DNA from: Fodinibius sediminis | Lineage (GTDB): Bacteria > Bacteroidota > Rhodothermia > Balneolales > Balneolaceae | Direction of reading: 5' to 3' | Assembly (NCBI RefSeq): GCF_900182555.1 | Contig: NZ_FXTH01000004.1 | Coordinates: 248,001 to 312,000 of the forward strand | DNA length: 64,000 nucleotides | In this document: positions 1 through 64,000 of the stretch, in pieces | How the letters are laid out: every line of letters starts with the position of its first letter | How positions within the stretch are numbered: position 1 is the stretch's first letter | Made by a program: the position numbers and the translations under genes | Notes under the pieces: generated by a model | Seen by the model: only the letters and a program-made list of their open reading frames with translations | Told to the model about the DNA's origin: nothing | Database searches by the model: none

Positions 1-241
1 CCGAGGCTACAATCTTAGCGACGGCCACCGGATGATAATAGTAAGGCTCCCCGGATGCCCTCTCAATACCCTCATGCGAAAGATAGCACAGCTTGAAAGC
101 CCGGGCCACCAGCTGCTCATCAGGATCCTCAAGATGCTCGCGGCAGACTTCCAGCAGCTGATTTAAATCCTCCTGCTGGACCGGATCCAGAGTATAGGAA
201 TCCAGATCGATGTTGTAATATGTGGTTTTGGTTTCTGCCAT
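1..241 (-). CDS. RelA/SpoT-family (p)ppGpp synthetase/hydrolase, N-terminal part
   Basis: Partial gene: the ATG is at 241 and the frame stays open to the window edge, giving 80 residues. The translated stretch ends in AFKLCYLSHEGI followed by SGEPYYYHPVAVAKI. This matches the start of the HD hydrolase domain of long Rel/SpoT enzymes, which make and degrade the stringent-response alarmones (p)ppGpp in the cytoplasm. The catalytic HD residues and the synthetase, TGS and ACT domains would lie outside the window. A short GC hairpin followed by T-rich sequence sits just upstream (257-276). The family call rests on this N-terminal signature only. Confidence 0.8.
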   Translation of the reverse strand, partial: MAETKTTYYNIDLDSYTLDPVQQEDLNQLLEVCREHLEDPDEQLVARAFKLCYLSHEGIERASGEPYYYHPVAVAKIVAS

Positions 242-254
242 AAATAATCAATTA

Positions 255-278
255 ATAAAAAAAGCCCGTATTGGGCAA
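255..278 (-). terminator. weak hairpin plus U-tract upstream of rel
   Basis: On the minus strand GCCC-AATAC-GGGC (264-276) is followed directly by seven T. The stem is only 4 bp. It lies 16 nt before the rel start codon, so it is either a second terminator for the upstream beta-barrel gene or part of the rel leader. Confidence 0.35.
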
Positions 279-349
279 CAGCAGTCAATAAAACATTATC
301 TTTGCCAACTACATTCAAATATGTGTAAGTGTAAAGAAGATACCAATTA

Positions 350-383
350 AAATAAAAAAAGACGGACACGGTAAGTGTCCGCC
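350..383 (-). terminator. Rho-independent terminator of the beta-barrel protein gene
   Basis: CGGACAC (363-369) pairs with GTGTCCG (375-381) around a 5-nt loop. Read on the minus strand the stem runs into a run of T (353-361). It lies 24 nt beyond the stop of the gene ending at 405. Confidence 0.8.
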
Positions 384-404
384 TTAAATAAGGTTAAGCC
401 GAAT

Positions 405-977
405 TTAGAACGAAAGTGACAGACCGATAATAAAACGGCCCGTACTGTTATCAATTGCGTCGCGATTAAGCTCGCTGAACTCCTTGCCTGATTTTACCCG
501 ATATTCTACAAACGGCTTGATTGCGGGGAAAGGGCTCAGCTCTGCACCCACAAAACCATTCCAGTACAGGTTACTGTCGGATCCCTCGCCGGGCAGATCT
601 TCATTTTTGATATTCAGGTCTGCCGTTTCAGATCCCAGTCCCAGTCCTACATAAGGGGCAACAAGTCCTGCCGATACGCCGCCGACGGCTGCCAGCCCAA
701 AATCATAATTCGTTATCTCCGAGGAATAACTCACGCCCTCAGATGAAATCTCATTATCATCATTGAAATAGCTAAAGTGCGCCCGCAGGCCAAGATCTAC
801 CAAAGGTAGCTTTTGCAGAATATCGCGCTCCAGGCGGACACCAAACCCATTTTTAGGCTCTTCATTTCGAATCTCATACGACGCTCCGAGGCTCCACTGA
901 GCAGCCCCTGTTTGGGGAACAGCACTAATCATTAGCGCTATGGCAGCAAAGCCGAATAATATTTTTTTGACCTTCAT
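405..977 (-). CDS. small outer-membrane beta-barrel protein
   Basis: 190 residues with a Sec signal peptide (KK near the start, hydrophobic core to about residue 22, then AAQ). The rest is alternating short amphipathic strands (LGASYEIR, FGVRLERDI, VAPYVGLGLGSET, PFVEYRVKSGK), ending in FIIGLSLSF with a terminal Phe. That is the usual signature of an 8-strand OmpA/OmpW-like porin domain (OMP_b-brl type). No enzymatic motif is seen, so function is unknown beyond outer-membrane location. A good Shine-Dalgarno (GAGG, 10 nt before the ATG) supports the start, and a strong terminator follows. Single-gene transcript. Confidence 0.75.
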   Translation of the reverse strand: MKVKKILFGFAAIALMISAVPQTGAAQWSLGASYEIRNEEPKNGFGVRLERDILQKLPLVDLGLRAHFSYFNDDNEISSEGVSYSSEITNYDFGLAAVGGVSAGLVAPYVGLGLGSETADLNIKNEDLPGEGSDSNLYWNGFVGAELSPFPAIKPFVEYRVKSGKEFSELNRDAIDNSTGRFIIGLSLSF

Positions 978-1315
978 AGTATCTTTACCTCTTTTATTTA
1001 ATGATATTTTATTACGATTAACTTTTTATGATGGAAAGATAGACATTATGCCAAAGCAAAAACAAATATATATTGCTACAGGCATACAACAGTATTCCCG
1101 TCAATTTTATTCCCTTTCAACACAAAAAAGTGGCTTCTCTGTTCTCTTTGGGCAGAAACATAGATAAAAATGGACTTTATGATTGTAGTGTCTTATTTTA
1201 TTTCTGTTATATTTAATTCCCACCTTTGATGTGAAATCCTTTCAGGAACGACGCGTTAACTCAACTCTTCTCGATGGATGTAGCCTAAGGTGACAAAACA
1301 ACATTTATACTACAC
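978..1315. other. divergent intergenic region, beta-barrel gene / csp
   Basis: 338 bp between divergent genes. It must hold promoters for both, but no convincing -35/-10 or Bacteroidetes -33/-7 pair can be assigned by eye. Cold-shock genes often have long 5' leaders, and the csp leader could occupy much of the right half. No other gene is supported. Confidence 0.5.
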
Positions 1316-1534
1316 ATGACACAACAAGGAACAGTAAAATGGTTTGACATAGAAAAAGGATACGGATTCATCAAACCAGAGGACGGAGGCAAAGATGTAT
1401 TCGTCCACCGCAACAACGTAGAAAATTTAGACTACAATCAAGGTCTCGAAGACGGAGAGAATGTAGAATTCGACGTAGAAGAAACCCCTAAAGGGTTGAG
1501 TGCAGTTGAAGTCCGCAGCCTTGACTACAAATAG
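1316..1534 (+). CDS. cold-shock protein, CspA family
   Basis: 72 residues forming a single cold-shock (OB-fold) domain: GTVKWFDIEKGYGFI contains RNP-1 (KGYGFI) and DVFVH is RNP-2. Proteins of this size bind single-stranded RNA/DNA and act as RNA chaperones in the cytoplasm, at low temperature or constitutively. Length equals the family standard. It is a stand-alone gene with a strong terminator 30 nt downstream. The sequence does not show whether this copy is cold-inducible. Confidence 0.93.
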   Translation: MTQQGTVKWFDIEKGYGFIKPEDGGKDVFVHRNNVENLDYNQGLEDGENVEFDVEETPKGLSAVEVRSLDYK

Positions 1535-1560
1535 TGTTTGACTATTTAAGTACAACATTG

Positions 1561-1588
1561 AAAAGCCCGCTTTTTCCGGCGGGCTTTT
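1561..1588. terminator. bidirectional terminator between csp and argJ
   Basis: GCCCGC (1565-1570) pairs with GCGGGC (1579-1584), with AAAA before and TTTTTT after. It therefore works as an intrinsic terminator on both strands, for csp (+) and for the arg operon (-) ending at 1636. Confidence 0.85.
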
Positions 1589-1635
1589 TTGTTTTCTCCT
1601 TGTTTGGCTTGTAAAACCGGCGAAAGGGGGTTCTT

Positions 1636-2847
1636 TCAGGTCGTATATTCCGCATTGATGCGAATATACTCGTACGACAAATCCGGTCCCCAGCCCACTG
1701 CTTCGGCGGTCCCCTGGTTCAAATCAAGAATAATGGTAATATTGGAGGCCTGCATTTCCTGCTTAACATCCGAGCGACTTTCCTTGACAGGCTGCCCCTC
1801 CTTCAGAATCTGTACGCTGCGCTCGGCATCGGAGCCGATGTAAAGATCCACCTTTTCCGGATCGAAGGTGACTCCTGCCCTTCCGGCCGCCCCCATAATG
1901 CGTCCCCAGTTGGGATCGGTACCAAAGATCGCCGTTTTTACCAGACTGGAGTCAGAAACGGTACGGATGATCTTGCGGGCATCCTCTTCCGTTTTAGCCT
2001 TCTTAACTTGGTACTCCACCAGCTTGGTAGCCCCTTCTCCGTCGGAGACGATTAGTTTTGCCAGGTGTTTGCACAGCTTTTCCAGGTTAGCATAAAACCG
2101 TTCGTAATTCTCGTCTTTGGTGGTAATTTTTTCGTTGCCGGCCATCCCGTTGCACATGATGGCTACCATGTCGTTAGTGGAGGTATCGCCGTCCACCGTG
2201 ATCATATTAAACGTTTTGTCCACCGCTTCCCGCAGTGCCTCATCCAGCAACCTGGAATCTATGGCCAGATCACAGGTTATGAACGCCAGCATAGTGCCCA
2301 TATTCGGATGGATCATTCCTGATCCCTTGGCAATGCCGGCCATATTGATGGTCACATCGTTCACCTTAAAATCAGTGAACCCCTCCTTGGCAAAAGTGTC
2401 GGTTGTCAGTATGGCATTGGCTGTCAATGAACCTGCCATCTCGCGATCAGATAGTTTTTTTGCACTCTCTTCTATACCCTTGAGAACTTTCTCGGTGGGA
2501 AACGGTTCTCCAATCAGCCCGGTGGACGCCACCAGGACCTCTTCCACCGGAATATCCAGGAGTTCTGCGGTCTTTTCAGCCATAGCCACGGCTCCCCGCC
2601 AGCCCTCATCGCCGGTACAGGCGTTGGCATTACCCGAATTAACCACAATCGCCTGGGCCTTTCCATTTTTAATATGCTTTCGGCTCAGTTTAACCGGTTC
2701 AGCACAGACCACATTCCGGGTGAAAACGGCTGCTGCCGCGGCCGGCTTTTCAGAATAAATGAGAGCCAGATCCCTTCGTTTCGATTTGATCCCCATATGG
2801 CTGCCCCAGCACTTGTAACCTCGAACGTGTGTAATGTTGTTAAGCAT
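1636..2847 (-). CDS. argJ: ArgJ, glutamate N-acetyltransferase / amino-acid N-acetyltransferase
   Basis: 403 residues, the full ArgJ length. ArgJ recycles the acetyl group from N-acetylornithine to glutamate (and, in bifunctional forms, uses acetyl-CoA), closing the cyclic arginine pathway in the cytoplasm. The proprotein cuts itself before a nucleophilic Thr. Here the site reads GMIHPNMGTMLAF, so the nucleophile would be Thr185 and the preceding residue is Gly184 instead of the usual Ala. Other family landmarks are IVVNSGNANACTG (about residues 67-79) and the C-terminal DPNWGRIMGA. It is the last gene of argD-argC-argJ, 59 nt after argC. Whether it is mono- or bifunctional cannot be told from sequence alone. 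Confidence 0.93.
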   Translation of the reverse strand: MLNNITHVRGYKCWGSHMGIKSKRRDLALIYSEKPAAAAAVFTRNVVCAEPVKLSRKHIKNGKAQAIVVNSGNANACTGDEGWRGAVAMAEKTAELLDIPVEEVLVASTGLIGEPFPTEKVLKGIEESAKKLSDREMAGSLTANAILTTDTFAKEGFTDFKVNDVTINMAGIAKGSGMIHPNMGTMLAFITCDLAIDSRLLDEALREAVDKTFNMITVDGDTSTNDMVAIMCNGMAGNEKITTKDENYERFYANLEKLCKHLAKLIVSDGEGATKLVEYQVKKAKTEEDARKIIRTVSDSSLVKTAIFGTDPNWGRIMGAAGRAGVTFDPEKVDLYIGSDAERSVQILKEGQPVKESRSDVKQEMQASNITIILDLNQGTAEAVGWGPDLSYEYIRINAEYTT

Positions 2848-2906
2848 GATAAATCAAAAAATTTAATCGATTGTAGTCAGTAGTATAAAATTATGAATAG
2901 CAATGG

Positions 2907-3944
2907 TCAGGGACTCAGCGGCGAGATCTCCAATCCCGATCGCTCAATGAAGCCAAACATCAAGTTCATATTCTGCACGGCTTGTCCCGCAGCCCCCTTG
3001 ACAAGATTGTCGATGGTGGAAACCGTCACAACCTTGTTGGTCCGTTCGTCATATGTTACATGAATGTCGCAATAGTTGGAGCCCCGCACATGCTTTACAT
3101 TCGGGGGATCATCAACCACGCGGATAAAGTATTCCTTTTCGTAAAAACTGTAGTACCATTCCCCGAGATATTCTTTGTCAATATCCTTTGTTGGAGTCGA
3201 ATAGGTTGTGGTCAGGATTCCCCGGTCGATGGGAATAAGGTGCGGCGTAAACAGCACTTCCGTCGATTTCTGAGCGTAACGGGCCAGATTATGCTGAATT
3301 TCCGGCGTATGGCGATGCTTCAGCAGCCCGTAAGCAGAAAAATTGCCAAACACCTCTGGAAAATGAGTCTGCTGCTTGGCTTTGGCACCCGCCCCGCTTA
3401 CGCCTGACTTGGAATCGATCATAATCTGTTCCGGCTCGATGATCTCGTTCTTTATCAGCGGAGCCAGGGCCAGGATGGCTGATGTGGGATAGCAACCCGG
3501 GTTGGCAACCAGGCGGGCATTGCGGATTTGATCCCGAAATAATTCCGGTAAGCCAAATACCGCCTTTTCAATAAGGTCGGGGGCCTTGTGTTTCTTGTGA
3601 TACCATTGTCTATACTCTTCAGCTGAACCAAGCCTGAAATCACCGGAGAGATCGATTACACGGAAATCATCCGGGTTCCAATCCCGGATAAAATCCATCG
3701 ATACCCCATGCGGCAGCGCCAGGAAAACAAGATCCAGCTCATGATCCGCCAGGTTTTTCAATGGTTCAAGCTTCATATCAATCCGCCCCTTAAAATGGGG
3801 ATTGATCTTGGAAAAGGATGTCCCGGCCTTGCTTTCGGATGTAATAATTTCAATGCTTACATCGGGATGATCAATCAACAGGCGCACCAGCTCAGAACCG
3901 GTATAACCGGTAGCCCCGACGATTCCTATTTTATGCTTTGGCAT
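2907..3944 (-). CDS. argC: ArgC, N-acetyl-gamma-glutamyl-phosphate reductase
   Basis: 345 residues. Reduces N-acetylglutamyl phosphate to the semialdehyde with NADPH in arginine synthesis. The N-terminal Rossmann loop is GIVGATGYTGSELVRLL (residues 7-23). The catalytic Cys is in NPGCYPTSAILAL (Cys151). A conserved HTPEIQ segment and the dimerisation/C-terminal domain follow. Its start overlaps the end of argD by 14 bp, which supports translational coupling. argB is absent here and must be elsewhere. Confidence 0.95.
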   Translation of the reverse strand: MPKHKIGIVGATGYTGSELVRLLIDHPDVSIEIITSESKAGTSFSKINPHFKGRIDMKLEPLKNLADHELDLVFLALPHGVSMDFIRDWNPDDFRVIDLSGDFRLGSAEEYRQWYHKKHKAPDLIEKAVFGLPELFRDQIRNARLVANPGCYPTSAILALAPLIKNEIIEPEQIMIDSKSGVSGAGAKAKQQTHFPEVFGNFSAYGLLKHRHTPEIQHNLARYAQKSTEVLFTPHLIPIDRGILTTTYSTPTKDIDKEYLGEWYYSFYEKEYFIRVVDDPPNVKHVRGSNYCDIHVTYDERTNKVVTVSTIDNLVKGAAGQAVQNMNLMFGFIERSGLEISPLSP

Positions 3945-5127
3945 AATTTTTTACTGCTTTTAAAGATTCAAGAAATACGTTAACGACGGTATCAATTTCC
4001 TCTTCGGTAATAATGAGCGGAGGTACAAATCGCATGACATTTCCAGAGGCACAGTTTGAAAGAACGCCGCGCTTCATCATCTCTTTAACCACTTTGCCAC
4101 CTTTGAAATTCAGCTCTGCCCCAATCATCAGTCCCTTGCCCCGGACCTGCGTGATGGCATTTTCGTTCTCAGCCGCCTCTCGCAGTCGATCCATAAAATA
4201 GGCTCCCTTTTCGGCAGCCTGCTCCGCCATGTTCTCTTCCTGCATTACGGAAAGGGTAGCATAAGAAGCCGCAGATGCCAGCGGATTCCCGCCGTAAGTA
4301 GTGCCGTGCTCTCCATGTTCCAATGCCTCGGCTACCTCCTTTTTTGTGATGACAGCCCCTATGGGAAAACCATTGCCGAGGGCTTTGGCTGAAGCCACGA
4401 TGTCGGGCAGAATACCATAATGCTGATAGGCAAACATCTTGCCTGTTCGTGCAATACCGCACTGGATTTCATCCAGGATCATTAAAATATCATACTGATC
4501 GCAGAGGGCCCGAACCTCCTGCATATATTCTTCCTGAACGGGGTGGATTCCCCCCTCTCCCTGCACCGGCTCCATGACAATAGCAATAGTTTCTTCATCG
4601 GCTTTGGATCTCAGGGCCTCTACATCATTGACCGGCACCTGGTCAAATCCGCCCGGCAGGGGATGAAATCCTTTCTGATATTTTTTCTTCCCCATGGCTA
4701 TGGTCCCGAGCGTGCGCCCGTGAAAACAGTTCTTCATGGAAAGAATCTTCCCTTTCTTCTCGCGGATTGATCCGTACTTCCGGGCAAGCTTGATGGACCC
4801 TTCCATGGCTTCCGCCCCGCTGTTGCAAAGAAAAGACTGATCCAGCCCAGAAACTTCGGCCAGTTTCTGCACCAGCTTGCTCTGGGGTTCACTGTAATAA
4901 AAATTAGAGATATGCATCAGCCTGGCGGCTTGGTCCTGAATGGCTTCGACTACCCGGGGATGCGAGTGCCCCAGGCTGTTAACCGCTATACCCGCCAGGG
5001 CATCGATATATTCGTTGCCGTCGGTATCCTTGACCTTCACGCCCTTCCCTTCAACAAGGGTGATGGGATAGCGGCCGTACAGATCCACATGATAGCGATG
5101 AGCAAGTTCCTGTGCAGTATCAGACAT
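3931..5127 (-). CDS. argD: acetylornithine aminotransferase, class III PLP enzyme
   Basis: 398 residues from the preferred ATG at 5127 (MSDTAQEL); an in-frame upstream ATG at 5181 would add 18 residues that do not resemble the family. Class III aminotransferase: CNSGAEAMEGSIKLAR, the PLP-phosphate loop, LDEIQCG (PLP-pyridine Asp) and the Schiff-base Lys in ASAKALGNGFPIGA (Lys248). It transfers an amino group from glutamate to N-acetylglutamate semialdehyde. Position directly upstream of argC and argJ identifies it as ArgD rather than ornithine aminotransferase or GABA transaminase. First gene of the operon. Confidence 0.92.
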   Translation of the reverse strand: MSDTAQELAHRYHVDLYGRYPITLVEGKGVKVKDTDGNEYIDALAGIAVNSLGHSHPRVVEAIQDQAARLMHISNFYYSEPQSKLVQKLAEVSGLDQSFLCNSGAEAMEGSIKLARKYGSIREKKGKILSMKNCFHGRTLGTIAMGKKKYQKGFHPLPGGFDQVPVNDVEALRSKADEETIAIVMEPVQGEGGIHPVQEEYMQEVRALCDQYDILMILDEIQCGIARTGKMFAYQHYGILPDIVASAKALGNGFPIGAVITKKEVAEALEHGEHGTTYGGNPLASAASYATLSVMQEENMAEQAAEKGAYFMDRLREAAENENAITQVRGKGLMIGAELNFKGGKVVKEMMKRGVLSNCASGNVMRFVPPLIITEEEIDTVVNVFLESLKAVKNYAKA

Positions 5128-5527
5128 GAGTGTATGTGATAATCGAATTAAAGTTAAATCTAAAAGCCAACTCTGGAGCAACCAGCATAATGATGTTCAC
5201 TGCCCGGAATATAAATGAAGAAAATCGACTATGCTATTATTGAGCGACCCTTTTGCAACTGCTTTCTGCTTGTCCGTTCCGGCTTTCTCAATTTCTGAGC
5301 CAATCCGCTTCAGCCATATCGCCCTCCACAGCCCCATCATTCGGATATCAAGGGCAAAAGCTGTTCTTCATTTTCCAGAATAACTATGGATTTACAACCA
5401 GAATCACAAATAATTAATTTCCTCCGGAGCCGGGAATGGGCCTTTCTTGGATCCCAATAACAAAGCCGCCTCCCGTTTACCGGCAGACGGCTTTGAAGAT
5501 ATCCGCTCAAAATGAACTCAAAAGCTC
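5128..5527. other. intergenic region upstream of argD
   Basis: 400 bp between the argD start and the stop of the M14 peptidase gene, both on the minus strand. It holds the hairpin at 5461-5495 and must hold the arg promoter. I looked for an ArgR-type box (TGNATNNNNATNCA) and did not find a convincing one. No gene is supported. Confidence 0.5.
5461..5495 (-). terminator. probable terminator of the SusC-SusD-M14 operon
   Basis: CAAAGCCG (5461-5468) and CGGCTTTG (5488-5495) form a perfect 8-bp stem, and a further GC-rich pairing is possible inside. On the minus strand it follows the M14 stop by about 32 nt. The downstream T-tract is poor (TTATTGGG), so the hairpin is clear but termination strength is uncertain. 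Confidence 0.55.
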
Positions 5528-8113
5528 CTATAAATTAATATTCTGGCCGAATAATACCGCATTCAGGAACAGCCGGCTTGTGGTGTGCCAATAGCTTCGA
5601 AAGTTGGGGTTGTCGGCAAACAAAATAACCTTTCCCCGCCCCTCCTCCTTAACAACGACAGCCGCAGTGCCGCTTATCTTCTGAAGGTTCTCATTGTTGA
5701 CGAACCCACCCCGCAGCGGAGCTTCCGTATACTTGGCTACTGTGGCATACGGGTTGCTGCTCGGCTTTAGAAACGTATCCGTATCTTTGATAAAGAGCTG
5801 TTCGCGCCCGACAACCCCAAATGCAATGGGATTGGTGGGATCGATGTCGGCTTCCAAGATGACCCCGGGAATCGTATTGGCGAGCCTTCGATCGCTTTGC
5901 TCCTCATAATTGTATCGGGGTGTTTCAGATGTTGAATCACTGGAACTCTTCAGCAGGTCTTCGCTCACGATCTCCTGTCTGATGGCCCACTCAGAGGCTC
6001 CCTCGTCTGTAATCAAGACCCCCCCGCTGTGAACCCAATCCCTGATTTTATCGACGGTCCGGCTGTCCCAGTCATCATATCGACCGTCGACCAGAGCCAA
6101 CGTATTGTAACGGTCCAGCGACACCTCCTCAAACACCTGTTTATCAAGTTTTGTGACATCAAGTTCCAGCCGCTTGTTCAACAGAAACCAGGCCTCCCCC
6201 GCTTCATAGGCTCGCACACCCTTTCCCATGACCAGGGCAACCTCCGGTTTCTCCACCGGCTGAATATTGGTGCTTCCCAGATCGATGCCTGCTTCAGTGA
6301 ATCCTGTTTGCACGCTGTGAAAATCCACCTTGTGCTGTTCTGCTACCTTCTGAACCACAGCATACAAACTGTCGGGAGTGACAGGCTGGCGGGCAACCGG
6401 GATAACAATGGAACCATAGCCGAACCTTTTGACTCCGGAAGCCGTCTGAATGCTGAACGGCCTGTAGGCTACTTTCGAGAGAACCTCTTTCTGCAGCAGT
6501 GCATTGAGGGCGGCCGGCGCACTGTAGTCGGACCAGGATAGCAGGTAGGCATAATCTGAAACCCCACCGTTCACCCGGCCTTCCTGCTTCGGACGTTCCG
6601 TAACCCTGGGTCCCTGTATATCAGAAGCACCGGATTCTATCTCCGCATAGTTGATGCCATAGCCCTGAATCAGCGACCACCCGGTAATATCATAGAATAC
6701 ACTGTCCGGGAAGGATGTGTTGGGCTCAAAAACATCATGGACAACCCGATACCCCACCTGGCCGGTGGGAACCACATAACTGCTCCCCTGCTTGAACTGC
6801 CTGTCGTCCCGTTCCATATCTTGCTGCAGTTCATACACATCGATCCGGTGTGTAAGCAGAAGATCCAGAAACTTATTGGTTAATGTTTCATCGCGCTCAT
6901 TGCCAAAGACATAGGCATCCACCGGCTGTTCAGCGGCTTCATCCAGAGCCGATTCATAAAAATCCCGTTGGTATTCAAAAAGGGTCTTTTTTTCGGCCAC
7001 GGCTGCCCGGACGGTGGCAATACCAGTAACCAGGTGCTTCCGAATGGTTGATTTAAAGGTAACCGGGCCGGATGTACTCTCCTGCACGATTCCCCGGGAG
7101 CTGCCCACCTCAAAGGTGATGCCCACTCCGCCCTGTATATCGGGATAGGTGGAACCGTAGATAGGAGAAATGTTGTCGAAGATCTCTTTTGTCCAGTATA
7201 ATGATCCCACTCCATTGAGCGCTTCCACCTGGTACTCCGCCAATAATGGATTCAGAACCTCATAATGGTACTCCGGGATAATGGGGTTCCATGTTCGCAC
7301 CGGCTTGGTCGGTTCCAGGTAGTAGGTGCTGTTGGTACCCATCTCATGAAAATCGATCTGCACGTTGGGATACCAGCGATGGTAAAAATCAAGACGATTG
7401 GCGCTCTCCTGTTGGGTAACGGCAAACCAATCTCGATTCAGGTCATGCAGAAAGTGGTTGGTCCTTCCTCTCGGCCAGCCCTGCACATGCTCACGGTCGG
7501 CCGGATCAGCAACGGGGGGAAAGGATTTATAGCTGTTATGCCAGTTTGCCGCCCGGTCTCTTCCGTCAGGGTTCTGGGCCGGGTCGATATGGATGACAGC
7601 CTCCTCCAGGAACTTCTGCGTCTCGGCATCCTGGTTGGCTGTGAGGTAATAGGCCGTAAGCAATGCTGCCTCTCCACTGGAGGTTTCATCCCCGTGGACA
7701 CTGTAGTTAAGGGCCACCACTGCCTTGTCGGTTTCCGGATCCAGGGCCGGCGCCGAAGGATCAAGGACCGACAGATGCGACTGCCGTATTTCATCGAGGT
7801 TCTCCTGGTTAGCCGGGGATGTGATGGTTAGCACAACCTGGGGACGCAACTCATAGGTCTGACCGATGACCTGGAATGAAACCTTATTGGAGAGACGTGC
7901 CAACTCCTTGAAATAGGAGACGATGCGATCATGACGGGTAAAATGAGAACCGATCGAATAGCCCAGGAACTCCTCCGGGGTTGGAATCTGCTGATCAAAC
8001 CGGTCAGCATCGGAAAAATAATAGTCCTGCTGGGCTGATGCCCTCCCCAACAGAGTTGTAAACAGGATGGCAGTCAGCACTATCGTCTGACTTATTTGTT
8101 TGACTAAATTCAT
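5528..8113 (-). CDS. secreted M14-family zinc carboxypeptidase
   Basis: 861 residues from the ATG at 8113 (an in-frame ATG at 8137 adds 8). A Sec signal peptide ends near ASAQ. The peptidase M14 domain follows. In numbering from 8137, zinc ligands are His148 and Glu151 in HGDE and His264 in DFHEMG; NPDGRDR matches the substrate Arg region and Glu343 in GITFEVGSS is the likely catalytic Glu. The C-terminal third (about 630-869) has ALVDGRYDDW and GGVLITDEGA, resembling a class I glutamine-amidotransferase-like fold that often follows this M14 subtype. It trims C-terminal residues from peptides in the periplasm or at the surface. Third gene after susC and susD, 36 nt from susD, implying that the SusCD pair imports peptides. 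Confidence 0.88.
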   Translation of the reverse strand: MNLVKQISQTIVLTAILFTTLLGRASAQQDYYFSDADRFDQQIPTPEEFLGYSIGSHFTRHDRIVSYFKELARLSNKVSFQVIGQTYELRPQVVLTITSPANQENLDEIRQSHLSVLDPSAPALDPETDKAVVALNYSVHGDETSSGEAALLTAYYLTANQDAETQKFLEEAVIHIDPAQNPDGRDRAANWHNSYKSFPPVADPADREHVQGWPRGRTNHFLHDLNRDWFAVTQQESANRLDFYHRWYPNVQIDFHEMGTNSTYYLEPTKPVRTWNPIIPEYHYEVLNPLLAEYQVEALNGVGSLYWTKEIFDNISPIYGSTYPDIQGGVGITFEVGSSRGIVQESTSGPVTFKSTIRKHLVTGIATVRAAVAEKKTLFEYQRDFYESALDEAAEQPVDAYVFGNERDETLTNKFLDLLLTHRIDVYELQQDMERDDRQFKQGSSYVVPTGQVGYRVVHDVFEPNTSFPDSVFYDITGWSLIQGYGINYAEIESGASDIQGPRVTERPKQEGRVNGGVSDYAYLLSWSDYSAPAALNALLQKEVLSKVAYRPFSIQTASGVKRFGYGSIVIPVARQPVTPDSLYAVVQKVAEQHKVDFHSVQTGFTEAGIDLGSTNIQPVEKPEVALVMGKGVRAYEAGEAWFLLNKRLELDVTKLDKQVFEEVSLDRYNTLALVDGRYDDWDSRTVDKIRDWVHSGGVLITDEGASEWAIRQEIVSEDLLKSSSDSTSETPRYNYEEQSDRRLANTIPGVILEADIDPTNPIAFGVVGREQLFIKDTDTFLKPSSNPYATVAKYTEAPLRGGFVNNENLQKISGTAAVVVKEEGRGKVILFADNPNFRSYWHTTSRLFLNAVLFGQNINL

Positions 8114-8149
8114 AATAGAATATCTTTTATCATTCAAAATAGTATGTCA

Positions 8150-9454
8150 TTAAAGATTTATATTTGGATTGGAACGAATTTCAGTGATCGTTATCGGGAA
8201 AAAGGTTCCGGTGCTTACGCGACTTTCCAGCCACTCGGGAGAAGCCTGCCCGAACCGGTAGAGATCCGCCAGCCGACGCCCCTGTAAAAACAAGTTTGTT
8301 CGGCGGCTGTGTTCAAGCATCTCCTCTGCCGGCACCTGTCCCGTATAATCCGAGAGACCGTCCAGGTGACGAATAGCGTTGATCGCATTCCTGAAAGCCG
8401 GCCTGTCCTTCCCGGCAAGTGCATCCTCGGCTATAATGAGATGCAGCTCGCGCGCCGAAACAACCACAAAATCAGCGTATTCATTGGCAGTCACGAACTC
8501 ATCGATAGCCGATGCCAGGGCCGGGGCCGGAATCTCGTCCACAGGATCCAGGAGTGTTACCTTGTCCACTTTCGCATTATCGGCCGTTGGCTGAATGTAA
8601 GCATCCCCCACCCGGAGCTCCAGGCGCTCATTCACCTGATAGGCCATCGCGTTGGACTCTGTCTCAGGCGTGGTCTGTAGCTGATAGCGCCAGTCGCTGC
8701 CACTGCCCACCATATCCAGTGCCGCTTTGGCATCCTCTGCGGCAGCACTGCTTTGAACCAGGATGTCGTTATCCTCAACCGCAGGGTTCAATTTACTCCA
8801 GAGTGCCTTTGAATAATGCACACGGGCACGCAGGGCCAGCAGCCGGGCCTGCCATTCTTCCGAACCGTCGGGGCTGAGCTCCAGTCCCTTGCTGAGATAG
8901 TCTATAGCGACATCATAGAGTTCATCCATATTCGCTTCCCCTATGGCCGGAGACGCCGCCTCGCGATCCGAGAGTGCAAAATTATCGAAGAGATCTGCGA
9001 TGGTGGTATAGATGACCGCCCCGTAAAAGTAACTGCGGACAAGCGGTCGTTCATCTTCAAGGGTCCCTTCCGACCGGAATCCCTCCAGGCGCCGGATGGC
9101 TTCATCAGCCGTCCATCGCGCTTCACCGACGTACTGGAAGCCCACATCCACAAATTCATTCAGCGGATCGTCCACCTCCCCCTGGTCAAGCTGTTGCCAG
9201 GCATCACGCGTTCCTATCCAGGTAAGTTCGTCAGTAGCCGTGGAGTAAGGACCGAGGATCTCACCCAGCGCATTCGTCAGGGTTGCCTCCGCCCCATTGG
9301 CAATGGCCGGTGCGGCCACCGGATTATCCAGATCATCCTCCACCAGGTTGTTTGGATTATTAACGTCCAGCACATCACACCCTGTAATACCGTAGCCGGT
9401 AACAACCAACAGCAGGATTAAAATTTTTGATATTGTTTTCTTGCTAAAACTCAT
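8150..9454 (-). CDS. SusD/RagB-family surface lipoprotein (peptide-type)
   Basis: 434 residues. Lipoprotein signal with lipobox YGITGC (Cys26), then NNPNNLVEDDLDNPVAAPAIANGAEA, typical of the SusD N-terminus. Helical TPR-like segments follow, and the end (RRTNLFLQGRRLADLYRFG) matches the RagB/SusD C-terminal signature. SusD proteins are the extracellular lid of a SusC barrel and bind the ligand before import. This one is shorter than most glycan SusDs and belongs to the type often paired with peptidases. It sits between susC and the M14 peptidase with 48-nt and 36-nt gaps, so one transcript is likely. Confidence 0.88.
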   Translation of the reverse strand: MSFSKKTISKILILLLVVTGYGITGCDVLDVNNPNNLVEDDLDNPVAAPAIANGAEATLTNALGEILGPYSTATDELTWIGTRDAWQQLDQGEVDDPLNEFVDVGFQYVGEARWTADEAIRRLEGFRSEGTLEDERPLVRSYFYGAVIYTTIADLFDNFALSDREAASPAIGEANMDELYDVAIDYLSKGLELSPDGSEEWQARLLALRARVHYSKALWSKLNPAVEDNDILVQSSAAAEDAKAALDMVGSGSDWRYQLQTTPETESNAMAYQVNERLELRVGDAYIQPTADNAKVDKVTLLDPVDEIPAPALASAIDEFVTANEYADFVVVSARELHLIIAEDALAGKDRPAFRNAINAIRHLDGLSDYTGQVPAEEMLEHSRRTNLFLQGRRLADLYRFGQASPEWLESRVSTGTFFPITITEIRSNPNINL

Positions 9455-9502
9455 AAGTTCAGTCGTTTATAGTTTGATAGAAAAATTGTCCAAAAACGTA
9501 CG

Positions 9503-12500
9503 CTAGATTCCAATACTGAGAGTAAGCGTTATTCTGCGGGGCAGCGGCATGTTCCAGGCATCCGTTCCGAGCAGGAAATTATTCTCGAGAGCCGACCCTC
9601 CATCCCTTCCAATGGCATTTACTTCCGGATCTACGCCGGGATATTTAGACCACAGCCACAGATTTCGACCGGAAGCCGTTACCGAGAGGTTGCGTACCTT
9701 CAGCTTTTCGGCCCATTCATCGGAAATATTATAGGTCAGGCTCACCTCCCGCAGGCGCAGGAAATCAGCCTGCTGTATGGTATTGAGGCCGGAAAAGGGA
9801 GCAAGGGCCAGTTGTTCATTGATCCATTTGTCAGCTGCGGCCAGCCGTACCTCCGCGCTGTTCTGCGGAACATACTCACCGTTGACACCGCCGGTTATAT
9901 AATCCCGCTCCACCGCTGCCGTAGCCGGGGTATTGCGGCCGATACCGGCACTGCGCTGCCGGAAAGCATCGGTCAGATTATTGACATAAAAATTGCCGGT
10001 ACGGTATTCGAAGAGGGTATACAGTCGAAAATCATGGAACGTCAGTGTCCCCCCGAAAGCCCCCTGCCAGTCGGGCGTTGGCTTGCCCAGGTAATGATCT
10101 AGGGGATCGCCGTCACCGTCGGCATCGGCGAGCAGCACAAAATTATTGAGAGCATTGAGACTGGCCGTCCCGGGGGTGAGCGAGGCCAGATAGTCGAGTA
10201 CCAGCTGGCGCGAAGCGGGCTGTCCGGCTTCTATACCGTCCACTTCCCTTCCCAGCTCCTGGAGCAGCCCCTTTCGATCCAGGGGTAAAAAGCCTTTTTC
10301 TACTTCCCGGAGCTGAGCCCCGAAGTTCGTGGCCGGAGCGTATCCCTCCTTCAGAAATTGGCGATACCGCGGATAGGTTCCACCCACTTTGATAGGTGGA
10401 GCTCCTCCCAGGGATGCGACCTGTTCCCACAGATATGATCCGCTTACAAAAAGATCCGCCGAAAAATCTTCTCCGTCGAAGAGGTTGGCATCCAGGCTCA
10501 ATTCAACCCCTTTGCCCTCAAGCCGGCCGATGTTATCCAGCTGCGTTCGGATAAATCCGCCGGTTGGCGCAAACTGCCGCTGAACCAGTGCGTCCGTAAC
10601 TGTACGATCCCAGTAAGTGCCTTCAAAAACGAAACGTTCATCAAAAAATCCGGCATCCAGCCCCAGCTCATACTCCGTTGATATTTCAGGTTTCAGTTCA
10701 GGATTTCCCAGGTTATCGGGAACAATACCGGGGCCCGTTGCCGAGGTCTGCGAACCGTAGGTAGTCAAGGCGTCAAAAGCACCCGGCTGCAGTCCGGACT
10801 GGCCAACGGCAGCGCGCAATCTAAGGGAAGAAACGAAAGGCAGGCCATTCCAGAAAGGCGCATCGGACACCACCAGCGATGCCGAGGCCTTGGGATAAAA
10901 TACGCCATTAAATTCTGCGCCAAAGGCACTATGAAGGTCATAGCGACCGCCAAAGGTGACAAAGAGGTAATCATCAAATCCGATCTGCTCTTGTCCGAAG
11001 AATCCAACTTCGGTTTGTTCGATATATGATTCGCCGAGGGACTGAATAGCAGCCGCCCCGGAGACGTTCAGACCGGGTCCTGGAAAATCCACTGCTTCAC
11101 CGCTTCGTACCAGCGTGCGCTCGGAAAACAGCTGAGATCCCAAAATCAGGGTTGATTCAAAACGCTCACTCAGGCGGTTGCTCAGTGTTCCCTTCACGTC
11201 CACTGTCAGGTTCAGGTTCGACCGATCAGATGTCCGCCGGGCTCCCTCCACTTCCGTATTTGCATAATTGTTGATGTTCCATCCGAAAGGGCGCCGGGAT
11301 TCGCTGAACTGGCTGGTATAGTCAACACCGAAGGTTCCATCAAGCGTTAGATTCTGCAGCGGCCGATAGTTAATGCCCGTACTGCCGTTAAAATGGCGTA
11401 CATCCTGGCTGACGGTCTGCTGAAGTCGCTCCTCGACCGTGGCCGTATAGGAAGCCCCCGACGGATTCCCATAACTCACCAGTTCGGGCTTGCTGTGGAT
11501 GGCTCCAGAGGTGACCCCGAAATTATTATTCCCGGTCTGAAATGTTTCAAGGCTCGTGCTTGAAAAACCGGACGTGACCCGCAATTGCAATTTATCAGCC
11601 GGGAAGATGTTGACATTGGCCGTGGCCTGTGATTTGCTCAGAGCATCATTGGCCAGGGGACCCGTCGCCGCGGAAAAAGGATAGCCATCGCCGCTCAGCG
11701 GTCCGTTCTCACCTGACCATCGGCCGTTGACAAAATAAGTTATTCCTTCAGATCCTCCGCTTACAGATCCGGAGTATTCCTGCGTGTACCCCGTCTCAAA
11801 CAGTTGGTGGACATAATTTTTCCGGACCAGCTCGTAGGGCTGAATACTTCCCCCCAGGTAATTCTCCATGGTATCGGCCTGGGCCTGTGTACGTGCAAAA
11901 CCCGTGTTGTCCGGAAATGTTTTGGGATAACTGACCGTGCCCTGAGTCACCTCGAAATTGATGCGGGGCTCGCTAATCTGCCCGTTCTTAGTGAAAATCT
12001 GGATTACGCCATTTGAGGCTTCTGTACCATAAAGCGTGGCTGCAGCAGCCCCCTTGAGAATTTCCACCCGATCAATTGACGCCGGATTGATATCATCCAG
12101 CCGCGAAGGTGACGCACCGCCGCCGGCACTCACGGAGCCTCCGAAGCCGCCCCCTCGATCCACCCGCACCCCGTCGATCAGGATAATGGGTTCATTGCTC
12201 TGCGAAAGGCTGGCTGATCCCCGGATGCGGATGCGGGACCCTTCGCCCGTTACGCCGCTCGAGGGCATACCCACGAGACCGGGAATACGTCCCTGCACCA
12301 CCTCCGAGAAATTCTGAAGGGGGACATCCTCAAGGTCTTCCGTTCCTACCGAGCTGATCGAGTTGCCAACCTTTTTGCGTTCTACCGGTCCGCCGGCACC
12401 AGTGACCACAATTTCCTCCAGGTTAACAGAACCAGATGTGAGGGCAAAGTTGAGCGTCAGTGTTTCTTTTTGCTCAACGGTAACCTCCTTCTCGCTCGTA

Positions 12501-12739
12501 CGGTAACCCACAAACTGGGCCACCACGGTATAGGAACCGGCTTCGACGTTACGAATGCTGTATTTCCCGTCTGTATCAGTGGCACTTCCCATATTGGTAC
12601 CCCGGATCATAACGTTGACAGCAGGCAGCGTCTCTTTCGTTTTGCTGTCGGTCACAGTACCCGTGATTGTACTTTGTGCATGGCCCGCTGTGGGAATACT
12701 TGCAATAATACCTAAGAATATTAATACCGCTTGCTTCAT
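9503..12739 (-). CDS. SusC/RagA-family TonB-dependent transporter (peptide-type)
   Basis: 1078 residues from the ATG at 12739 (MKQAVLIFLGIIAS), which gives a clean signal peptide ending at GHAQ. A longer frame to 12823 would run into the terminator hairpin and is rejected. Domains: CarboxypepD_reg-like/DUF4480 barrel-lid domain (about 22-110), TonB-box region (LEEIVVTGAGG), SusC-specific plug (RIRIRGSASLSQSNEPIILIDG; VEILKGAAAATLYGTEASNGVI) and a C-terminal 22-strand barrel ending in ITLTLSIGI. It moves its ligand across the outer membrane using TonB. Likely controlled by the attenuator-like leader at 12814-12989. Confidence 0.93.
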   Translation of the reverse strand: MKQAVLIFLGIIASIPTAGHAQSTITGTVTDSKTKETLPAVNVMIRGTNMGSATDTDGKYSIRNVEAGSYTVVAQFVGYRTSEKEVTVEQKETLTLNFALTSGSVNLEEIVVTGAGGPVERKKVGNSISSVGTEDLEDVPLQNFSEVVQGRIPGLVGMPSSGVTGEGSRIRIRGSASLSQSNEPIILIDGVRVDRGGGFGGSVSAGGGASPSRLDDINPASIDRVEILKGAAAATLYGTEASNGVIQIFTKNGQISEPRINFEVTQGTVSYPKTFPDNTGFARTQAQADTMENYLGGSIQPYELVRKNYVHQLFETGYTQEYSGSVSGGSEGITYFVNGRWSGENGPLSGDGYPFSAATGPLANDALSKSQATANVNIFPADKLQLRVTSGFSSTSLETFQTGNNNFGVTSGAIHSKPELVSYGNPSGASYTATVEERLQQTVSQDVRHFNGSTGINYRPLQNLTLDGTFGVDYTSQFSESRRPFGWNINNYANTEVEGARRTSDRSNLNLTVDVKGTLSNRLSERFESTLILGSQLFSERTLVRSGEAVDFPGPGLNVSGAAAIQSLGESYIEQTEVGFFGQEQIGFDDYLFVTFGGRYDLHSAFGAEFNGVFYPKASASLVVSDAPFWNGLPFVSSLRLRAAVGQSGLQPGAFDALTTYGSQTSATGPGIVPDNLGNPELKPEISTEYELGLDAGFFDERFVFEGTYWDRTVTDALVQRQFAPTGGFIRTQLDNIGRLEGKGVELSLDANLFDGEDFSADLFVSGSYLWEQVASLGGAPPIKVGGTYPRYRQFLKEGYAPATNFGAQLREVEKGFLPLDRKGLLQELGREVDGIEAGQPASRQLVLDYLASLTPGTASLNALNNFVLLADADGDGDPLDHYLGKPTPDWQGAFGGTLTFHDFRLYTLFEYRTGNFYVNNLTDAFRQRSAGIGRNTPATAAVERDYITGGVNGEYVPQNSAEVRLAAADKWINEQLALAPFSGLNTIQQADFLRLREVSLTYNISDEWAEKLKVRNLSVTASGRNLWLWSKYPGVDPEVNAIGRDGGSALENNFLLGTDAWNMPLPRRITLTLSIGI

Positions 12740-12813
12740 TATTTTGATGACTCCTGGTTTGGTTAGAAAGTTGGGTTTGGTTGAATCCAGGAGAGCAGGC
12801 GGGAAATAAAAAA

Positions 12814-12840
12814 GCCCACTCACCTGGTCGATGAGTGGGC
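12814..12840 (-). terminator. terminator hairpin in the susC leader (putative attenuator)
   Basis: GCCCACTCA (12814-12822 on +) pairs perfectly with TGAGTGGGC (12832-12840). On the minus strand the 9-bp stem is followed by TTTTTT. It lies about 75 nt before the susC ATG and more than 450 nt after the preceding gene, and it directly follows a Cys/Met-rich short reading frame. Its upstream arm contains ACTCATC, complementary to GATGAGT inside that frame (12894-12900), which could form a competing antiterminator. Confidence 0.8.
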
Positions 12841-12863
12841 TTAAAATTTGTGAGGCTAAATCG

Positions 12864-12962
12864 CTATGTTTTTGCGAACTCTTTCAAGCAGTTACTCATC
12901 CAACGGGTATGGCACATACACATGACATGCATTTGCATATCCATGCAGCAACAATCGCACAT
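12864..12962 (-). CDS. putative 32-residue Cys/Met-rich leader peptide
   Basis: ATG at 12962, TAG at 12866-12864. The peptide begins M-C-D-C-C-C-M-D-M-Q-M-H and carries 6 Cys plus a C-x-C pair within its first 17 codons (7 Cys and 7 Met in 32). A GTG in the same frame at 12989 would give 41 residues starting V-K-N-Y. The stop codon is 23 nt before the terminator hairpin. I recognise no protein family. The composition and place match a ribosome-stalling leader that senses charged tRNA-Cys and/or tRNA-Met, as his and trp leaders sense their amino acids. No clear Shine-Dalgarno is visible, so translation is inferred. Confidence 0.55.
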   Translation of the reverse strand: MCDCCCMDMQMHVMCMCHTRWMSNCLKEFAKT

Positions 12963-13142
12963 ACAGATGTTGGAGTTATAATTTTTCACTGCTTGCTCAA
13001 AAGAATTAAGCCGTTAAAAATTTCAGTTCAAATGGTACCATCATTTTTTAAAAAACACAACATCCGTTCAAAATAGCCGCAGAACGGATTTTCCGCCACG
13101 ACACCCACACCCGCTAACCTATTGTTTTACCTTAACTTGCCA

Positions 13143-13164
13143 TTTCTTGTACCTGGACAAGAAA
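13143..13164. repeat. perfect inverted repeat TTTCTTGT-N6-ACAAGAAA
   Basis: Two perfect 8-bp arms around ACCTGG. No U-tract follows on either strand, so a terminator is unlikely. It may be an operator for the susC operon or a structural element at the 3' end of the GDPD transcript. Confidence 0.5.
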
Positions 13165-13298
13165 GTGTCGAAACATATCAAAATCATAATGAAGAGTCGA
13201 TTGCTAATTATGATCAAACGTCTTTTTGTGAGCACAACCCATACTGTTCTTCCTTGCAACCTCCTGTAAATGGATCGATTTATCAGCTCAGGTAAAAT

Positions 13299-14198
13299 CT
13301 ATCGAGCGGTTTTTCCCAGGGCCTGACGGGCGCGGATAACTCGATCGGTCGTAATGCCATCTACGCCCTGTTCAGCCATTGCGGTTATATCGGCCGAATC
13401 ATTGACCGTCCAAACAAAAATTTTAAATCCTGCCTGGTGGCTGGCTTCAACAAGTTCCGGAGTCACCCCCTGGTAGTGAACATCAAGACCATCCAGGTTA
13501 TGCTTGCGCACCTGATCCAGGAGATTCGTGCTGATCGCCTGGTACTCGCCTGTATCGGCATCGCGGGGTGCAGAACGCAACCAGTAAGCGGGCACATCGG
13601 GCATCTGCTCTTTACTGGCTTTTACAACCTCCAGACCAAAACTTATGACAACCATTTGATCTTTCTTGCCACTCTGCTCTATTACTTCTTTGATATGGGA
13701 AATAGCGCGGGCTGAATCCTTTACCTCAATAAACAACCGTTTCTTCGGCGGCACCGAGGCTACAACTTCCTCCAGAAATGGAATTTGTTCTCCTGCAAAT
13801 TTCTCCCCTTTGAAACTTCCCACATCCACGGTTCGCAGTTTCTCAGAGTCCGTTTTCTTTACCGGCAGATCCTTGTCGCCTGTACGTTTTGTTGTCTTGT
13901 CGTGAATGGCCACAACCCGGTTATCAGCAGACAAATAAACATCAACCTCCACCGCATCGGCATCCTTTTCCCAGGCCGACTGTACCGAAGCCATGGTATT
14001 TTCAGGCTTTGCATACGAGTCGCCCCGATGGGCAACAATCTCGATTTGCGCATCTGCAGCATTCGGTGGATCGGGCTTTTCCATGCCACAGCCATGGAAA
14101 ACAAAAAGACTGGAAATCAGAAACAGAATAACGGCCGTTAAAAAAAAATCATTTGCGTTTGTAGTCAGCATATCGATTGTACAATTAGTCATGTTCAT
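13299..14198 (-). CDS. glycerophosphodiester phosphodiesterase, lipoprotein
   Basis: 299 residues (an internal ATG at 14171 is also possible). A hydrophobic N-terminus ends in FHGC (Cys37), so a membrane-anchored periplasmic lipoprotein is likely. GDPD domain: HRG (57-59), PENT (65-68), the metal ligands Glu84 and Asp86 in EVDVY, and HDKT (from His99). It hydrolyses glycerophosphodiesters such as glycerophosphocholine to glycerol-3-phosphate plus alcohol. It lies 13 nt after glpF and completes a glycerol/glycerophosphodiester operon: the periplasmic enzyme releases G3P or glycerol, which the other genes take up and oxidise. Confidence 0.88.
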   Translation of the reverse strand: MNMTNCTIDMLTTNANDFFLTAVILFLISSLFVFHGCGMEKPDPPNAADAQIEIVAHRGDSYAKPENTMASVQSAWEKDADAVEVDVYLSADNRVVAIHDKTTKRTGDKDLPVKKTDSEKLRTVDVGSFKGEKFAGEQIPFLEEVVASVPPKKRLFIEVKDSARAISHIKEVIEQSGKKDQMVVISFGLEVVKASKEQMPDVPAYWLRSAPRDADTGEYQAISTNLLDQVRKHNLDGLDVHYQGVTPELVEASHQAGFKIFVWTVNDSADITAMAEQGVDGITTDRVIRARQALGKTAR

Positions 14199-14211
14199 TT
14201 CAGATTGCGAA

Positions 14212-14982
14212 TCATGAAGACAGAAGGAGATACAAACCCGCGGCCAAAAACCCGCCTGCTATTGGTGCTGCCACGGGAACCCAGGAATACGCCCAGTCGC
14301 TGCTCCCCTTGTTGGAGATAGGTAAAAGAGCATGGGCAATGCGCGGCCCAAGGTCACGGGCCGGATTGATGGCATAGCCCGTAGGACCTCCCAGGGATAA
14401 ACCGATCCCCAGCACCAGCAGGCCTACGGGAAGGGCGGAAAGTGCTCCCAGACCAAAACCCACTTCATTTCCGTCGATCACTATTGTTTCCAGCAGCTCT
14501 CCATTGGCGCCTATAAAACCCGGCGAGGCCAAGTATAAAACCCCGAACACCAACAGCAAGGTGCCTATGGTTTCTGTCATAAAATTTGCAGGATAATTTC
14601 TAATATTGGGAATCGTACTATGGCACGCCAGGATAAGGCTCTCATCCCTGGTTTCATGGAAGTGGTCTTTGTAGGACAGCCAGACCAGGAAGGCTCCCAG
14701 GACTCCTCCAATAATCTGGGCCACAATATAAGCGGGCACAAGAGACCATTCAAACAATCCAGCCATGGCCAGACCCACTGTTACGGCTGGATTAATATGG
14801 GCTCCACTAAATTGTCCCATGGTAAAAACGGCTACGAAAACGGCAATGCCCCACCCCCACGTTATCACGATCCATCCGCCGTCCTTACCATTCGTTTTAT
14901 TTAACAATACATTGGCAACGACCCCATTGCCAAGTAGAATAAGTATTGCGGTACCAATAATTTCTGCAATAAAAGGTGACAT
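14212..14982 (-). CDS. glpF: glycerol facilitator, MIP family
   Basis: 256 residues from the ATG at 14982, which has GGGGA 6 nt upstream; a TTG further upstream at 14997 is less likely. Six transmembrane segments and two half-helices. In numbering from 14997, NPA is at 69-71 and NPARD at 211-215; the Asp after the second NPA is the marker of glycerol facilitators as opposed to water-only aquaporins. It carries glycerol through the inner membrane. Its position between glpD and the phosphodiesterase gene supports GlpF. Confidence 0.9.
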   Translation of the reverse strand: MSPFIAEIIGTAILILLGNGVVANVLLNKTNGKDGGWIVITWGWGIAVFVAVFTMGQFSGAHINPAVTVGLAMAGLFEWSLVPAYIVAQIIGGVLGAFLVWLSYKDHFHETRDESLILACHSTIPNIRNYPANFMTETIGTLLLVFGVLYLASPGFIGANGELLETIVIDGNEVGFGLGALSALPVGLLVLGIGLSLGGPTGYAINPARDLGPRIAHALLPISNKGSSDWAYSWVPVAAPIAGGFLAAGLYLLLSS

Positions 14983-14997
14983 CAATTTTCCCCACAA

Positions 14998-15219
14998 AAT
15001 TTATTAATGGTTACTTTTACGAAAGAACAGGCCTTTACCCGACCTCTCCCTGCGACCGCTGATTCTGCAGTCTGACGGAGAGGATATGAGCCAGGCAACC
15101 AGAGAATGTTTCATAGGATCGTAAAAACCGTTGCCCGGCGGCTTGTAAAGACCGTTTTAAAAACAATAAGTAAAAAAGTAAGGCAAAGCCTTCACATAAT
15201 CCCGTTGCTCCCGCCTTAT
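14998..15219. other. intergenic region between glpD and glpF
   Basis: 222 bp within an otherwise compact operon. It contains the 14-mer GTAAAAAAGTAAGG (15170-15183), which recurs near 63.48 kb. glpF may therefore have its own promoter here. No gene is seen. Confidence 0.4.
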
Positions 15220-16779
15220 TTATGATATCTGATACGATTTCGCAAGTTTTTTGTAGTCATCAATCTGATTTGCAATCCAGCGTTCATCATGGCCTGCCTC
15301 TTCAGCCATCAGCCGGGCCACCTCCGGGGCCATCTCAACACTCGCTTTTGCATCCAGAAACAGCGCCCGGATGCGTCGTGCACTAAAATCCTCCACCGTC
15401 ATGGCCATCTCATTCCGGGTAGCCCATACCACTTCAGCTTTGATATAAGGAAACCGGTCGTGAAGCGGTTCGCCCAATTTCGGATTCTTTCTGACTAACT
15501 CTTTTATTTTTGACCTGTCACTGCCGTAATGAGACAGGGGATCTTCCTTGGCGATATCCTTATCCCATCCATGAATCCTAAGTGTTTTCGTCACGCATAC
15601 CTTGTCATCCAGCCCCCCCACGACAGCGGCCCGGTCCACTACATCCTCTGCCATCTTGCGATAGGTTGTCCATTTGCCCCCGGCAATGGTAACCAACCCC
15701 GAGGATGATACCATAAGACAGTGGTCACGCGAAATTTCCGAGGTATTTTCTTTGCCCCCGGTTTTAACAAGGGGACGCAGTCCAGCAAAGACACTCCTTA
15801 TATCTGACCGCGAAACCTTCTTCGACAAGTATTCGGAGGCATGCCTGAGGATAAAATCAATCTCCTCCTCCATAGCTTCAGGTTCATCCGTAATATCATT
15901 CACCGGGGTGTCGGTCGTACCAACCATCACCCTGCCATACCATGGCAGGGCAAATAAAATGCGATCATCTGTTGTTTTGGGGATCATAACAGCCGTTTCT
16001 CCCGGTAGAAAATGCTTGTCAAGCACAATATGCACTCCCTGGCTGGCTTTGATAACAGGCCTTGAATCCGACCGATCCATCTGTAGAATAGTGTCGGTAA
16101 ATACCCCTGTTGCATTGATAACGGTTCGCCCTTCGATCTCAAATTCCTCTCCACTGAGCATATCCCGGGCGGTCACTCCGCTGACTTTTCGAGAGGTACT
16201 CAATAATCCAGTAACTTTCATATAATTAATAGGTACGCCGCCATGTTCTGCACTTGTTCTGGCAAGATTTACGGCAAGCCTTGAATCATCAAACTGCCCA
16301 TCATGATACCTGATGCTACCCCGTAGTCCCTCGGTCCGGAGCGTCGCTGCTTTTTCCAACGTGGTTCGGGCAGACAAGCGGTTCGAGGGACCAAAGCCAA
16401 GTTTACCAGAGAGGATATCATATATTCTCAAGCCAAGCCAGTAATAGGCTCCCCGCCACCAGTTGTAATAGGGTACTATAAAGGATTGATTGTGCACCAG
16501 GTGAGGGGCGTTTTGTATCAGCCGTCCCCGTTCTTTAAGTGCCTCCAACACCAGTGGTACGTCACCCTGCTCCAGATAACGCACCCCACCGTGTACCAGC
16601 TTGGTGGATCGGCTGGACGTACCTTTGGCAAAATCGTCCATCTCCAGTAGAAGAGTTTTATAACCCCGGGAGGCCGCATCGACAGCCGTTCCCAGCCCGG
16701 TGGCGCCTCCTCCAACAATGATGATATCCCATAATCCGGCCTCTTCCCTGACCCGCTGGACCATTTGTACACGTTTCAT
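15220..16779 (-). CDS. glpD: FAD-dependent glycerol-3-phosphate dehydrogenase
   Basis: 519 residues. The FAD-binding loop IIVGGGATGLGTAVDAASRG is at residues 20-39, then TSSRSTKLVHGGVRYLEQ, the GlpD/GlpA hallmark. The C-terminal DAO_C domain (about 390-500) is present. It oxidises sn-glycerol-3-phosphate to DHAP at the inner face of the cytoplasmic membrane, passing electrons to quinone. A Shine-Dalgarno GGAG lies 6 nt before the ATG. It starts 24 nt after glpK, so the two are co-transcribed. Confidence 0.94.
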   Translation of the reverse strand: MKRVQMVQRVREEAGLWDIIIVGGGATGLGTAVDAASRGYKTLLLEMDDFAKGTSSRSTKLVHGGVRYLEQGDVPLVLEALKERGRLIQNAPHLVHNQSFIVPYYNWWRGAYYWLGLRIYDILSGKLGFGPSNRLSARTTLEKAATLRTEGLRGSIRYHDGQFDDSRLAVNLARTSAEHGGVPINYMKVTGLLSTSRKVSGVTARDMLSGEEFEIEGRTVINATGVFTDTILQMDRSDSRPVIKASQGVHIVLDKHFLPGETAVMIPKTTDDRILFALPWYGRVMVGTTDTPVNDITDEPEAMEEEIDFILRHASEYLSKKVSRSDIRSVFAGLRPLVKTGGKENTSEISRDHCLMVSSSGLVTIAGGKWTTYRKMAEDVVDRAAVVGGLDDKVCVTKTLRIHGWDKDIAKEDPLSHYGSDRSKIKELVRKNPKLGEPLHDRFPYIKAEVVWATRNEMAMTVEDFSARRIRALFLDAKASVEMAPEVARLMAEEAGHDERWIANQIDDYKKLAKSYQIS

Positions 16780-16803
16780 GATCTGCTCCCTAGATTTTTG
16801 GAT

Positions 16804-18297
16804 CTACTTCTCCGACCAGTAGATGGCTGTTTCCAGGGCCCGGTTCCATCCGTTGCGCAGCTCATCGACTTCCGCTTCAGATTTCTGAGGAGTAAAGGTT
16901 TTATCTTCCTGCCACTGACTGTTAATCTCTTCGTGGTCCTTCCAGTAACCGACAGCCAGTCCCGCCAGGTAGGCAGCCCCCAGAGCGGTCGTTTCCAGGA
17001 TTTTGGGACGTATGACGGGAACCCGAAGTAAATCCGATTGAAATTGCATAAGCAGATCATTGGCTGTTGCCCCTCCATCTACCCGCAGCTCCTTGATTTC
17101 TATGCCCGAATCGGCTTCCATCGAGGCTATCACATCCGTGGTCTGGTAGGCAATACTCTCGAGGGCGGCCCGGGCAATATGACCGGCATTGGCTCCCCTC
17201 GTCAGCCCTACCATGGTACCGCGGGCATGCTGGTTCCAGTGCGGAGCTCCGAGGCCGGAAAAAGCGGGCACAAGATAAACCCCGTTGTTATCCTTGACAG
17301 AACCAGCCAGCTTTTCCACTTCAGACGCATGGCGGATGATGCCGAGTTCATCACGCAACCACTGTACCACCGCTCCTGCTATGAAAATACTTCCTTCCAG
17401 TGCATACTCAACCTTGCCGTCAATCTCCCATGCTATGGTCGTAAGCAGGTTGTTCTTGGAGGTTATCGGCTTCTCACCGGTGTTCATCACCATGAAACAA
17501 CCCGTACCGTAGGTATTTTTGACCATCCCCGGATCAATACATCGCTGGCCAAAGAGGGCGGCCTGCTGATCACCCGCTATACCCGCTATGGGTATATCCA
17601 CGGCTAAATTCCTTGTCTTGCCATAAACCTCGCTCGATGATTTAACTTTGGGAAGCAGACTTTCCGGGATGTCCAGCAGATCCAGGATCTCCCGATCCCA
17701 CTTCCCCTCATGGATATTATAGAGCATGGTTCGGGAGGCATTGGTGGCATCGGTGACGTGTGTTTCTCCCCGCGTAAAATTCCAAATCAACCAGGAATCG
17801 ATGGTACCGAAAGCAAGCTCCCCGGCCCGGGCCCGCTGTCGCACGCCCTCTACGTTGTCCAGAATCCATTTGATCTTGGTGGCAGAAAAATAGGCATCGA
17901 TAATCAACCCTGTCTTTTCCCGAATTTTCTCAACCAGTCCTTCTTTCTCTTTCAGCTGATCACAAAATTCGGAAGTACGTCGATCCTGCCAGACAATGGC
18001 ATTATAGACAGGCTTTCCCGTTTTCCGATCCCATATCACCGTCGTTTCGCGCTGATTGGTGATCCCGATGGCGGCAATATCTTCAGCGTGCAGCCCTGCT
18101 TCAGAAATGGCTTCGGCGACAACCGATGACTGCGTTGACCAAATCTTTGACCCATCATGTTCCACCCAGCCGGCTTTCGGATAGATCTGTTTAAATTCTT
18201 TTTGAGCTATTGACTGTACGCTTCCCCGCTTATCAAAAATGATTGCACGTGAGCTCGTGGTGCCCTGATCCACCGCCAAAATATATTTTTCTGCCAT
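16804..18297 (-). CDS. glpK: glycerol kinase
   Basis: 497 residues, the standard length. FGGY kinase: [12 protein letters not shown] at the N-terminus, [31 protein letters not shown] for glycerol and ATP binding, and [18 protein letters not shown] in the C-terminal domain. It phosphorylates glycerol to G3P with ATP in the cytoplasm. RBS AAGGGA lies 5-6 nt before the ATG. A palindromic operator candidate sits 20-40 nt upstream of the start (18317-18336), between gntR and glpK. Confidence 0.96.
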
Positions 18298-18316
18298 AAT
18301 ATCCCTTATCTTATTT

Positions 18317-18336
18317 TTGTATAGTTGTCTATACGA
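18317..18336. promoter_or_regulatory. putative GntR operator upstream of glpK
   Basis: TTGTATAG-TTGT-CTATACGA: two 8-bp half-sites with 7 of 8 positions complementary. The gTATA...TATAc form resembles HutC-subfamily GntR operators. It lies between the GntR gene and glpK. No second copy was found upstream of gntR. Confidence 0.6.
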
Positions 18337-18378
18337 GCTTAGAGAAACTCTGCTTATTAAGCAAATAATTTATTGTTC

Positions 18379-19152
18379 CTACCAATCCTGGGCTTCAAGT
18401 TCCAACGGCAACCCATGATTGCCGTGATCATTATCATAGGGTTTCGTCGTGGTTGCAAAATGGATCCTATCACTTCGATATACATCCTCTGAATACTGGA
18501 AATATACGCCCGTCCTCGTCTTGATCAATCTTTTCATAAGCAAAAGCGCGTCATTGAGTTCCCCTCCCAGTAGATTTGTCTCTTTCTCCCCGGCATTAAT
18601 GGCTGTAATCCGCTGCCTGGCCTCGCCGAGGCGCGTATCCGTGTGTTTATAGAGCAATTCATAAATGGAATTCGATTCCAGATCCATATCATAAATGGGT
18701 TCAAAAAGCGCCAGTACAAAATAAGACTGCTCTATGATAAGAGGCTGCTCGTTGCCATACCGAATCCGAACGATTCGCACCAGCCTGGTATCGTCCTCAA
18801 GCTTCATCAGTCTTTTGAGTTCAAGGGAGGGCTCAATAATCTCTTTTTCGATCACCTTGGCCGAAGGTTCAATATCATGCTCCAGCATCAGTTCGGTAAA
18901 ACCCATCAGCTTGTCCGAAGCCTGTTCAATAGTCGGACTTGTCACAAATGTCCCCTTTCCCTGCTCCCGTACAATATACCCCTGCTGTATCAACAACTTG
19001 ACGGCCTCCCGGATGGTACCGCGGCTGACCTCATATTTTTCTACAAGCTCTGTATCACTGTAGAATCGGTCAAATTCATTAAACTTTCCGCTTCTTATCT
19101 GTTTCAACAGTTTCTTATAGATCTGGTAGTACTTCGGTATGGGCTCTTTCAT
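18379..19152 (-). CDS. GntR/HutC-family transcriptional regulator
   Basis: 257 residues from the ATG at 19152 (MKEPIPKYYQIYKKLLKQI). The longer frame to 19314 adds residues unlike the family. The N-terminal winged helix (about 1-75) has DTELVEKYEVSRGTIREAVKLLIQQGYIVREQGKGTFV, the GntR signature. The C-terminal UTRA ligand-binding domain (about 95-245) has RLVRIVRIRYGNEQPLIIEQSYF. It most likely represses the glp operon and responds to a glycerol-pathway metabolite. That is an inference from synteny; glp genes are more often under DeoR-type GlpR or GlpP. Confidence 0.85.
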   Translation of the reverse strand: MKEPIPKYYQIYKKLLKQIRSGKFNEFDRFYSDTELVEKYEVSRGTIREAVKLLIQQGYIVREQGKGTFVTSPTIEQASDKLMGFTELMLEHDIEPSAKVIEKEIIEPSLELKRLMKLEDDTRLVRIVRIRYGNEQPLIIEQSYFVLALFEPIYDMDLESNSIYELLYKHTDTRLGEARQRITAINAGEKETNLLGGELNDALLLMKRLIKTRTGVYFQYSEDVYRSDRIHFATTTKPYDNDHGNHGLPLELEAQDW

Positions 19153-19530
19153 TAAATCGGTTTGTGAGTTAACACCATGAGCTACATGATCACAGGCATA
19201 CCCGGGCTGCCAACCGTTCAAATTAGCGTGCTCGACTTCAGTACGCCCAATCACTAAATGAATTATATTTAATATATTAGCGATAATGTAATGTACATAT
19301 TTGGAAACTTCCAAGAAGTTACAAATTCAGCTTCCAAAAGGGGGACCATTTGCGGCCGGCAGTCATTGCCCTTTGATTGGCAAATAGAAAAAAAGCCCCC
19401 ATTCACACGGGGGCTCGCACCGGAAACTGCAACCAGCCCCCGTATGACCAAGGGGAAAGGCATAGGGCGGGGTAACAGTCCCGGTAATACCACAATGCTA
19501 CAACCCATGACAATCATGCTGGGTGAAAAT
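19153..19530. other. intergenic region upstream of gntR
   Basis: 378 bp between the gntR start and the end of the DUF5107/TPR gene. It contains the terminator at 19388-19415 and an AT-rich stretch (19255-19300) suited to a gntR promoter. No gene is supported. Confidence 0.5.
19388..19415 (-). terminator. terminator at the end of the PUL minus-strand gene array
   Basis: GCCCCC (19395-19400) pairs with GGGGGC (19409-19414) around an 8-nt loop. On the minus strand seven T follow. It sits about 115 nt after the stop of the DUF5107/TPR gene and marks the left edge of the locus. Confidence 0.8.
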
Positions 19531-22482
19531 CTACTCTGAAAAAGGCGTCCCCCCTCCATTGATCGTCAAATACCGGGCCATTATCGCCTGGCGTATTTCT
19601 TCCAGTTGCGACTGCGAAACGTTTTGCCCCCCACTCTGCTGTCGTGCGTATTTCTCCAGCTGGTTTTCCCACTCCTCGTCAATCATATCCGGAAAGGGTT
19701 TGCCCACCCCCAGGTTGTAGGGCCATTTCCGGGCATCTGCAAGCTTCTGCAGAGCCTCTTGTTCATCTCCGGCCTCAAGTAGTTCGATAGCAAGCAGCAG
19801 CTTGGTCGCACGGTACAGTCTGCGTCCTTCTGAAGCCCCCTCATAAGGGAGGATATGAATAGATGCCATGACCTTCTCCGACTTTTTAATCTGCCCGGTT
19901 ACCAGCAGCAGTTGCACATAGTCCATTCCCACCATATAATTTTCGGGATGCTCGGAGTAGTAGGGTTCGAGAACATTCAGGGCTTCATCGAACGCCCCCT
20001 CATTCTTCAGTACTGCAGCCAGCTGCTGCTTGTAACGCCAGGAGGCTTCATCCTCCTTGATCGCTCTTTTCAAATCAGCGATCCTTTCATCCGGCGACGC
20101 CTGATACCTCGACCGGACGGCATATAGGGGAGCAAAAGAAATATCATTGCTCAAAGAAGATAACAGGGTTTCCGACTTTTGATCATTTCCCCTGGAAGCC
20201 TGCAGGAGCGCCATATAGTACCTCGGTTTCCAGTCATCAGTATGATCCATCATCCACTGCAGCATAGTCGCGGATTCACTGCGAAAAGGGAAAACCATCT
20301 CGGCTGATCCCTGCTCGGCCTCTGCCAGCAACTGATCAAAGTCTTCCGTCCCGCGGTGCAGGTAGGCCATCCAGTAATGAATTAAATTATCCACCGGAGC
20401 GGCCTCCAGCACTTCCCTGCTTTCAGCTGTTCGCCCGAGCCGGTGATACCAGAGTGCCAGCTCCAAGTAGGTTTGCGCGGGCAGCTCATTGCGAATATAT
20501 TTTTTAAATGCCTGTAGATCCTCCTGCTGTTTGGTTTGGAAATATTTCTCGAAACGGATGAAATGGTTCAGCGGGTCCAGCGCGGTAATTCTCTGTGCTA
20601 TCGATTCATTATCTGTCTCTGCATTGCCTATCCTGTTCAGCAGATACTGAATCTGCAGGGTCTCTATGTTCTTGGGATTGGCTGAAAGACTTTTAGAAAT
20701 ATAATCCTGGGCTTCTGTCCACTGCCCCTGCTTGACATATCTGATCGCCAGGGCCTGCCAGGCAGCCGCGCGGTACGAGGGCGTCTGTGCAGCAACTTCC
20801 CACCCGTCTGCAGCATCAAAGGGACGGCCCAGCTTATCGGCCGCCAATCCATAATAATAATTTGCGGCCGGGTTGTAGGTATCAATGCGCAGTGCGGACC
20901 TGGCTTCTTCAAAAGCCTTATCATACTCCATTTTGCGGTAATATAACTTTGCCAGTTCAACCCTCGCCGGTACCAGAAAAGGATCGGAGTCAAGCGCACG
21001 TGTTATGTGCTTTTCGGCACGGTCGTACTGTCTGAAACGATAAGCGTCCCTTCCCAGCAGATACTGGCCGTAGGCGTTACCGGCGTTATATTCTTGCGGA
21101 GATTCCACCGGCCGCTCGAGCGATTTATCTGCTTCCCAGTCAGGAATAAAATGTGTTTTTCCGACCACAATTTTACCAAGGCTATCTCCCGCCTCCAGAT
21201 CCAGCTGGTAACTCATGTTCTCCATCGGTTTTAGGTCGATCGCCTGCTTGTGAAGAACCGAGCCCTTCGTATCATACAGGTAGAGTGAATCTTTCAGGGG
21301 AGAGACCGCCATCAGCTCCATGGATAGCTGCCTGCCCTTCATGGTTGCCGAAAGCACGCTGTATCGGTCGGCATGACTTACGCCCCCGGTATTCTGGAAA
21401 GGAAACCAGTACTCCTGCCAGTAATCGGTCTGGCCCGGGGCAAACCCAAGCTGTTTAAAAGGCGTTGAACTGCTGCTGAAAACATTCTGGTTAAACAGTC
21501 GGCCACTTTGGATTTCGGTATACTGACCGGCATTGTCGGTCAGCAGAGACTCCCATATCTTACCCGCGTCCGACAAGGCCCAAAGGAATACCTTTTTTCC
21601 GAGCTTGTCGTCCCGGTCGGCTGTATGAATCATCCCGTAGTTGTCATCCTCATAAAAAGCCCCAAAATAGCGCGCATATTTCCCCAGGATATGATATGAT
21701 TTGGATCCACCAAAATTATTGTTTCGGTAGAGCGAGAGATCCCGCTGGCGCTCGGGATGTTCCGGCCAGGGATGAGCCTCCCCGTTGTGTCCGATGTAAT
21801 GGGTCCCTGGATCGATGAAGTGCAGATCCTCCCGGGCCTTGACCGCCAAATTCATCCAGCTGTAATAGGGTTTTTCCACCGAGCTCGGATTATACCAAAA
21901 GACCCGCGTCTCAAAATAAGCCCGGTCCTTGGGTAGACGTACTTCGACCACCCATTTTGTTCGAGTCAGAAGGTCCAGGCTACTGATGTAGCAGCTTACG
22001 CTGCCATCCTTGTTTTCCGCAGTATAATAGTTAACCGGCGTAGCCACCGTCGGTGTATGACCGATAATACCAAAATTTGCTTCCAGTCCCCCGCTCGTCC
22101 ACGGTCCCCGCATCGCAATGTCCCGGAACTTGACCACATCATTTTCATAGAAAAAAGGCTTCTGATTGACCTTGTCGTAGGCCGACCAGACTTTTCCGCC
22201 AATCTCCGGGGTTAGCTGAACCCTGATATAGGGGTTCTCCAGTTCTACAATCGTCCATTCTTTCTTCTGTGCCTGGTCCGTAAAGCCGTCGTACCGGAAA
22301 TAGGGATATATTTTTCCAAAAACGGGTATGGGATTGGGATCTGAAAAGGGATAGGTCGTCATCTCCTTTTTAAATTCCTTAATCGTCGCCGCTTGCTGTC
22401 CCCGGGCCGGGAGTGCAAATAACACAAATAACAGGAAACACAGGCCGGCCGTGAAATTGCGATTCTTCATTTTTTTATTCAT
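19531..22482 (-). CDS. secreted DUF5107 plus TPR-repeat protein
   Basis: 983 residues from the ATG at 22482, chosen because AAGGA lies 8 nt upstream (other in-frame ATGs at 22488 and 22470). The signal peptide ends at ARGQ. An N-terminal DUF5107-type domain (about 40-370) has a galactose-mutarotase-like beta-sandwich look: ENPYIRVQLTPEIGGKVWSAYDKVN, FNxGxxxTxD-like turns, and many Trp/Tyr/His. The C-terminal half is TPR repeats (NAYGQYLLGRDAYRFRQYDRAEKHI, RVELAKLYYRKMEYDKAFEEARSAL, and others). The catalytic role is unknown; mutarotase-like domains in sugar loci bind or isomerise carbohydrate. Last gene of the PUL array, 52 nt after a sulfatase gene. Confidence 0.8.
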   Translation of the reverse strand: MNKKMKNRNFTAGLCFLLFVLFALPARGQQAATIKEFKKEMTTYPFSDPNPIPVFGKIYPYFRYDGFTDQAQKKEWTIVELENPYIRVQLTPEIGGKVWSAYDKVNQKPFFYENDVVKFRDIAMRGPWTSGGLEANFGIIGHTPTVATPVNYYTAENKDGSVSCYISSLDLLTRTKWVVEVRLPKDRAYFETRVFWYNPSSVEKPYYSWMNLAVKAREDLHFIDPGTHYIGHNGEAHPWPEHPERQRDLSLYRNNNFGGSKSYHILGKYARYFGAFYEDDNYGMIHTADRDDKLGKKVFLWALSDAGKIWESLLTDNAGQYTEIQSGRLFNQNVFSSSSTPFKQLGFAPGQTDYWQEYWFPFQNTGGVSHADRYSVLSATMKGRQLSMELMAVSPLKDSLYLYDTKGSVLHKQAIDLKPMENMSYQLDLEAGDSLGKIVVGKTHFIPDWEADKSLERPVESPQEYNAGNAYGQYLLGRDAYRFRQYDRAEKHITRALDSDPFLVPARVELAKLYYRKMEYDKAFEEARSALRIDTYNPAANYYYGLAADKLGRPFDAADGWEVAAQTPSYRAAAWQALAIRYVKQGQWTEAQDYISKSLSANPKNIETLQIQYLLNRIGNAETDNESIAQRITALDPLNHFIRFEKYFQTKQQEDLQAFKKYIRNELPAQTYLELALWYHRLGRTAESREVLEAAPVDNLIHYWMAYLHRGTEDFDQLLAEAEQGSAEMVFPFRSESATMLQWMMDHTDDWKPRYYMALLQASRGNDQKSETLLSSLSNDISFAPLYAVRSRYQASPDERIADLKRAIKEDEASWRYKQQLAAVLKNEGAFDEALNVLEPYYSEHPENYMVGMDYVQLLLVTGQIKKSEKVMASIHILPYEGASEGRRLYRATKLLLAIELLEAGDEQEALQKLADARKWPYNLGVGKPFPDMIDEEWENQLEKYARQQSGGQNVSQSQLEEIRQAIMARYLTINGGGTPFSE

Positions 22483-22539
22483 GCACATTATCCTTTCTAT
22501 TATTTTTTGTGAATCAATTGGTGTTTATACCGCCATTTG

Positions 22540-24174
22540 CTACTGCCGCTGTACGGGCAGCGGGGTTTCTTCAAAATCACTGGCATTGACCCAGCCCGCA
22601 TCGCTTTTGGTTAGCTCACCGTTCCTATACCGGTGATAAAAGTTGGAATTGGCATCATTCATATAGGGATAACTGTCAAAGACATACCCCCGTCCAATCA
22701 TTCTCGGGTCGTTTTGCTGCTTTAGTTTTGTGTACAGATCCTCTTTCAGTTCTCTTTTCTTCTGTCGATATCCGGGGTCGCCAGCAAGGTTGTTCAGGCA
22801 GTAGGGATCATCCGTAATGTTATAGAGTTCTTCACCGGGCCGTTTGCCGAAATTCCATGACCAGTAATGATACTCCCCCCGACGGGTCCGGTGATCCAGA
22901 ATATATGTTTTGGTTGGACTCCCGTCTGTATTCAGGTAGCCGGTTTCAGGGTTCCCCGCGGGCCAGCGTTCCGGTTTAAAATTACGCAGGTACAGAAAGT
23001 CTCCCCGGATGATGCCGCGTACGGGATAGCCCCAGTCATAGGGTCGGCCTACATCGTGCCGCTCCTTGCCAAGCAGAACATAATCCCGTTCGGCCGTAAC
23101 TTGCCCCCCCCGTTCCGAATAGAAGATATCAGTCAAGCTTTGTCCCACAGCAGGCGACATGCCCGTCTCCTTCCAGCTTCTACCGGCCAACTCGATAAAG
23201 GTAGGAGCAAAATCAGCAAAACTGACAACATCGTCAATTACCCGTCCGGGCCGTACAATGCCCGCGGGCCACATGATTGCCAGCGGCATGTGTGCGGAAT
23301 ATTCATAGGTCTGACCCTTGATGCGGGGAAAGGGCATCCCATTATCTGCCGTGACGACGACCAGCGTATTTCGCAGCTCGCCCTGCTCTTCCAGCATCGA
23401 TAGCATCAGTCCCAGCTGACGGTCAAAATGCTCGATCTCAAAAGCATAGTCGAGCAAATCCGTTCGAATGGTATCATTATCCTGGAAAAAAGCCGGCACT
23501 TCCCCGATCTCCTCCAATGCCTTTCCCCCTTTCTCAAGACCCGACTTCCACTCATAGCCCCGGTGCGGCTCAAACCCGCCGTACCAGAAAGAAAAGGGGG
23601 CATCATCCGGCCGTTCTTTCAGAAACGTCCGGAAATTTTCAGCATAGTCAGTACTCGACATTCCGCTGGTGGCGGGCTCCATCTGGTGCCTGTTAAAAGG
23701 GGTTCCGGCCAAGTGGCGGGGGGCCCCATCTTTATTTACTGCAATACCGGGGGCCCAGCCCTTGCCGGTACTTCCCACAAAATAGCCCGCTTCGGCCAGC
23801 GCTTCAGTATAGACCTTAAACTTTTGGGGAAAGGAAGGCCAGTGATTGGCCGCCTCTTCCAGCTGCCAAGAATTTCGCCCGGTAAGGATGATGGACCGGG
23901 AGGGCGCACACTTTGGATTGGGAACATAGGCCCTCGTAAACAGCAGTCCCTGTTCTGCCACCCGGTCAAAAGCAGGGGTTTGAATCCAGTCCGAGCCATA
24001 GGCTCCCATGTGGGGGTAGGAGGCATCATCGGCAATAGCAAACAGAATATTCGGCTGTGACGGCGGTTTTTGGGCTGACAACAGTTGGTGCGACAACAGC
24101 AAAACCCCCAGCATTAAGAAACCGGTGAAAACCTGGTTTCTCCAGAAAGATGACGTCATTTCAATACGGTTCAT
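22540..24174 (-). CDS. secreted sulfatase, S1 family (CAPSR)
   Basis: 544 residues from the ATG at 24174; signal peptide LMLGVLLLSHQLLSAQ. The metal site begins NILFAIADDASYPHMGAYG. The formylglycine motif C-A-P-S-R-S-IILTGR (Cys at residue 89 from this start) is followed by the VGSTGKGWAPG segment and VVVTADNGMPFPR. It would remove sulfate esters from a glycan in the periplasm after maturation of Cys to formylglycine; no maturase gene is in the window. The GxxPHMGAYG type resembles heparan N-sulfatase-like S1_8 members, but the subfamily is a guess. It lies between the DUF5107 gene and an amidohydrolase gene. Confidence 0.88.
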   Translation of the reverse strand: MNRIEMTSSFWRNQVFTGFLMLGVLLLSHQLLSAQKPPSQPNILFAIADDASYPHMGAYGSDWIQTPAFDRVAEQGLLFTRAYVPNPKCAPSRSIILTGRNSWQLEEAANHWPSFPQKFKVYTEALAEAGYFVGSTGKGWAPGIAVNKDGAPRHLAGTPFNRHQMEPATSGMSSTDYAENFRTFLKERPDDAPFSFWYGGFEPHRGYEWKSGLEKGGKALEEIGEVPAFFQDNDTIRTDLLDYAFEIEHFDRQLGLMLSMLEEQGELRNTLVVVTADNGMPFPRIKGQTYEYSAHMPLAIMWPAGIVRPGRVIDDVVSFADFAPTFIELAGRSWKETGMSPAVGQSLTDIFYSERGGQVTAERDYVLLGKERHDVGRPYDWGYPVRGIIRGDFLYLRNFKPERWPAGNPETGYLNTDGSPTKTYILDHRTRRGEYHYWSWNFGKRPGEELYNITDDPYCLNNLAGDPGYRQKKRELKEDLYTKLKQQNDPRMIGRGYVFDSYPYMNDANSNFYHRYRNGELTKSDAGWVNASDFEETPLPVQRQ

Positions 24175-24253
24175 ATTTCGAAACTTTTTACAACAGGAAG
24201 CCCAGTCATTTTTATCACGGGCCCTTGTCTCCATTGTCTCCCGCCGGCCCTGC

Positions 24254-25423
24254 TCATTCTATTATTTTCAATGCATTCTCCCGATATATCTTTTTCAGAA
24301 CTTCATCACTCAGGTCCAGCCCATACATTGGCCACCGGTAACCAACAAGATCGGTCATATAGAAATGCTCATCCCGGCTTTCCAGCACCCGGAATGTCAT
24401 TCTGAACATTTCGAGGGTCGTGGTGTTGTTACCGTAGGGCTTGTCGGGATCATCGGGGAATGTTTCAAATCCATAATCAGTACCATATACAATGCGATCC
24501 TGGTATTCTTCAAAGAAATCGGCCGTGGTACGCGGGATGGTCGAAAATTCAGCAAACCGAGCAGCGATATCTGCATACAGATTGGGGTGCTTATCCAGCA
24601 AATCCGCCAGCAGCGAAAAATCATTGCTGGTGTTCGCCAGGTGGGCAGCCACAAAGGTGGTATTCGGATGTCGTTCCAGGGTCTTATCCAGAAGGTCAAT
24701 CATCCCGTCATGGCCAACAATCTCATCCTGGTTTTTGACCTGCCATGTATAGGCTCGCATCAGCCCGTCATTGGTAGAATCCATCGGTTCATACATCCAG
24801 ATCGGTTCCGCCACATGCAGGTTTACGGGCAGATTCAATTTAGCTGCTTCCTCGAAAATCGGATCCATCCGCGGGTCGTTGGGATGCATGCCCGGCCCCG
24901 GGGCCCCTCCCATACCCGCACCTTTGTCGTGTAATTCGCCCAAGCCCTTACAACCGGCTTCCACATCCATTCGCAACTGTTCAACGGCTTTCTGGCTCCA
25001 CCCTTCCTGATCATAGCCCGCATAGTCAATGCCGCAATATACCTCAAAACGGTCGGGGTATTTACCGTACAGATCCCGGATTTCCACAAACTCCTCACCT
25101 GTTGCTTTCGTAAGGATCAGTGATTTTTCGATACCGGCCTCATCCATGATCTCAACACGCCGGTCGACCTCCTCCTCCGTCTTGGCATAGGCATGGGCAT
25201 GCAGATCAATAACCGGATACTTCGCTTTTGGTATTTGTGAATTGCCGGCCTTATGTACAGGCTCCGGCATCCAGTCCTTGAGAAGCAGCCGCTCGCTCAA
25301 CGCCTCGCTACCTTCGGATGTACCTGAGCCAGGAGCCACTTTGCTGCAGCCGGCCAAAGCCAGTGCGAATATAATCCCAGCCAGCGATACCCCGTAAAGG
25401 CTCTTCCTGATATCTAAATTCAT
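24254..25423 (-). CDS. lipoprotein amidohydrolase (PF04909 type), paralogue 1
   Basis: 389 residues. Lipobox ALAGC (Cys26). TIM-barrel metal-dependent hydrolase: HxH at His75/His77 in VIDLHAHAYA, NLHVAEP, FVAAHLAN, and the Asp in IVYGTDYG, ending in YRENALKIIE, the usual amidohydrolase-2 C-terminus. The family contains lactonases, decarboxylases and hydrolases, so the substrate cannot be named; a sugar lactone produced by an oxidoreductase would fit the locus. It is closely related to the protein at 38227-39468 (KAKYPVIDLHAHA against KARYPVIDAHIHH). It lies 63 nt downstream of a GH109-like gene. Confidence 0.82.
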   Translation of the reverse strand: MNLDIRKSLYGVSLAGIIFALALAGCSKVAPGSGTSEGSEALSERLLLKDWMPEPVHKAGNSQIPKAKYPVIDLHAHAYAKTEEEVDRRVEIMDEAGIEKSLILTKATGEEFVEIRDLYGKYPDRFEVYCGIDYAGYDQEGWSQKAVEQLRMDVEAGCKGLGELHDKGAGMGGAPGPGMHPNDPRMDPIFEEAAKLNLPVNLHVAEPIWMYEPMDSTNDGLMRAYTWQVKNQDEIVGHDGMIDLLDKTLERHPNTTFVAAHLANTSNDFSLLADLLDKHPNLYADIAARFAEFSTIPRTTADFFEEYQDRIVYGTDYGFETFPDDPDKPYGNNTTTLEMFRMTFRVLESRDEHFYMTDLVGYRWPMYGLDLSDEVLKKIYRENALKIIE

Positions 25424-25486
25424 TTCATCAATTTATTAGGTGGTTAGCGTTGTAGGTTTATATGTCATCACAGCATCCGGATTCCC

Positions 25487-26857
25487 CTAAGCAGATTCCG
25501 GATTGAAAATTCGTTCATTGGTCATCCATTTGCCATCTGTAAAATCAGGAAATTCAACCGGATGGCCTCCCATAGCCACCGACTCTTCAGACAAGGGACT
25601 GATGGCACTCCATGCGGCGGCATCATACACATCAATAGGGGGAGCCGTCTGCTGTTTAACAGTCTCGACAAAAGCCTTCCGCACAAAATAATCTATGCCC
25701 CCGTGAGAGGCTCCTTCCGCATTGGCAGCTTCTTTTTGCCAGAGAGCAGAGTCATACTCTTTTTGATACTTGTCAAACGACTCCCACTGGTCCTGTCCGG
25801 GACTGACCCCGTCAATATATATGGAATTATTGCCGACCTGCCAGACTCCCTTCGTACCCTGACACCGGTAGTCCCCGTCATGTACCTGAGGCAGCGTGGT
25901 ACTGAAGGTGACAATAATGGATTCCCCATTGGCCGTGGTAATGGTTGATGTCACCATATCTCCCTGCTTAAATTCCACCCCCGCTTTGGGAGCATCATGC
26001 CCTCCCCGCTCGATGATTTCATCATGAAGCCGTCGGGATTTTGTTGCCGTTGAGGTAATGGTATGGAAACGATTGCCCCTGTTAATGTCCATCCAGTGGG
26101 CTACGGGTCCAATACCATGGGTGGGATAGATATCTCCATTCCGGCTGACATGATGCTGGGTTCGCCAGTTGGATTCGCCTCCTTTTCCATCATTATAATT
26201 TCCCGTGCCCGGGCCAAAGTTGCCCTGCTCGTTCAGCAACACGGTTTCTGCAAGCAGATTGTGGTTATAAGCACATCGGGCATGCACCATTTCCCCGAAG
26301 ACCCCCTGTCTAACCATGTTTAGTATGGCCAGTACATCCCGTGAGTAACAGGCATTTTCCAGCATCATACATGGCATTCCAGTCCTCTCCGATGTCTTGA
26401 CCAAATCCCAGCATCCGTCTATAGTTGTAGCTGCAGGCACTTCCAGCCCTACATACTTGCCGGCCTCCATTGCTGCTACGGCCATGGGAACATGCCAGAG
26501 CCACGGGGTGGCGATAATAACTCCATCCAGATCATCCCGCTCCAGCATTCTGAGATAGTCCGTTTCCCCGCGGGTATAGAGTTCGGGAGCTTCCAAGCCG
26601 GCATCGGTGACTACTTTCCGGGCGGTTTCGGCATTAATTTCCTGTTTATCACAAATAGCCGGTATCTCGACATCAGGATGTTCTGCCAGTCCCCTTACAT
26701 GGCTTGTCCCCCGAAGTCCAACTCCTATAAATCCGATACGCACCTTGTGCTCATCTTTTGCCTTTAGAATGGAAAAGGGGGCTACAGAGAGACCGATCCC
26801 CGTAACGGAGGCTTTTTTTACGAAATCCTTTCGACTTATCTTGTTGTCTATATTCAT
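25487..26857 (-). CDS. secreted GH109-like Gfo/Idh/MocA-fold protein 1
   Basis: 456 residues. Tat-like N-terminus SRKDFVKKAS with Arg-Lys instead of Arg-Arg, then a hydrophobic stretch. Rossmann NAD loop RIGFIGVGLRGTSHV (40-54). At the place where dehydrogenases of this fold have Glu-Lys-Pro it has Glu-Val-Pro (139-141). YPTH (Tyr244, His247) matches the catalytic Tyr/His of GH109 alpha-N-acetylgalactosaminidases, which use bound NAD in an oxidation-elimination mechanism. GH109-like hydrolysis of an alpha-GalNAc or related glycoside is the best guess. It is the most divergent of the four copies: it lacks the NMHGYAAP segment. Confidence 0.8.
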   Translation of the reverse strand: MNIDNKISRKDFVKKASVTGIGLSVAPFSILKAKDEHKVRIGFIGVGLRGTSHVRGLAEHPDVEIPAICDKQEINAETARKVVTDAGLEAPELYTRGETDYLRMLERDDLDGVIIATPWLWHVPMAVAAMEAGKYVGLEVPAATTIDGCWDLVKTSERTGMPCMMLENACYSRDVLAILNMVRQGVFGEMVHARCAYNHNLLAETVLLNEQGNFGPGTGNYNDGKGGESNWRTQHHVSRNGDIYPTHGIGPVAHWMDINRGNRFHTITSTATKSRRLHDEIIERGGHDAPKAGVEFKQGDMVTSTITTANGESIIVTFSTTLPQVHDGDYRCQGTKGVWQVGNNSIYIDGVSPGQDQWESFDKYQKEYDSALWQKEAANAEGASHGGIDYFVRKAFVETVKQQTAPPIDVYDAAAWSAISPLSEESVAMGGHPVEFPDFTDGKWMTNERIFNPESA

Positions 26858-27037
26858 AAGAAGTAATGTATTCCTTCATAAAATTAGAAATTATCATCCA
26901 TAGTGACGGCTGCCACTGTATATCCCGCTGTAGTGATTCGGTTCACTACGTTCGCAGGCACCGGTACAGCCTGATGGCCTGGCCGCTCATTTCCGGAAAT
27001 TTCAGTGCCCGCCACGGATCGGTTCATTAATTAGATG

Positions 27038-28468
27038 TCATATCAGACGGGTATTCCCCCCACCGTTTTCAAGTTCTATATCCATTCCCCGTTTGTTGGA
27101 TTTCCAAGCTCCGCCGGTAAAATCAGGCACCTTCACAGGTTTGGAGCCGTTGGCCACCGACCATTCGCTCAGCGGGATAATGGACGTCCATAAAGCGGCA
27201 TCGTATACGTCCATCTCTATCGGCAGCCCGTTCCGCAGACAGTCAATGTAGCGCCAGTCGCGCACATCCACATTGTAATAAGAATGATCATAGTTACCCG
27301 CCTCAGATTGACTTAGCATACGGTTGAATCTTTTTATCATCTCCGGGGTGTATTCCTCCACAAGTGCTTCTGTTTCTTCCCGGGAAAGCCAGTCATCGTG
27401 ACCTGTGGCAATACGCACCGGGCTCGGATGTCTCCGCATCGCCCCTTTGGTCCCGCTGATCAAATGTATATTCGAATAGGGCCGCATCGAAGAAACATCG
27501 TGCTGAAGCATGATCGTACGTCCCTTTTTCGTCTTTATGATGGTGGTATTCATATTTCCCCGATAGTTCCAGTCGGTAAACTGCTCATAATAGTCATCGG
27601 TCTGGGCCGCTTCCCTGGCCCAGTCCTGCATCATAAAATCGTTGCTGGACATCGAAACAAGGTAGTCCATCTGGTCGCCGTAATTGAGATCCATCATCTG
27701 TGCAATGGGTCCCAGCCCATGCTGGGGATACAGGTTTCCGCTCCGGTTCAGGTTTTCTTTGAGACGCCAGTCGCCCTGGTACTTACCTTTGTTGAACATG
27801 TAGTTTTCGAGCAGGTGGTGGATGTAGGCCCCCTCACCGTGAACGAGGTCGCCAAAGAAGCCCTTTCGGGCCATATTCAGCATAACGGCCTGCATCGACC
27901 GGTGACAAGAGCCTGAAATCTGGAAGCAGTGCCTGCGCGTGCGTTCAGACGTATCAACCAGTTTCCATGCGTCCTCTATTGTCTGGGCAGCAGGAAGTTC
28001 AGTATAGACGTGTTTTCCATTTTCCATGGCGCACACTGCCATAGGCGTATGCCATTTCCAGGGAGTAACCACCGAAATCAAGTCCAGGTCATCACGCCGG
28101 CATACCTTCTCCCATTCCGTTTCACTTCCCGAATAGCCATCCGGGTCGTGTGAGGTCCCCTCCAGTGATTTCCTGGCCGACTCCACGCGTTCGGGAATCA
28201 GGTCGCAGAGCGCCCGGATCTCCACGCCCTCAATGCTTGCCAGCCGCAATACCGTACCTGAACCCCGGTTCCCGAGACCGATAATTCCAACCTTCACCGT
28301 ATCCAGCTTCGGGGCGGCATAACCGTGCATATTAAAGCGCTGCGGCCGGGTGAGCTGATAGGGTTCTTCGTCTTGGGCTGCATCGCCTCCTCCAAAGAAA
28401 CCCAGGCCGGGAATGCTCAGCCCGGCAAGGCCTATCTTCTTTAAAAAAGATCTCCTGCTGTTATTCAT
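27038..28468 (-). CDS. secreted GH109-like Gfo/Idh/MocA-fold protein 2
   Basis: 476 residues with a full Tat motif SRRSFLKKIGLAG, consistent with export of a folded, NAD-loaded protein. NMHGYAAPKLDTVKVGIIGLGNRGSG introduces the Rossmann domain. Glu-Leu-Pro (157-159) replaces Glu-Lys-Pro, and YPQH (Tyr247, His250) gives the GH109-type pair. The C-terminus, with PVKVPDFTGGAWKSN, is shared with copies 3 and 4. It lies immediately downstream of copy 3 on the same strand, probably a tandem duplication. Activity against a GalNAc-type or related glycoside is inferred. Confidence 0.8.
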   Translation of the reverse strand: MNNSRRSFLKKIGLAGLSIPGLGFFGGGDAAQDEEPYQLTRPQRFNMHGYAAPKLDTVKVGIIGLGNRGSGTVLRLASIEGVEIRALCDLIPERVESARKSLEGTSHDPDGYSGSETEWEKVCRRDDLDLISVVTPWKWHTPMAVCAMENGKHVYTELPAAQTIEDAWKLVDTSERTRRHCFQISGSCHRSMQAVMLNMARKGFFGDLVHGEGAYIHHLLENYMFNKGKYQGDWRLKENLNRSGNLYPQHGLGPIAQMMDLNYGDQMDYLVSMSSNDFMMQDWAREAAQTDDYYEQFTDWNYRGNMNTTIIKTKKGRTIMLQHDVSSMRPYSNIHLISGTKGAMRRHPSPVRIATGHDDWLSREETEALVEEYTPEMIKRFNRMLSQSEAGNYDHSYYNVDVRDWRYIDCLRNGLPIEMDVYDAALWTSIIPLSEWSVANGSKPVKVPDFTGGAWKSNKRGMDIELENGGGNTRLI

Positions 28469-28536
28469 TTTTCTTTTTTTAAGTTAGTGAACCCGCCGTC
28501 ACCGCATCCCTTACCTGTCACGGCTGTTCCATTATC

Positions 28537-29949
28537 CTACAATATCTGTGTCGAGCCACTCTGTTCAAGTTCGATATCCATTCTGGGCTCATTGGTCTTC
28601 CAGGCCCCACCGGTAAAATCAGGTACATCAAGCGTCTCTGATTTATTGGCAACCGACCGTTCACTCAACGGGATGATGGAACTCCACAGGGCAGCGTCAT
28701 AGACTGTCATATCCAACGGATAGCCGTTACGGAGACAATCAATGAGCCGCCAGTCCATCAGAGTATCCATGCCCCCGTGGCCGCCTACCTGCTGGGCCAT
28801 CCTACCGACCCTTTTGGTGATTTCCGGCGTATATTCTTCTTCCAGCTCCGCGAACTCTTCATCAGATATCCAGCCCTCGTGACCTTTTGCTATCCGGGCG
28901 GGCAGCGGCCATTTGCGGGCAATTCCTTCGGTACCGCTCAGCACATGAATTCGTGAATAGGGACGGGGCGAAGTCACATCATGCTGCAGCATAATCGTCC
29001 GTCCCTTACGGGTGCGGATGGTACTGGTATTGATATTGCCGCGGTAGTCCCAGTCGGCGTACTGTTCCCAGAATTCATCCTCTTCAGCCAGCTCATTGGC
29101 TTTTTTGCGCATCATAAAATCATCACTTGACATGGAGACCATGTACTCCATCTGGTCACCGCAATTGATGTTCATCGCCTGTGCAATAGGTCCCAGGCCA
29201 TGCATGGGATAGAGATTTCCATCCCTGTTCAAATTCTCCTTCAGCCGCCACATGTTGCTATAATTATCTTTGGAGAAGTTGTGGTTAATCAGCTGATGAA
29301 TATAGGCTCCCTCGCCGTGTATAATTTCTCCAAAAAAACCATCCCGTACCATGTTCAGGGTCATCATCTCAAAAAAATCGTAACAGGCATTTTCGAGCAT
29401 CATACAGTGTTGACGGGTATTCTCTGACGTCTCAACCAGCTCCCAGCACTGATCCAGCGTCTGGGCCGCCGGAATCTCGGTCGCCGCATGCTTTTCGTGC
29501 TTCATTGCATAGACCGCCATGGGCGTGTGCCAGTCCCAGGGAGTGCAGATATAGATCAGGTCTATATCCTCACGGTTACATACTTTTTTCCACTCTTCCT
29601 CACCACCGAAGTATGCTTCCGGGTTGTGCGATGTTTCTTCAATCGATTGAATGGCGGCATTCACCCGCTCCTCCTCCAAATCACAGATAGCCTTGATATC
29701 GACCCCTTCAATGCGGGAAAGTCTTCTGACAGCTCCCGACCCCCTGTTACCAACACCGATAATCCCAATCCGTACGGTTTCCAGCTTCGGGGCGGCATAA
29801 CCGTGCATATTGAATCGCTGGGAATGTGTTTTTTTGTAGGGAGGGTGGCCCTGCAGGCCATTGGCGATGTTTGAAAAAATTCCCGTGCCCGTAAAACCGG
29901 CCAGCCCAAGAAATTTTAAAAATTCTTTACGTCCGAAGCTATTACTCAT
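28537..29949 (-). CDS. secreted GH109-like Gfo/Idh/MocA-fold protein 3
   Basis: 470 residues. The Tat-like start has Arg-Lys (GRKEFLKFLGLAG) in place of twin Arg. It carries the same NMHGYAAP segment and a GVGNRGSG Rossmann loop (about 65-73), Glu-Ile-Pro at 158-160 and YPMH (Tyr247, His250). Nearly the same length and layout as copy 2, 68 nt away. If the Arg-Lys signal is weak for Tat, this copy might use Sec or stay attached; that is untested. A TTCGTTTC-rich motif (29968-29992) lies just upstream of its start. Confidence 0.8.
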   Translation of the reverse strand: MSNSFGRKEFLKFLGLAGFTGTGIFSNIANGLQGHPPYKKTHSQRFNMHGYAAPKLETVRIGIIGVGNRGSGAVRRLSRIEGVDIKAICDLEEERVNAAIQSIEETSHNPEAYFGGEEEWKKVCNREDIDLIYICTPWDWHTPMAVYAMKHEKHAATEIPAAQTLDQCWELVETSENTRQHCMMLENACYDFFEMMTLNMVRDGFFGEIIHGEGAYIHQLINHNFSKDNYSNMWRLKENLNRDGNLYPMHGLGPIAQAMNINCGDQMEYMVSMSSDDFMMRKKANELAEEDEFWEQYADWDYRGNINTSTIRTRKGRTIMLQHDVTSPRPYSRIHVLSGTEGIARKWPLPARIAKGHEGWISDEEFAELEEEYTPEITKRVGRMAQQVGGHGGMDTLMDWRLIDCLRNGYPLDMTVYDAALWSSIIPLSERSVANKSETLDVPDFTGGAWKTNEPRMDIELEQSGSTQIL

Positions 29950-29967
29950 AATTATTCACCTAGCTTA

Positions 29968-29992
29968 TTTTGTTCGTTTCGTCTCAGTTTTC
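29968..29992 (+). promoter_or_regulatory. TTCGTTT-type motif, copy C (weak)
   Basis: TTTTGTTCGTTTCGTCTCAG upstream of the GH109-like gene 28537-29949. It resembles copies A, B and D but is the least similar. Possible DeoR-family operator. Confidence 0.3.
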
Positions 29993-30165
29993 TGCCCTTT
30001 CTTTTATATTCCAAGGCATATTTTAATTATACATTTTTTCCCGTTGATCAGAATCAACAGCAATACAGCAAAGCCGCATCAGATGCGAGTATTTGATGGG
30101 CTCCTCTTCGTCTTCACTTCTGCCGCCGGGGAACCCACTTATGAATTCTATTTTTCAGCGCAACA

Positions 30166-31734
30166 TCACTTATCGCCCAGTGCTTCCATCCTGAATGACC
30201 GAAGCCGGGGTATCGTATGCTCATTTTCCATTATCGTCCGTATGCGATTCACCACTTCCGGGTGCTCACTGGCAACGTCATTTTCTTCCCGGATGTCTTC
30301 TTCCAGGTTGTAAAGTTCTATCTCCAGGTTCTGTTCTGATTTAATGTTATTTCTGATGCCCTTCCATTTGCCCATGCGAACCGCCTGCTGTCCTCCGTAC
30401 GAAGGAAACTCCCAGTAGAGAAACTCGTGTTTCTCCTGATTCTCCTCGTTGCCTTCCAGCGTTGGCAGAAAACTGATGCCATCAATGTTGTCCGGATGCT
30501 CAGCTCCAGCCACTTCGCTCAGTGTGGGCATCACATCCCAGAAAGCAGAGATATGATCAGTCTGGCTGCCCGCTTCGATACGGTCTTCCCAGGTAGCAAT
30601 CATGGGCACACGGATTCCGCCCTCGTACACATGTCCCTTTAGCCGTCCAGAAGCGTTATTCAAAGGAGAGGCACTTCCAAAATATTCCGGATCAACCCCG
30701 AGACCGTGCACCGGGCCATTATCACTGGTAAAAATAATCAGTGTGTTTCGGTATAAGTTCAGCTTTTTGAGCTTGTCTACGATCATCCCCACCTGTTCAT
30801 CCAGGTACGAAATCATCGCAGCATAAGTTGCTTTTGGGTATCGCGTGGGCACATACCGCACCCCACCGCCGTCACCATCCGATACATACGGTTCTTCCTC
30901 CCCAAACTTTTCATGGTAATAATCGATCCAACGCTGCGGAGCCTGCAGCGAAACATGGGGAATGGTGGTAGCATAGTAGAGGAAAAACGGATTACTACTG
31001 TTGGATTCGATAAAACGAAGTGCTTCCTCTCCCATCAGCTCAGCCGAGTAGTCGGGCTGATCATGAAACTTGGCATAGCTTTCCGGATCATAGGGGTCTG
31101 CTCCAGCCGGCAGCGGCTGGTGGGGAGCAACCAATTCATTATTCAAAGCAATGCGCCTTTCATTTCTCCACAGGTAGACCGGGTAATAAGTGTGAGCCTG
31201 ACGCTGGCCGTTATAGCCAAAGAAAAAATCAAAACCCTGATTGTTGGGCACGCCGACCGTAAAAGGCGCTCCCAGGCCCCATTTCCCGATGGCCCCCGTC
31301 CTATATCCTTCCTCCTGCAGCACTTCTGCTATCGTCACCGTTGAGTCGGGTATGGGGCGCTGCCCCTCCAATGCAGGGTTGGCAGCCATTTTTTCATAAT
31401 TCCAAATATCTCCCCGCTCTCCCCACTCCTCGTTGGATCGGATATAGGCATGTCCCGGATGTGTGCCAGTCATCAGCATGTAGCGCGCCGGGGCACAGAC
31501 CGGAGCGCCGGAGTAATGCTGAGTAAACTTCATGCCATTTTCGGCAAGAGCATCGATATTGGGAGTCTCAATCTTATCCTGTCCATAGGCTCCCAAATCA
31601 CCATATCCCAGGTCATCAGCTAAAATGTAAATGATATTAGGCCGATCGGTATCCGGCTGGGCAACAGACGGTTGGGGGCTGATCAAAAATACAGCAATCA
31701 ACGGAAAAATAATTTTCATATGGTTCATAAGCAT
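30166..31734 (-). CDS. secreted arylsulfatase, S1 family (CAPAR)
   Basis: 522 residues; signal peptide ending SVAQ (further in-frame ATGs at 31728 and 31719). RPNIIYILADDLGYGDLGAYG supplies metal ligands. The formylglycine motif is C-A-P-A-R (Cys80), which satisfies C-x-P-x-R. GAIGKWGLG and FTSDNGPVHGLG give further active-site residues. The C-terminal subdomain contains LYNLEEDIREENDVASEHPEV. It resembles the large arylsulfatase A group that acts on sulfated polysaccharides. The promoter faces the divergent CBM9-like gene, with a TTCGTTTT motif at 31969-31990 between them. Confidence 0.9.
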   Translation of the reverse strand: MLMNHMKIIFPLIAVFLISPQPSVAQPDTDRPNIIYILADDLGYGDLGAYGQDKIETPNIDALAENGMKFTQHYSGAPVCAPARYMLMTGTHPGHAYIRSNEEWGERGDIWNYEKMAANPALEGQRPIPDSTVTIAEVLQEEGYRTGAIGKWGLGAPFTVGVPNNQGFDFFFGYNGQRQAHTYYPVYLWRNERRIALNNELVAPHQPLPAGADPYDPESYAKFHDQPDYSAELMGEEALRFIESNSSNPFFLYYATTIPHVSLQAPQRWIDYYHEKFGEEEPYVSDGDGGGVRYVPTRYPKATYAAMISYLDEQVGMIVDKLKKLNLYRNTLIIFTSDNGPVHGLGVDPEYFGSASPLNNASGRLKGHVYEGGIRVPMIATWEDRIEAGSQTDHISAFWDVMPTLSEVAGAEHPDNIDGISFLPTLEGNEENQEKHEFLYWEFPSYGGQQAVRMGKWKGIRNNIKSEQNLEIELYNLEEDIREENDVASEHPEVVNRIRTIMENEHTIPRLRSFRMEALGDK

Positions 31735-32111
31735 CAGTTGCCTGTTTTCCAGGATATTGAGCTATATTTTATATGCTGTCGAAAAGGATTCCCTCAGCCA
31801 GGCATTCAGACCTCGGCCCTTCATTCCCAAACCTAGAGCTGCTTTAACAACCCGCCTGTTTTCAGTCATTTACTTAGCTGGATACCCCTTTCTTTTTTCA
31901 ATTATTCAAATTAAATACGAAACTATCAAGTAATATTATTCTTTTTTCTTTTTTCTTTTTTAATTAAAGTTTCGTTTTGTTTTGTATAAACGACTGAAGC
32001 AATTATTTTTCCTTCAAAAATTGTCGGATCCCTGCATTCAGCGTTTCGCAGCAACTTGTACAGATCAGACGAAGTAAAGATATTGCTACTAACCTGACTT
32101 ATATACCCGCT
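31735..32111. other. divergent promoter region, sulfatase / CBM9-like gene
   Basis: 377 bp. It contains a pyrimidine-rich run (31938-31960) and the TTTCGTTTTGTTTTG motif (31969-31990). No gene is supported on either strand. Confidence 0.5.
31969..31990 (+). promoter_or_regulatory. TTTCGTTTT-type motif, copy B
   Basis: GTTTCGTTTTGTTTTGTATA. Shares TTTCGTTTT-TT-TTnTATA with copy A at 48550-48571, and CGTTTTGTT with copy D upstream of deoR. Candidate operator of the DeoR-family regulator encoded at 53720-54484. Confidence 0.4.
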
Positions 32112-32849
32112 ATGATCAGCAACGTCATTATTCTCCTGCTTGCATTTTCCACCATAATAAGTATTCCATCCCATTCTGGGCAGCCGGACGACCCGCTTAC
32201 CGTAAAAAAAGCTGATAACTTTACTGTTGACGGGAAGGGATCGGCAGCAGCCTGGTCTGAGACTGAATGGGTGACCATCCCGCAACGGAACCAGGCGACC
32301 GGGGAATCATCAATGGCAACCAGGATGAAGATACTCTATTCCGATACGGGACTATATTTTCTTTTTGAATGTGAGGATCAGACATTGAGCGCCACTATGG
32401 ATGCCGATTTCATGAATCTGTGGAAAGAAGATGTGGTTGAAGTTTTTTTGTGGCCGGATACCCAGGAACCCACCTATTTTGAGTATGAGCTTTCACCGCT
32501 GAATTATGAGCTGCCTCTTCTGATTTCGAATCATTCAACCGAAGGCAGCAGGGACCTTTCCCGCTGGCGACCATATATGTATGAGAGCGACAGACAGACC
32601 CGTCACCAAACTTCAGTCGAGGGAGGTCCGAAAACGAGCGGTGCATCCATCACGCAGTGGACCGCTGAATTTTTCATCCCCTTTAAACTTCTGAGACCGC
32701 TCAATAATATATCTCCAAAATCCGGGACCGAGTGGCGAGCCAACTTCTACCGTGTCGATTATGATAAGGAAACTACTACCTATGCATGGCAAGCTGTCGA
32801 AAAAACCTTTCACCAGTTCCAAAAATTTGGAACCCTCCGTTTCGAGTAA
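32112..32849 (+). CDS. secreted CBM9-like (DOMON-type) carbohydrate-binding protein
   Basis: 245 residues with a short signal peptide. The remainder is one beta-sandwich like the carbohydrate-binding family 9 / DUF1083 domain: the FTVDGKGSAAAWSETEWVTI opening, ILYSDTGLYFLFECEDQ, then EDVVEVFLWPD and YFEYELSPLN, and the closing WRANFYRVDYDKE. The pattern Ax-W-x-x-[TE] ... EVFL-P matches this group, which occurs alone in many polysaccharide loci. Likely binds sugar ends in the periplasm; no catalytic residues are evident. It is one of only two plus-strand genes inside the array. Confidence 0.78.
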   Translation: MISNVIILLLAFSTIISIPSHSGQPDDPLTVKKADNFTVDGKGSAAAWSETEWVTIPQRNQATGESSMATRMKILYSDTGLYFLFECEDQTLSATMDADFMNLWKEDVVEVFLWPDTQEPTYFEYELSPLNYELPLLISNHSTEGSRDLSRWRPYMYESDRQTRHQTSVEGGPKTSGASITQWTAEFFIPFKLLRPLNNISPKSGTEWRANFYRVDYDKETTTYAWQAVEKTFHQFQKFGTLRFE

Positions 32850-32978
32850 GACCACTTTTGACAGGCTCATCCTCAACGATAGCCAATAAAAAGCCTGAAT
32901 GAAAAGAAAGATAATCATTGGGATTTCATTTTCTTTCATTTATCATGCAACCATATTATGAATACAAATCAATAGTTT

Positions 32979-33890
32979 ATGGCTTTCAGCTTTAGTAAAT
33001 CCAATCGATGGTTAGGATACGCTCTGTTAACAACAATATTCTGGGGTATTTGGGGAGCGATGATTGAAATACCGGAGAAGAATGGATTTCCCGCTACGCT
33101 GGGATACACGGTATGGGCTTTTACCATGATTCCTCCTTGCATCTTTGCGCTGTACCAAATCAACTGGAAGGTGGAATATAATTTTAAATCAGTGCTCTAT
33201 GGCAGCCTGGCCGGGCTTCTCGGGGCAGGTGGACAACTTATTCTTTTTGAAACATTAAAAATAGGACCGGCGTACCTGGTCTTCCCCTTCATCTCTCTCT
33301 CCCCTGTAGTTACCATCATACTGGCAACATTTTTGCTCAATGAGAAAACAACCTCCAAAGGCTGGGTCGGTATCGGGCTGGCACTGCTTGCCATCCCTCT
33401 TCTGTCTTACCAGGAGCCGGGAAATGGGGCTACAGGCGGCTATTTATGGATTCTGTTATCCCTGCTCGTATTCCTGGCGTGGGGCATCCAGGCCTACATT
33501 CTGCGGTTTGCTAATGAAACCATGCAGGCGGAAAGCATCTTCTTTTATATGACGGTCACCGGACTGGCGCTGGCTCCCATTGCCATTGGAATGACTGATT
33601 TTAACCAGCAGATCAACTGGGGCTTTTCCGGAATGTACTCGGCGGCATTCATTCAGATTTTGAACGCAATCGGGGCTCTGTCTCTGGTATACGCCTTCAG
33701 GTACGGCAAAGCTATTATCGTATCGCCTATGACCAATGCAGTGGCCCCGGTCATAACGATTGTCCTTTCCCTGCTGCTCTACGCCGTGATTCCCCACTTC
33801 ATTATTATACTCGGGATGTTACTGGCCGTTGTCGCCGCCTTCCTGCTGGGCATCGAAGAAGAAACAGAGAATATCGCCGAAGAAAGTTAG
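32979..33890 (+). CDS. EamA/DMT-superfamily inner-membrane transporter
   Basis: 303 residues, about ten hydrophobic helices in two EamA-like halves (residues about 9-140 and 155-290); FWGIWGAMIEIPEKNGFPATLG near the N-terminus and AYLVFPFISLSPVVTIILATFLLNEK closing the first half are typical. DMT proteins carry sugars, amino acids or metabolites in either direction. In this locus, which lacks an MFS or SSS sugar permease, it is one of two candidates for carrying the released sugar across the inner membrane. It follows the CBM9-like gene by 129 bp on the same strand. Confidence 0.8.
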   Translation: MAFSFSKSNRWLGYALLTTIFWGIWGAMIEIPEKNGFPATLGYTVWAFTMIPPCIFALYQINWKVEYNFKSVLYGSLAGLLGAGGQLILFETLKIGPAYLVFPFISLSPVVTIILATFLLNEKTTSKGWVGIGLALLAIPLLSYQEPGNGATGGYLWILLSLLVFLAWGIQAYILRFANETMQAESIFFYMTVTGLALAPIAIGMTDFNQQINWGFSGMYSAAFIQILNAIGALSLVYAFRYGKAIIVSPMTNAVAPVITIVLSLLLYAVIPHFIIILGMLLAVVAAFLLGIEEETENIAEES

Positions 33891-33983
33891 CCTCTTCTAT
33901 TGCCGGTGTAGGCCCCAATTATCCTGCTGCTTCCGGTTGGCCTGCAACATCTTTGGCCGCAGTAATCCGGGACAGCACGAGCT

Positions 33984-35267
33984 TCACGGCTTCAGCCACC
34001 GGTCAAACCAGTCAAAAGCCTCGGCCTGCATGGCCCTGTCAAATTTATGCGGGCCCGGATGAAAGGAACACTGATAGTGATCTGCAGCACCAGCTTTTTG
34101 GTAGACCTCCCCCATAATGTCATCGGCTCTCTCCATCTCAGAAAGGGTAAACAAAGCATCCTCTTCGTTATTCAAAACCATCGTCGCAGAAGGCACCCGC
34201 AATCCCAGAATCTCCGGGAAAGCCAATTCATTGGGAAGCAGGGGAACATAAGTCATCCAGGTATGGGTGTATGATTTAGCGACGACAAGATCTTTCCAGG
34301 TTGTCATGAATCCGACACAGACCGCACATTGAATACGCGGGTCCATCCCGCCCATAAAAACCGTTCGCATGCCTCCGCCGGATAAGCCGCCGCAGCCCAC
34401 CCGGGATTCGTCAACGTCATCACGGCCGCACAGGATATCCAGCGCCATATGATCTTCTGCCAGAAAGAGGGCCGGCCAGGTAGTGCCTGCACTGAACAGG
34501 GACTTGGCCATAATATGTTCATGGCGCCCCGCCCAATCGTTATAGTCCCTGATGTTCTCCGGATTTTCCGGATTCTGGTCATCCAGTCCGCCGCGCAGGT
34601 GTTCTGGAACATCCGACAGCAGAACCCTTCGACTGGCAAACGGAAAAGCATCCGATACCAGTACTACGTAGCCTCTTTTGGCAATCTCGTTGGCCCAGGC
34701 CATGCCCTCATAATATTCCTGATGGTGATTCTCAATCAATGGATGACGGTTATCAGCGGTGCGGGTTATTTTTCGCTTGCCGAAATATTTATTCCCCCCG
34801 TGATCGTGAAATCCGAGGATGCCCGGCAGGGGGCCATCAGCTCCCCGGGGTTTGAGGACGATCGCCCCGGTGGGAGGTCCATAGGGAAGCTGCCAGCTCA
34901 GCTCCTCGATCATCAAACCATCATAGCTATACTGTTTTTCAACCGTCACTTCGGGAACATTCCCAAGATCTGGCATACCCAATCGTTCGATATAGCGTTC
35001 CCTGGCTTCTTTCCGCCAGCCTGCAAGGTCATTCCATTGATCGCGCCGGAACGAATATTCAGGCAAATCACCTTCGATAAGCGAGGCCGCCCACGGGCCA
35101 TACGCCCCAATGATGCTTATCCCCTCTGTCTCGGTCGTTGCACCGTCTGCTGCAGACGTACTGCTGCTTGACGGTGCCGATCCCAGCCCGTTCAAGAGTC
35201 CACTGCCGGCAATACCCAGGCCGGCCAATCCTGTTTTTTTCAAAAAATCTCTGCGATTATTCTTCAT
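33984..35267 (-). CDS. secreted alpha/beta-hydrolase, dienelactone-hydrolase/acetyl-xylan-esterase-like
   Basis: 427 residues; Tat signal NRRDFLKKTGLAGLGIAG. Alpha/beta-hydrolase fold with PGILGFHDHGG (oxyanion loop, 148-158), nucleophile Ser296 in GGLSGGGMRT, and a C-terminal His in HPGPHKF. Related proteins are annotated as dienelactone hydrolase or as acetyl-xylan and glucuronoyl esterases, so removal of an acyl group from the glycan or opening of a lactone is plausible. It lies 83 nt downstream of the Nramp-like gene and points the same way. Confidence 0.78.
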   Translation of the reverse strand: MKNNRRDFLKKTGLAGLGIAGSGLLNGLGSAPSSSSTSAADGATTETEGISIIGAYGPWAASLIEGDLPEYSFRRDQWNDLAGWRKEARERYIERLGMPDLGNVPEVTVEKQYSYDGLMIEELSWQLPYGPPTGAIVLKPRGADGPLPGILGFHDHGGNKYFGKRKITRTADNRHPLIENHHQEYYEGMAWANEIAKRGYVVLVSDAFPFASRRVLLSDVPEHLRGGLDDQNPENPENIRDYNDWAGRHEHIMAKSLFSAGTTWPALFLAEDHMALDILCGRDDVDESRVGCGGLSGGGMRTVFMGGMDPRIQCAVCVGFMTTWKDLVVAKSYTHTWMTYVPLLPNELAFPEILGLRVPSATMVLNNEEDALFTLSEMERADDIMGEVYQKAGAADHYQCSFHPGPHKFDRAMQAEAFDWFDRWLKP

Positions 35268-35350
35268 CGTGATTGGTTGTTATCTTTAAACATATTGCTC
35301 ACATAAAACGTCCTGCTTCCCTGATATCTGCACCCTAACAGATAATAATC

Positions 35351-36634
35351 TCATAAAAATCCTCTGATAGCAAAATAGGTTGTTACCAGCGAAAATCCGA
35401 TAACGGCAATGAGTCCGAGATTCCATTTCCGAGAGGGCAAATATTCGCTCCCCATCAGCTCCTCCTTGTTCAGCAGGTAGAATATCGGAATAGCCACCGC
35501 CGGAAGAATTCCCGCCTGGAATGCCTGCGACAATACCATTAACACGGGCGGGGTCTGCTCCAGAAAGACTGAGCCAAAAGCAAAGAGAAGCCCGCCTACA
35601 ATAAGCACCCTGAACATCGGGGACTGGATGTCTCGCTGCCACCCCATGTAGTCCGCGATCAGCCAGGGAGCAATCAGTACGATCGGAAATATGGTCGACA
35701 GGCCTGCTCCCGCAATCCCTACAATCATCAGAAATGCAGCCAGGTTGCCCCCTATGGGTTCCAGAAGCTGAATCATCTCAAGAGTTGTTTCCATGCGCAG
35801 TCCCATCACATGCAGCGTGCCGGCCCCGACGGCCATCACAATGGCACTCAAGAAAATCATTGTAAAAACGGAGACAAAAGCATCCCTTTTTTCCTGTTTG
35901 AGATCTTTGATGGTCCACCCCTTTTCGGCTACGACCGTACTTCGTATGATGAAGACCGCGGCGGAACAGGTAGTGCCCGCAATAGCCGCAACAAGTCGAT
36001 AGGCGCCGGGGGTATCCGGGATGCCGGGAACCATACCCTCTAAAATTGCCGAATACGAGGGTGTGACCATGAAAAATACCGCGACGAAACAGCCGACCAT
36101 CAGGATGACAAAGGTAGTGAGGATCTTTTCAAAGATCTTGTACCGGCCGAACCACAGCACCAGGAATATCAGCAGGCTGATCACCAGGATGATCCATCCC
36201 GTTTGAACGACGAGCCCCTGGTCGGAAGAGCTCAACCGAATCCCTTCCTGTATCAATTCTGCTACAATACCCATAATTCCGATCAGGGCCAGCAGCTCTC
36301 CCAGGATCAATGCTCCGATAATATACAGGGCCAGCACCCTGCCAATACCGGGAATCTCCGTTTTGAAATTCAGCAGCGCCGTTTTGCCGGTCACCAGGGT
36401 CAAATGTCCGAAGGCCACCATCAGGATATAGGTAAAAACTCCTGACAGAAGCAGCGCCCACAGAAGCGTCATGCCATGCTGGGCTCCGGTCATCCCCATG
36501 GTGGTAATACTGCCCGTGCCAATGTTGTATCCAATCAGGAAGAGGCCAGGTCCCACCGCACTGAGCCCGATGATTATTTTCCTGAACAGTCCACTATTCG
36601 ATATTTTTTCCACTATTGCTGGTTTGCATGACAA
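35351..36634 (-). CDS. Nramp-like (APC-fold) transporter with altered metal-site motifs
   Basis: 427 residues, about 11 transmembrane helices. VGPGLFLIGYNIGTGSITTMGMTGAQHGMTLLW (27-59) aligns with the first helix of Nramp proteins, but the metal-binding D-P-G-N motif is replaced by I-G-T-G-S (38-42). The helix-6 M-P-H motif is also absent (TTCSAAVF, 221-228). Nramp proteins are proton-coupled divalent-metal carriers; loss of both motifs argues for a different substrate. Its position among sugar-processing genes suggests import of a sugar, sugar acid or amino sugar, but this is inference. Confidence 0.75.
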   Translation of the reverse strand: MSCKPAIVEKISNSGLFRKIIIGLSAVGPGLFLIGYNIGTGSITTMGMTGAQHGMTLLWALLLSGVFTYILMVAFGHLTLVTGKTALLNFKTEIPGIGRVLALYIIGALILGELLALIGIMGIVAELIQEGIRLSSSDQGLVVQTGWIILVISLLIFLVLWFGRYKIFEKILTTFVILMVGCFVAVFFMVTPSYSAILEGMVPGIPDTPGAYRLVAAIAGTTCSAAVFIIRSTVVAEKGWTIKDLKQEKRDAFVSVFTMIFLSAIVMAVGAGTLHVMGLRMETTLEMIQLLEPIGGNLAAFLMIVGIAGAGLSTIFPIVLIAPWLIADYMGWQRDIQSPMFRVLIVGGLLFAFGSVFLEQTPPVLMVLSQAFQAGILPAVAIPIFYLLNKEELMGSEYLPSRKWNLGLIAVIGFSLVTTYFAIRGFL

Positions 36635-36733
36635 ATTATTGCTCTTACTGCTGAAGAACGAAGCATATTGCCTGAATGACTTTTTTACAATGCTGGTACC
36701 TGTATTACCAAAAGATCTGATCCACTGAACGGC

Positions 36734-38164
36734 CTAGGCTTCTGCCAAACGAGTTGTTCCCCCGCGCTTGAGTTCGATATCCATGCCCTTTTCATTGTTC
36801 TTCCAGGCCCCCGAGGTGAAATCCGGGACCTTCACTGAGTTGCCTTCATGGGCAACCGACCACTCACTCAGGGGGGCAATACAGCTCCATAGTGCCGCAT
36901 CGTAGACGTCCATATCCAGAGGGATGCCACTGCGCAGGCAGTCGATCAATCGCCAGGACATCATCATATCCACCCCGCCGTGTCCCCCGATTTCTTTTGT
37001 TATGGCTCCCATCTTCCTACTGATTTCAGGTCTGTATTGCTCTTCAAGCGCGTCGTATTCCTCCTGTGGCAGCCAACCCTCATGCCCCGTGGCAATGCGC
37101 GCCGGCAGCGGATAGTGGCGGGCGATGGCTCTTGTACCGCTAATCAGGTTGTAACGTACGTTTGGCCGCGGTGAGCTTATATCGTGTTGAAGCATAATGG
37201 TACGCCCCTTGTGGGTACGGATGATGCTGGTATTCATATTGCCGCGGAACTGCAGGCCAACAAAAGACTGGTAATAGTCGTCGCGGGCTGCCAGCTCCTC
37301 CATCTTGTCGGCCATGGTAAAATCATTGCTGGATACCGAAACCATGTAGTCCATCTGGTCACCATAGTTCAGGTCCATTACCTGGCAGATGGTGCCCAGC
37401 CCGTGTGTAGGATAGAGGTTGCCGTTGCGATTGATATTTTCTTTCAGCCGCCACGGGCGATAGCCAAACCAGTTGTGATTGTCCGGATTCCTGACCCACC
37501 GGGATTCGGTATTCGATACCCGGTCGTGGATATATGCGCCTTCCCCGTGAACGAGCTCACCGAAGAAACCACGGCGGGCCATGTTTATGGTAAGAATATT
37601 AAAATCCCCGTACGCTGAGTTGGCCAGCATCATGCAGTGCTTCCGGGTCTGCTCGGATGTTTTTACCAGCTCCCAGCATTCCTCGATGGTCTTGGCGGCC
37701 GGTACCTCCACCCCGGCATGTTTGCCCTGCTCCATGGCATAGATGGCCTGGGGAGCATGCCATTTCCAGGGCGTGGAAATAATCACCAGGTCGATATCAT
37801 CACGATCGCAGAGCTTCTTCCAGGCGTCCTCGCTGCCGTGGTACAGCTCCGGGTCATGATCGGAAAATTCCCGGATAGCCTTCCTGGCCGCCCGTGCCCG
37901 ATCCTCGTAGAGGTCACACAACGCAATGACCGACACACCTTCAATGCGGGCAAACCGCTCCACCGTCCCCGATCCCCGGCTTCCGATACCGATAAACCCG
38001 ACGCGGACCGTCTCCAATCTTGGGGCCGCATAGCCATGCATATTAAACTCTTGCGTATGCGCCTGCTGAAAAGGAGCGCCCCCGGACTTTCCTGGAGCCC
38101 CTGCCATGATTCCAGCCCCAGCCAATCCCGCTTTTTTAAGAAAATCCCTGCGATTTGATCCCAT
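36734..38164 (-). CDS. secreted GH109-like Gfo/Idh/MocA-fold protein 4
   Basis: 476 residues; Tat motif NRRDFLKKAGLAGAG. NMHGYAAPRLETVRVGFIGIGSRGSG leads into the Rossmann domain. Glu-Val-Pro (153-155) replaces Glu-Lys-Pro, and YPTH (Tyr251, His254) is the GH109-type pair. A small insertion around residues 218-238 (SNTESRWVRNPDNHNWFGY) is absent from copies 2 and 3 and could shape the substrate pocket. It lies 62 nt downstream of the amidohydrolase gene at 38227. Confidence 0.8.
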   Translation of the reverse strand: MGSNRRDFLKKAGLAGAGIMAGAPGKSGGAPFQQAHTQEFNMHGYAAPRLETVRVGFIGIGSRGSGTVERFARIEGVSVIALCDLYEDRARAARKAIREFSDHDPELYHGSEDAWKKLCDRDDIDLVIISTPWKWHAPQAIYAMEQGKHAGVEVPAAKTIEECWELVKTSEQTRKHCMMLANSAYGDFNILTINMARRGFFGELVHGEGAYIHDRVSNTESRWVRNPDNHNWFGYRPWRLKENINRNGNLYPTHGLGTICQVMDLNYGDQMDYMVSVSSNDFTMADKMEELAARDDYYQSFVGLQFRGNMNTSIIRTHKGRTIMLQHDISSPRPNVRYNLISGTRAIARHYPLPARIATGHEGWLPQEEYDALEEQYRPEISRKMGAITKEIGGHGGVDMMMSWRLIDCLRSGIPLDMDVYDAALWSCIAPLSEWSVAHEGNSVKVPDFTSGAWKNNEKGMDIELKRGGTTRLAEA

Positions 38165-38226
38165 GGTCTTGTTGTTTTTTTCTGTCCGATATTCTGAAAT
38201 ACCCAGCTGTCACGATTTGCAGTGCC

Positions 38227-39468
38227 CTATATGGTTTCCCAGTTCATAATGCGCTGCGCGTTTCCGCGGTACAGCGCCTCCAGGACGGAATCAGGCAAGT
38301 CAAGCCCGTAATAACGCCACCAGACCCGGCCCGTCATATGCTCATCGTCACTTTCCAGCAGGCGCCACCACGCCTGATACATCCCCTGGTCCATTCCCAT
38401 ATCAGTGCCAAATAGTACCCGGTCCTGGTAGTCGCTCATAAATTTCGCCGCGCCCCGCGGCTGCCGACCCACCTCGTAGTCGCGCGCCGAGATGTCCACA
38501 TAAAGGTTGTCATGCTCATCCAGCATCCCGGCCAGGCGGCCCAGGTCATTGCCCAGATTGGCCAGGTGGCAGGCAATGAAGGTGGTATTGGGGTGTTTCC
38601 TGAGGGTACTGGGCAGCAGGGGCAGCAGCTCCTCGTACGACAACCCCTCTCCCCCGTGCTGGTTGAACTGCTGAAAAATAGGAGTCCGCTCCTGGAACAC
38701 ATCCGGGGCCTCCCATGCCGAAGGATGATCGGCGATATGGATATTAACCGGCAAGTTCAGCTCACCGGCCCGTTTCCAGAATGCGTCCAACCGGTCATCA
38801 TCGGGATGAAGCCGATTTTCGGGGGACAGGTTCCGATCCCTCGTGATGCCAAATCCCTTGTCGGTAACCTCTCCAATTCCGCGGGCTCCCTGCTTGTAAC
38901 ACCGTTCCAGCTCTACAACCGCCCGGTCGGGGTAGTCCGACTGCTCGATGCCGCTGCTCTCCACCCCGCAGTACAGCTGAAAACGGTCCGGGTATAGTTC
39001 CAGGTACATCTGCACCAGATCGTCAAATTCATCTCCGGTAGCCCCCGTTAGCACAACCGACTGCTCTATGCCTACCTCATCCATTGTCGTTACCCAGTCC
39101 GCCAGCGCCTGTTCCGGATCGTCATGCCCGCCCTGCCCCGGATAGTGATGGATATGGGCATCAATAACCGGATAACGGGCCTTCGAAATCGTAGTCTTTT
39201 CCGCTACAACGGATGAGCGGGGGGCATAGTCCTTCAGGAGGACGTGATCCATGGGGCCCGGGCCGGAAGGAACGCCCGGCCCGCTCCAGTCGCCGTATTT
39301 AACTTGACGCCACCGGGGATCCTTCCGCCAGTCCTTTCCATTGGCTTGCGCGGCCGCACTGCCGTTGCTGTCTCCCGTCTGCGGTTTACACCCCAGGATG
39401 CCGCTTCCGGTCAGGGTGATGCCTGCCAGCCCCGCTTTTTTCAAAAAATCTCGCCTGTTCGTTTTCAT
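38227..39468 (-). CDS. secreted amidohydrolase (PF04909 type), paralogue 2
   Basis: 413 residues with a Tat motif NRRDFLKKAGLAG followed by ILGC (Cys27), so probably a Tat-exported lipoprotein. TIM-barrel hydrolase landmarks: VIDAHIHHYPG (His105, His107), NIHIADHP, FIACHLAN, and VLFGTDMG with the metal-ligand Asp. The C-terminus is YRGNAQRIMNW. Parallel in design to the lipoprotein at 24254-25423 but with a different export route. A lactonase or deacylase role on an oxidised sugar is possible; the substrate is unknown. Confidence 0.8.
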   Translation of the reverse strand: MKTNRRDFLKKAGLAGITLTGSGILGCKPQTGDSNGSAAAQANGKDWRKDPRWRQVKYGDWSGPGVPSGPGPMDHVLLKDYAPRSSVVAEKTTISKARYPVIDAHIHHYPGQGGHDDPEQALADWVTTMDEVGIEQSVVLTGATGDEFDDLVQMYLELYPDRFQLYCGVESSGIEQSDYPDRAVVELERCYKQGARGIGEVTDKGFGITRDRNLSPENRLHPDDDRLDAFWKRAGELNLPVNIHIADHPSAWEAPDVFQERTPIFQQFNQHGGEGLSYEELLPLLPSTLRKHPNTTFIACHLANLGNDLGRLAGMLDEHDNLYVDISARDYEVGRQPRGAAKFMSDYQDRVLFGTDMGMDQGMYQAWWRLLESDDEHMTGRVWWRYYGLDLPDSVLEALYRGNAQRIMNWETI

Positions 39469-39585
39469 AACCTTGATCTATTCATCGTTGAGCTTCCGGG
39501 TTAACAATCAGACTTTGCCTGGTATATTTTCATGCTCCATAGACTACTTCGTCCTCTTACCAAGGATGGAATCAGCCAATACTAA

Positions 39586-40497
39586 TCAGTTGAAGGTCGG
39601 AAATATTTCTTTAAGCTCCTCGGTTGATACCTGTCGCCCGTATTGTGAGAGTTCAAAGGATTCAGCATACTGAATATCCTTTCCCTGCTCTTCGCCATAT
39701 AATTCAATGAGCCGCTCACGGTACATATCTGCCTGGTTTTCAACCTGCCCCTTGAACTCGTCAATGCGCATTCTCATGCGTTTTTCCTCATCCTCGGGTA
39801 CTTCATCCCGCGTACCCCATGTCCAGGATTGTTTGTCAGAAAACTGGGAGGGCATCTGTTCAACCGCCTGCCATTTTTTTTCTGCCGCCTGATCAATGCC
39901 CACCACTAAATCGGGTTGGAAAGGATATGGTTTTTTGAACCGGTCATGATAATAAAGGATGACGGGATTGCGCGGAAGAGGTTCGGTATCAGGCGTAAAG
40001 TATTTGGCCTGTACCAGGATCGTAGCATCATCAACGAGTTCACCGCTGTAGCGATGATCCGGGTGATAATCATACCGGCGGTGGACCATCACCACGTCGG
40101 CCTGCCATTCGCGTATGAGGCGGGCCACTTTTTTCCTGTTCTCCAGGGAAGGCATCAGTTCCCCGTCATGAATATCCATCACTTCCGTGGTTATTCCCAG
40201 CACATCGGCGGCATTCTGTACCTCCTCCATTCGCCTGTGGGCCAATTCCCCGCCCGACATTCCGAAATGCCCAATATCACCATTGGTCATGGACACGCAT
40301 TTAAAGGCGTGTCCTCCTTCCGCCCATAAAGCGCCGACCCCTCCGGCACTCAGTTCACAATCATCGGGATGCGCGCCAAAGGCAATAATCCGTAATTTCT
40401 GGTTGTCATCTTCCGCAACTTGTCCCAGTGCTGGCTGCACCGTCAAACCACAAAGGATACCGAATACAAATAGCAACAGTGAATTAATTTTTTTCAT
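39586..40497 (-). CDS. secreted PIG-L-family N-deacetylase
   Basis: 303 residues from the ATG at 40497 (MKKINSLLLFVFG); signal peptide ending ALGQ. The zinc site is AHPDDCELSAGG, with the third ligand likely in YDYHPDHRY. PIG-L/LmbE enzymes remove acetyl groups from N-acetylhexosamines or their conjugates. With a signal peptide it would act in the periplasm, which fits a locus that then handles a free amino sugar. It is transcribed 49 nt after a DUF1080 gene. The substrate is inferred; GalNAc fits the cytoplasmic genes best. Confidence 0.87.
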   Translation of the reverse strand: MKKINSLLLFVFGILCGLTVQPALGQVAEDDNQKLRIIAFGAHPDDCELSAGGVGALWAEGGHAFKCVSMTNGDIGHFGMSGGELAHRRMEEVQNAADVLGITTEVMDIHDGELMPSLENRKKVARLIREWQADVVMVHRRYDYHPDHRYSGELVDDATILVQAKYFTPDTEPLPRNPVILYYHDRFKKPYPFQPDLVVGIDQAAEKKWQAVEQMPSQFSDKQSWTWGTRDEVPEDEEKRMRMRIDEFKGQVENQADMYRERLIELYGEEQGKDIQYAESFELSQYGRQVSTEELKEIFPTFN

Positions 40498-40546
40498 TGT
40501 ACCAAGGTTAGCATTAAGATTAACAGCGTTTCTTTTATATCCTCCA

Positions 40547-41263
40547 CTACCGGGATTCATCCAGTTCTTTTATATACACATTTCGAAACCAGAGTGGCGT
40601 GCCATGACTTTGCAATACGATGGGTCCCCTGCCGGGAGCGGGCTGCTTGTAATCCGCCCATAAATTATCCATAATCTCACCGTCAACCACGACCTGGTCA
40701 TTGAGCGTCACCCACACCGAATCCCCTATCATCCGCATGTGCATGGCGTTCCATTCCCCGACCGGCTTGTCGGCTGTAGTCAAAGGGGCAAGGCGCGGAT
40801 CGTTGTTATACAGGCCGCCGGAGCCCACTCCCTGATGGTGGGGGTCCCAAATCTGCACCTGCGGCATATTTCTCAAATAGATTCCGCTGTCCCCCTTGGG
40901 ACCAATTTTCCATTCCAGGGCCAATGCAAAGTCACCGTATTCCCTGCGAGTTTCAATATTCCCTACCCCTTCTGTACCGTCATAGAGAATCATCCCATCC
41001 TGGATGTACCAGTGTTCAAAAGTAGTACTGTCAACTTTGGCCTGAAGCTGCTGCTGCTCTTCTTCCGAAAGCCCGTCAATCTGTTCCTGGATCTTTCGCG
41101 GATCCTCGGAAATCTGTCCCTTCCACTGTGAGAGGTTTCCGCTATAGAGAGCTGTATAGCCTTCCTCCTGGTAATCGGTCTCGGTTTCTTCATCACCGGG
41201 AACTTCGGTTTGACCACAGCTTGCAATAAGGACCAGAAGTAAAATCAAGTACGGGTATCTCAT
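40547..41263 (-). CDS. DUF1080 lipoprotein, putative 3-keto-glycoside hydrolase 1
   Basis: 238 residues from the ATG at 41263 (another at 41272). Lipobox LIASC. DUF1080 / 3-keto-disaccharide hydrolase domain: GYTALYSGNLSQWKG, WYIQDGMILYDG, YGDFALALEWKIGPKGDSGIYLRNMPQVQIWDP and GPIVLQSHGTPLWFRNVYIKEL, all standard for the family. Such proteins cleave glycosides whose sugar has been oxidised at C3. An unusual Glu/Gln-rich insert (about residues 50-80, SEEEQQQLQAK) sits between the first strands. It lies 101 nt after the second DUF1080 gene. Confidence 0.88.
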   Translation of the reverse strand: MRYPYLILLLVLIASCGQTEVPGDEETETDYQEEGYTALYSGNLSQWKGQISEDPRKIQEQIDGLSEEEQQQLQAKVDSTTFEHWYIQDGMILYDGTEGVGNIETRREYGDFALALEWKIGPKGDSGIYLRNMPQVQIWDPHHQGVGSGGLYNNDPRLAPLTTADKPVGEWNAMHMRMIGDSVWVTLNDQVVVDGEIMDNLWADYKQPAPGRGPIVLQSHGTPLWFRNVYIKELDESR

Positions 41264-41364
41264 AGGTTCCATCACTATATGTAGTTAAGATTATTTCATG
41301 TCCTGAAGCTGCCCCAGCGGTTTCCAGGTGCATATCCAGCCCCGGGCTCTTCTGCATACATCAA

Positions 41365-42111
41365 TCAGTCAACCGGTGGGGCACTCTCAGCCGGGTCGAG
41401 GATGCCGCCGGGCAGTTCCATGATATCCATCCTGCGGAAATGAATTTCCGTTCCCTCGGACTCTGGACATATATATCCCCGCTTGCGCCTTTCGGAACGG
41501 ATTCCATTCACGAACTTTCCATTCACCGCCAGCTTCAGCGTGCCATCGATGCAAACGATCAGGTACCTGTTCCATTTTTCCGTATCCTTTACCCGGTTCT
41601 CCAGGGCATAGCTCCTGCCTCTGGCTATCTTTGAGGGATTGTCGGGAGTCGTCCCCTCCAGCCCCATGACCGGAAACAGGTGTCCATGCGCATACTCCTC
41701 AGCTCCGTCATTAATGTCTGCCCAGCGGGGATCCAGCATCTGTACTTCGATGCCCGTGGGAAACGGTTCATCCTCATAGGGCGTCCCGTTGGCCCAGACA
41801 AAAACCCCCGAATTTCCTCCGGGCTCCATATGCCGCCACTCGATATCCAGAATAAAATTTTCGTATTGTTTTTCCGTGCGCATCACGCCGATGGGCTGAC
41901 CCGTACATTTGAGGATCCCGTTTTCTACCCACCAGGTATCTTCCGAGGTATTCATATCCACAAACCCATCCAGGTTTCGACCGTTAAACAGTGGCGTAAA
42001 TGAGGGGGGCACACTCTCCGGGGAAGCGGAATCCAGCCGCTTCATCCCGGAGGGAGCCGCAACCATGGCCGTTCCCATCATCATTTGCCTGGCAAATGTT
42101 CTCCTGTCCAT
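41365..42111 (-). CDS. DUF1080 protein, putative 3-keto-glycoside hydrolase 2
   Basis: 248 residues; DRRTFARQMMMGTAMVAAPS looks like a Tat signal. SFTPLFNGRNLDGFVDM, WWVENGILKC, NFILDIEWRHMEPGGNSGVFVWA and IEVQMLD are the DUF1080 landmarks. A strong Shine-Dalgarno (AAGGAG) precedes the ATG. It is a different subtype from its neighbour (lysozyme-inhibitor-like beta-jelly roll in both, but little sequence shared), so the two may act on different linkages or on opposite sides of the bond. It follows the canonical oxidoreductase gene, a pairing typical of 3-keto pathways. Confidence 0.87.
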   Translation of the reverse strand: MDRRTFARQMMMGTAMVAAPSGMKRLDSASPESVPPSFTPLFNGRNLDGFVDMNTSEDTWWVENGILKCTGQPIGVMRTEKQYENFILDIEWRHMEPGGNSGVFVWANGTPYEDEPFPTGIEVQMLDPRWADINDGAEEYAHGHLFPVMGLEGTTPDNPSKIARGRSYALENRVKDTEKWNRYLIVCIDGTLKLAVNGKFVNGIRSERRKRGYICPESEGTEIHFRRMDIMELPGGILDPAESAPPVD

Positions 42112-42282
42112 ATTGCTCCTTCTTATCTATGTGTATCACTTCGCAGCTCAAAACCAATCCTGCTCCCCGGGGTTACCCCGGGAACTGCACCCGGCCGGCA
42201 GACGCTGCTGTCATCCCTTTTTCTTTTATCTATACTCAGCCGTTCTCAGCTGTAGCATCCCCATGGTTCTACAACTCTGCTA

Positions 42283-43647
42283 CTAAGCGTACCTTTCCGT
42301 CGGAGCCGGGGCCGTTCCAACCACCGGCGGTTTCTCGGCAATGCCGTCAACCGGACCGAATTCATAGGTTTCAGGGCCCAGCCGCACGTCCGAATTCAGC
42401 ACCTCCTCCCAGCTGATCTCCTGCCCGGTATACGCTGCCATACGTCCCATCATCGCAATTCGTGTTGACTTTATCTGCTCTTCCGAATCGTTGATATAGT
42501 TTCCAGAGCGTATGGCTGTAACCAGCTCCACATGCTCCTGTACGTAGGGTGGATGTACTTTCCAAGTAGGATCAGGATCGTTGTCATCCGGATGAGGATA
42601 TTCCCATATGAGCTCCCCGTCATGGTTATACAGTGATCCGCTCGCATCCGCATATCCCTTGGTGCCGGTGATGATCTGTTTGCGCCCGTTATCACAGCCA
42701 TTGATCTGACGGGTAGCGCAGTGCACTTTTTTCCCGTTCGGATATTCATAGACAATACTGAACTGGTCGAACTGGTCGCCTGATATTCTTTGCTGACGCC
42801 CACCATAGCCAATCGCCTTATCGGGATGATCGCCCACGTACCAGCTCATTACATCAAGTTCGTGAATAAACATTTCCACAATGTGATCGCCCGACAGCCA
42901 GCTGAAATTTCCCCAGTTGCGCAGCATGTATTCCATATCCGACCATTCCGGCTTGCGCTCTACCCACCAAAGGGCCCCGCCGTTGCGGATGATGTTGGCG
43001 CCCACGACTTCGCCAATGGCCCCGTTCTTAACGCGACGCTGGGTTTCCATATAATCCTTCTGATACCGGCGAACCGTGCCGCTGACCATGCACAGGTTCT
43101 TTTCCTTGGCCTTCTCGGTTGTTTCCATCATCATGCGCGCACCGACTGGATCTACCGCCACGGGCTTTTCCTGGAAAACATGCTTTCCAGCCTCAATAGC
43201 GGCCTTGACATGCATCGGCCGGAAATGAGGAGGAGTGGCAAAAAGAACAACATCCACATCCGAGTTGATCACTTTTTCATAGCTGTCAAACCCTACAAAA
43301 CAGTTCTCATCTGCAATCTCAATCCCCTTTGCCGCCTGCAGGCTCGACCGGCATTTGTCCAGCTGATCCTGGAAAGTATCTCCCAGGGCAACAATCTCCA
43401 GGTTGGGACCGGCGTCTAAAAAATTTGCTGCAGCACCGGTTCCCCGGCCACCACACCCCACCAGACCCGCTTTCAATACCTCACCGTCGGGGGCCTGCTC
43501 CCGCAACGATGTCATCGGCTCATTCTGAATTCTAACCGTATCAGCACTCGAGCAGCTTGCCAGCACCCCGGCACTTCCCACAGCCCCTATCGTGCCCAGT
43601 GCAACCGTAGATAAAAAATCCCTGCGACTTTGTTCTCCTTTACTCAT
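42283..43647 (-). CDS. secreted Gfo/Idh/MocA oxidoreductase with canonical EKP motif
   Basis: 454 residues; Tat motif SRRDFLSTVALG then VLASC (Cys32), so probably a Tat-exported lipoprotein. Rossmann loop GLVGCGGRGTGAAANF (61-76). It has Glu-Lys-Pro (160-162), in which the Lys is the catalytic residue of sugar dehydrogenases of this fold, and HIVEMFIHELDVMSWYVGDHP for the HxxD active site. It should oxidise or reduce a sugar hydroxyl with tightly bound NAD(H) in the periplasm. First enzyme gene after susC-susD, directly followed by two DUF1080 genes. Confidence 0.86.
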   Translation of the reverse strand: MSKGEQSRRDFLSTVALGTIGAVGSAGVLASCSSADTVRIQNEPMTSLREQAPDGEVLKAGLVGCGGRGTGAAANFLDAGPNLEIVALGDTFQDQLDKCRSSLQAAKGIEIADENCFVGFDSYEKVINSDVDVVLFATPPHFRPMHVKAAIEAGKHVFQEKPVAVDPVGARMMMETTEKAKEKNLCMVSGTVRRYQKDYMETQRRVKNGAIGEVVGANIIRNGGALWWVERKPEWSDMEYMLRNWGNFSWLSGDHIVEMFIHELDVMSWYVGDHPDKAIGYGGRQQRISGDQFDQFSIVYEYPNGKKVHCATRQINGCDNGRKQIITGTKGYADASGSLYNHDGELIWEYPHPDDNDPDPTWKVHPPYVQEHVELVTAIRSGNYINDSEEQIKSTRIAMMGRMAAYTGQEISWEEVLNSDVRLGPETYEFGPVDGIAEKPPVVGTAPAPTERYA

Positions 43648-43751
43648 AATACCCTATTTGATTTTATTATGTAATATTGTCTCCCCGCGAACAACCGTAA
43701 AAAGACGGTCTGCGGGGAGATAAATCCAAAACTAAATTCGTTTCTTCTTTC

Positions 43752-45302
43752 CTAGTATCCCGGGTTGTTTTCTGTTATGGCCGAGTTACTATTCATCTCA
43801 CTTTGAGGTATAGGCCAGAGCACATCTCTTTCCGGGTTAAAGGACCGATCAAAGCCGATATCATAGAGATACCACTCTCCGGCCTGTTCATCAAAGAAAT
43901 ACGTTCCCTGAGCCACGCCTTCTTTACGCTCGCCAATGCCCCAGCGGTTCATGTCGAACAGTCGAAGCCCCTCGAAGGCTAATTCAACACCCCGTTCTCT
44001 TCGCAGGATCTGTCTCAGTTCATCCTGGCTTTTGCCCCCGGTAATGGGAGGCATCTCAACCGATGGCCGCTGGCGTACCTCATTAATGGCATCGTAGACC
44101 GACTGATCAATTTCATTCAGTTCGATTTTTGCCTCGGCATACATCAGCAAGACATCGGCATAGCGGATATGAATCAGATTAATTGATCCGTTGGATGGGT
44201 TATCCCGGTCATTTTCCCAGTCTACCCATTTTTTCAGATTATAACCATGCTGGGTGGCCGCCTCACTAACCTGAACCCGGTCGGGCGTCGGGCTGTCTGG
44301 TCGGGAATTATAGGTCGAATTGCCAATAGGCTGTCCCGTATAATAGACCGTGTAATTCCAGCGGGGATCAATATTCTCATAGGGATCATCCGGGTTCCTG
44401 GGCCCCTTGAACTCCATCAGCTCATACAGTCCGTGCAGCGGTTCCACTACTGAGTTACCCCCGATAGAAGAAGCCGAATAGCTGAAAGCTCCATAGGTTT
44501 GTCCGTCGGGAGCGTACTGGCGGTCAAAAATAATCTCCGCTGAATTCTGTCCTTCGTACTGGAAAAGTCCCTGGTAATCAGGATAGAGCTCATAAATACC
44601 CAGGTCCATCACGGCTTTGGACGCATCACGGGCCATTGCCCACCGGCTGTTGCGCAATGCAATCCGTGCCTTCAGGGCAAGTGCGGCACCATGGGTGGCA
44701 CGGCCGATATTTTCTCCCTCGTAGCTGAGGGGCAACAGGTTGTTGTTGATGATATTATCCAGTTCTGAGATAACGAACTCCACAACCTGGTCTTTGGGCG
44801 TACGTCCCACATGCTCATTGATATCAATGGGTTCTTCGATAAGCGGTACTGCCCCCCAGAGACTGCTCAGCTGCGTGTAAAAGTACGCCCGGAGGAACCG
44901 TGCCTCCGCTTCCACCCGCGAGAGCACTTCGGGATCGCCCGTTTCCACCTTCCCGACATTGGCAATCACATCATTGGCTTTACGGACGCCCTGGTAATAG
45001 CGGTTCCAGATGGCTGTAATGGCATCATTGGAAGGCACGATATTTCCGGCCCCCACATCATGCAGGGTTCCCGGTCCTGAAGGCGCCCGGTAGCCGATAT
45101 CCGTCACTCCATCGAGCTGCTTGATCATGGTTCCGTCATCAAGTTCGCGATACACGGCATTGACAGCGGTAACCGCATCTTTTTCCCGTTCCCAGTAAAC
45201 TTCTTCTGCGACCGTACCCGTGGGCAGAATATCCAATCCACTGTCGCATCCGAGAATAAAGACGACTCCTAAAAACAGACTTATAATTTTACTCTTCTTC
45301 AT
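43752..45302 (-). CDS. SusD/RagB-family surface glycan-binding lipoprotein
   Basis: 516 residues from the ATG at 45302, which has GAGG 8-9 nt upstream. Lipobox VFILGC (Cys19). SusD hallmarks: AVNAVYRELDD, RVEAEARFLRAYFYTQLSSLWGAVPLIEE, and the C-terminal RRERGVELAFEGLRLFDMNRWGIGERK. It binds glycan at the cell surface and forms the lid of the adjacent SusC. Directly after susC (25 nt), as is standard for a PUL. Confidence 0.94.
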   Translation of the reverse strand: MKKSKIISLFLGVVFILGCDSGLDILPTGTVAEEVYWEREKDAVTAVNAVYRELDDGTMIKQLDGVTDIGYRAPSGPGTLHDVGAGNIVPSNDAITAIWNRYYQGVRKANDVIANVGKVETGDPEVLSRVEAEARFLRAYFYTQLSSLWGAVPLIEEPIDINEHVGRTPKDQVVEFVISELDNIINNNLLPLSYEGENIGRATHGAALALKARIALRNSRWAMARDASKAVMDLGIYELYPDYQGLFQYEGQNSAEIIFDRQYAPDGQTYGAFSYSASSIGGNSVVEPLHGLYELMEFKGPRNPDDPYENIDPRWNYTVYYTGQPIGNSTYNSRPDSPTPDRVQVSEAATQHGYNLKKWVDWENDRDNPSNGSINLIHIRYADVLLMYAEAKIELNEIDQSVYDAINEVRQRPSVEMPPITGGKSQDELRQILRRERGVELAFEGLRLFDMNRWGIGERKEGVAQGTYFFDEQAGEWYLYDIGFDRSFNPERDVLWPIPQSEMNSNSAITENNPGY

Positions 45303-45327
45303 AACAAAATCCTCATTTAATAAGTGT

Positions 45328-48300
45328 TTAAAACGTAACATTCAGGCCTACGGTGAGTTGTTTGGTATGTGGAAAGAATTGACTCCTTCCTCTCGGTATT
45401 TCAGGATCGAACAGTTCGGTAGGTGTAAACGTCAGCATGTTCGTACCTGAAACATAGACTCGAAGGCTGTTAACCACCGGTTGAGGAATTTTATACCCAA
45501 GCTGAATATTTTTCAGCCTGATATACTTGGTATCCTGGATCCAGAAATCCGACTCCTGCAGGTTCCAGGTGTTTCCGGCCGTAACCTTGGGCCATGTTCC
45601 ATCTGGATTTCGTTCGGGATGGAAGGTTTCTTCTGCCATGACATTGGGGATAAAGTTCTGCCAGTTCGGCCCCTCCATCAGGGCACCGTCAAGGGTGTGG
45701 TACTGCTCAAGCACGCCCTGCCAGAACATCCCGAAATCGAACCCCTTGTAGGTGGCATTGAAGTTAATCCCGAATTCATAACGCGGATCTTCATTGCCCA
45801 TAATAATCTGGTCGCCTCCATCGCTGGCCAGTGATTGCGAAAGGTTGCCATCGCCGTTCAGATCTTTGTAGATAATATCCCCGATGCCGGCATTGGGATT
45901 GATCCTTGCCGGGTACTGCTCAAGGTCTTCTTGTGTTCTATACAATCCCGGAGAAGTAAAGCCCCGCAGCGAGTTGATGGAATGGCCTTCGGCCCAGACC
46001 GTAAATTTATCAGGGTAGAAGGGACCTTCGCCGCTCAGGCTTTCAATCTTATTGACAACATCCGACATATTAACCCCCACCGTGTACTGGAAGCTGTCAT
46101 CATCCCTGGACACACTGTGATAGTTCACCTGGAACTCCCAGCCGATATTGGATACTTCCGCCGCGTTCTGGGTCGGTGGGTTAACACCGATGGTAGCCGG
46201 AATAGGCAAATCCAGCAGGATATCATCGGTGTAATTCCAGAAATACTCGGCGATGACCTCAATCCGGTCATCCATGAATCCAAGATCCAGCCCAACATTT
46301 GTCATTGTGGTTGTTTCCCAGGTGATGCTTGGGTTCCCTGCGTCAGTAACGGCAGCGCCTGGCACCACATTATCATTGAACTGGTAAGGCTGGTTCAGAT
46401 TATAGGTATTCATAAACTGGAACAGTCCGATGCGTTCATTTCCAAGCTGCCCCCAGGAGCCTCTCAACCGGAGGTTGCTGATGGCATCAACGTCTTCCAT
46501 GAAACTCTCGCTGGATATTCTCCAGCCGGCCGAGAACGAAGGATACAGACCCCACCGGTTGCCGTCGCCAAAGCGCGACGAGCCGTCGTACCGCAGGTTA
46601 GCCTGCAGCGAATAGCGGTCGTCGTAGGAGTAGTTCGCTCTTCCAAAAAACGACCGAAGCCGCCATTCAAAATTATAACAACTGCCCGTGTAACTGCCCG
46701 CATCGTTATAGGATTGACACGTACGCTGGTTCCCTGCATCCCCGGCACTCAGGGAGCGCAGCTTGTTGTTGAAAAAGTTGGCCCGGGCCGCTGAAACCTG
46801 TTCGGTGCTGTTAAAAATCTCTTCATAACCGACAACCCCGCTAATGGAATGCGATCCAAGATCCTCATCATAGTTCAAAAAGAGCCGCTGGCTGAGCTCA
46901 CGCTCCGAATAGCGTCCCTCCTGCAGGGTATTGGTGCCAAACCAACCGCTCGCTGCAACAGGTTCTCCCGTCACATAATTGATCATGCCATTTCGGGACT
47001 CCCGGAAAATGGTCTCATTGGTGCCGGTGATGTTGGCGGTAAAATCACCCTCGATGGAAATAGATTCCGTAATCTGGTAATCCAGTCCCACCGTACCTAC
47101 GATATCATTGCTGAGCCGGGTGGTTTCTCCCGAATTGGCCATAATAAAGGGATTCCACTGCCCAAACAGGAGATCACCGGTTGCTTCCTGTCCGTCGGGA
47201 TAGCTCATCACGGCATTCCTGTTCATATGCAGGATGCCCTGGACAATTCGTGCAGGCGTGAAGCCCGGCCCCGTTACATCCCGGTTCCTGTACAGCAGGT
47301 TGGCCTTCGCAGTCAGCTCATCCGTAATAAACAAATCACTGTTGATACGGATGCTGGCCCGCTGGTTATTAAAATTCTGTACGACGCCGTCCGCGTTGGT
47401 GTAGTTGACATTTGCATAGATACGCCCCACATCACTTCCGGTTGAAACGGATAACGAATGATTCTGCTCGAGGGCATTATCCTTAAAAGATCCCTCCTCC
47501 CATTCAGCAAATGGATACTGCAGGGGGTTGGTCCCGGCCACAACATTCTGAATATATTCCTCGGAATAGGTCGGCGACCCCCCGGCATTGACTTGTGCTT
47601 CATTTTCAAGTCTCATCCATTCTTCTTTGCCGGCAGGCTCCGGAAAGCCAAGCATGTTCTGCCAGCCCACATGGGAATTGTACTTAATGGTCATGCCTGT
47701 ACGGGATCCCCGCTTCGTGGTTACAAGGATAACCCCGTTGGCAGCCCGCGACCCGTAGATCGCCGCCGAAGCCGCATCTTTCAATACGGTGATCGACTCG
47801 ATGGCCGAGGGCTCAAGCGTGCTGAGCGACTGCTCGACCCCATCCACGAGAATCAGCGGGTTGGCATTGTTTAATGTACCGGTGCCCCGAATACGGGTTA
47901 CCGTATTCTCCTCGCCCGGCTGTCCCCCCTGGTACTGAACAGTCAATCCCGGTGAGACCCCCTGCAGACCAAGCTCGGTGTTGGTCAGGGGCTGCTCTTC
48001 CAGCTCATCGGCCGATACCGAACTGACAGCGCCCGTTACATCAGCTCTGCGCTGGGTTCCGAATCCGACAACCACCACCTCATCCAGCGCGGCCGTCGAT
48101 TCCTGGAGCACAACATCAATAGAAGTTTGTCCTTCTACAGGAACTTCCACCCTCTGAAATCCTACAAATGAGAAAACCAGCGTTGCATCCGAGGCGACCG
48201 TTATCTCATACCGTCCGTCGGCGTTGGTAGAGGTTCCCTGGGTAGTGCCCTGAACCGTAATATTCACCCCCGGAAGCGACTGGCCGCTGGTAGCATCCGT

Positions 48301-48396
48301 CACCTGACCGGTAACTGTAATGTCCTGAGCCTGTACGACTGCGGTGGCAAGAAAAAACATCAACGAAATGAACGTTAGTATCCTGATACCTTTCAT
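45328..48396 (-). CDS. SusC-family TonB-dependent glycan transporter
   Basis: 1022 residues; signal peptide ending VVQAQ. CarboxypepD_reg-like domain (about 28-112), TonB-box region LDEVVVVGFGTQRR, plug with RIRGTGTLNNANPLILVDGVEQ and SITVLKDAASAAIYGSRAANGVILVTTKRG, then a long barrel ending LTVGLNVTF. It imports oligosaccharides into the periplasm. First gene of the minus-strand PUL array, divergent from agaS. An imperfect inverted repeat (48429-48461) lies about 35 nt upstream of the start. Confidence 0.95.
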   Translation of the reverse strand: MKGIRILTFISLMFFLATAVVQAQDITVTGQVTDATSGQSLPGVNITVQGTTQGTSTNADGRYEITVASDATLVFSFVGFQRVEVPVEGQTSIDVVLQESTAALDEVVVVGFGTQRRADVTGAVSSVSADELEEQPLTNTELGLQGVSPGLTVQYQGGQPGEENTVTRIRGTGTLNNANPLILVDGVEQSLSTLEPSAIESITVLKDAASAAIYGSRAANGVILVTTKRGSRTGMTIKYNSHVGWQNMLGFPEPAGKEEWMRLENEAQVNAGGSPTYSEEYIQNVVAGTNPLQYPFAEWEEGSFKDNALEQNHSLSVSTGSDVGRIYANVNYTNADGVVQNFNNQRASIRINSDLFITDELTAKANLLYRNRDVTGPGFTPARIVQGILHMNRNAVMSYPDGQEATGDLLFGQWNPFIMANSGETTRLSNDIVGTVGLDYQITESISIEGDFTANITGTNETIFRESRNGMINYVTGEPVAASGWFGTNTLQEGRYSERELSQRLFLNYDEDLGSHSISGVVGYEEIFNSTEQVSAARANFFNNKLRSLSAGDAGNQRTCQSYNDAGSYTGSCYNFEWRLRSFFGRANYSYDDRYSLQANLRYDGSSRFGDGNRWGLYPSFSAGWRISSESFMEDVDAISNLRLRGSWGQLGNERIGLFQFMNTYNLNQPYQFNDNVVPGAAVTDAGNPSITWETTTMTNVGLDLGFMDDRIEVIAEYFWNYTDDILLDLPIPATIGVNPPTQNAAEVSNIGWEFQVNYHSVSRDDDSFQYTVGVNMSDVVNKIESLSGEGPFYPDKFTVWAEGHSINSLRGFTSPGLYRTQEDLEQYPARINPNAGIGDIIYKDLNGDGNLSQSLASDGGDQIIMGNEDPRYEFGINFNATYKGFDFGMFWQGVLEQYHTLDGALMEGPNWQNFIPNVMAEETFHPERNPDGTWPKVTAGNTWNLQESDFWIQDTKYIRLKNIQLGYKIPQPVVNSLRVYVSGTNMLTFTPTELFDPEIPRGRSQFFPHTKQLTVGLNVTF

Positions 48397-48428
48397 ATTT
48401 TCACCCTTATCTTTATTTCATTCACCAC

Positions 48429-48461
48429 GACTTATCCACCCTATACAGAATGGATAAAGTC
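48429..48461 (-). repeat. imperfect inverted repeat in the susC leader
   Basis: GACTTATCC (48429-48437) against GGATAAAGTC (48452-48461), one bulged base, 14-nt loop. It could be an RNA hairpin in the susC 5' leader or an operator half-pair. Confidence 0.4.
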
Positions 48462-48549
48462 AATTTTATTTTCCCTTATTTTCAACTTAACAAAAGATAA
48501 ATTAAATGCAAGTTTTATTTTTTCTTTCTCTTTCTTATATACATTTAAT

Positions 48550-48571
48550 CTTTCGTTTTATTATTTTATAG
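48550..48571 (+). promoter_or_regulatory. TTTCGTTTT-type motif, copy A (divergent susC/agaS promoter)
   Basis: CTTTCGTTTTATTATTTTAT in the 258-bp region between susC and agaS. It has TTTCGTTTT in common with copy B, and resembles the T-rich TTTCGTTT repeats known for DeoR-family AgaR-type operators. Confidence 0.45.
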
Positions 48572-48654
48572 AAGTTATACTATCTTTTTTTAGCTTTGGG
48601 CTTTAAAAAAGTTGTGCCGAAAAGACCGATTAGAATTATTAAACCGTATTTTTC

Positions 48655-49860
48655 ATGAGCTTACTATTACATCCTGACTATCTTGCAAATGAAACCCCAA
48701 GTGATCGAGGCACCTTTACCGCCGAAGAGATAGAGCGGCAGCCCCTCACATGGAAAAAGCTTTGGAAAAAAATAATGCAAGAGTCAGAACGGCTCACTTC
48801 CTTTGTCAATAATCTTCAAACCAAACGCGGATTAAATATCGTACTCACAGGAGCCGGCTCCTCGGCCTTTGTAGGTGATACGGTTGCCTCTTCATGGCTT
48901 ACGCATACATCCTGCCCCACCCAAGTCATTCCCACCACCGACCTGGTGACTCATTTCAGGGAACGCGTTGCCACGACCAAGCCCCTGCTTTTGATTTCAT
49001 TTGCCCGTTCAGGCAACAGCCCGGAAAGCACAGCGGCCATTCAGCGTGCCAATGAGCTCTGTGAAGAGGTGCATCATCTCATTATCACCTGCAATGCGGA
49101 AGGCAAACTGGCCCAGATGAAAGGGCAGCCCAACACCTGTGTTTTTCTACTGCCCCCGGAAGCCGAGGATCAGAGCCTGGCCATGACCAACAGCTTCACC
49201 AGCATGGCTTTGGCAGCCACACTGATTCCGGCTCTTTCAGCAGTGCCAACCGATAAGCTCCAGGGCCAGGTAGAAACGCTTTCCTCCTACGCAGAACACC
49301 TGCTCGGGCAGTATGTCCCGATGTTGCATACCATTGCTCAGAAAGCATTCAGCCGTATTGTCTTCCTCGGCAGCGGGAGTAACTGGGGGGTGGCCAAGGA
49401 ATCGCATCTGAAGGTACAGGAACTCACCAATGGACAGGTCGTCGGCAAATTCGATTCCTTTCTGGGCTTCCGCCATGGCCCCAAAGCTATTATCAATGAT
49501 GAAACGCTTATCGTCTATCTATTATCCAATGATAAGCGAACGAATCGCTATGAGCGAGATCTGATTGATCAGGTTGCCCGGCATGACATCGATCTGACCA
49601 CCGTCGCCGTTGCCGAAACCAGTGATATTACATCGAATGTTGATTTTTCCATACAGATGGGTGAGAATCATAAACTGCGGGAAGAGTTCTGGGCCATCCT
49701 CTGCACCCTGCCGGCACAGATTATCGGTTTCTTCAAGTCCCTCATGCTGGGCTACAATCCCGACAATCCCTCTCCTGATGGTACGATTTCCCGGGTTGTG
49801 GAAGGCGTTACTATTTATAACGACACTCCCAAGTCTGTCAATAGACAACAGCAGCTATGA
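48655..49860 (+). CDS. agaS: AgaS-type galactosamine-6-phosphate deaminase/isomerase (SIS)
   Basis: 401 residues with two SIS domains (about 45-180 and 200-370). NIVLTGAGSSAFVGDTVAS, TTDLVTHFRE, LLISFARSGNSPESTAAI and IVFLGSGSNWGVAKESHLKVQELT with LGFRHGPKAI are diagnostic of AgaS. AgaS turns D-galactosamine-6-phosphate into tagatose-6-phosphate plus ammonia in the cytoplasm. It shares a 4-bp ATGA overlap with the next gene, so translation is coupled. First gene of the cytoplasmic operon and the best clue to the sugar used by this locus. Confidence 0.92.
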   Translation: MSLLLHPDYLANETPSDRGTFTAEEIERQPLTWKKLWKKIMQESERLTSFVNNLQTKRGLNIVLTGAGSSAFVGDTVASSWLTHTSCPTQVIPTTDLVTHFRERVATTKPLLLISFARSGNSPESTAAIQRANELCEEVHHLIITCNAEGKLAQMKGQPNTCVFLLPPEAEDQSLAMTNSFTSMALAATLIPALSAVPTDKLQGQVETLSSYAEHLLGQYVPMLHTIAQKAFSRIVFLGSGSNWGVAKESHLKVQELTNGQVVGKFDSFLGFRHGPKAIINDETLIVYLLSNDKRTNRYERDLIDQVARHDIDLTTVAVAETSDITSNVDFSIQMGENHKLREEFWAILCTLPAQIIGFFKSLMLGYNPDNPSPDGTISRVVEGVTIYNDTPKSVNRQQQL

Positions 49861-50795
49861 TTCTAACGGTTTGTGCGAATCCATCGGTCGACTCTTTCTG
49901 GGCTATTGACCAGATACAGCGGGGAACAACCAATCGATCGGCGGCCGAATCGTTTTATCCCGGCGGCAAGGGAATACATACCGCCTTTGCCCTCCGGGAA
50001 CTAGGTCAGCAAGTCATGGTTCTGGGTGTCTGGGGCGGACAAACGGGGCAATGGCTCAAGGAGCAGTGCCTTGAACGGGATATTGAGCCGGTTGGGCCGC
50101 ATGTAGAAGCATGGACCCGTATCTGCATCACCAATCAAAGTGCGACGGAATGGAATGAAACAGAGATACTGGGCGGCGGACCTTCAATAGCAGCACACCA
50201 GGTGCGCAAGTTCAAGACCACTTACCAACAGTGCCTCGCTGATGAAAATATCAAAGCGGTTACCATCGGAGGATCCGCCGCCCGCGGATTTGGGGATAAG
50301 CTGTACGCTGAGATGATAGAACTCGCACAAGAAGCAGGCCGACCTGTTTTTTTGGATGCCTCCGGCCTCCTCCTGAAGAATGCACTCGCAGCCCAGCCCT
50401 ACGCAATTCATATCAACCGTGATGAGGGCAAGCAGCTGTGTGGCAAAGAGGATCCAGCAGCCATCGCCCGGTGGCTCAGTGCACACTGTACGCTCGCAGC
50501 CGTTACGAATGGGGCCGACGGACTGTACCTGCTACACGACGGACAGCTTTGGCACTCCTCTCATTACCTTGCCCCTTCTGAAATTCACAGTACGATCGGT
50601 TCAGGCGATTGTCTGCTTGCAGGTCTCTGCCTGGCTACTTTCAATTACGATTTCCCAGAACAATGGGCTAAATTTGCAACAGCCTGTGGGAGTGCAAACT
50701 GTATCTCCCCCCAGCTGGGGATGCTGGCCGCAGCAGATGTACATAAAATCTTTGAACATGTAACTGTTACCTCCGTATCCCCGCCCGAATCCTGA
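49857..50795 (+). CDS. PfkB-family tagatose-6-phosphate / 1-phosphofructokinase-like kinase
   Basis: 312 residues. MILTVCANPSVDSFW is the opening of the LacC/FruK group of hexose-phosphate kinases. YPGGKGIHTAFALRELG binds the sugar phosphate, and STIGSGDCLLAGLC supplies the anion hole and catalytic Asp. In this context it should phosphorylate tagatose-6-phosphate to tagatose-1,6-bisphosphate. Coupled to agaS by an ATGA overlap. Confidence 0.85.
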   Translation: MILTVCANPSVDSFWAIDQIQRGTTNRSAAESFYPGGKGIHTAFALRELGQQVMVLGVWGGQTGQWLKEQCLERDIEPVGPHVEAWTRICITNQSATEWNETEILGGGPSIAAHQVRKFKTTYQQCLADENIKAVTIGGSAARGFGDKLYAEMIELAQEAGRPVFLDASGLLLKNALAAQPYAIHINRDEGKQLCGKEDPAAIARWLSAHCTLAAVTNGADGLYLLHDGQLWHSSHYLAPSEIHSTIGSGDCLLAGLCLATFNYDFPEQWAKFATACGSANCISPQLGMLAAADVHKIFEHVTVTSVSPPES

Positions 50796-50878
50796 CATTG
50801 CAGAAACGACATTCCCTGCAATTCTTCCGGGTTTAAGGCCTTCAGCAAACGTATTTTTAACCACAAATTTCAAAATCG

Positions 50879-51862
50879 ATGTCTACCAGTACCCCTCCCC
50901 AAAAAGATCTTTTAGTTATTGGCGAGTTGAATATGGATCTCATCCTCGATGATGTACAATCATTTCCCGAACTGGGGAAAGAAAAGATAGCGGGCGATCT
51001 CAACCTAACCCTTGGCAGTTCATCAGCCATTTTTGCCGGCAACAGCTCTCGGCTGGGCCTTGCCGTTGCATTCTGCGGCATGATTGGTGATGACGATTTT
51101 GGTAAAACCATCATCCCCCAGCTGCAGGAATATGGCGTTGATACCTCGCTGATCACGGTGACCAATAAATACAAAACCGGCCTGACAGCCATCATCCGGT
51201 ATGCTGATGACCGGGCCATGGTCACCTATCCGGGGGCGATGGAACATTTTGCCCTTGCTGACATTCCGGAGGAGGCCTTCGGGCAGGCCCGCCACATGCA
51301 TATTTCCTCTATCTTTCTACAACCCGGCATAAAAGAGGATCTGCCGGCAATCATTGACCGGGCCAGTTCAGCCGGCATGACAATCTCTATCGATACTCAA
51401 TGGGACCCGGAAGAGCACTGGGATCTAGATTTTGAGCACCTGCTTTCCCGAATTGATTTCTTTCTTCCCAACGAGGATGAATTCCTGAATATGACCGGGT
51501 CTTCATCGGTGGAAGAGGCTATTGACCGGTTTCAGCCATATCTTACCGACGGAACCGTCATTATCAAGCAGGGGACCCGGGGGGCCACCTATTTTACTTC
51601 AGATACCATAAAATCCATCCCGGGCTACACCAACCCGGACCCCGTTGATACCGTCGGGGCGGGTGACAGCTTCAACGCCGGGGTTATCTATCGATTCCTT
51701 CAGGGCGATCCCCTGGAACGCTGTATCAAATTTGGCAATATAACCGGTGCGGTCTCAACGACAGCCCCGGGGGGCACCCAGGCCCTTACGAGCCTCAACG
51801 ATATACTTCATACCGCTAAAAATAAACTTTCAATAACCGATTCTGATGACTTTACAAGCTAA
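50879..51862 (+). CDS. PfkB-family sugar kinase
   Basis: 327 residues. LLVIGELNMDLILDDV and GSSSAIFAGNSSRLGLAVAFCGMIGDDDFG form the N-terminal PfkB signature; DTVGAGDSFNAGVIYRF is the C-terminal signature with catalytic Asp. It belongs to the ribokinase/fructokinase side of the family rather than the LacC side. Since the pathway needs a kinase that makes the 6-phosphate of the incoming amino sugar, a galactosamine or GalNAc kinase role is proposed. It overlaps the aldolase gene by 17 bp. Confidence 0.83.
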   Translation: MSTSTPPQKDLLVIGELNMDLILDDVQSFPELGKEKIAGDLNLTLGSSSAIFAGNSSRLGLAVAFCGMIGDDDFGKTIIPQLQEYGVDTSLITVTNKYKTGLTAIIRYADDRAMVTYPGAMEHFALADIPEEAFGQARHMHISSIFLQPGIKEDLPAIIDRASSAGMTISIDTQWDPEEHWDLDFEHLLSRIDFFLPNEDEFLNMTGSSSVEEAIDRFQPYLTDGTVIIKQGTRGATYFTSDTIKSIPGYTNPDPVDTVGAGDSFNAGVIYRFLQGDPLERCIKFGNITGAVSTTAPGGTQALTSLNDILHTAKNKLSITDSDDFTS

Positions 51863-52667
51863 GTTCGCTGAACTGGATAACGACGACAAGGCACTGCTTG
51901 CCGTCAATTTTTATAATTTTGAAACCCTCTCGGCCGTGCTGAAAGCAGCTGCTGCCCAAGATACGGCTATTATTCTGCAATCAACCAAAAGTACCATCGA
52001 CTACCTGGGGCTGGAGGTCACCTCCAAGCTGGCCAGGGCCGCCATTCACCAGTACGGCGTGGAAGCCTGGCTGCACCTGGACCATGCCACTGATATCGAC
52101 CTTATTCAGCGGGCACTGGATGCCGGTTACGACTCTGTAATGATAGATGCCAGCGAAGAACCCATGGAGATTAATAAAGAGAAGAGCCGGAAGGTCGTTG
52201 AGATGGCCGAGCCCTACGGAGCCAACGTAGAAGCGGAACTCGGCTACATCGCCAAGCTGGGGCAGTCAAAAGAAGAAGTCGCTTTTACCCAGCCGGATGA
52301 AGCACGGACTTTCGTAAAAGATACCGGCGTCAACGCCCTGGCCGTCGCCATTGGCTCGGCCCACGGCTTCTATGACCGTGAACCGGAACTCGATATTGAA
52401 CTGCTCGCCGATATCCACAAGGCCACCCCGGCAGCGCTGGTGCTCCACGGCGGGTCAGGCATCCCGGATGCCCAGATACAATCGGCCATTCATAACGGCA
52501 TACGGAAGATAAACCTGGCAACAGAAGTCAAAAATGGCTTTATGAATACACTTCGTGACGAACTTCCCAAATCGGATGAAATTGATCTTAGAAAAGTTTT
52601 TCCCACAGCGATCAGCCATGTACAGCAGCTGCTCGAAGAAAAAATTGCAATGATAAACCAAGCCTGA
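51846..52667 (+). CDS. class II tagatose/fructose-bisphosphate aldolase
   Basis: 273 residues, typical of the GatY/KbaY size class. LLAVNFYNFETLSAVLKAA, LHLDHATDIDLIQRALDAGYDSVMIDASE (catalytic Asp and zinc His), ANVEAELGYIAKLG, ALAVAIGSAHGFY, LVLHGGSGIPDAQIQ and KINLATE are class II aldolase landmarks. It would split tagatose-1,6-bisphosphate into DHAP and glyceraldehyde-3-phosphate. No GatZ/KbaZ-like partner is present. Confidence 0.88.
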   Translation: MTLQAKFAELDNDDKALLAVNFYNFETLSAVLKAAAAQDTAIILQSTKSTIDYLGLEVTSKLARAAIHQYGVEAWLHLDHATDIDLIQRALDAGYDSVMIDASEEPMEINKEKSRKVVEMAEPYGANVEAELGYIAKLGQSKEEVAFTQPDEARTFVKDTGVNALAVAIGSAHGFYDREPELDIELLADIHKATPAALVLHGGSGIPDAQIQSAIHNGIRKINLATEVKNGFMNTLRDELPKSDEIDLRKVFPTAISHVQQLLEEKIAMINQA

Positions 52668-52673
52668 AAATAA

Positions 52674-53669
52674 ATGCTGCCTATCGACGCTTTTCCAAAA
52701 ATAGATGCTCATGTTCACTTTAACGCCGATCGCACCAACCTGTTGGAGATGGCCTCGAAATTTAACTTCTCTATGCTGACAATCAATACGGAGGTCCCGG
52801 AGTTTCCGTCTGTTGACGAGCAAATGGAGCTTGCTCAAAAGCACCAGGGACATGCCGGCGTCGATCTATTTTATGTTTGCACGGTATCCACCGAGGGCAT
52901 CTTCGAAAAAGGATGGGCCGAAAGGGCCATCCAAAAGATTAAACATAAGCTGTCTGAGGGGGCCAGGGGCGTCAAGTTCTGGAAGAATATCGGGATGTCC
53001 ATTCAGCGCCCGGACGGCTCTTTCCTGATGCTCGACAACCCGGAACTGGAGCCCGTTTTTGCCTATCTGGAAGAGCAGCAGATTCCGGTGCTCGGACATC
53101 AGGGGGAACCCCGCAACTGCTGGCTCCCGGTTGAAGAGATGACCGTGAAAAGCGACCGGGATTATTTCTCGGGCCACCCGGAATACCATATGTACAAACA
53201 TGATGAATATCCGGATTACTGGGACCATATTGAATCGCGTGACAAGGTTTTATCCCGTCACCCGGGCCTTCGATTCATCGGCTTGCATCTTGCAAGCCTG
53301 GAATGGAACCTCGATGAAGTGACCGAGCGGCTCGAAACCTATCCCAACCTGCCGGTAGACCTGGCTGAGCGAATTTCACACCTCTATTATCATACCGCAG
53401 AAAACCGACAAAAGGTTATCGACTTCTTCGACACCTTTCAGGACCGCATTATCTATGGAACGGATATCATTAACGATCCCTCTGCTTCTCCCGAGGCTAT
53501 CAACAGGGATCTTGAAAAACGCTGGACTACCCACTGGGATTTCTTTGCATCCGACCGGGAACTGGAGTCTCCTCAGGTCGAACCATCATTCCGCGGGCTG
53601 GATCTGCCGCGAACCATTCTTGAGAAGATCTACCGCACCAACGCCCAGGACTGGTACCACCTTGATTAA
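52674..53669 (+). CDS. cytoplasmic amidohydrolase (PF04909 type), paralogue 3
   Basis: 331 residues without a signal peptide. HxH at His13/His15 in KIDAHVHFN, VLGHQGEPRNCW, GLHLAS, and IIYGTDII with the metal Asp; the C-terminus is YRTNAQDWYHL. Same family as the two exported amidohydrolases of the locus but more distant. It occupies the operon slot where a deacetylase (AgaA) would be expected, yet it lacks the NagA/AgaA layout; a lactonase or decarboxylase-like role is equally possible. Last gene of the operon, 6 nt after the aldolase. Confidence 0.8.
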   Translation: MLPIDAFPKIDAHVHFNADRTNLLEMASKFNFSMLTINTEVPEFPSVDEQMELAQKHQGHAGVDLFYVCTVSTEGIFEKGWAERAIQKIKHKLSEGARGVKFWKNIGMSIQRPDGSFLMLDNPELEPVFAYLEEQQIPVLGHQGEPRNCWLPVEEMTVKSDRDYFSGHPEYHMYKHDEYPDYWDHIESRDKVLSRHPGLRFIGLHLASLEWNLDEVTERLETYPNLPVDLAERISHLYYHTAENRQKVIDFFDTFQDRIIYGTDIINDPSASPEAINRDLEKRWTTHWDFFASDRELESPQVEPSFRGLDLPRTILEKIYRTNAQDWYHLD

Positions 53670-53699
53670 CAATCAGCAATAAACTCCAGCCAGGTCATT

Positions 53700-53720
53700 G
53701 GTCGGTCAGCTGGCCGAACC
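53700..53720. terminator. hairpin between convergent amidohydrolase and deoR genes
   Basis: GGTCGGTCAGC folds on TGGCCGAACC with one bulge. It lies between convergent stop codons. No U-tract is present on either side, so terminator function is only likely by position. Confidence 0.4.
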
Positions 53721-54484
53721 TATACCTTGACAACAGCAATATCCCGCTTTTTCAGGCCCTGTTCGTATTCATCCGAAATCCTGTCGTCCGTGATAACCAT
53801 GCCAATAGGGTTCAAATCGCAGATATATGAAAAGCTGTGACGTCCGAATTTTGACGAATCCGTGACCGCAATCACCTTGTTGGATCGCTGCACCATCAGG
53901 CGGTTCAGCTGGGCTTCCTGGGGGTTTGAGGTCGTAAGTCCATGCTCAAAATCCATCCCGTCAACCCCCAGGAAAAGTTTGTCAAAATAGTAGTTCTGCA
54001 TGGTACGCTCGGCTTCAGGCCCAACAAGCGAATAGGACTTGTCGCGCAGTACGCCGCCGGTCAGCATCAGGTTGAGGTTCGAGACCCCCGCCAGCTCCAC
54101 GGCGATATTGATCGCATTGGTCATGAGGGTGAGGTTTTTCTTCTCCTTCAGCCGCAGGGCAATCTCCCGGGTCGTGGTCCCGGAATCAAGGATGATCGAT
54201 TCCCCGTTCTGCACCAGCCCGGCCGCATATTCCCCAATGCGCCCCTTCTCTTCCATATTGATCTTCTGCTTCTCCTCCAGCGAAGGATCGTTATACACAT
54301 TATTGCGAAGCAGTGCCCCGCCATAGGTTCGATGGATAAGGCCTTTTTCTTCAAAAAAATCCAGATCATTGCGGATCGTTACCGTCGATACATCAAACTC
54401 TTCACTCAGCTCATCTACGCGGACCGATCCTTCACTCTGAATCTTGTGGATAATTTTATCCCTTCTATCAACTGTTGACTTCAT
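53720..54484 (-). CDS. DeoR-family transcriptional regulator (AgaR/GlpR-like)
   Basis: 254 residues. The N-terminal winged helix contains VDELSEEFDVSTVTIRNDLDFFEEKGLIHRTYGGAL, the DeoR signature. The DeoR C-terminal sensor (about 75-235) has IILDSGTTTREIALRL, TNAINIAVEL and KLFLGVDGMD, which bind sugar phosphates. It probably represses the locus until a phosphorylated amino sugar or tagatose phosphate appears. It faces the aga-type operon and has a CGTTTTGTT-type motif in its own upstream region (54545-54569). Confidence 0.9.
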   Translation of the reverse strand: MKSTVDRRDKIIHKIQSEGSVRVDELSEEFDVSTVTIRNDLDFFEEKGLIHRTYGGALLRNNVYNDPSLEEKQKINMEEKGRIGEYAAGLVQNGESIILDSGTTTREIALRLKEKKNLTLMTNAINIAVELAGVSNLNLMLTGGVLRDKSYSLVGPEAERTMQNYYFDKLFLGVDGMDFEHGLTTSNPQEAQLNRLMVQRSNKVIAVTDSSKFGRHSFSYICDLNPIGMVITDDRISDEYEQGLKKRDIAVVKV

Positions 54485-54544
54485 CTATAACAAGTATCTA
54501 TTGAAAATTTTTCGTACTGATTTTCCTACGGAAAACTTATATAT

Positions 54545-54569
54545 GCGAAAAGATAACAAAACGCAATAA
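54545..54569 (-). promoter_or_regulatory. CGTTTTGTT-type motif, copy D (upstream of deoR)
   Basis: On the minus strand TTGCGTTTTGTTATCTTTTC, ending about 60 nt before the deoR start. It shares CGTTTTGTT with copy B. Possible autoregulatory site. Confidence 0.4.
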
Positions 54570-54629
54570 AATTCTCTTTCTGTGTGCAACCAATGCTCAT
54601 CAATTGCTCCAGTAGGAGGTCTGGAGAAC

Positions 54630-57230
54630 CTAGGCACTACCGGTGAAGGCACACACAATCTGGTCCTGGTTTTCACCCGGACGAATGTTTTCAACCGTCT
54701 GCCACTCATCCCGGTCCGGATCTCCCACGCGTAGGCTATACCGCCCATCAGCGGAAAAAACTTTGGGTTTGAAAAGGCTCCCGGCTATACGAAGTGCATA
54801 TTCTAGTTCCCCCGACTCTTCATTGTGAACTTCAACAACCGGATTTTCCATACCCTCCACCCGAACTTCCGGCAGCCAGGCAGCGGCCCGCCGGCCGTAA
54901 TTGTCTTCCTGGTGAACCACCAGTGGCCAGCCGTCATACTGCCCGCCGGGATTGGATTCCGGATCTACATAGCGCGGCCAGCATTCGATCTGGATGGTCC
55001 GTTCTTTTTTGTCAAAGGTCACAATGCCGTAGCCGGTGGAGCGATCATAAATAATTTCCGGTTCACGGTTGGTCTGAACGGGATTGGCCACCGCCAGTAC
55101 GGTCATTTTATTTCCAAAACCATCTTCAAAATCACCGGTATTTTTGGGACGACCCAGTAATGACCGGTGATCCTTGTCCACCTGGGGCCACCAGCGGCGC
55201 GGCCAGACATTGTTCAGAGCCGGACCGGCAAAGGCAAAGCCGGCATCACGGTGCTCATCCACCCCGTACTGTACCACACTCGCCAGGTGCTGATCACCGG
55301 CAATATGAAAGGCAAAACTTTTCCTGATGAGTTGAAGCGCTTTGTCTCTTCCCTTCTGCGGCCAGCCATTGGAGTCCATATCTGTTGTTGGAGCATCCCC
55401 CTCCACATAGGTACCCCGTTCAGGGATCTCCAGGCGGGGAACAATCTGGTCAATAATGGAGCCTTCCGGAAGCGTGGCCACCGTACAGAAATTCGTTTGT
55501 GAGAGAACCGCTTTCATATTGACACCATTACTCCAGTCGGCCGACCAGTGCTCGAGAAAAGAGAGCTGTCGTTCTCCCAGCAGCTCCGCATCCACATCAT
55601 AATACTCCCGTATATTAAAATCCCGGTTCTGGATAAAGCCATTTGTGACCTTGGCCTCGCGGGGCAAGACATTCTGGGGAGCCGATTTAAACTTGCGATC
55701 CTCAATAATGGCAAAACTGATTCCCCCGTAATTCCAGTCCGTATAATAGACACCGATGCCCTGCTTGACAGGCGTTGGATCATAGGCATCCGGGAGATGA
55801 CTGGTCTGGGCCCGCTGTACCATGTTTACCCATTCGGGTGGCATCTTATACCCCCCCTGATCCTGGGCCACATAGCCCCAGCCCTTATCTGTGGGAGCAT
55901 CCTTACCTCCCGCCCCCCAGACATTGCCGTGATAAACATCATGGTCGTCGGGGATGATGGCACATGGAATATGCCTGAAAATATCTCGATACGACCAGCC
56001 GAACATGTACCATTTGCGCAGGAAATCAAGTGAAGACTTCTCCAGCGGATCCGTCTGTATCCCAAATCCACCGTGGCTTTCGTAAAATTGGTCGCCCAGA
56101 AACACCGCCATGTCCGGTTCATGCTTAGGGACATGCTCTACAATTTCGTTATTCGGAAAGCCATGATCTGCATTACAGCTGAATACGGCCGTCTTGACCT
56201 TCGGATCATCCACAGGGTTCCGGGCGATGGTCCCCTCGTAGTGGAAGGTCTCCTCCCCGTCCTTCAGTGGCAAACGCAGCAGAATCCGGTAGGGAACTGA
56301 TTCCTCAGACGTCCAATCTTCCAGTCGGAAATGTACCGTCCGGGAAAGAGGATCAACCGTTGCTGTCTGCCTCGTTTTCCAGCCTTGTCCCTCGTCAACC
56401 TGCAATTCCACCTGGTGCCCCTCTACTCTCTCTACAGGGGCCAGCTGGGCCGTAAGTTTAACACAATGGTCGTGCAGGGTATACTGGGCAAAGCAGATCG
56501 GGCCATACCCCTGGTCGGGATGGCTGTCAACACCTTCGCCGGCAAGCTGCCAGTCAGAAAAGCGAACCGATGGCTGCTTCCCTTCCTTGACCGACGGGAA
56601 GTGTGAAACCAAAGCAATATTTCCAGACAGGTCGGAAGCATCAACCGATGAAGACACCGAAGAAAGCTGCTGATCCGACTCCCGGTTAAAAACAGTTAAC
56701 GTAAGGGTCCCCTCCTGGTAATTCACCAGCAGGCGTAACGGCTGGTCCACTTCAACAGTTTCATCCGACAAGTCATCCTTCCCGATAAAAAGTGCTCCGG
56801 TGGCTGTCACACCGGCATCCAACCCTTCCCCAAACACCGCGGCTGACCGATAGTCCTCAAATCGGCCACGGGCGCCCAGGCGAAAGCCTATATAATCACG
56901 GTCTTCCCCCGTCTGACGCTGCAGATCCGCCTCCACCTGTGTACTGAAAAATCCATTTTCTCCCAGCTGGTGCGTCAAGAAATGGAGCGTCCGGTTGGGT
57001 CCGCTGACATTGCACATAAGCCGTCCTCCGGTAACTTCCCAGTCTTGCAATCGGTTACCCCAAAAAGAAGGTCCCGCCCAGTTCATCTCCGGCATACGGC
57101 TCCACTGGCTTTTCACTGAAACAGCCGACCCCTTGCGAGCAGCAGACTCGTTTCCCGGGGAAAACCGGCTTATAAAAGGAAGGGATGCTGATCCCAGCAG
57201 CAGTGTCTTAATACTTTCTTTGCGATCCAT
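54630..57230 (-). CDS. PhoD-like secreted metallophosphatase
   Basis: 866 residues. The N-terminus (SIKTLLLGSASLPFISRF) resembles a signal sequence without twin Arg. Residues about 50-250 form a beta-rich domain, probably jelly-roll. The PhoD-type phosphatase core follows: KTAVFSCNADHGFPN, MAVFLGDQFYESHGG, IPDDHDVYHGNVWG and FHIAGDQHLASV are the metal-ligand segments of this calcium/iron-dependent family. It hydrolyses phosphomonoesters or diesters in the periplasm. A 6-bp hairpin (54607-54626) without U-tract lies just after the stop. The link to the PUL is uncertain. Confidence 0.85.
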   Translation of the reverse strand: MDRKESIKTLLLGSASLPFISRFSPGNESAARKGSAVSVKSQWSRMPEMNWAGPSFWGNRLQDWEVTGGRLMCNVSGPNRTLHFLTHQLGENGFFSTQVEADLQRQTGEDRDYIGFRLGARGRFEDYRSAAVFGEGLDAGVTATGALFIGKDDLSDETVEVDQPLRLLVNYQEGTLTLTVFNRESDQQLSSVSSSVDASDLSGNIALVSHFPSVKEGKQPSVRFSDWQLAGEGVDSHPDQGYGPICFAQYTLHDHCVKLTAQLAPVERVEGHQVELQVDEGQGWKTRQTATVDPLSRTVHFRLEDWTSEESVPYRILLRLPLKDGEETFHYEGTIARNPVDDPKVKTAVFSCNADHGFPNNEIVEHVPKHEPDMAVFLGDQFYESHGGFGIQTDPLEKSSLDFLRKWYMFGWSYRDIFRHIPCAIIPDDHDVYHGNVWGAGGKDAPTDKGWGYVAQDQGGYKMPPEWVNMVQRAQTSHLPDAYDPTPVKQGIGVYYTDWNYGGISFAIIEDRKFKSAPQNVLPREAKVTNGFIQNRDFNIREYYDVDAELLGERQLSFLEHWSADWSNGVNMKAVLSQTNFCTVATLPEGSIIDQIVPRLEIPERGTYVEGDAPTTDMDSNGWPQKGRDKALQLIRKSFAFHIAGDQHLASVVQYGVDEHRDAGFAFAGPALNNVWPRRWWPQVDKDHRSLLGRPKNTGDFEDGFGNKMTVLAVANPVQTNREPEIIYDRSTGYGIVTFDKKERTIQIECWPRYVDPESNPGGQYDGWPLVVHQEDNYGRRAAAWLPEVRVEGMENPVVEVHNEESGELEYALRIAGSLFKPKVFSADGRYSLRVGDPDRDEWQTVENIRPGENQDQIVCAFTGSA

Positions 57231-57417
57231 AAGCGTAGTTTAAATTAAAAATAACGTACTAATGAGGGTACTCTGATGAGCAGACCTAAAAGCATTCAGG
57301 CGGGTCATATGTTTTGGCCATTAAAAAACACCCACGGACATAATCCAATCCCTTATCGTGATCCCGTTTGCAAGCTCTATCATACTAAAAACAGGTTAAA
57401 ACCAAAAATGGCGCTCC

Positions 57418-58383
57418 CTATTGGCGCTCCAAGGTATCCATGCCCGCCTTTTCCGGCAGGTGCTGTAGCATGTCGTCGACCATTTTTTCGAGCGTGTAAG
57501 CGTGCTTCCAGCCCCACTGCTCACGCGCCGGGCTATCGTCAATAGAATCGGGCCAGGAATCGGCAATAGCCTGTCGATAATCCGGCCTGTATATGATCTC
57601 AAAAGCGGGTACCCGCTTTTTGACTACCGCTGCAATCTCGGATGGAGAGAAACTCATCGCCGCTACATTATAGCTGGTCCGGACGGCAACCTCTTCTTCA
57701 GGAGCCTGCATGAGGCGGATGGTGGCCTCCACCGCATCATCCATATACATCATGGGCAGCATAGCGTCCTCATCCAGGAAACAGTAAAACGGTTCGCCGC
57801 TGATCGCCTTGTGATGGATTTCCACGGCATAATCGGTTGTGCCTCCCCCAGGCATTGCCCGGTATCCCACCAATCCCGGGTAACGCAGGCTGCGGACATC
57901 TACACCAAAGCGCCGATGATAATAGGAGCACCAATGCTCACCGGCCACCTTGCTGATACCATATACTGTAGTCGGATTGAGGGCCGTATTCTGAGGGGTT
58001 TCCTGTTTAGGTGCATCAGGGCCGAAGACAGCGATAGAACTGGGCCAGAAGAGGCGATCAAGGGAGTTTTCTTTTGCCAGGCCCAGCACATTGAGCAGCC
58101 CCTCCATGTTGAGTTTCCATCCCAGCTCAATATTCTGCTCAGCTTTGGCAGACAATACTGCAGCAAGATGGTAGACCTGCTCGATATTGTGTTTTTTGAT
58201 GACGCCGGCAATATCCTTCTTATTGAGCACATCCAAGTACTCAAAAGGACCATCCGCCAGGGCCCCCTGCGGCTCGCGGATATCAGAGGCTATGACTTTT
58301 TCATTATCCAGTAATGACCGCAGCCTGAGCGTCAATTCACTGCCTAACTGTCCACATGCCCCGGTTAATAAGATCTTGGTCAT
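57418..58383 (-). CDS. tdh: L-threonine 3-dehydrogenase, SDR/epimerase type
   Basis: 321 residues. The Rossmann loop is TGACGQLGSEL (7-17). WPSSIAVFGP supplies catalytic Ser and YGISK gives Tyr141 and Lys145. RYPGLVGYRAMPGGGTTDYAVEIHHKA is characteristic of the short-chain threonine dehydrogenases of Bacteroidetes and relatives rather than of UDP-glucose epimerases. It oxidises threonine to 2-amino-3-ketobutyrate with NAD+. It starts 9 nt after kbl, whose product uses that intermediate, which confirms the assignment. Confidence 0.92.
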   Translation of the reverse strand: MTKILLTGACGQLGSELTLRLRSLLDNEKVIASDIREPQGALADGPFEYLDVLNKKDIAGVIKKHNIEQVYHLAAVLSAKAEQNIELGWKLNMEGLLNVLGLAKENSLDRLFWPSSIAVFGPDAPKQETPQNTALNPTTVYGISKVAGEHWCSYYHRRFGVDVRSLRYPGLVGYRAMPGGGTTDYAVEIHHKAISGEPFYCFLDEDAMLPMMYMDDAVEATIRLMQAPEEEVAVRTSYNVAAMSFSPSEIAAVVKKRVPAFEIIYRPDYRQAIADSWPDSIDDSPAREQWGWKHAYTLEKMVDDMLQHLPEKAGMDTLERQ

Positions 58384-58392
58384 AATATACTG

Positions 58393-59574
58393 TTACGAAA
58401 GTTCTTCTTTCACTTCCTTAAATGCTGCTATGGCCTGGTCAAGGTGCTCTTTTTCATGACCTGCCGACAGCTGTACCCTGATGCGGGCCTCTCCTTTGGG
58501 GACCACCGGATAATAAAAGCCGATCACGTAAATGCCCTTGTCAAGGAGCTGCTCGGCAAACTGCTGGGCCTTTGGGGCATCATAAAGCATAATGGGGACA
58601 ATGGGATGTGTACCCTCTTTAATATCAAATCCGGCCTCGGCCATCCCCTTCCTGAAATAGGCGGTATTTTCCGCCAGCTTGTCACGCAGCTCGGTTGTTT
58701 CGCTCAGCAGGTTCAGTACCTCGATGGACGCGCCGGTAATGGCCGGAGCCAGCGTGTTGGAAAAAAGGTATGGCCGCGATTTCTGCCGCAGCATATCCAC
58801 AATTTCCTGCCGGGCAGCCGTAAAGCCGCCGGAGGCGCCTCCCAGCGCCTTGCCCAGAGTACCTGTGATGATATCTATTCGTCCCATTACATCGCGAAAC
58901 TCATGCACGCCCCGCCCGGTTTCCCCGACAAAACCGGTAGCATGGCACTCATCCGACATGACCAGGGCATCATACTGCTCGGCCAAATCACAAATTTTGT
59001 CAAGCTGGGCAATAGTGCCATCCATCGAAAAAACGCCGTCAGTAGCAATAATTTTCACTTCCGCGTCCGAGGCCTCCTGAAGCTTCCCCTCGAGAGCTGC
59101 CATATCGTTGTGAGCGTAAACATAACGCTGTGCCTTGCAAAGTCGGACGCCGTCAATGATGGAGGCATGGTTGAGGCGGTCAGAAATAATCGCATCCTCC
59201 GGTCCCAGCAGGGGCTCGAAAATACCGCCGTTGGCATCGAAAGCAGCTGCATAGAGGATCGCATCATCCGTACCCAGGAAATCGGCCAGTTTGGTTTCCA
59301 GTTTCTTGTGAATGGTCTGTGTACCACAGATAAAGCGAACAGAAGACATCCCGTATCCATATTCATCGATCGTTTTCTTGGCCGCTTTGAGCACACGTGG
59401 ATGCGAGGAAAGCCCCAGGTAGTTATTCGAGCAGAAGTTGATCACCTCCTCTCCACCTTCCGTGTTAATGACCGCTCCCTGCGGCGTCGTTATGATGCGT
59501 TCCTCCTTGTAGAGTCCTTCTTCTTTGAGTTCATCCAATTCGTTCTGCAACCGCTGCTTCAAGTTTGTGTACAT
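58393..59574 (-). CDS. kbl: glycine C-acetyltransferase (2-amino-3-ketobutyrate CoA ligase)
   Basis: 393 residues, alpha-oxoamine synthase family. [51 protein letters not shown] (Asp208, His211) and the PLP Lys242 in [14 protein letters not shown] are visible. It splits 2-amino-3-ketobutyrate with CoA into glycine and acetyl-CoA. First gene of kbl-tdh. BioF and HemA relatives are excluded by the tdh partner and the length. Confidence 0.94.
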
Positions 59575-59866
59575 TACCTTTTTCCTTGTTAACGTTCATC
59601 AGTTTTCTTTATCACACCACCAGGATACCGGAAATGATGACTGTTGCGCCCGCCGTGATGATGATTTCAAAATAACGAAAGTTTCGCAGAATATTTTAGT
59701 ACAATTCGCTGTGCCGGGTCGGATATCATGCTCACAAACGGGGGCAGCTTTTACCAAAAGAATGTTGTAGTTGTCGACCGGAAACTATTATATTGAGCGT
59801 CTCATTTCGGGATGGTCAGAACCGAGCAGTTCTCCTTCTCATGAGATTCCATTATATTATTCCACT

Positions 59867-59954
59867 GCCCGAGTGGCGGAATTGGTAGACGCGTCGGACT
59901 TAAAATCCGATTGGTATCTAAATACCAGTGCCGGTTCGAGTCCGGCCTCGGGTA
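59867..59954 (+). tRNA. tRNA-Leu (UAA)
   Basis: 88 nt. The acceptor GCCCGAG pairs with CTCGGGT, discriminator A at 59954. Anticodon stem TCGGA/TCCGA around CTTAAAA gives anticodon UAA. A long variable arm (TGGTATCTAAATACCA) marks a class II leucine tRNA, and the T-loop is GGTTCGAGTCC. CCA is not encoded. A TATATT -10-like box lies 8 nt upstream (59853-59858). Confidence 0.96.
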
Positions 59955-59960
59955 CTTATT

Positions 59961-60001
59961 AAAACCCTAAGTTATTGTTTTTAAATAACTTAGGGTTTTT
60001 T
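59961..60001 (+). terminator. terminator of tRNA-Leu
   Basis: A perfect 16-bp stem (59961-59976 with 59984-59999), 7-nt loop, ending in T-rich sequence. It starts 7 nt after the tRNA. Confidence 0.9.
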
Positions 60002-60521
60002 GGTTTAACATTGGTTAAACAAAGTGCCTATTTTTCTCCTTCTGGCTTGGCTTCCTCCCTATAAATTGGAGCATTCTGGTATAACAGTATGGGGTTCTTC
60101 CAAAACAACGAAGATTCTTTTTATCCCTATAACAGTTTGTCATAATCTCCCTTCATTCTCCCCAATATAGTATTATTATTCAGCTTCGTCCTATAATTGA
60201 CCAATATGTAAAGTCATCGTTTTTGGACCTTTATTTTAGCCTTTATAAGGCCAATTAACAGGGATCTTTCCCATTTTAAATCATAACAGGCTTTCCTAGT
60301 TAATTTTCTTCACTTTTAAAATATCCCATTACAGCACATAGAATGGGGTGTCCCAATTCCTTACTTTTTTAAGTTATAACGGTAGGTTTTCGAAGTATTA
60401 TCGGTTATCAAAAAGGCTTAGATAGTACTCAATAAGTAATTAAATCAATTTTTATCACTTCAAAGGGGTTATGTTTACACTCCCTGACCTTCTACTCAAA
60501 GGGAACAGGTTGCAGATTTAT
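60002..60521. other. AT-rich gene-free stretch after tRNA-Leu
   Basis: 520 bp, clearly more AT-rich than the PUL. It contains one arm of a 17-bp inverted repeat (60355-60371). No coding region, RNA gene or att-like copy of the tRNA 3' end was found. Confidence 0.5.
60355..60371 (+). repeat. 17-bp repeat AATTCCTTACTTTTTTA, left copy
   Basis: Its exact reverse complement is at 63475-63491. The 13-mer CCTTACTTTTTTA also occurs inverted at 15171-15183. Both 17-mers lie in gene-free DNA flanking the BspA-like and receiver genes. Confidence 0.6.
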
Positions 60522-62261
60522 TTATTCAGGGCAAGTCCCCCAAACAGGTTTATAGCTATCTTGCAATGGACTACTTAATGCAAAACGTAATGGTTCCGAA
60601 GTGATATTTGATACACACCAGCCGCTAATATCTTGATTGAAGGAGGCTGCTTCTTTAAACATGTAATCCATATTAGTTACATTACTAACATCCCAGTGGC
60701 TAATATCTTGATTAAAAGCATCAGTTGTTCTTAGCATCGAAGACATATTCTTTACATTACTCACGTCCCAATTGCCAATATCTCCATTAAAGGAGTGAGC
60801 GTGAAAAAACATGCTTTCCATCGTTGTTACATTACTGACATCCCATTTATTAAGATTCTGATTAAAACTGTTAGCATCATTAAACATTTCTTCCATGTTT
60901 GTTACGTTACTAACATCCCAGCTACTGATGTCTCGATTGAAAGAATCAGCGCCATTAAACAACCCTTCCATAGTAGTAACACTACTAACATTCCAGCTAC
61001 CAATGTCCTGATTGAAAGCCTTAGCAGCAAAAAACATTTCTTTCATATTTGTAACGTTGCTAACGTCCCAGTCACCGATGTCTTGGTTAAAGGCAAAAGC
61101 AATATAAAACATCTCCTTCATATCTGTTACACTGCCAACATCCCAGTTGCTAATATCTCCATTAAAATTCTCGGCGTATAGAAACATTTTACTCATATCC
61201 GTTACGCTGCTGACGTCCCAATTACCAATATCTTGATTAAATTCTAAGGCACTGTAAAACATATGGGTCATATTTGTTACGCTGCTAACATCCCAGCTAC
61301 TGATATCCTGATTGAAAACATTTGCACCAGCAAACATCCAAGCCATACTTGTCACACTACTAACATCCCATGATCCGATATCTTGATTGAAGTCAAAGGC
61401 ACTGTAGAACATGTTACTCATTCGAGTTACACTACTCACATCCCAGTGACTAATGTCTTGGTTAAAGTTAGAGGCACCATAAAACATATAAGCCATATCA
61501 ATTACGTTACTGACATCCCAAGAACTGATATCTCCATTGAAATTTTCTTCACCCTTAAACAATTGAGGCATCCAGGTTATTCCGCTTGTACACGTAGAAG
61601 AGGCGTTTGAGGTAGTGATCTGTTCTGCTTTTCGCTTAGTATAGGTTAGCCCATTAACAGTCCCTGTGTCTCCCATTTCAGCTTCAGGACATTTTACAGT
61701 TACACCATTCTCTGCAAGGTAAAATATTTTTTCAAAAATAACGGTTACCTCTTTGGGAGTATCGATCGTAATTTTAACAGGATTCTCAGAACTTGTAATG
61801 TCACCCTGCCATTCTGCAAATCTATACCCGTCACCGGCTTGAGCTGTGAGCTCTACAACCGCTCCATGATCATATCTTTTAGATTTTTGCTCAATTACTT
61901 CTTCCCAAACTGTACCCTTCCCTTCTTCATTAATTGTTAGCTCGTATGATTTGATAGCAAACTTTGCTGTGATCTCATAATCTTGATCGACAGTTAATAA
62001 ATAGGGATTCTCTGAAATTTCGATGTCTCCAGTCCATCCTTTAAAGATATAACCATCGTTAGGGTTGGCTTTTAGCTCAATTTCTTCGCCTTCATCATAG
62101 GTGCCCCAAGAATGGGAAGTAGTTCCAGCTTCAGAAGGAGTTACATCTACATTTACCAAATAAGTAGTAGGTTCCTCATTATTGGGGCCAGTACCACTTT
62201 CACTGCATGATATAATTAATAGGCTTACTAAAGTTACAACTGGTAAGAATAGTTTTCTCAA
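60522..62261 (-). CDS. BspA-type DUF285-repeat surface lipoprotein
   Basis: About 579 residues from a TTG start at 62261, preferred over the ATG at 62375 because it puts [18 protein letters not shown] directly at the N-terminus (lipobox IISC) and has AAGGA upstream. Two divergent InlB B-repeat domains follow ([19 protein letters not shown]...GWTGD and its twin). Then come 12 consecutive 25-residue DUF285 units of the form [20 protein letters not shown], and a thirteenth terminal unit ending GTCPE. Such proteins are surface-exposed and are linked to adhesion in other bacteria; the ligand is unknown. Isolated gene in AT-rich DNA. Confidence 0.87.
60642..61541 (-). repeat. twelve 75-bp coding repeats (DUF285 units)
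   Basis: In-frame repeats with constant 75-bp period coding for the FN-DI--WDVS-VT-M--MF unit. The third bases have diverged, so the array is not a recent expansion. A shorter terminal unit follows to the stop. Confidence 0.85.
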
Positions 62262-62696
62262 GACTGAATGGTGTCCTTTTATTATTGATTTGTACCCAAC
62301 AAAAGGTATTGATTGATTAAAGACTACGCAACCTAATGGCATTGCATACCCCACAAGGCTAACTATTTCACGCAAGAAAGGTACAAACCACCGATATCCT
62401 ACATAGAAACAACAGCCTCAAAATAGGTTCAAGTGCTCCAATCTCGAACTTCGATTCTAAGAGCTTAATTTTTATTACGAAATAAGTATTCTGTGTTTGA
62501 AACCGTTGGGAATTATTGCTGTGCCAGGGCGTTTCACCATCAACCTATAGGCGTTTTTCCATGGCCAGTCTATTGACCAGTAAATCTAGGTGACTCTGGT
62601 GCAGCATGGGAAATGCTTTTAGGTTAAATCAGAAATATTCTTTTTATTAGCTATCTAAAATTTTCTATTAAGGTCATTGAAGGGTACAAAAGAACG
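62262..62696. other. divergent promoter region, BspA-like / receiver gene
   Basis: 435 bp. Promoters for both neighbours are expected; none can be named with confidence. No gene is seen. Confidence 0.4.
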
Positions 62697-63074
62697 ATGC
62701 AACCAGATGAATCCCTAAAAGTACTTATCGTAGAAGATGATATGATCATCTCTATGCTTTTAGAACGTATGATTAGCAAAATGGGCTATGAAGTTGTTGA
62801 AAAAGCAACCACCGGCCAAAAGGCTATAAGCCTGGCGCAAAAACATGAACCGGATATCATTTTGATGGACATCCAGCTCAAAGATAATATTGACGGAATT
62901 GCCGCCATGCAGCAAATACGTAAGTCATCAGAAGTCCCGGTGATCTACATTACGGGCAACTCCTGCCCATCGTACAAAGAAAGAGCCCAGGAAACGGGCT
63001 ATACCGATTTCCTGGTAAAACCTATAGAGCTGGACGACCTCGAAGCATCCATTCAGAAAGCAAACAAGCAGTAA
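62697..63074 (+). CDS. stand-alone response-regulator receiver domain
   Basis: 125 residues, one CheY-like domain and no output domain. VLIVEDD (acidic pocket), phospho-acceptor Asp58 in IILMDIQL, Thr86 in YITGNS and Lys108 in LVKPIE are all present, so it should be phosphorylated. IQLKDNIDGIAAMQQIRKSSEVPVIYITG is typical of receivers paired with PAS/histidine kinases of the HWE or HisKA_2 types. No kinase gene lies nearby, so its partner and output are unknown. Confidence 0.9.
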   Translation: MQPDESLKVLIVEDDMIISMLLERMISKMGYEVVEKATTGQKAISLAQKHEPDIILMDIQLKDNIDGIAAMQQIRKSSEVPVIYITGNSCPSYKERAQETGYTDFLVKPIELDDLEASIQKANKQ

Positions 63075-63332
63075 TTAAAAAACTTAGTATCCACGCCCTT
63101 CTATTGCCATTTTCAAGGAATATAAATCAGATTTACCCTCTCGATTAACTTGCCCTAGAAGGTCAAAACTACGGCTACATACCCTCGGTTAACAAATAAG
63201 CCTATCTGGTCCTGATGTTTATCTGAAAGTGCCATAAACAATGTACAATAATTATATCTCGTGAGTTACTAAAATAGATTCCTGACTACCCTCTCATAAT
63301 GAGAATATATGAAAAATCTATTGTTCTATTTG

Positions 63333-63413
63333 ACCGTTACTGCGTGGTTTATATGAAAAAAAATGTATAAGGTGACATTAATATTCGTTGAGTTTGCAAC
63401 CGTTTCTGCGTGG
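63333..63413 (+). repeat. direct repeat ACCGTT(A/T)CTGCGTGG, two copies
   Basis: 63333-63347 and 63399-63413, 14 of 15 identical, 66 bp apart. Both are followed within 12 nt by TTTATATGAAAAA / AACTTTTGAAAAA, so the similarity extends beyond the core. Confidence 0.5.
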
Positions 63414-63474
63414 ATAACTTTTGAAAAATGCCCCTTTGGGTGCTTCTGCTTAAAATTTTTAGCTCCGGCTAACG

Positions 63475-63491
63475 TAAAAAAGTAAGGAATT
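63475..63491 (-). repeat. 17-bp repeat AATTCCTTACTTTTTTA, right copy (inverted)
   Basis: Exact reverse complement of 60355-60371. Confidence 0.6.
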
Positions 63492-63686
63492 AGCAAACAA
63501 GCCCGGAAGTATCATCTCTGGTTACTTAAATAGGAACCCATTGATTTATACCCCGCAAAGCCAACGCTGTAGAGGAAGAGAGCGTCAACAGCCAGAGGGG
63601 AACATTTTTTGGGTACTGATCGTTATAATAGCTATATTGTGGGAAATCCCACAAGGATTTGTACCCTAAGACAAACACAGACCATT

Positions 63687-63953
63687 ATGACACCTGCAAC
63701 CAAAAAAAGGGAGTACGACGCCAAAATCGACTCCAAGAAGCGACTAACCATCCGGGGCGCCCGGACCCGGCACTACCATGTGACCGAATACGAAGATGGA
63801 ACCGTCGAGCTGAGTCCCCGGGAGTTAATTCATCCCGATGAAATTTCCAGACGGACATTGAAAATGATGGATAAAGCAATGAAAAATCTGAAAAAGGGAC
63901 AGGTTTCTAAGCCGGTAGATATGGAAGAGCTGGAAGAACTGCTCGAGGAGTAA
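63687..63953 (+). CDS. putative antitoxin (AbrB/Phd-like small protein)
   Basis: 88 residues from the ATG at 63687; an upstream TTG at 63609 would add residues of no recognised kind. REYDAKIDSKKRLTIRG resembles the swapped-hairpin start of AbrB-like proteins (x-D-x-K-x-R-L-T-I). The C-terminal half is a charged helix rich in Lys and Glu (DMEELEELLEE), as in antitoxins that wrap their toxin. A further reading frame starts 10 nt after its stop. The assignment is by layout and weak motif only. Confidence 0.55.
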   Translation: MTPATKKREYDAKIDSKKRLTIRGARTRHYHVTEYEDGTVELSPRELIHPDEISRRTLKMMDKAMKNLKKGQVSKPVDMEELEELLEE

Positions 63954-63963
63954 CGACCTATCT

Positions 63964-64000
63964 ATGTTTGATATACTCATGGGGATTCCGGAAATGAAAG
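63964..64000 (+). CDS. start of a putative RelE/ParE-type toxin, truncated by the window
   Basis: ATG at 63964 begins MFDILMGIPEMK. The frame continues past the window end. The short N-terminus and the position 10 nt after an antitoxin-like gene suggest a toxin, but 12 residues are too few for a family call. Confidence 0.35.
   Translation, partial: MFDILMGIPEMK

Follow-up and report, generated by a model that had tools for sequence, protein, structure and literature searches.

A short minus-strand frame rich in Cys and Met codons, followed by an intrinsic terminator, precedes a susC-susD-M14 peptidase operon in the window, i.e. the complete 64-kb stretch of Fodinibius sediminis DNA analysed here. 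We consider this element very probably a ribosome-mediated transcription attenuator that senses the supply of cysteine and methionine, with a probability of roughly 0.86. An attenuator had already been proposed in the preliminary description of the locus, and this reading is now supported by the susC copies of relatives, by copies in front of sulfur genes in the same genome and by folds of the leader RNA with a stalled ribosome. As the same device stands before sfnG and before a sulfite reductase operon in this genome, sulfur amino acids are indicated as the signal by association.

The leader, the terminator and the operon in the window

The leader peptide frame (12864-12989, minus strand) runs from a GTG at 12989 to a stop codon ending at 12864. 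It comprises 41 codons with eight Cys and seven internal Met, so that 15 of the 40 internal codons are Cys or Met, and it has homologous leaders in relatives. An alternative ATG at 12962 would give a frame of 32 codons; our recount agrees with the preliminary description on both starts and on the seven Cys and seven Met of the shorter form. The 41-codon version is likelier, because the nearest leader, that of F. roseus, shares the NYNSN start and has its ATG just one codon upstream of the position of this GTG. Over the susC-type leaders Cys accounts for 15% and Met for 20% of the residues, compared to 0.8% and 2.6% in the long frames of the genome. The window leader is thus a short frame rich in the codons of the sensed amino acids, as a ribosome-mediated transcription attenuator requires.

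Transcription of the leader may start from a candidate weak sigma70-like promoter (TTGTGT-17-TACCAT, 13032-13060, minus strand), which lies 42 nt 5' of the leader start and matches the consensus at 7 of 12 positions. A stricter promoter scan gave no site at the window locus. At the equivalent position in the related genomes G005, G007, G030, G057 and G078 the matches amount to 11, 10, 9, 6 and 7 of 12, respectively.

The terminator (12812-12842, minus strand, as are all elements of the leader) has a 13-bp stem and a 5-nt loop and lies between the frame and the first gene; a terminator is present in 35 of 35 leaders compared. Its 5' arm AAGCCCACTCATC (region 3, 12830-12842) contains ACTCATC at 12830-12836, and its 3' arm GGTGAGTGGGCTT (region 4, 12812-12824) leads into a six-T tail (12808-12813), of which the first two Ts are counted in the stem, too. 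The preliminary description had given a 9-bp terminator with a six-T tail 23 nt behind the stop codon. Six Ts do follow the core, while the stem comprises 13 rather than 9 bp; the 23 nt are correct for the distance to the GCCC core, and the full stem begins 21 nt after the stop. The core ends 75 nt 5' of the susC ATG at 12739, as had been stated, and the end of the hairpin is about 73 nt from the susC start.

Inside the frame, the strand GATGAGT (region 2, 12894-12900) is exactly complementary to ACTCATC at 12830-12836 and represents the putative antiterminator strand; this complementarity, too, was located as first described. Region 1, its predicted upstream partner in the free-RNA fold, is TTATAACTC (12973-12981). 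Conservation of the exact match holds in part, since it is common only to the window and F. roseus copies; the other susC copies present GATAGTGG or GATAGCGG against CCRCTCATC and pair with a bulge. In the window copy region 2 ends 27 nt 5' of the stop codon and may stay uncovered when the ribosome is at the stop, which we count against the attenuation reading.

The combination of frame and hairpin is not readily obtained by chance. When the 559-nt intergenic region was shuffled 2000 times with its dinucleotides preserved, no shuffle contained a frame with 10 or more Cys/Met at 30% density, nine contained a stem of 12 bp or longer, and none had frame and stem both in place. Under strict limits, which ask for six or more Cys/Met at 22% density and a stem of 9 bp or longer, the window copy is the sole such place in the 64-kb window, and no place with frame and terminator was found in 100 kb from the same genome. 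The loose limits later applied to relatives gave one match in the identical 100 kb. With Rfam 15 at the gathering score only tRNA was detected in the 64-kb window, and no family matches the leader/terminator element.

The first gene of the operon, susC (9503-12739, minus strand), encodes a SusC/RagA-family TonB-linked outer membrane protein (TIGR04056 509.5 bits, cut-off 368; Pfam plug and barrel). The susD-like gene (8150-9454, minus strand) is named by its position and by a weak hit on a structure of the SusD superfamily (E 0.096); Pfam (at E 0.001) and NCBIfam gave no match, and the gene is kept behind susC in five relatives with 58-63% identity. The last gene (5528-8089, minus strand, start near 8089) encodes an M14-family zinc peptidase (PF00246 E 5.6e-17), for which no solved structure matched at E 0.001. 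We infer that the importer brings in peptides, and the control shared with sulfur genes suggests that it serves sulfur acquisition or the use of its substrate as a sulfur source. At 13299-18297 of the window a GDPD gene (PF03009) adjoins frames whose sequences resemble aquaporin, glycerol-3-phosphate dehydrogenase and glycerol kinase.

Related leaders before susC and sulfur operons

SusC orthologs with 67-71% identity are found in G005, G007 (F. salsisoli) and G030, where they are preceded by Cys/Met leaders with near-identical terminators. In these genomes and in G057 (Gracilimonas mengyeensis) leader and terminator lie upstream of susC-susD-M14 operons, with 58-63% identity for susD and 63-69% for the M14 gene behind susC. 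In G078, a Balneolaceae MAG, they precede susC-susD on a contig that ends after susD. The comparison of orthologous loci suggested in the preliminary description therefore came out in favour of the element: Cys/Met richness, terminator and antiterminator strand are retained in all five genomes. The distant susC-susD pairs of G021 and G012 (52-55% SusC identity) have no leader, and for G001, G002, G004, G008 and G024, which have an M14 gene with 65-69% identity, neither susC or susD nearby nor a leader was found.

A search for the terminator pattern in 92 genomes of the family returned nine places in seven genomes, all nine T-tailed and behind a Cys/Met frame. Six of them precede susC operons, one precedes the F. 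roseus gene and two lie before sfnG operons, once in the window's own genome. In a collection of species genomes, which may omit the window's own genome, a Cys/Met frame accompanies 5 of 57 pattern-bearing stretches, all five from Balneolaceae, and because only these carry the frame, the idea that the element is merely a common terminator was rejected. Searching 146 genomes with the leader peptide gave matches in 33 at E up to 10, with one clear homolog beyond the own genome, in F. roseus DSM 21986 (G011). This nearest relative of the window attenuator precedes an isochorismatase-family gene and not susC (L088:5385-6342).

The leader peptides vary strongly in sequence and length (22-41 residues) and retain their richness in Cys and Met; the order of these residues is not conserved and no CXXC is fixed. 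Cys/Met columns are better kept than other columns in 8 of the 11 leader pairs compared. They are not better kept between the window and F. roseus leaders (9/16 vs 12/18).

The window's own genome carries leader and terminator also before sfnG, the gene of a dimethylsulfone monooxygenase (TIGR04021 578 bits, cut-off 383) that is followed by two flavin-reductase-family genes, and before a sulfurtransferase-sulfite reductase operon. The latter leader is located at C4:237027-237134 on the window's contig, about 24 kb from the susC copy. It is followed by genes for a sulfurtransferase-like protein, for sulfite reductase (785 bits with NF010029, whose cut-off is 457) and for uroporphyrinogen methyltransferase (312 bits against a cut-off of 198), as well as by a cysH-like fragment that scores below the cut-off. 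Divergent from this operon are cysteine synthase-like, desampylase-like and MoeB/ThiF-like genes (L231:4606-7532), a possible sulfur-carrier route to cysteine. That an attenuator controls genes which make or acquire the sensed amino acid fits both sister operons, sfnG and sulfite reductase; the susC-susD-M14 operon may do the same.

A SfnG search of 244 genomes of the class (E 1e-130) matched 14. In eight of these a Cys-rich frame with a terminator lies upstream of the gene; the script picked up four of them, and the other four were recognised by reading the sequence, with the frame confirmed. The remaining six have none. These six form a second sfnG lineage (L152-L157) with a conserved 5' element within about 130 nt before the ATG, by eye a CCCGG...CCGGG hairpin and then GCCGG...ACTTTT.AGCGGAAG (or a variant)...CCGGC. 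No Rfam family scored above the gathering score at these loci and no weak match falls on the element, which is possibly an undescribed riboswitch.

A profile search with the leader peptides, in which low-scoring Cys-rich frames were kept only if a terminator came next, led to NMCCMMCCMMM-like runs before the sulfurtransferase-sulfite reductase operon; a match in G072 (E 0.0015) lies inside a gene and was rejected. Sulfite reductase itself was searched in 238 genomes of the class (E 1e-15) and matched in 33. All 19 Balneolaceae genomes with a match have the leader before the operon, one read by eye and one on a separate contig. Eighteen of these loci were fetched; the loose-limit script found the switch in 17, and that of G079 was read by eye. 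In G038 the sulfite reductase gene lies at a contig end and a leader precedes a sulfurtransferase gene on another contig. Of 14 loci outside the Balneolaceae, three (G099, G117, G118) carry a leader, one (G240) is doubtful and ten show none. A possible more distant member of the leader family precedes sulfite reductase in a genome from a different family of the class, where a Cys-rich frame (ECVCLHACVCVCVC) is accompanied by a terminator (L255:6426-6536, reverse complement).

The set of 35 leaders used for comparison includes the three of the own genome and the sulfite-reductase-type leader of G007, which was added by hand. The leaders of G079, G038 and G018, located before sulfurtransferase or sulfite reductase, stand outside this set for the duplex, fold, covariation and composition tests.

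Pairing and folding of the leader RNA

In 17 sulfite-reductase leaders an 8-nt strand inside the frame is complementary to the 5' arm of the terminator, and strand and arm occur in matching variants (GGTAGTGG with CCRCTACC, GATAGCGG with CCGCTATC, GATAGTGG with CCACTATC and GGCAGTGG with CCGCTGCC). With the antiterminator strand defined by motifs that were written after viewing the leaders, so that counts of pairing and codon position are not blind, standard pairs (G-U included) occupy 135 of 136 antiterminator:arm cells in these copies, the exception being GGTAGGGG in G003, and in 24 leaders 272 of the 291 Cys/Met codons come before the strand. Two-sided changes are seen at three strand/arm positions of the sulfite-reductase copies (in 2, 1 and 1 genomes).

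Both the duplex-energy test against codon shuffles and the stalled-ribosome fold test are independent of these motifs. The duplex energy beats the codon shuffles in 17 of 17 sulfite-reductase copies (P of 0.02 or less). For the window copy it is no better than the shuffles (P=0.26), and no susC-type copy is significant (P 0.22-0.89). Significance is likewise missed by the F. roseus copy (P 0.19), by all sfnG copies (0.07-0.78) and by the three deeper sulfite-reductase copies (0.06-0.22).

For the stalled fold, nascent RNA with the ribosome on a Cys/Met codon and the 3' arm still unmade was considered, assuming a footprint of 11 nt past the A codon and leaving kinetics aside. In this model, which treats all RNA behind the ribosome as unavailable and thereby favours the attenuation reading, 6 of 6 susC-type and 17 of 17 sulfite-reductase-type leaders pass, a pass meaning that 2 of 40 codon shuffles or fewer reach the value of the leader. 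Only 2 of 8 sfnG-type copies pass, as do 2 of 3 deeper sulfite-reductase copies; the single F. roseus copy fails. Mean predicted sequestration of the 5' arm with the ribosome on Cys/Met is 0.81 for the susC and 0.77 for the sulfite-reductase copies. With the ribosome at the stop it is 0.01 and 0.06; the codon-shuffled controls give 0.40 and 0.34.

The value of the window copy is reached by none of its 40 codon shuffles. For all A-site positions tested as far as codon 26, which is the final Cys of the run, its arm is sequestered (0.81), and beyond the run the values are 0.54, 0.19, 0.41 and 0.04 at codons 27, 29, 31 and 33. With the ribosome on a Cys/Met codon, region 2 pairs with the arm with a probability of 0.96. 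For the window copy the fold thus predicts an antiterminator that forms upon stalling and excludes the terminator. In the free-RNA fold, which uses the motif-defined strand, GATGAGT of the window copy pairs upstream with region 1 with a probability of 0.55. This 1:2 pairing is at or above 0.5 in 6 of 6 susC and 9 of 17 sulfite-reductase copies; it is not predicted for the F. roseus copy (0/1) and for 8 of 17 sulfite-reductase copies, that of the own genome included.

These predictions can be combined into a mechanism, in which RNA polymerase would make the leader with a ribosome trailing on the 41-codon frame. When tRNA-Cys and tRNA-Met are charged, the ribosome would pass the Cys/Met run and region 2 would be unavailable to region 3; the region 3:4 terminator would then form and transcription would stop before susC. 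When Cys or Met is short, the ribosome would stall in the run and cover region 1; region 2 could then pair with region 3, and transcription would continue into susC-susD-M14. If no ribosome starts, pairing of regions 1 and 2 would favour termination again. A shortage of cysteine or methionine would in this way probably switch on the importer.

A leader of comparable build is found in a member of the family, where MRKNNVNRIWWWPGLT, with three Trp codons (WWW), and a similar terminator are followed by trpE (TIGR00564 above cut-off; L286:1454-1601). By its sequence this is likely a trp attenuator of similar design. Codon identity therefore matches the pathway, and on this one case the Cys/Met codons can be read as a sulfur amino-acid sensor. 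Besides this leader, the covariance-model search brought up numerous ordinary terminators scoring about 50 bits or less, and L285-L293, its best-matching loci among the matches listed, hold no Cys/Met frame.

Alternative readings, known attenuators and sulfur supply

A Cys/Met-rich sequence upstream of a TonB-linked transporter gene could also point to a metal sensor. There is precedent in the copper-responsive CruR, an upstream frame before the TonB-dependent transporter gene bfrG that acts by premature termination. According to the accessible text of PMC9426467, however, CruR is a 145-residue DUF2946 protein, a type defined by CXXC and C-terminal RAPP motifs and a length of about 145 residues, and the termination is Rho-dependent. 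The window leader was rejected as a copper uORF of the CruR/DUF2946 type, as it has 41 residues, no RAPP and Cys positions that are not fixed. Moreover, the sister copies precede sulfite reductase and sfnG and no copper genes, the order of Cys and Met varies without a fixed CXXC, and an intrinsic terminator with an antiterminator that covaries in the sulfite-reductase copies differs from the Rho-dependent Bordetella case as far as that text describes it. Metal sensing is thus very unlikely.

The frame has the appearance of a coding sequence, and the hairpin would suffice on its own as a terminator, as expected if the frame encodes a functional small protein with just a terminator behind it. 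This is hard to reconcile with peptides that diverge (22-41 residues) while Cys/Met richness and, usually, a terminator-complementary strand persist, and with the 272 of 291 Cys/Met codons upstream of the antiterminator strand, and we give a small protein equally little credence. Finally, any stall before codon 27 frees region 2 in the fold model, and the leader might sense general translation stress with Cys and Met merely as slow codons. The association of the leaders with sulfate assimilation and organosulfur use, together with the similarly built Trp-codon leader before trpE, argues against such a general signal and makes it the most improbable of these alternatives. Sensing of cysteine and methionine supply by attenuation remains our preferred reading.

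Ribosome-mediated attenuation is a known kind of control, with the leaders of the trp, his and leu operons as classical cases. The element described here has the same regulatory-codon-rich frame, intrinsic terminator and mutually exclusive antiterminator, and a 1:2 hairpin is predicted in 6 of 6 susC copies. It differs in using Cys and Met codons together and in that its targets include a SusCD importer and a peptidase rather than a biosynthetic operon. Actinobacterial Cys leader peptides were reportedly treated by Canestrari et al. in 2020, and the mycobacterial ones are cited as a case of translation attenuation. In the actinobacterial cys operon leaders, short frames with runs of Cys codons likewise precede sulfur genes, but the accessible text mentions no conserved terminator (PMC1262725). 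Ribosome-mediated attenuation was also proposed for the uORFC-8-2 motif upstream of cysS in Rhodobacterales, which resembles the present element in that a short frame with Cys codons precedes a terminator-like stem and a U run; it differs, in the accessible text, in having two tandem Cys codons, in controlling cysteinyl-tRNA synthetase and in belonging to alpha-proteobacteria (PMC8632094).

Within the Bacteroidota, main-text passages of transcriptome studies describe leader-peptide attenuation before amino-acid biosynthesis operons of Flavobacterium psychrophilum, the amino acids being unnamed (PMC9723704), and short frames reminiscent of leader peptides in Bacteroides thetaiotaomicron (PMC7366714). 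These passages differ from the present case in naming neither a Cys/Met leader nor a SusCD target, and a Cys case in the supplements is possible. Bacteroides papers pairing 'SusC' with 'leader peptide' were rejected as precedent, as in the text accessible these words mean signal peptides. The literature covered, mostly titles and beginnings of abstracts among the matches listed, drawn from main texts and with few subscription papers, describes a Cys/Met leader for none of sulfite reductase, sfnG and SusCD.

Taken further, we lean slightly towards a sulfur regulon of the Balneolaceae, reaching neighbouring families, that is run in cis by Cys/Met attenuators which duplicate and move between operons. 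It would include operons for sulfate assimilation and dimethylsulfone use and an isochorismatase-family gene, and through one copy SusC-SusD-M14 would have become an outer-membrane route by which sulfur amino acids are scavenged from peptides. The related leaders number 35, and since the arms covary in 17 of these, the mechanism is directly testable in relatives such as F. roseus, F. salsisoli and Gracilimonas mengyeensis. For the SusCD importer the leader provides a regulatory clue to its purpose, which may be the supply of sulfur amino acids rather than of carbon.
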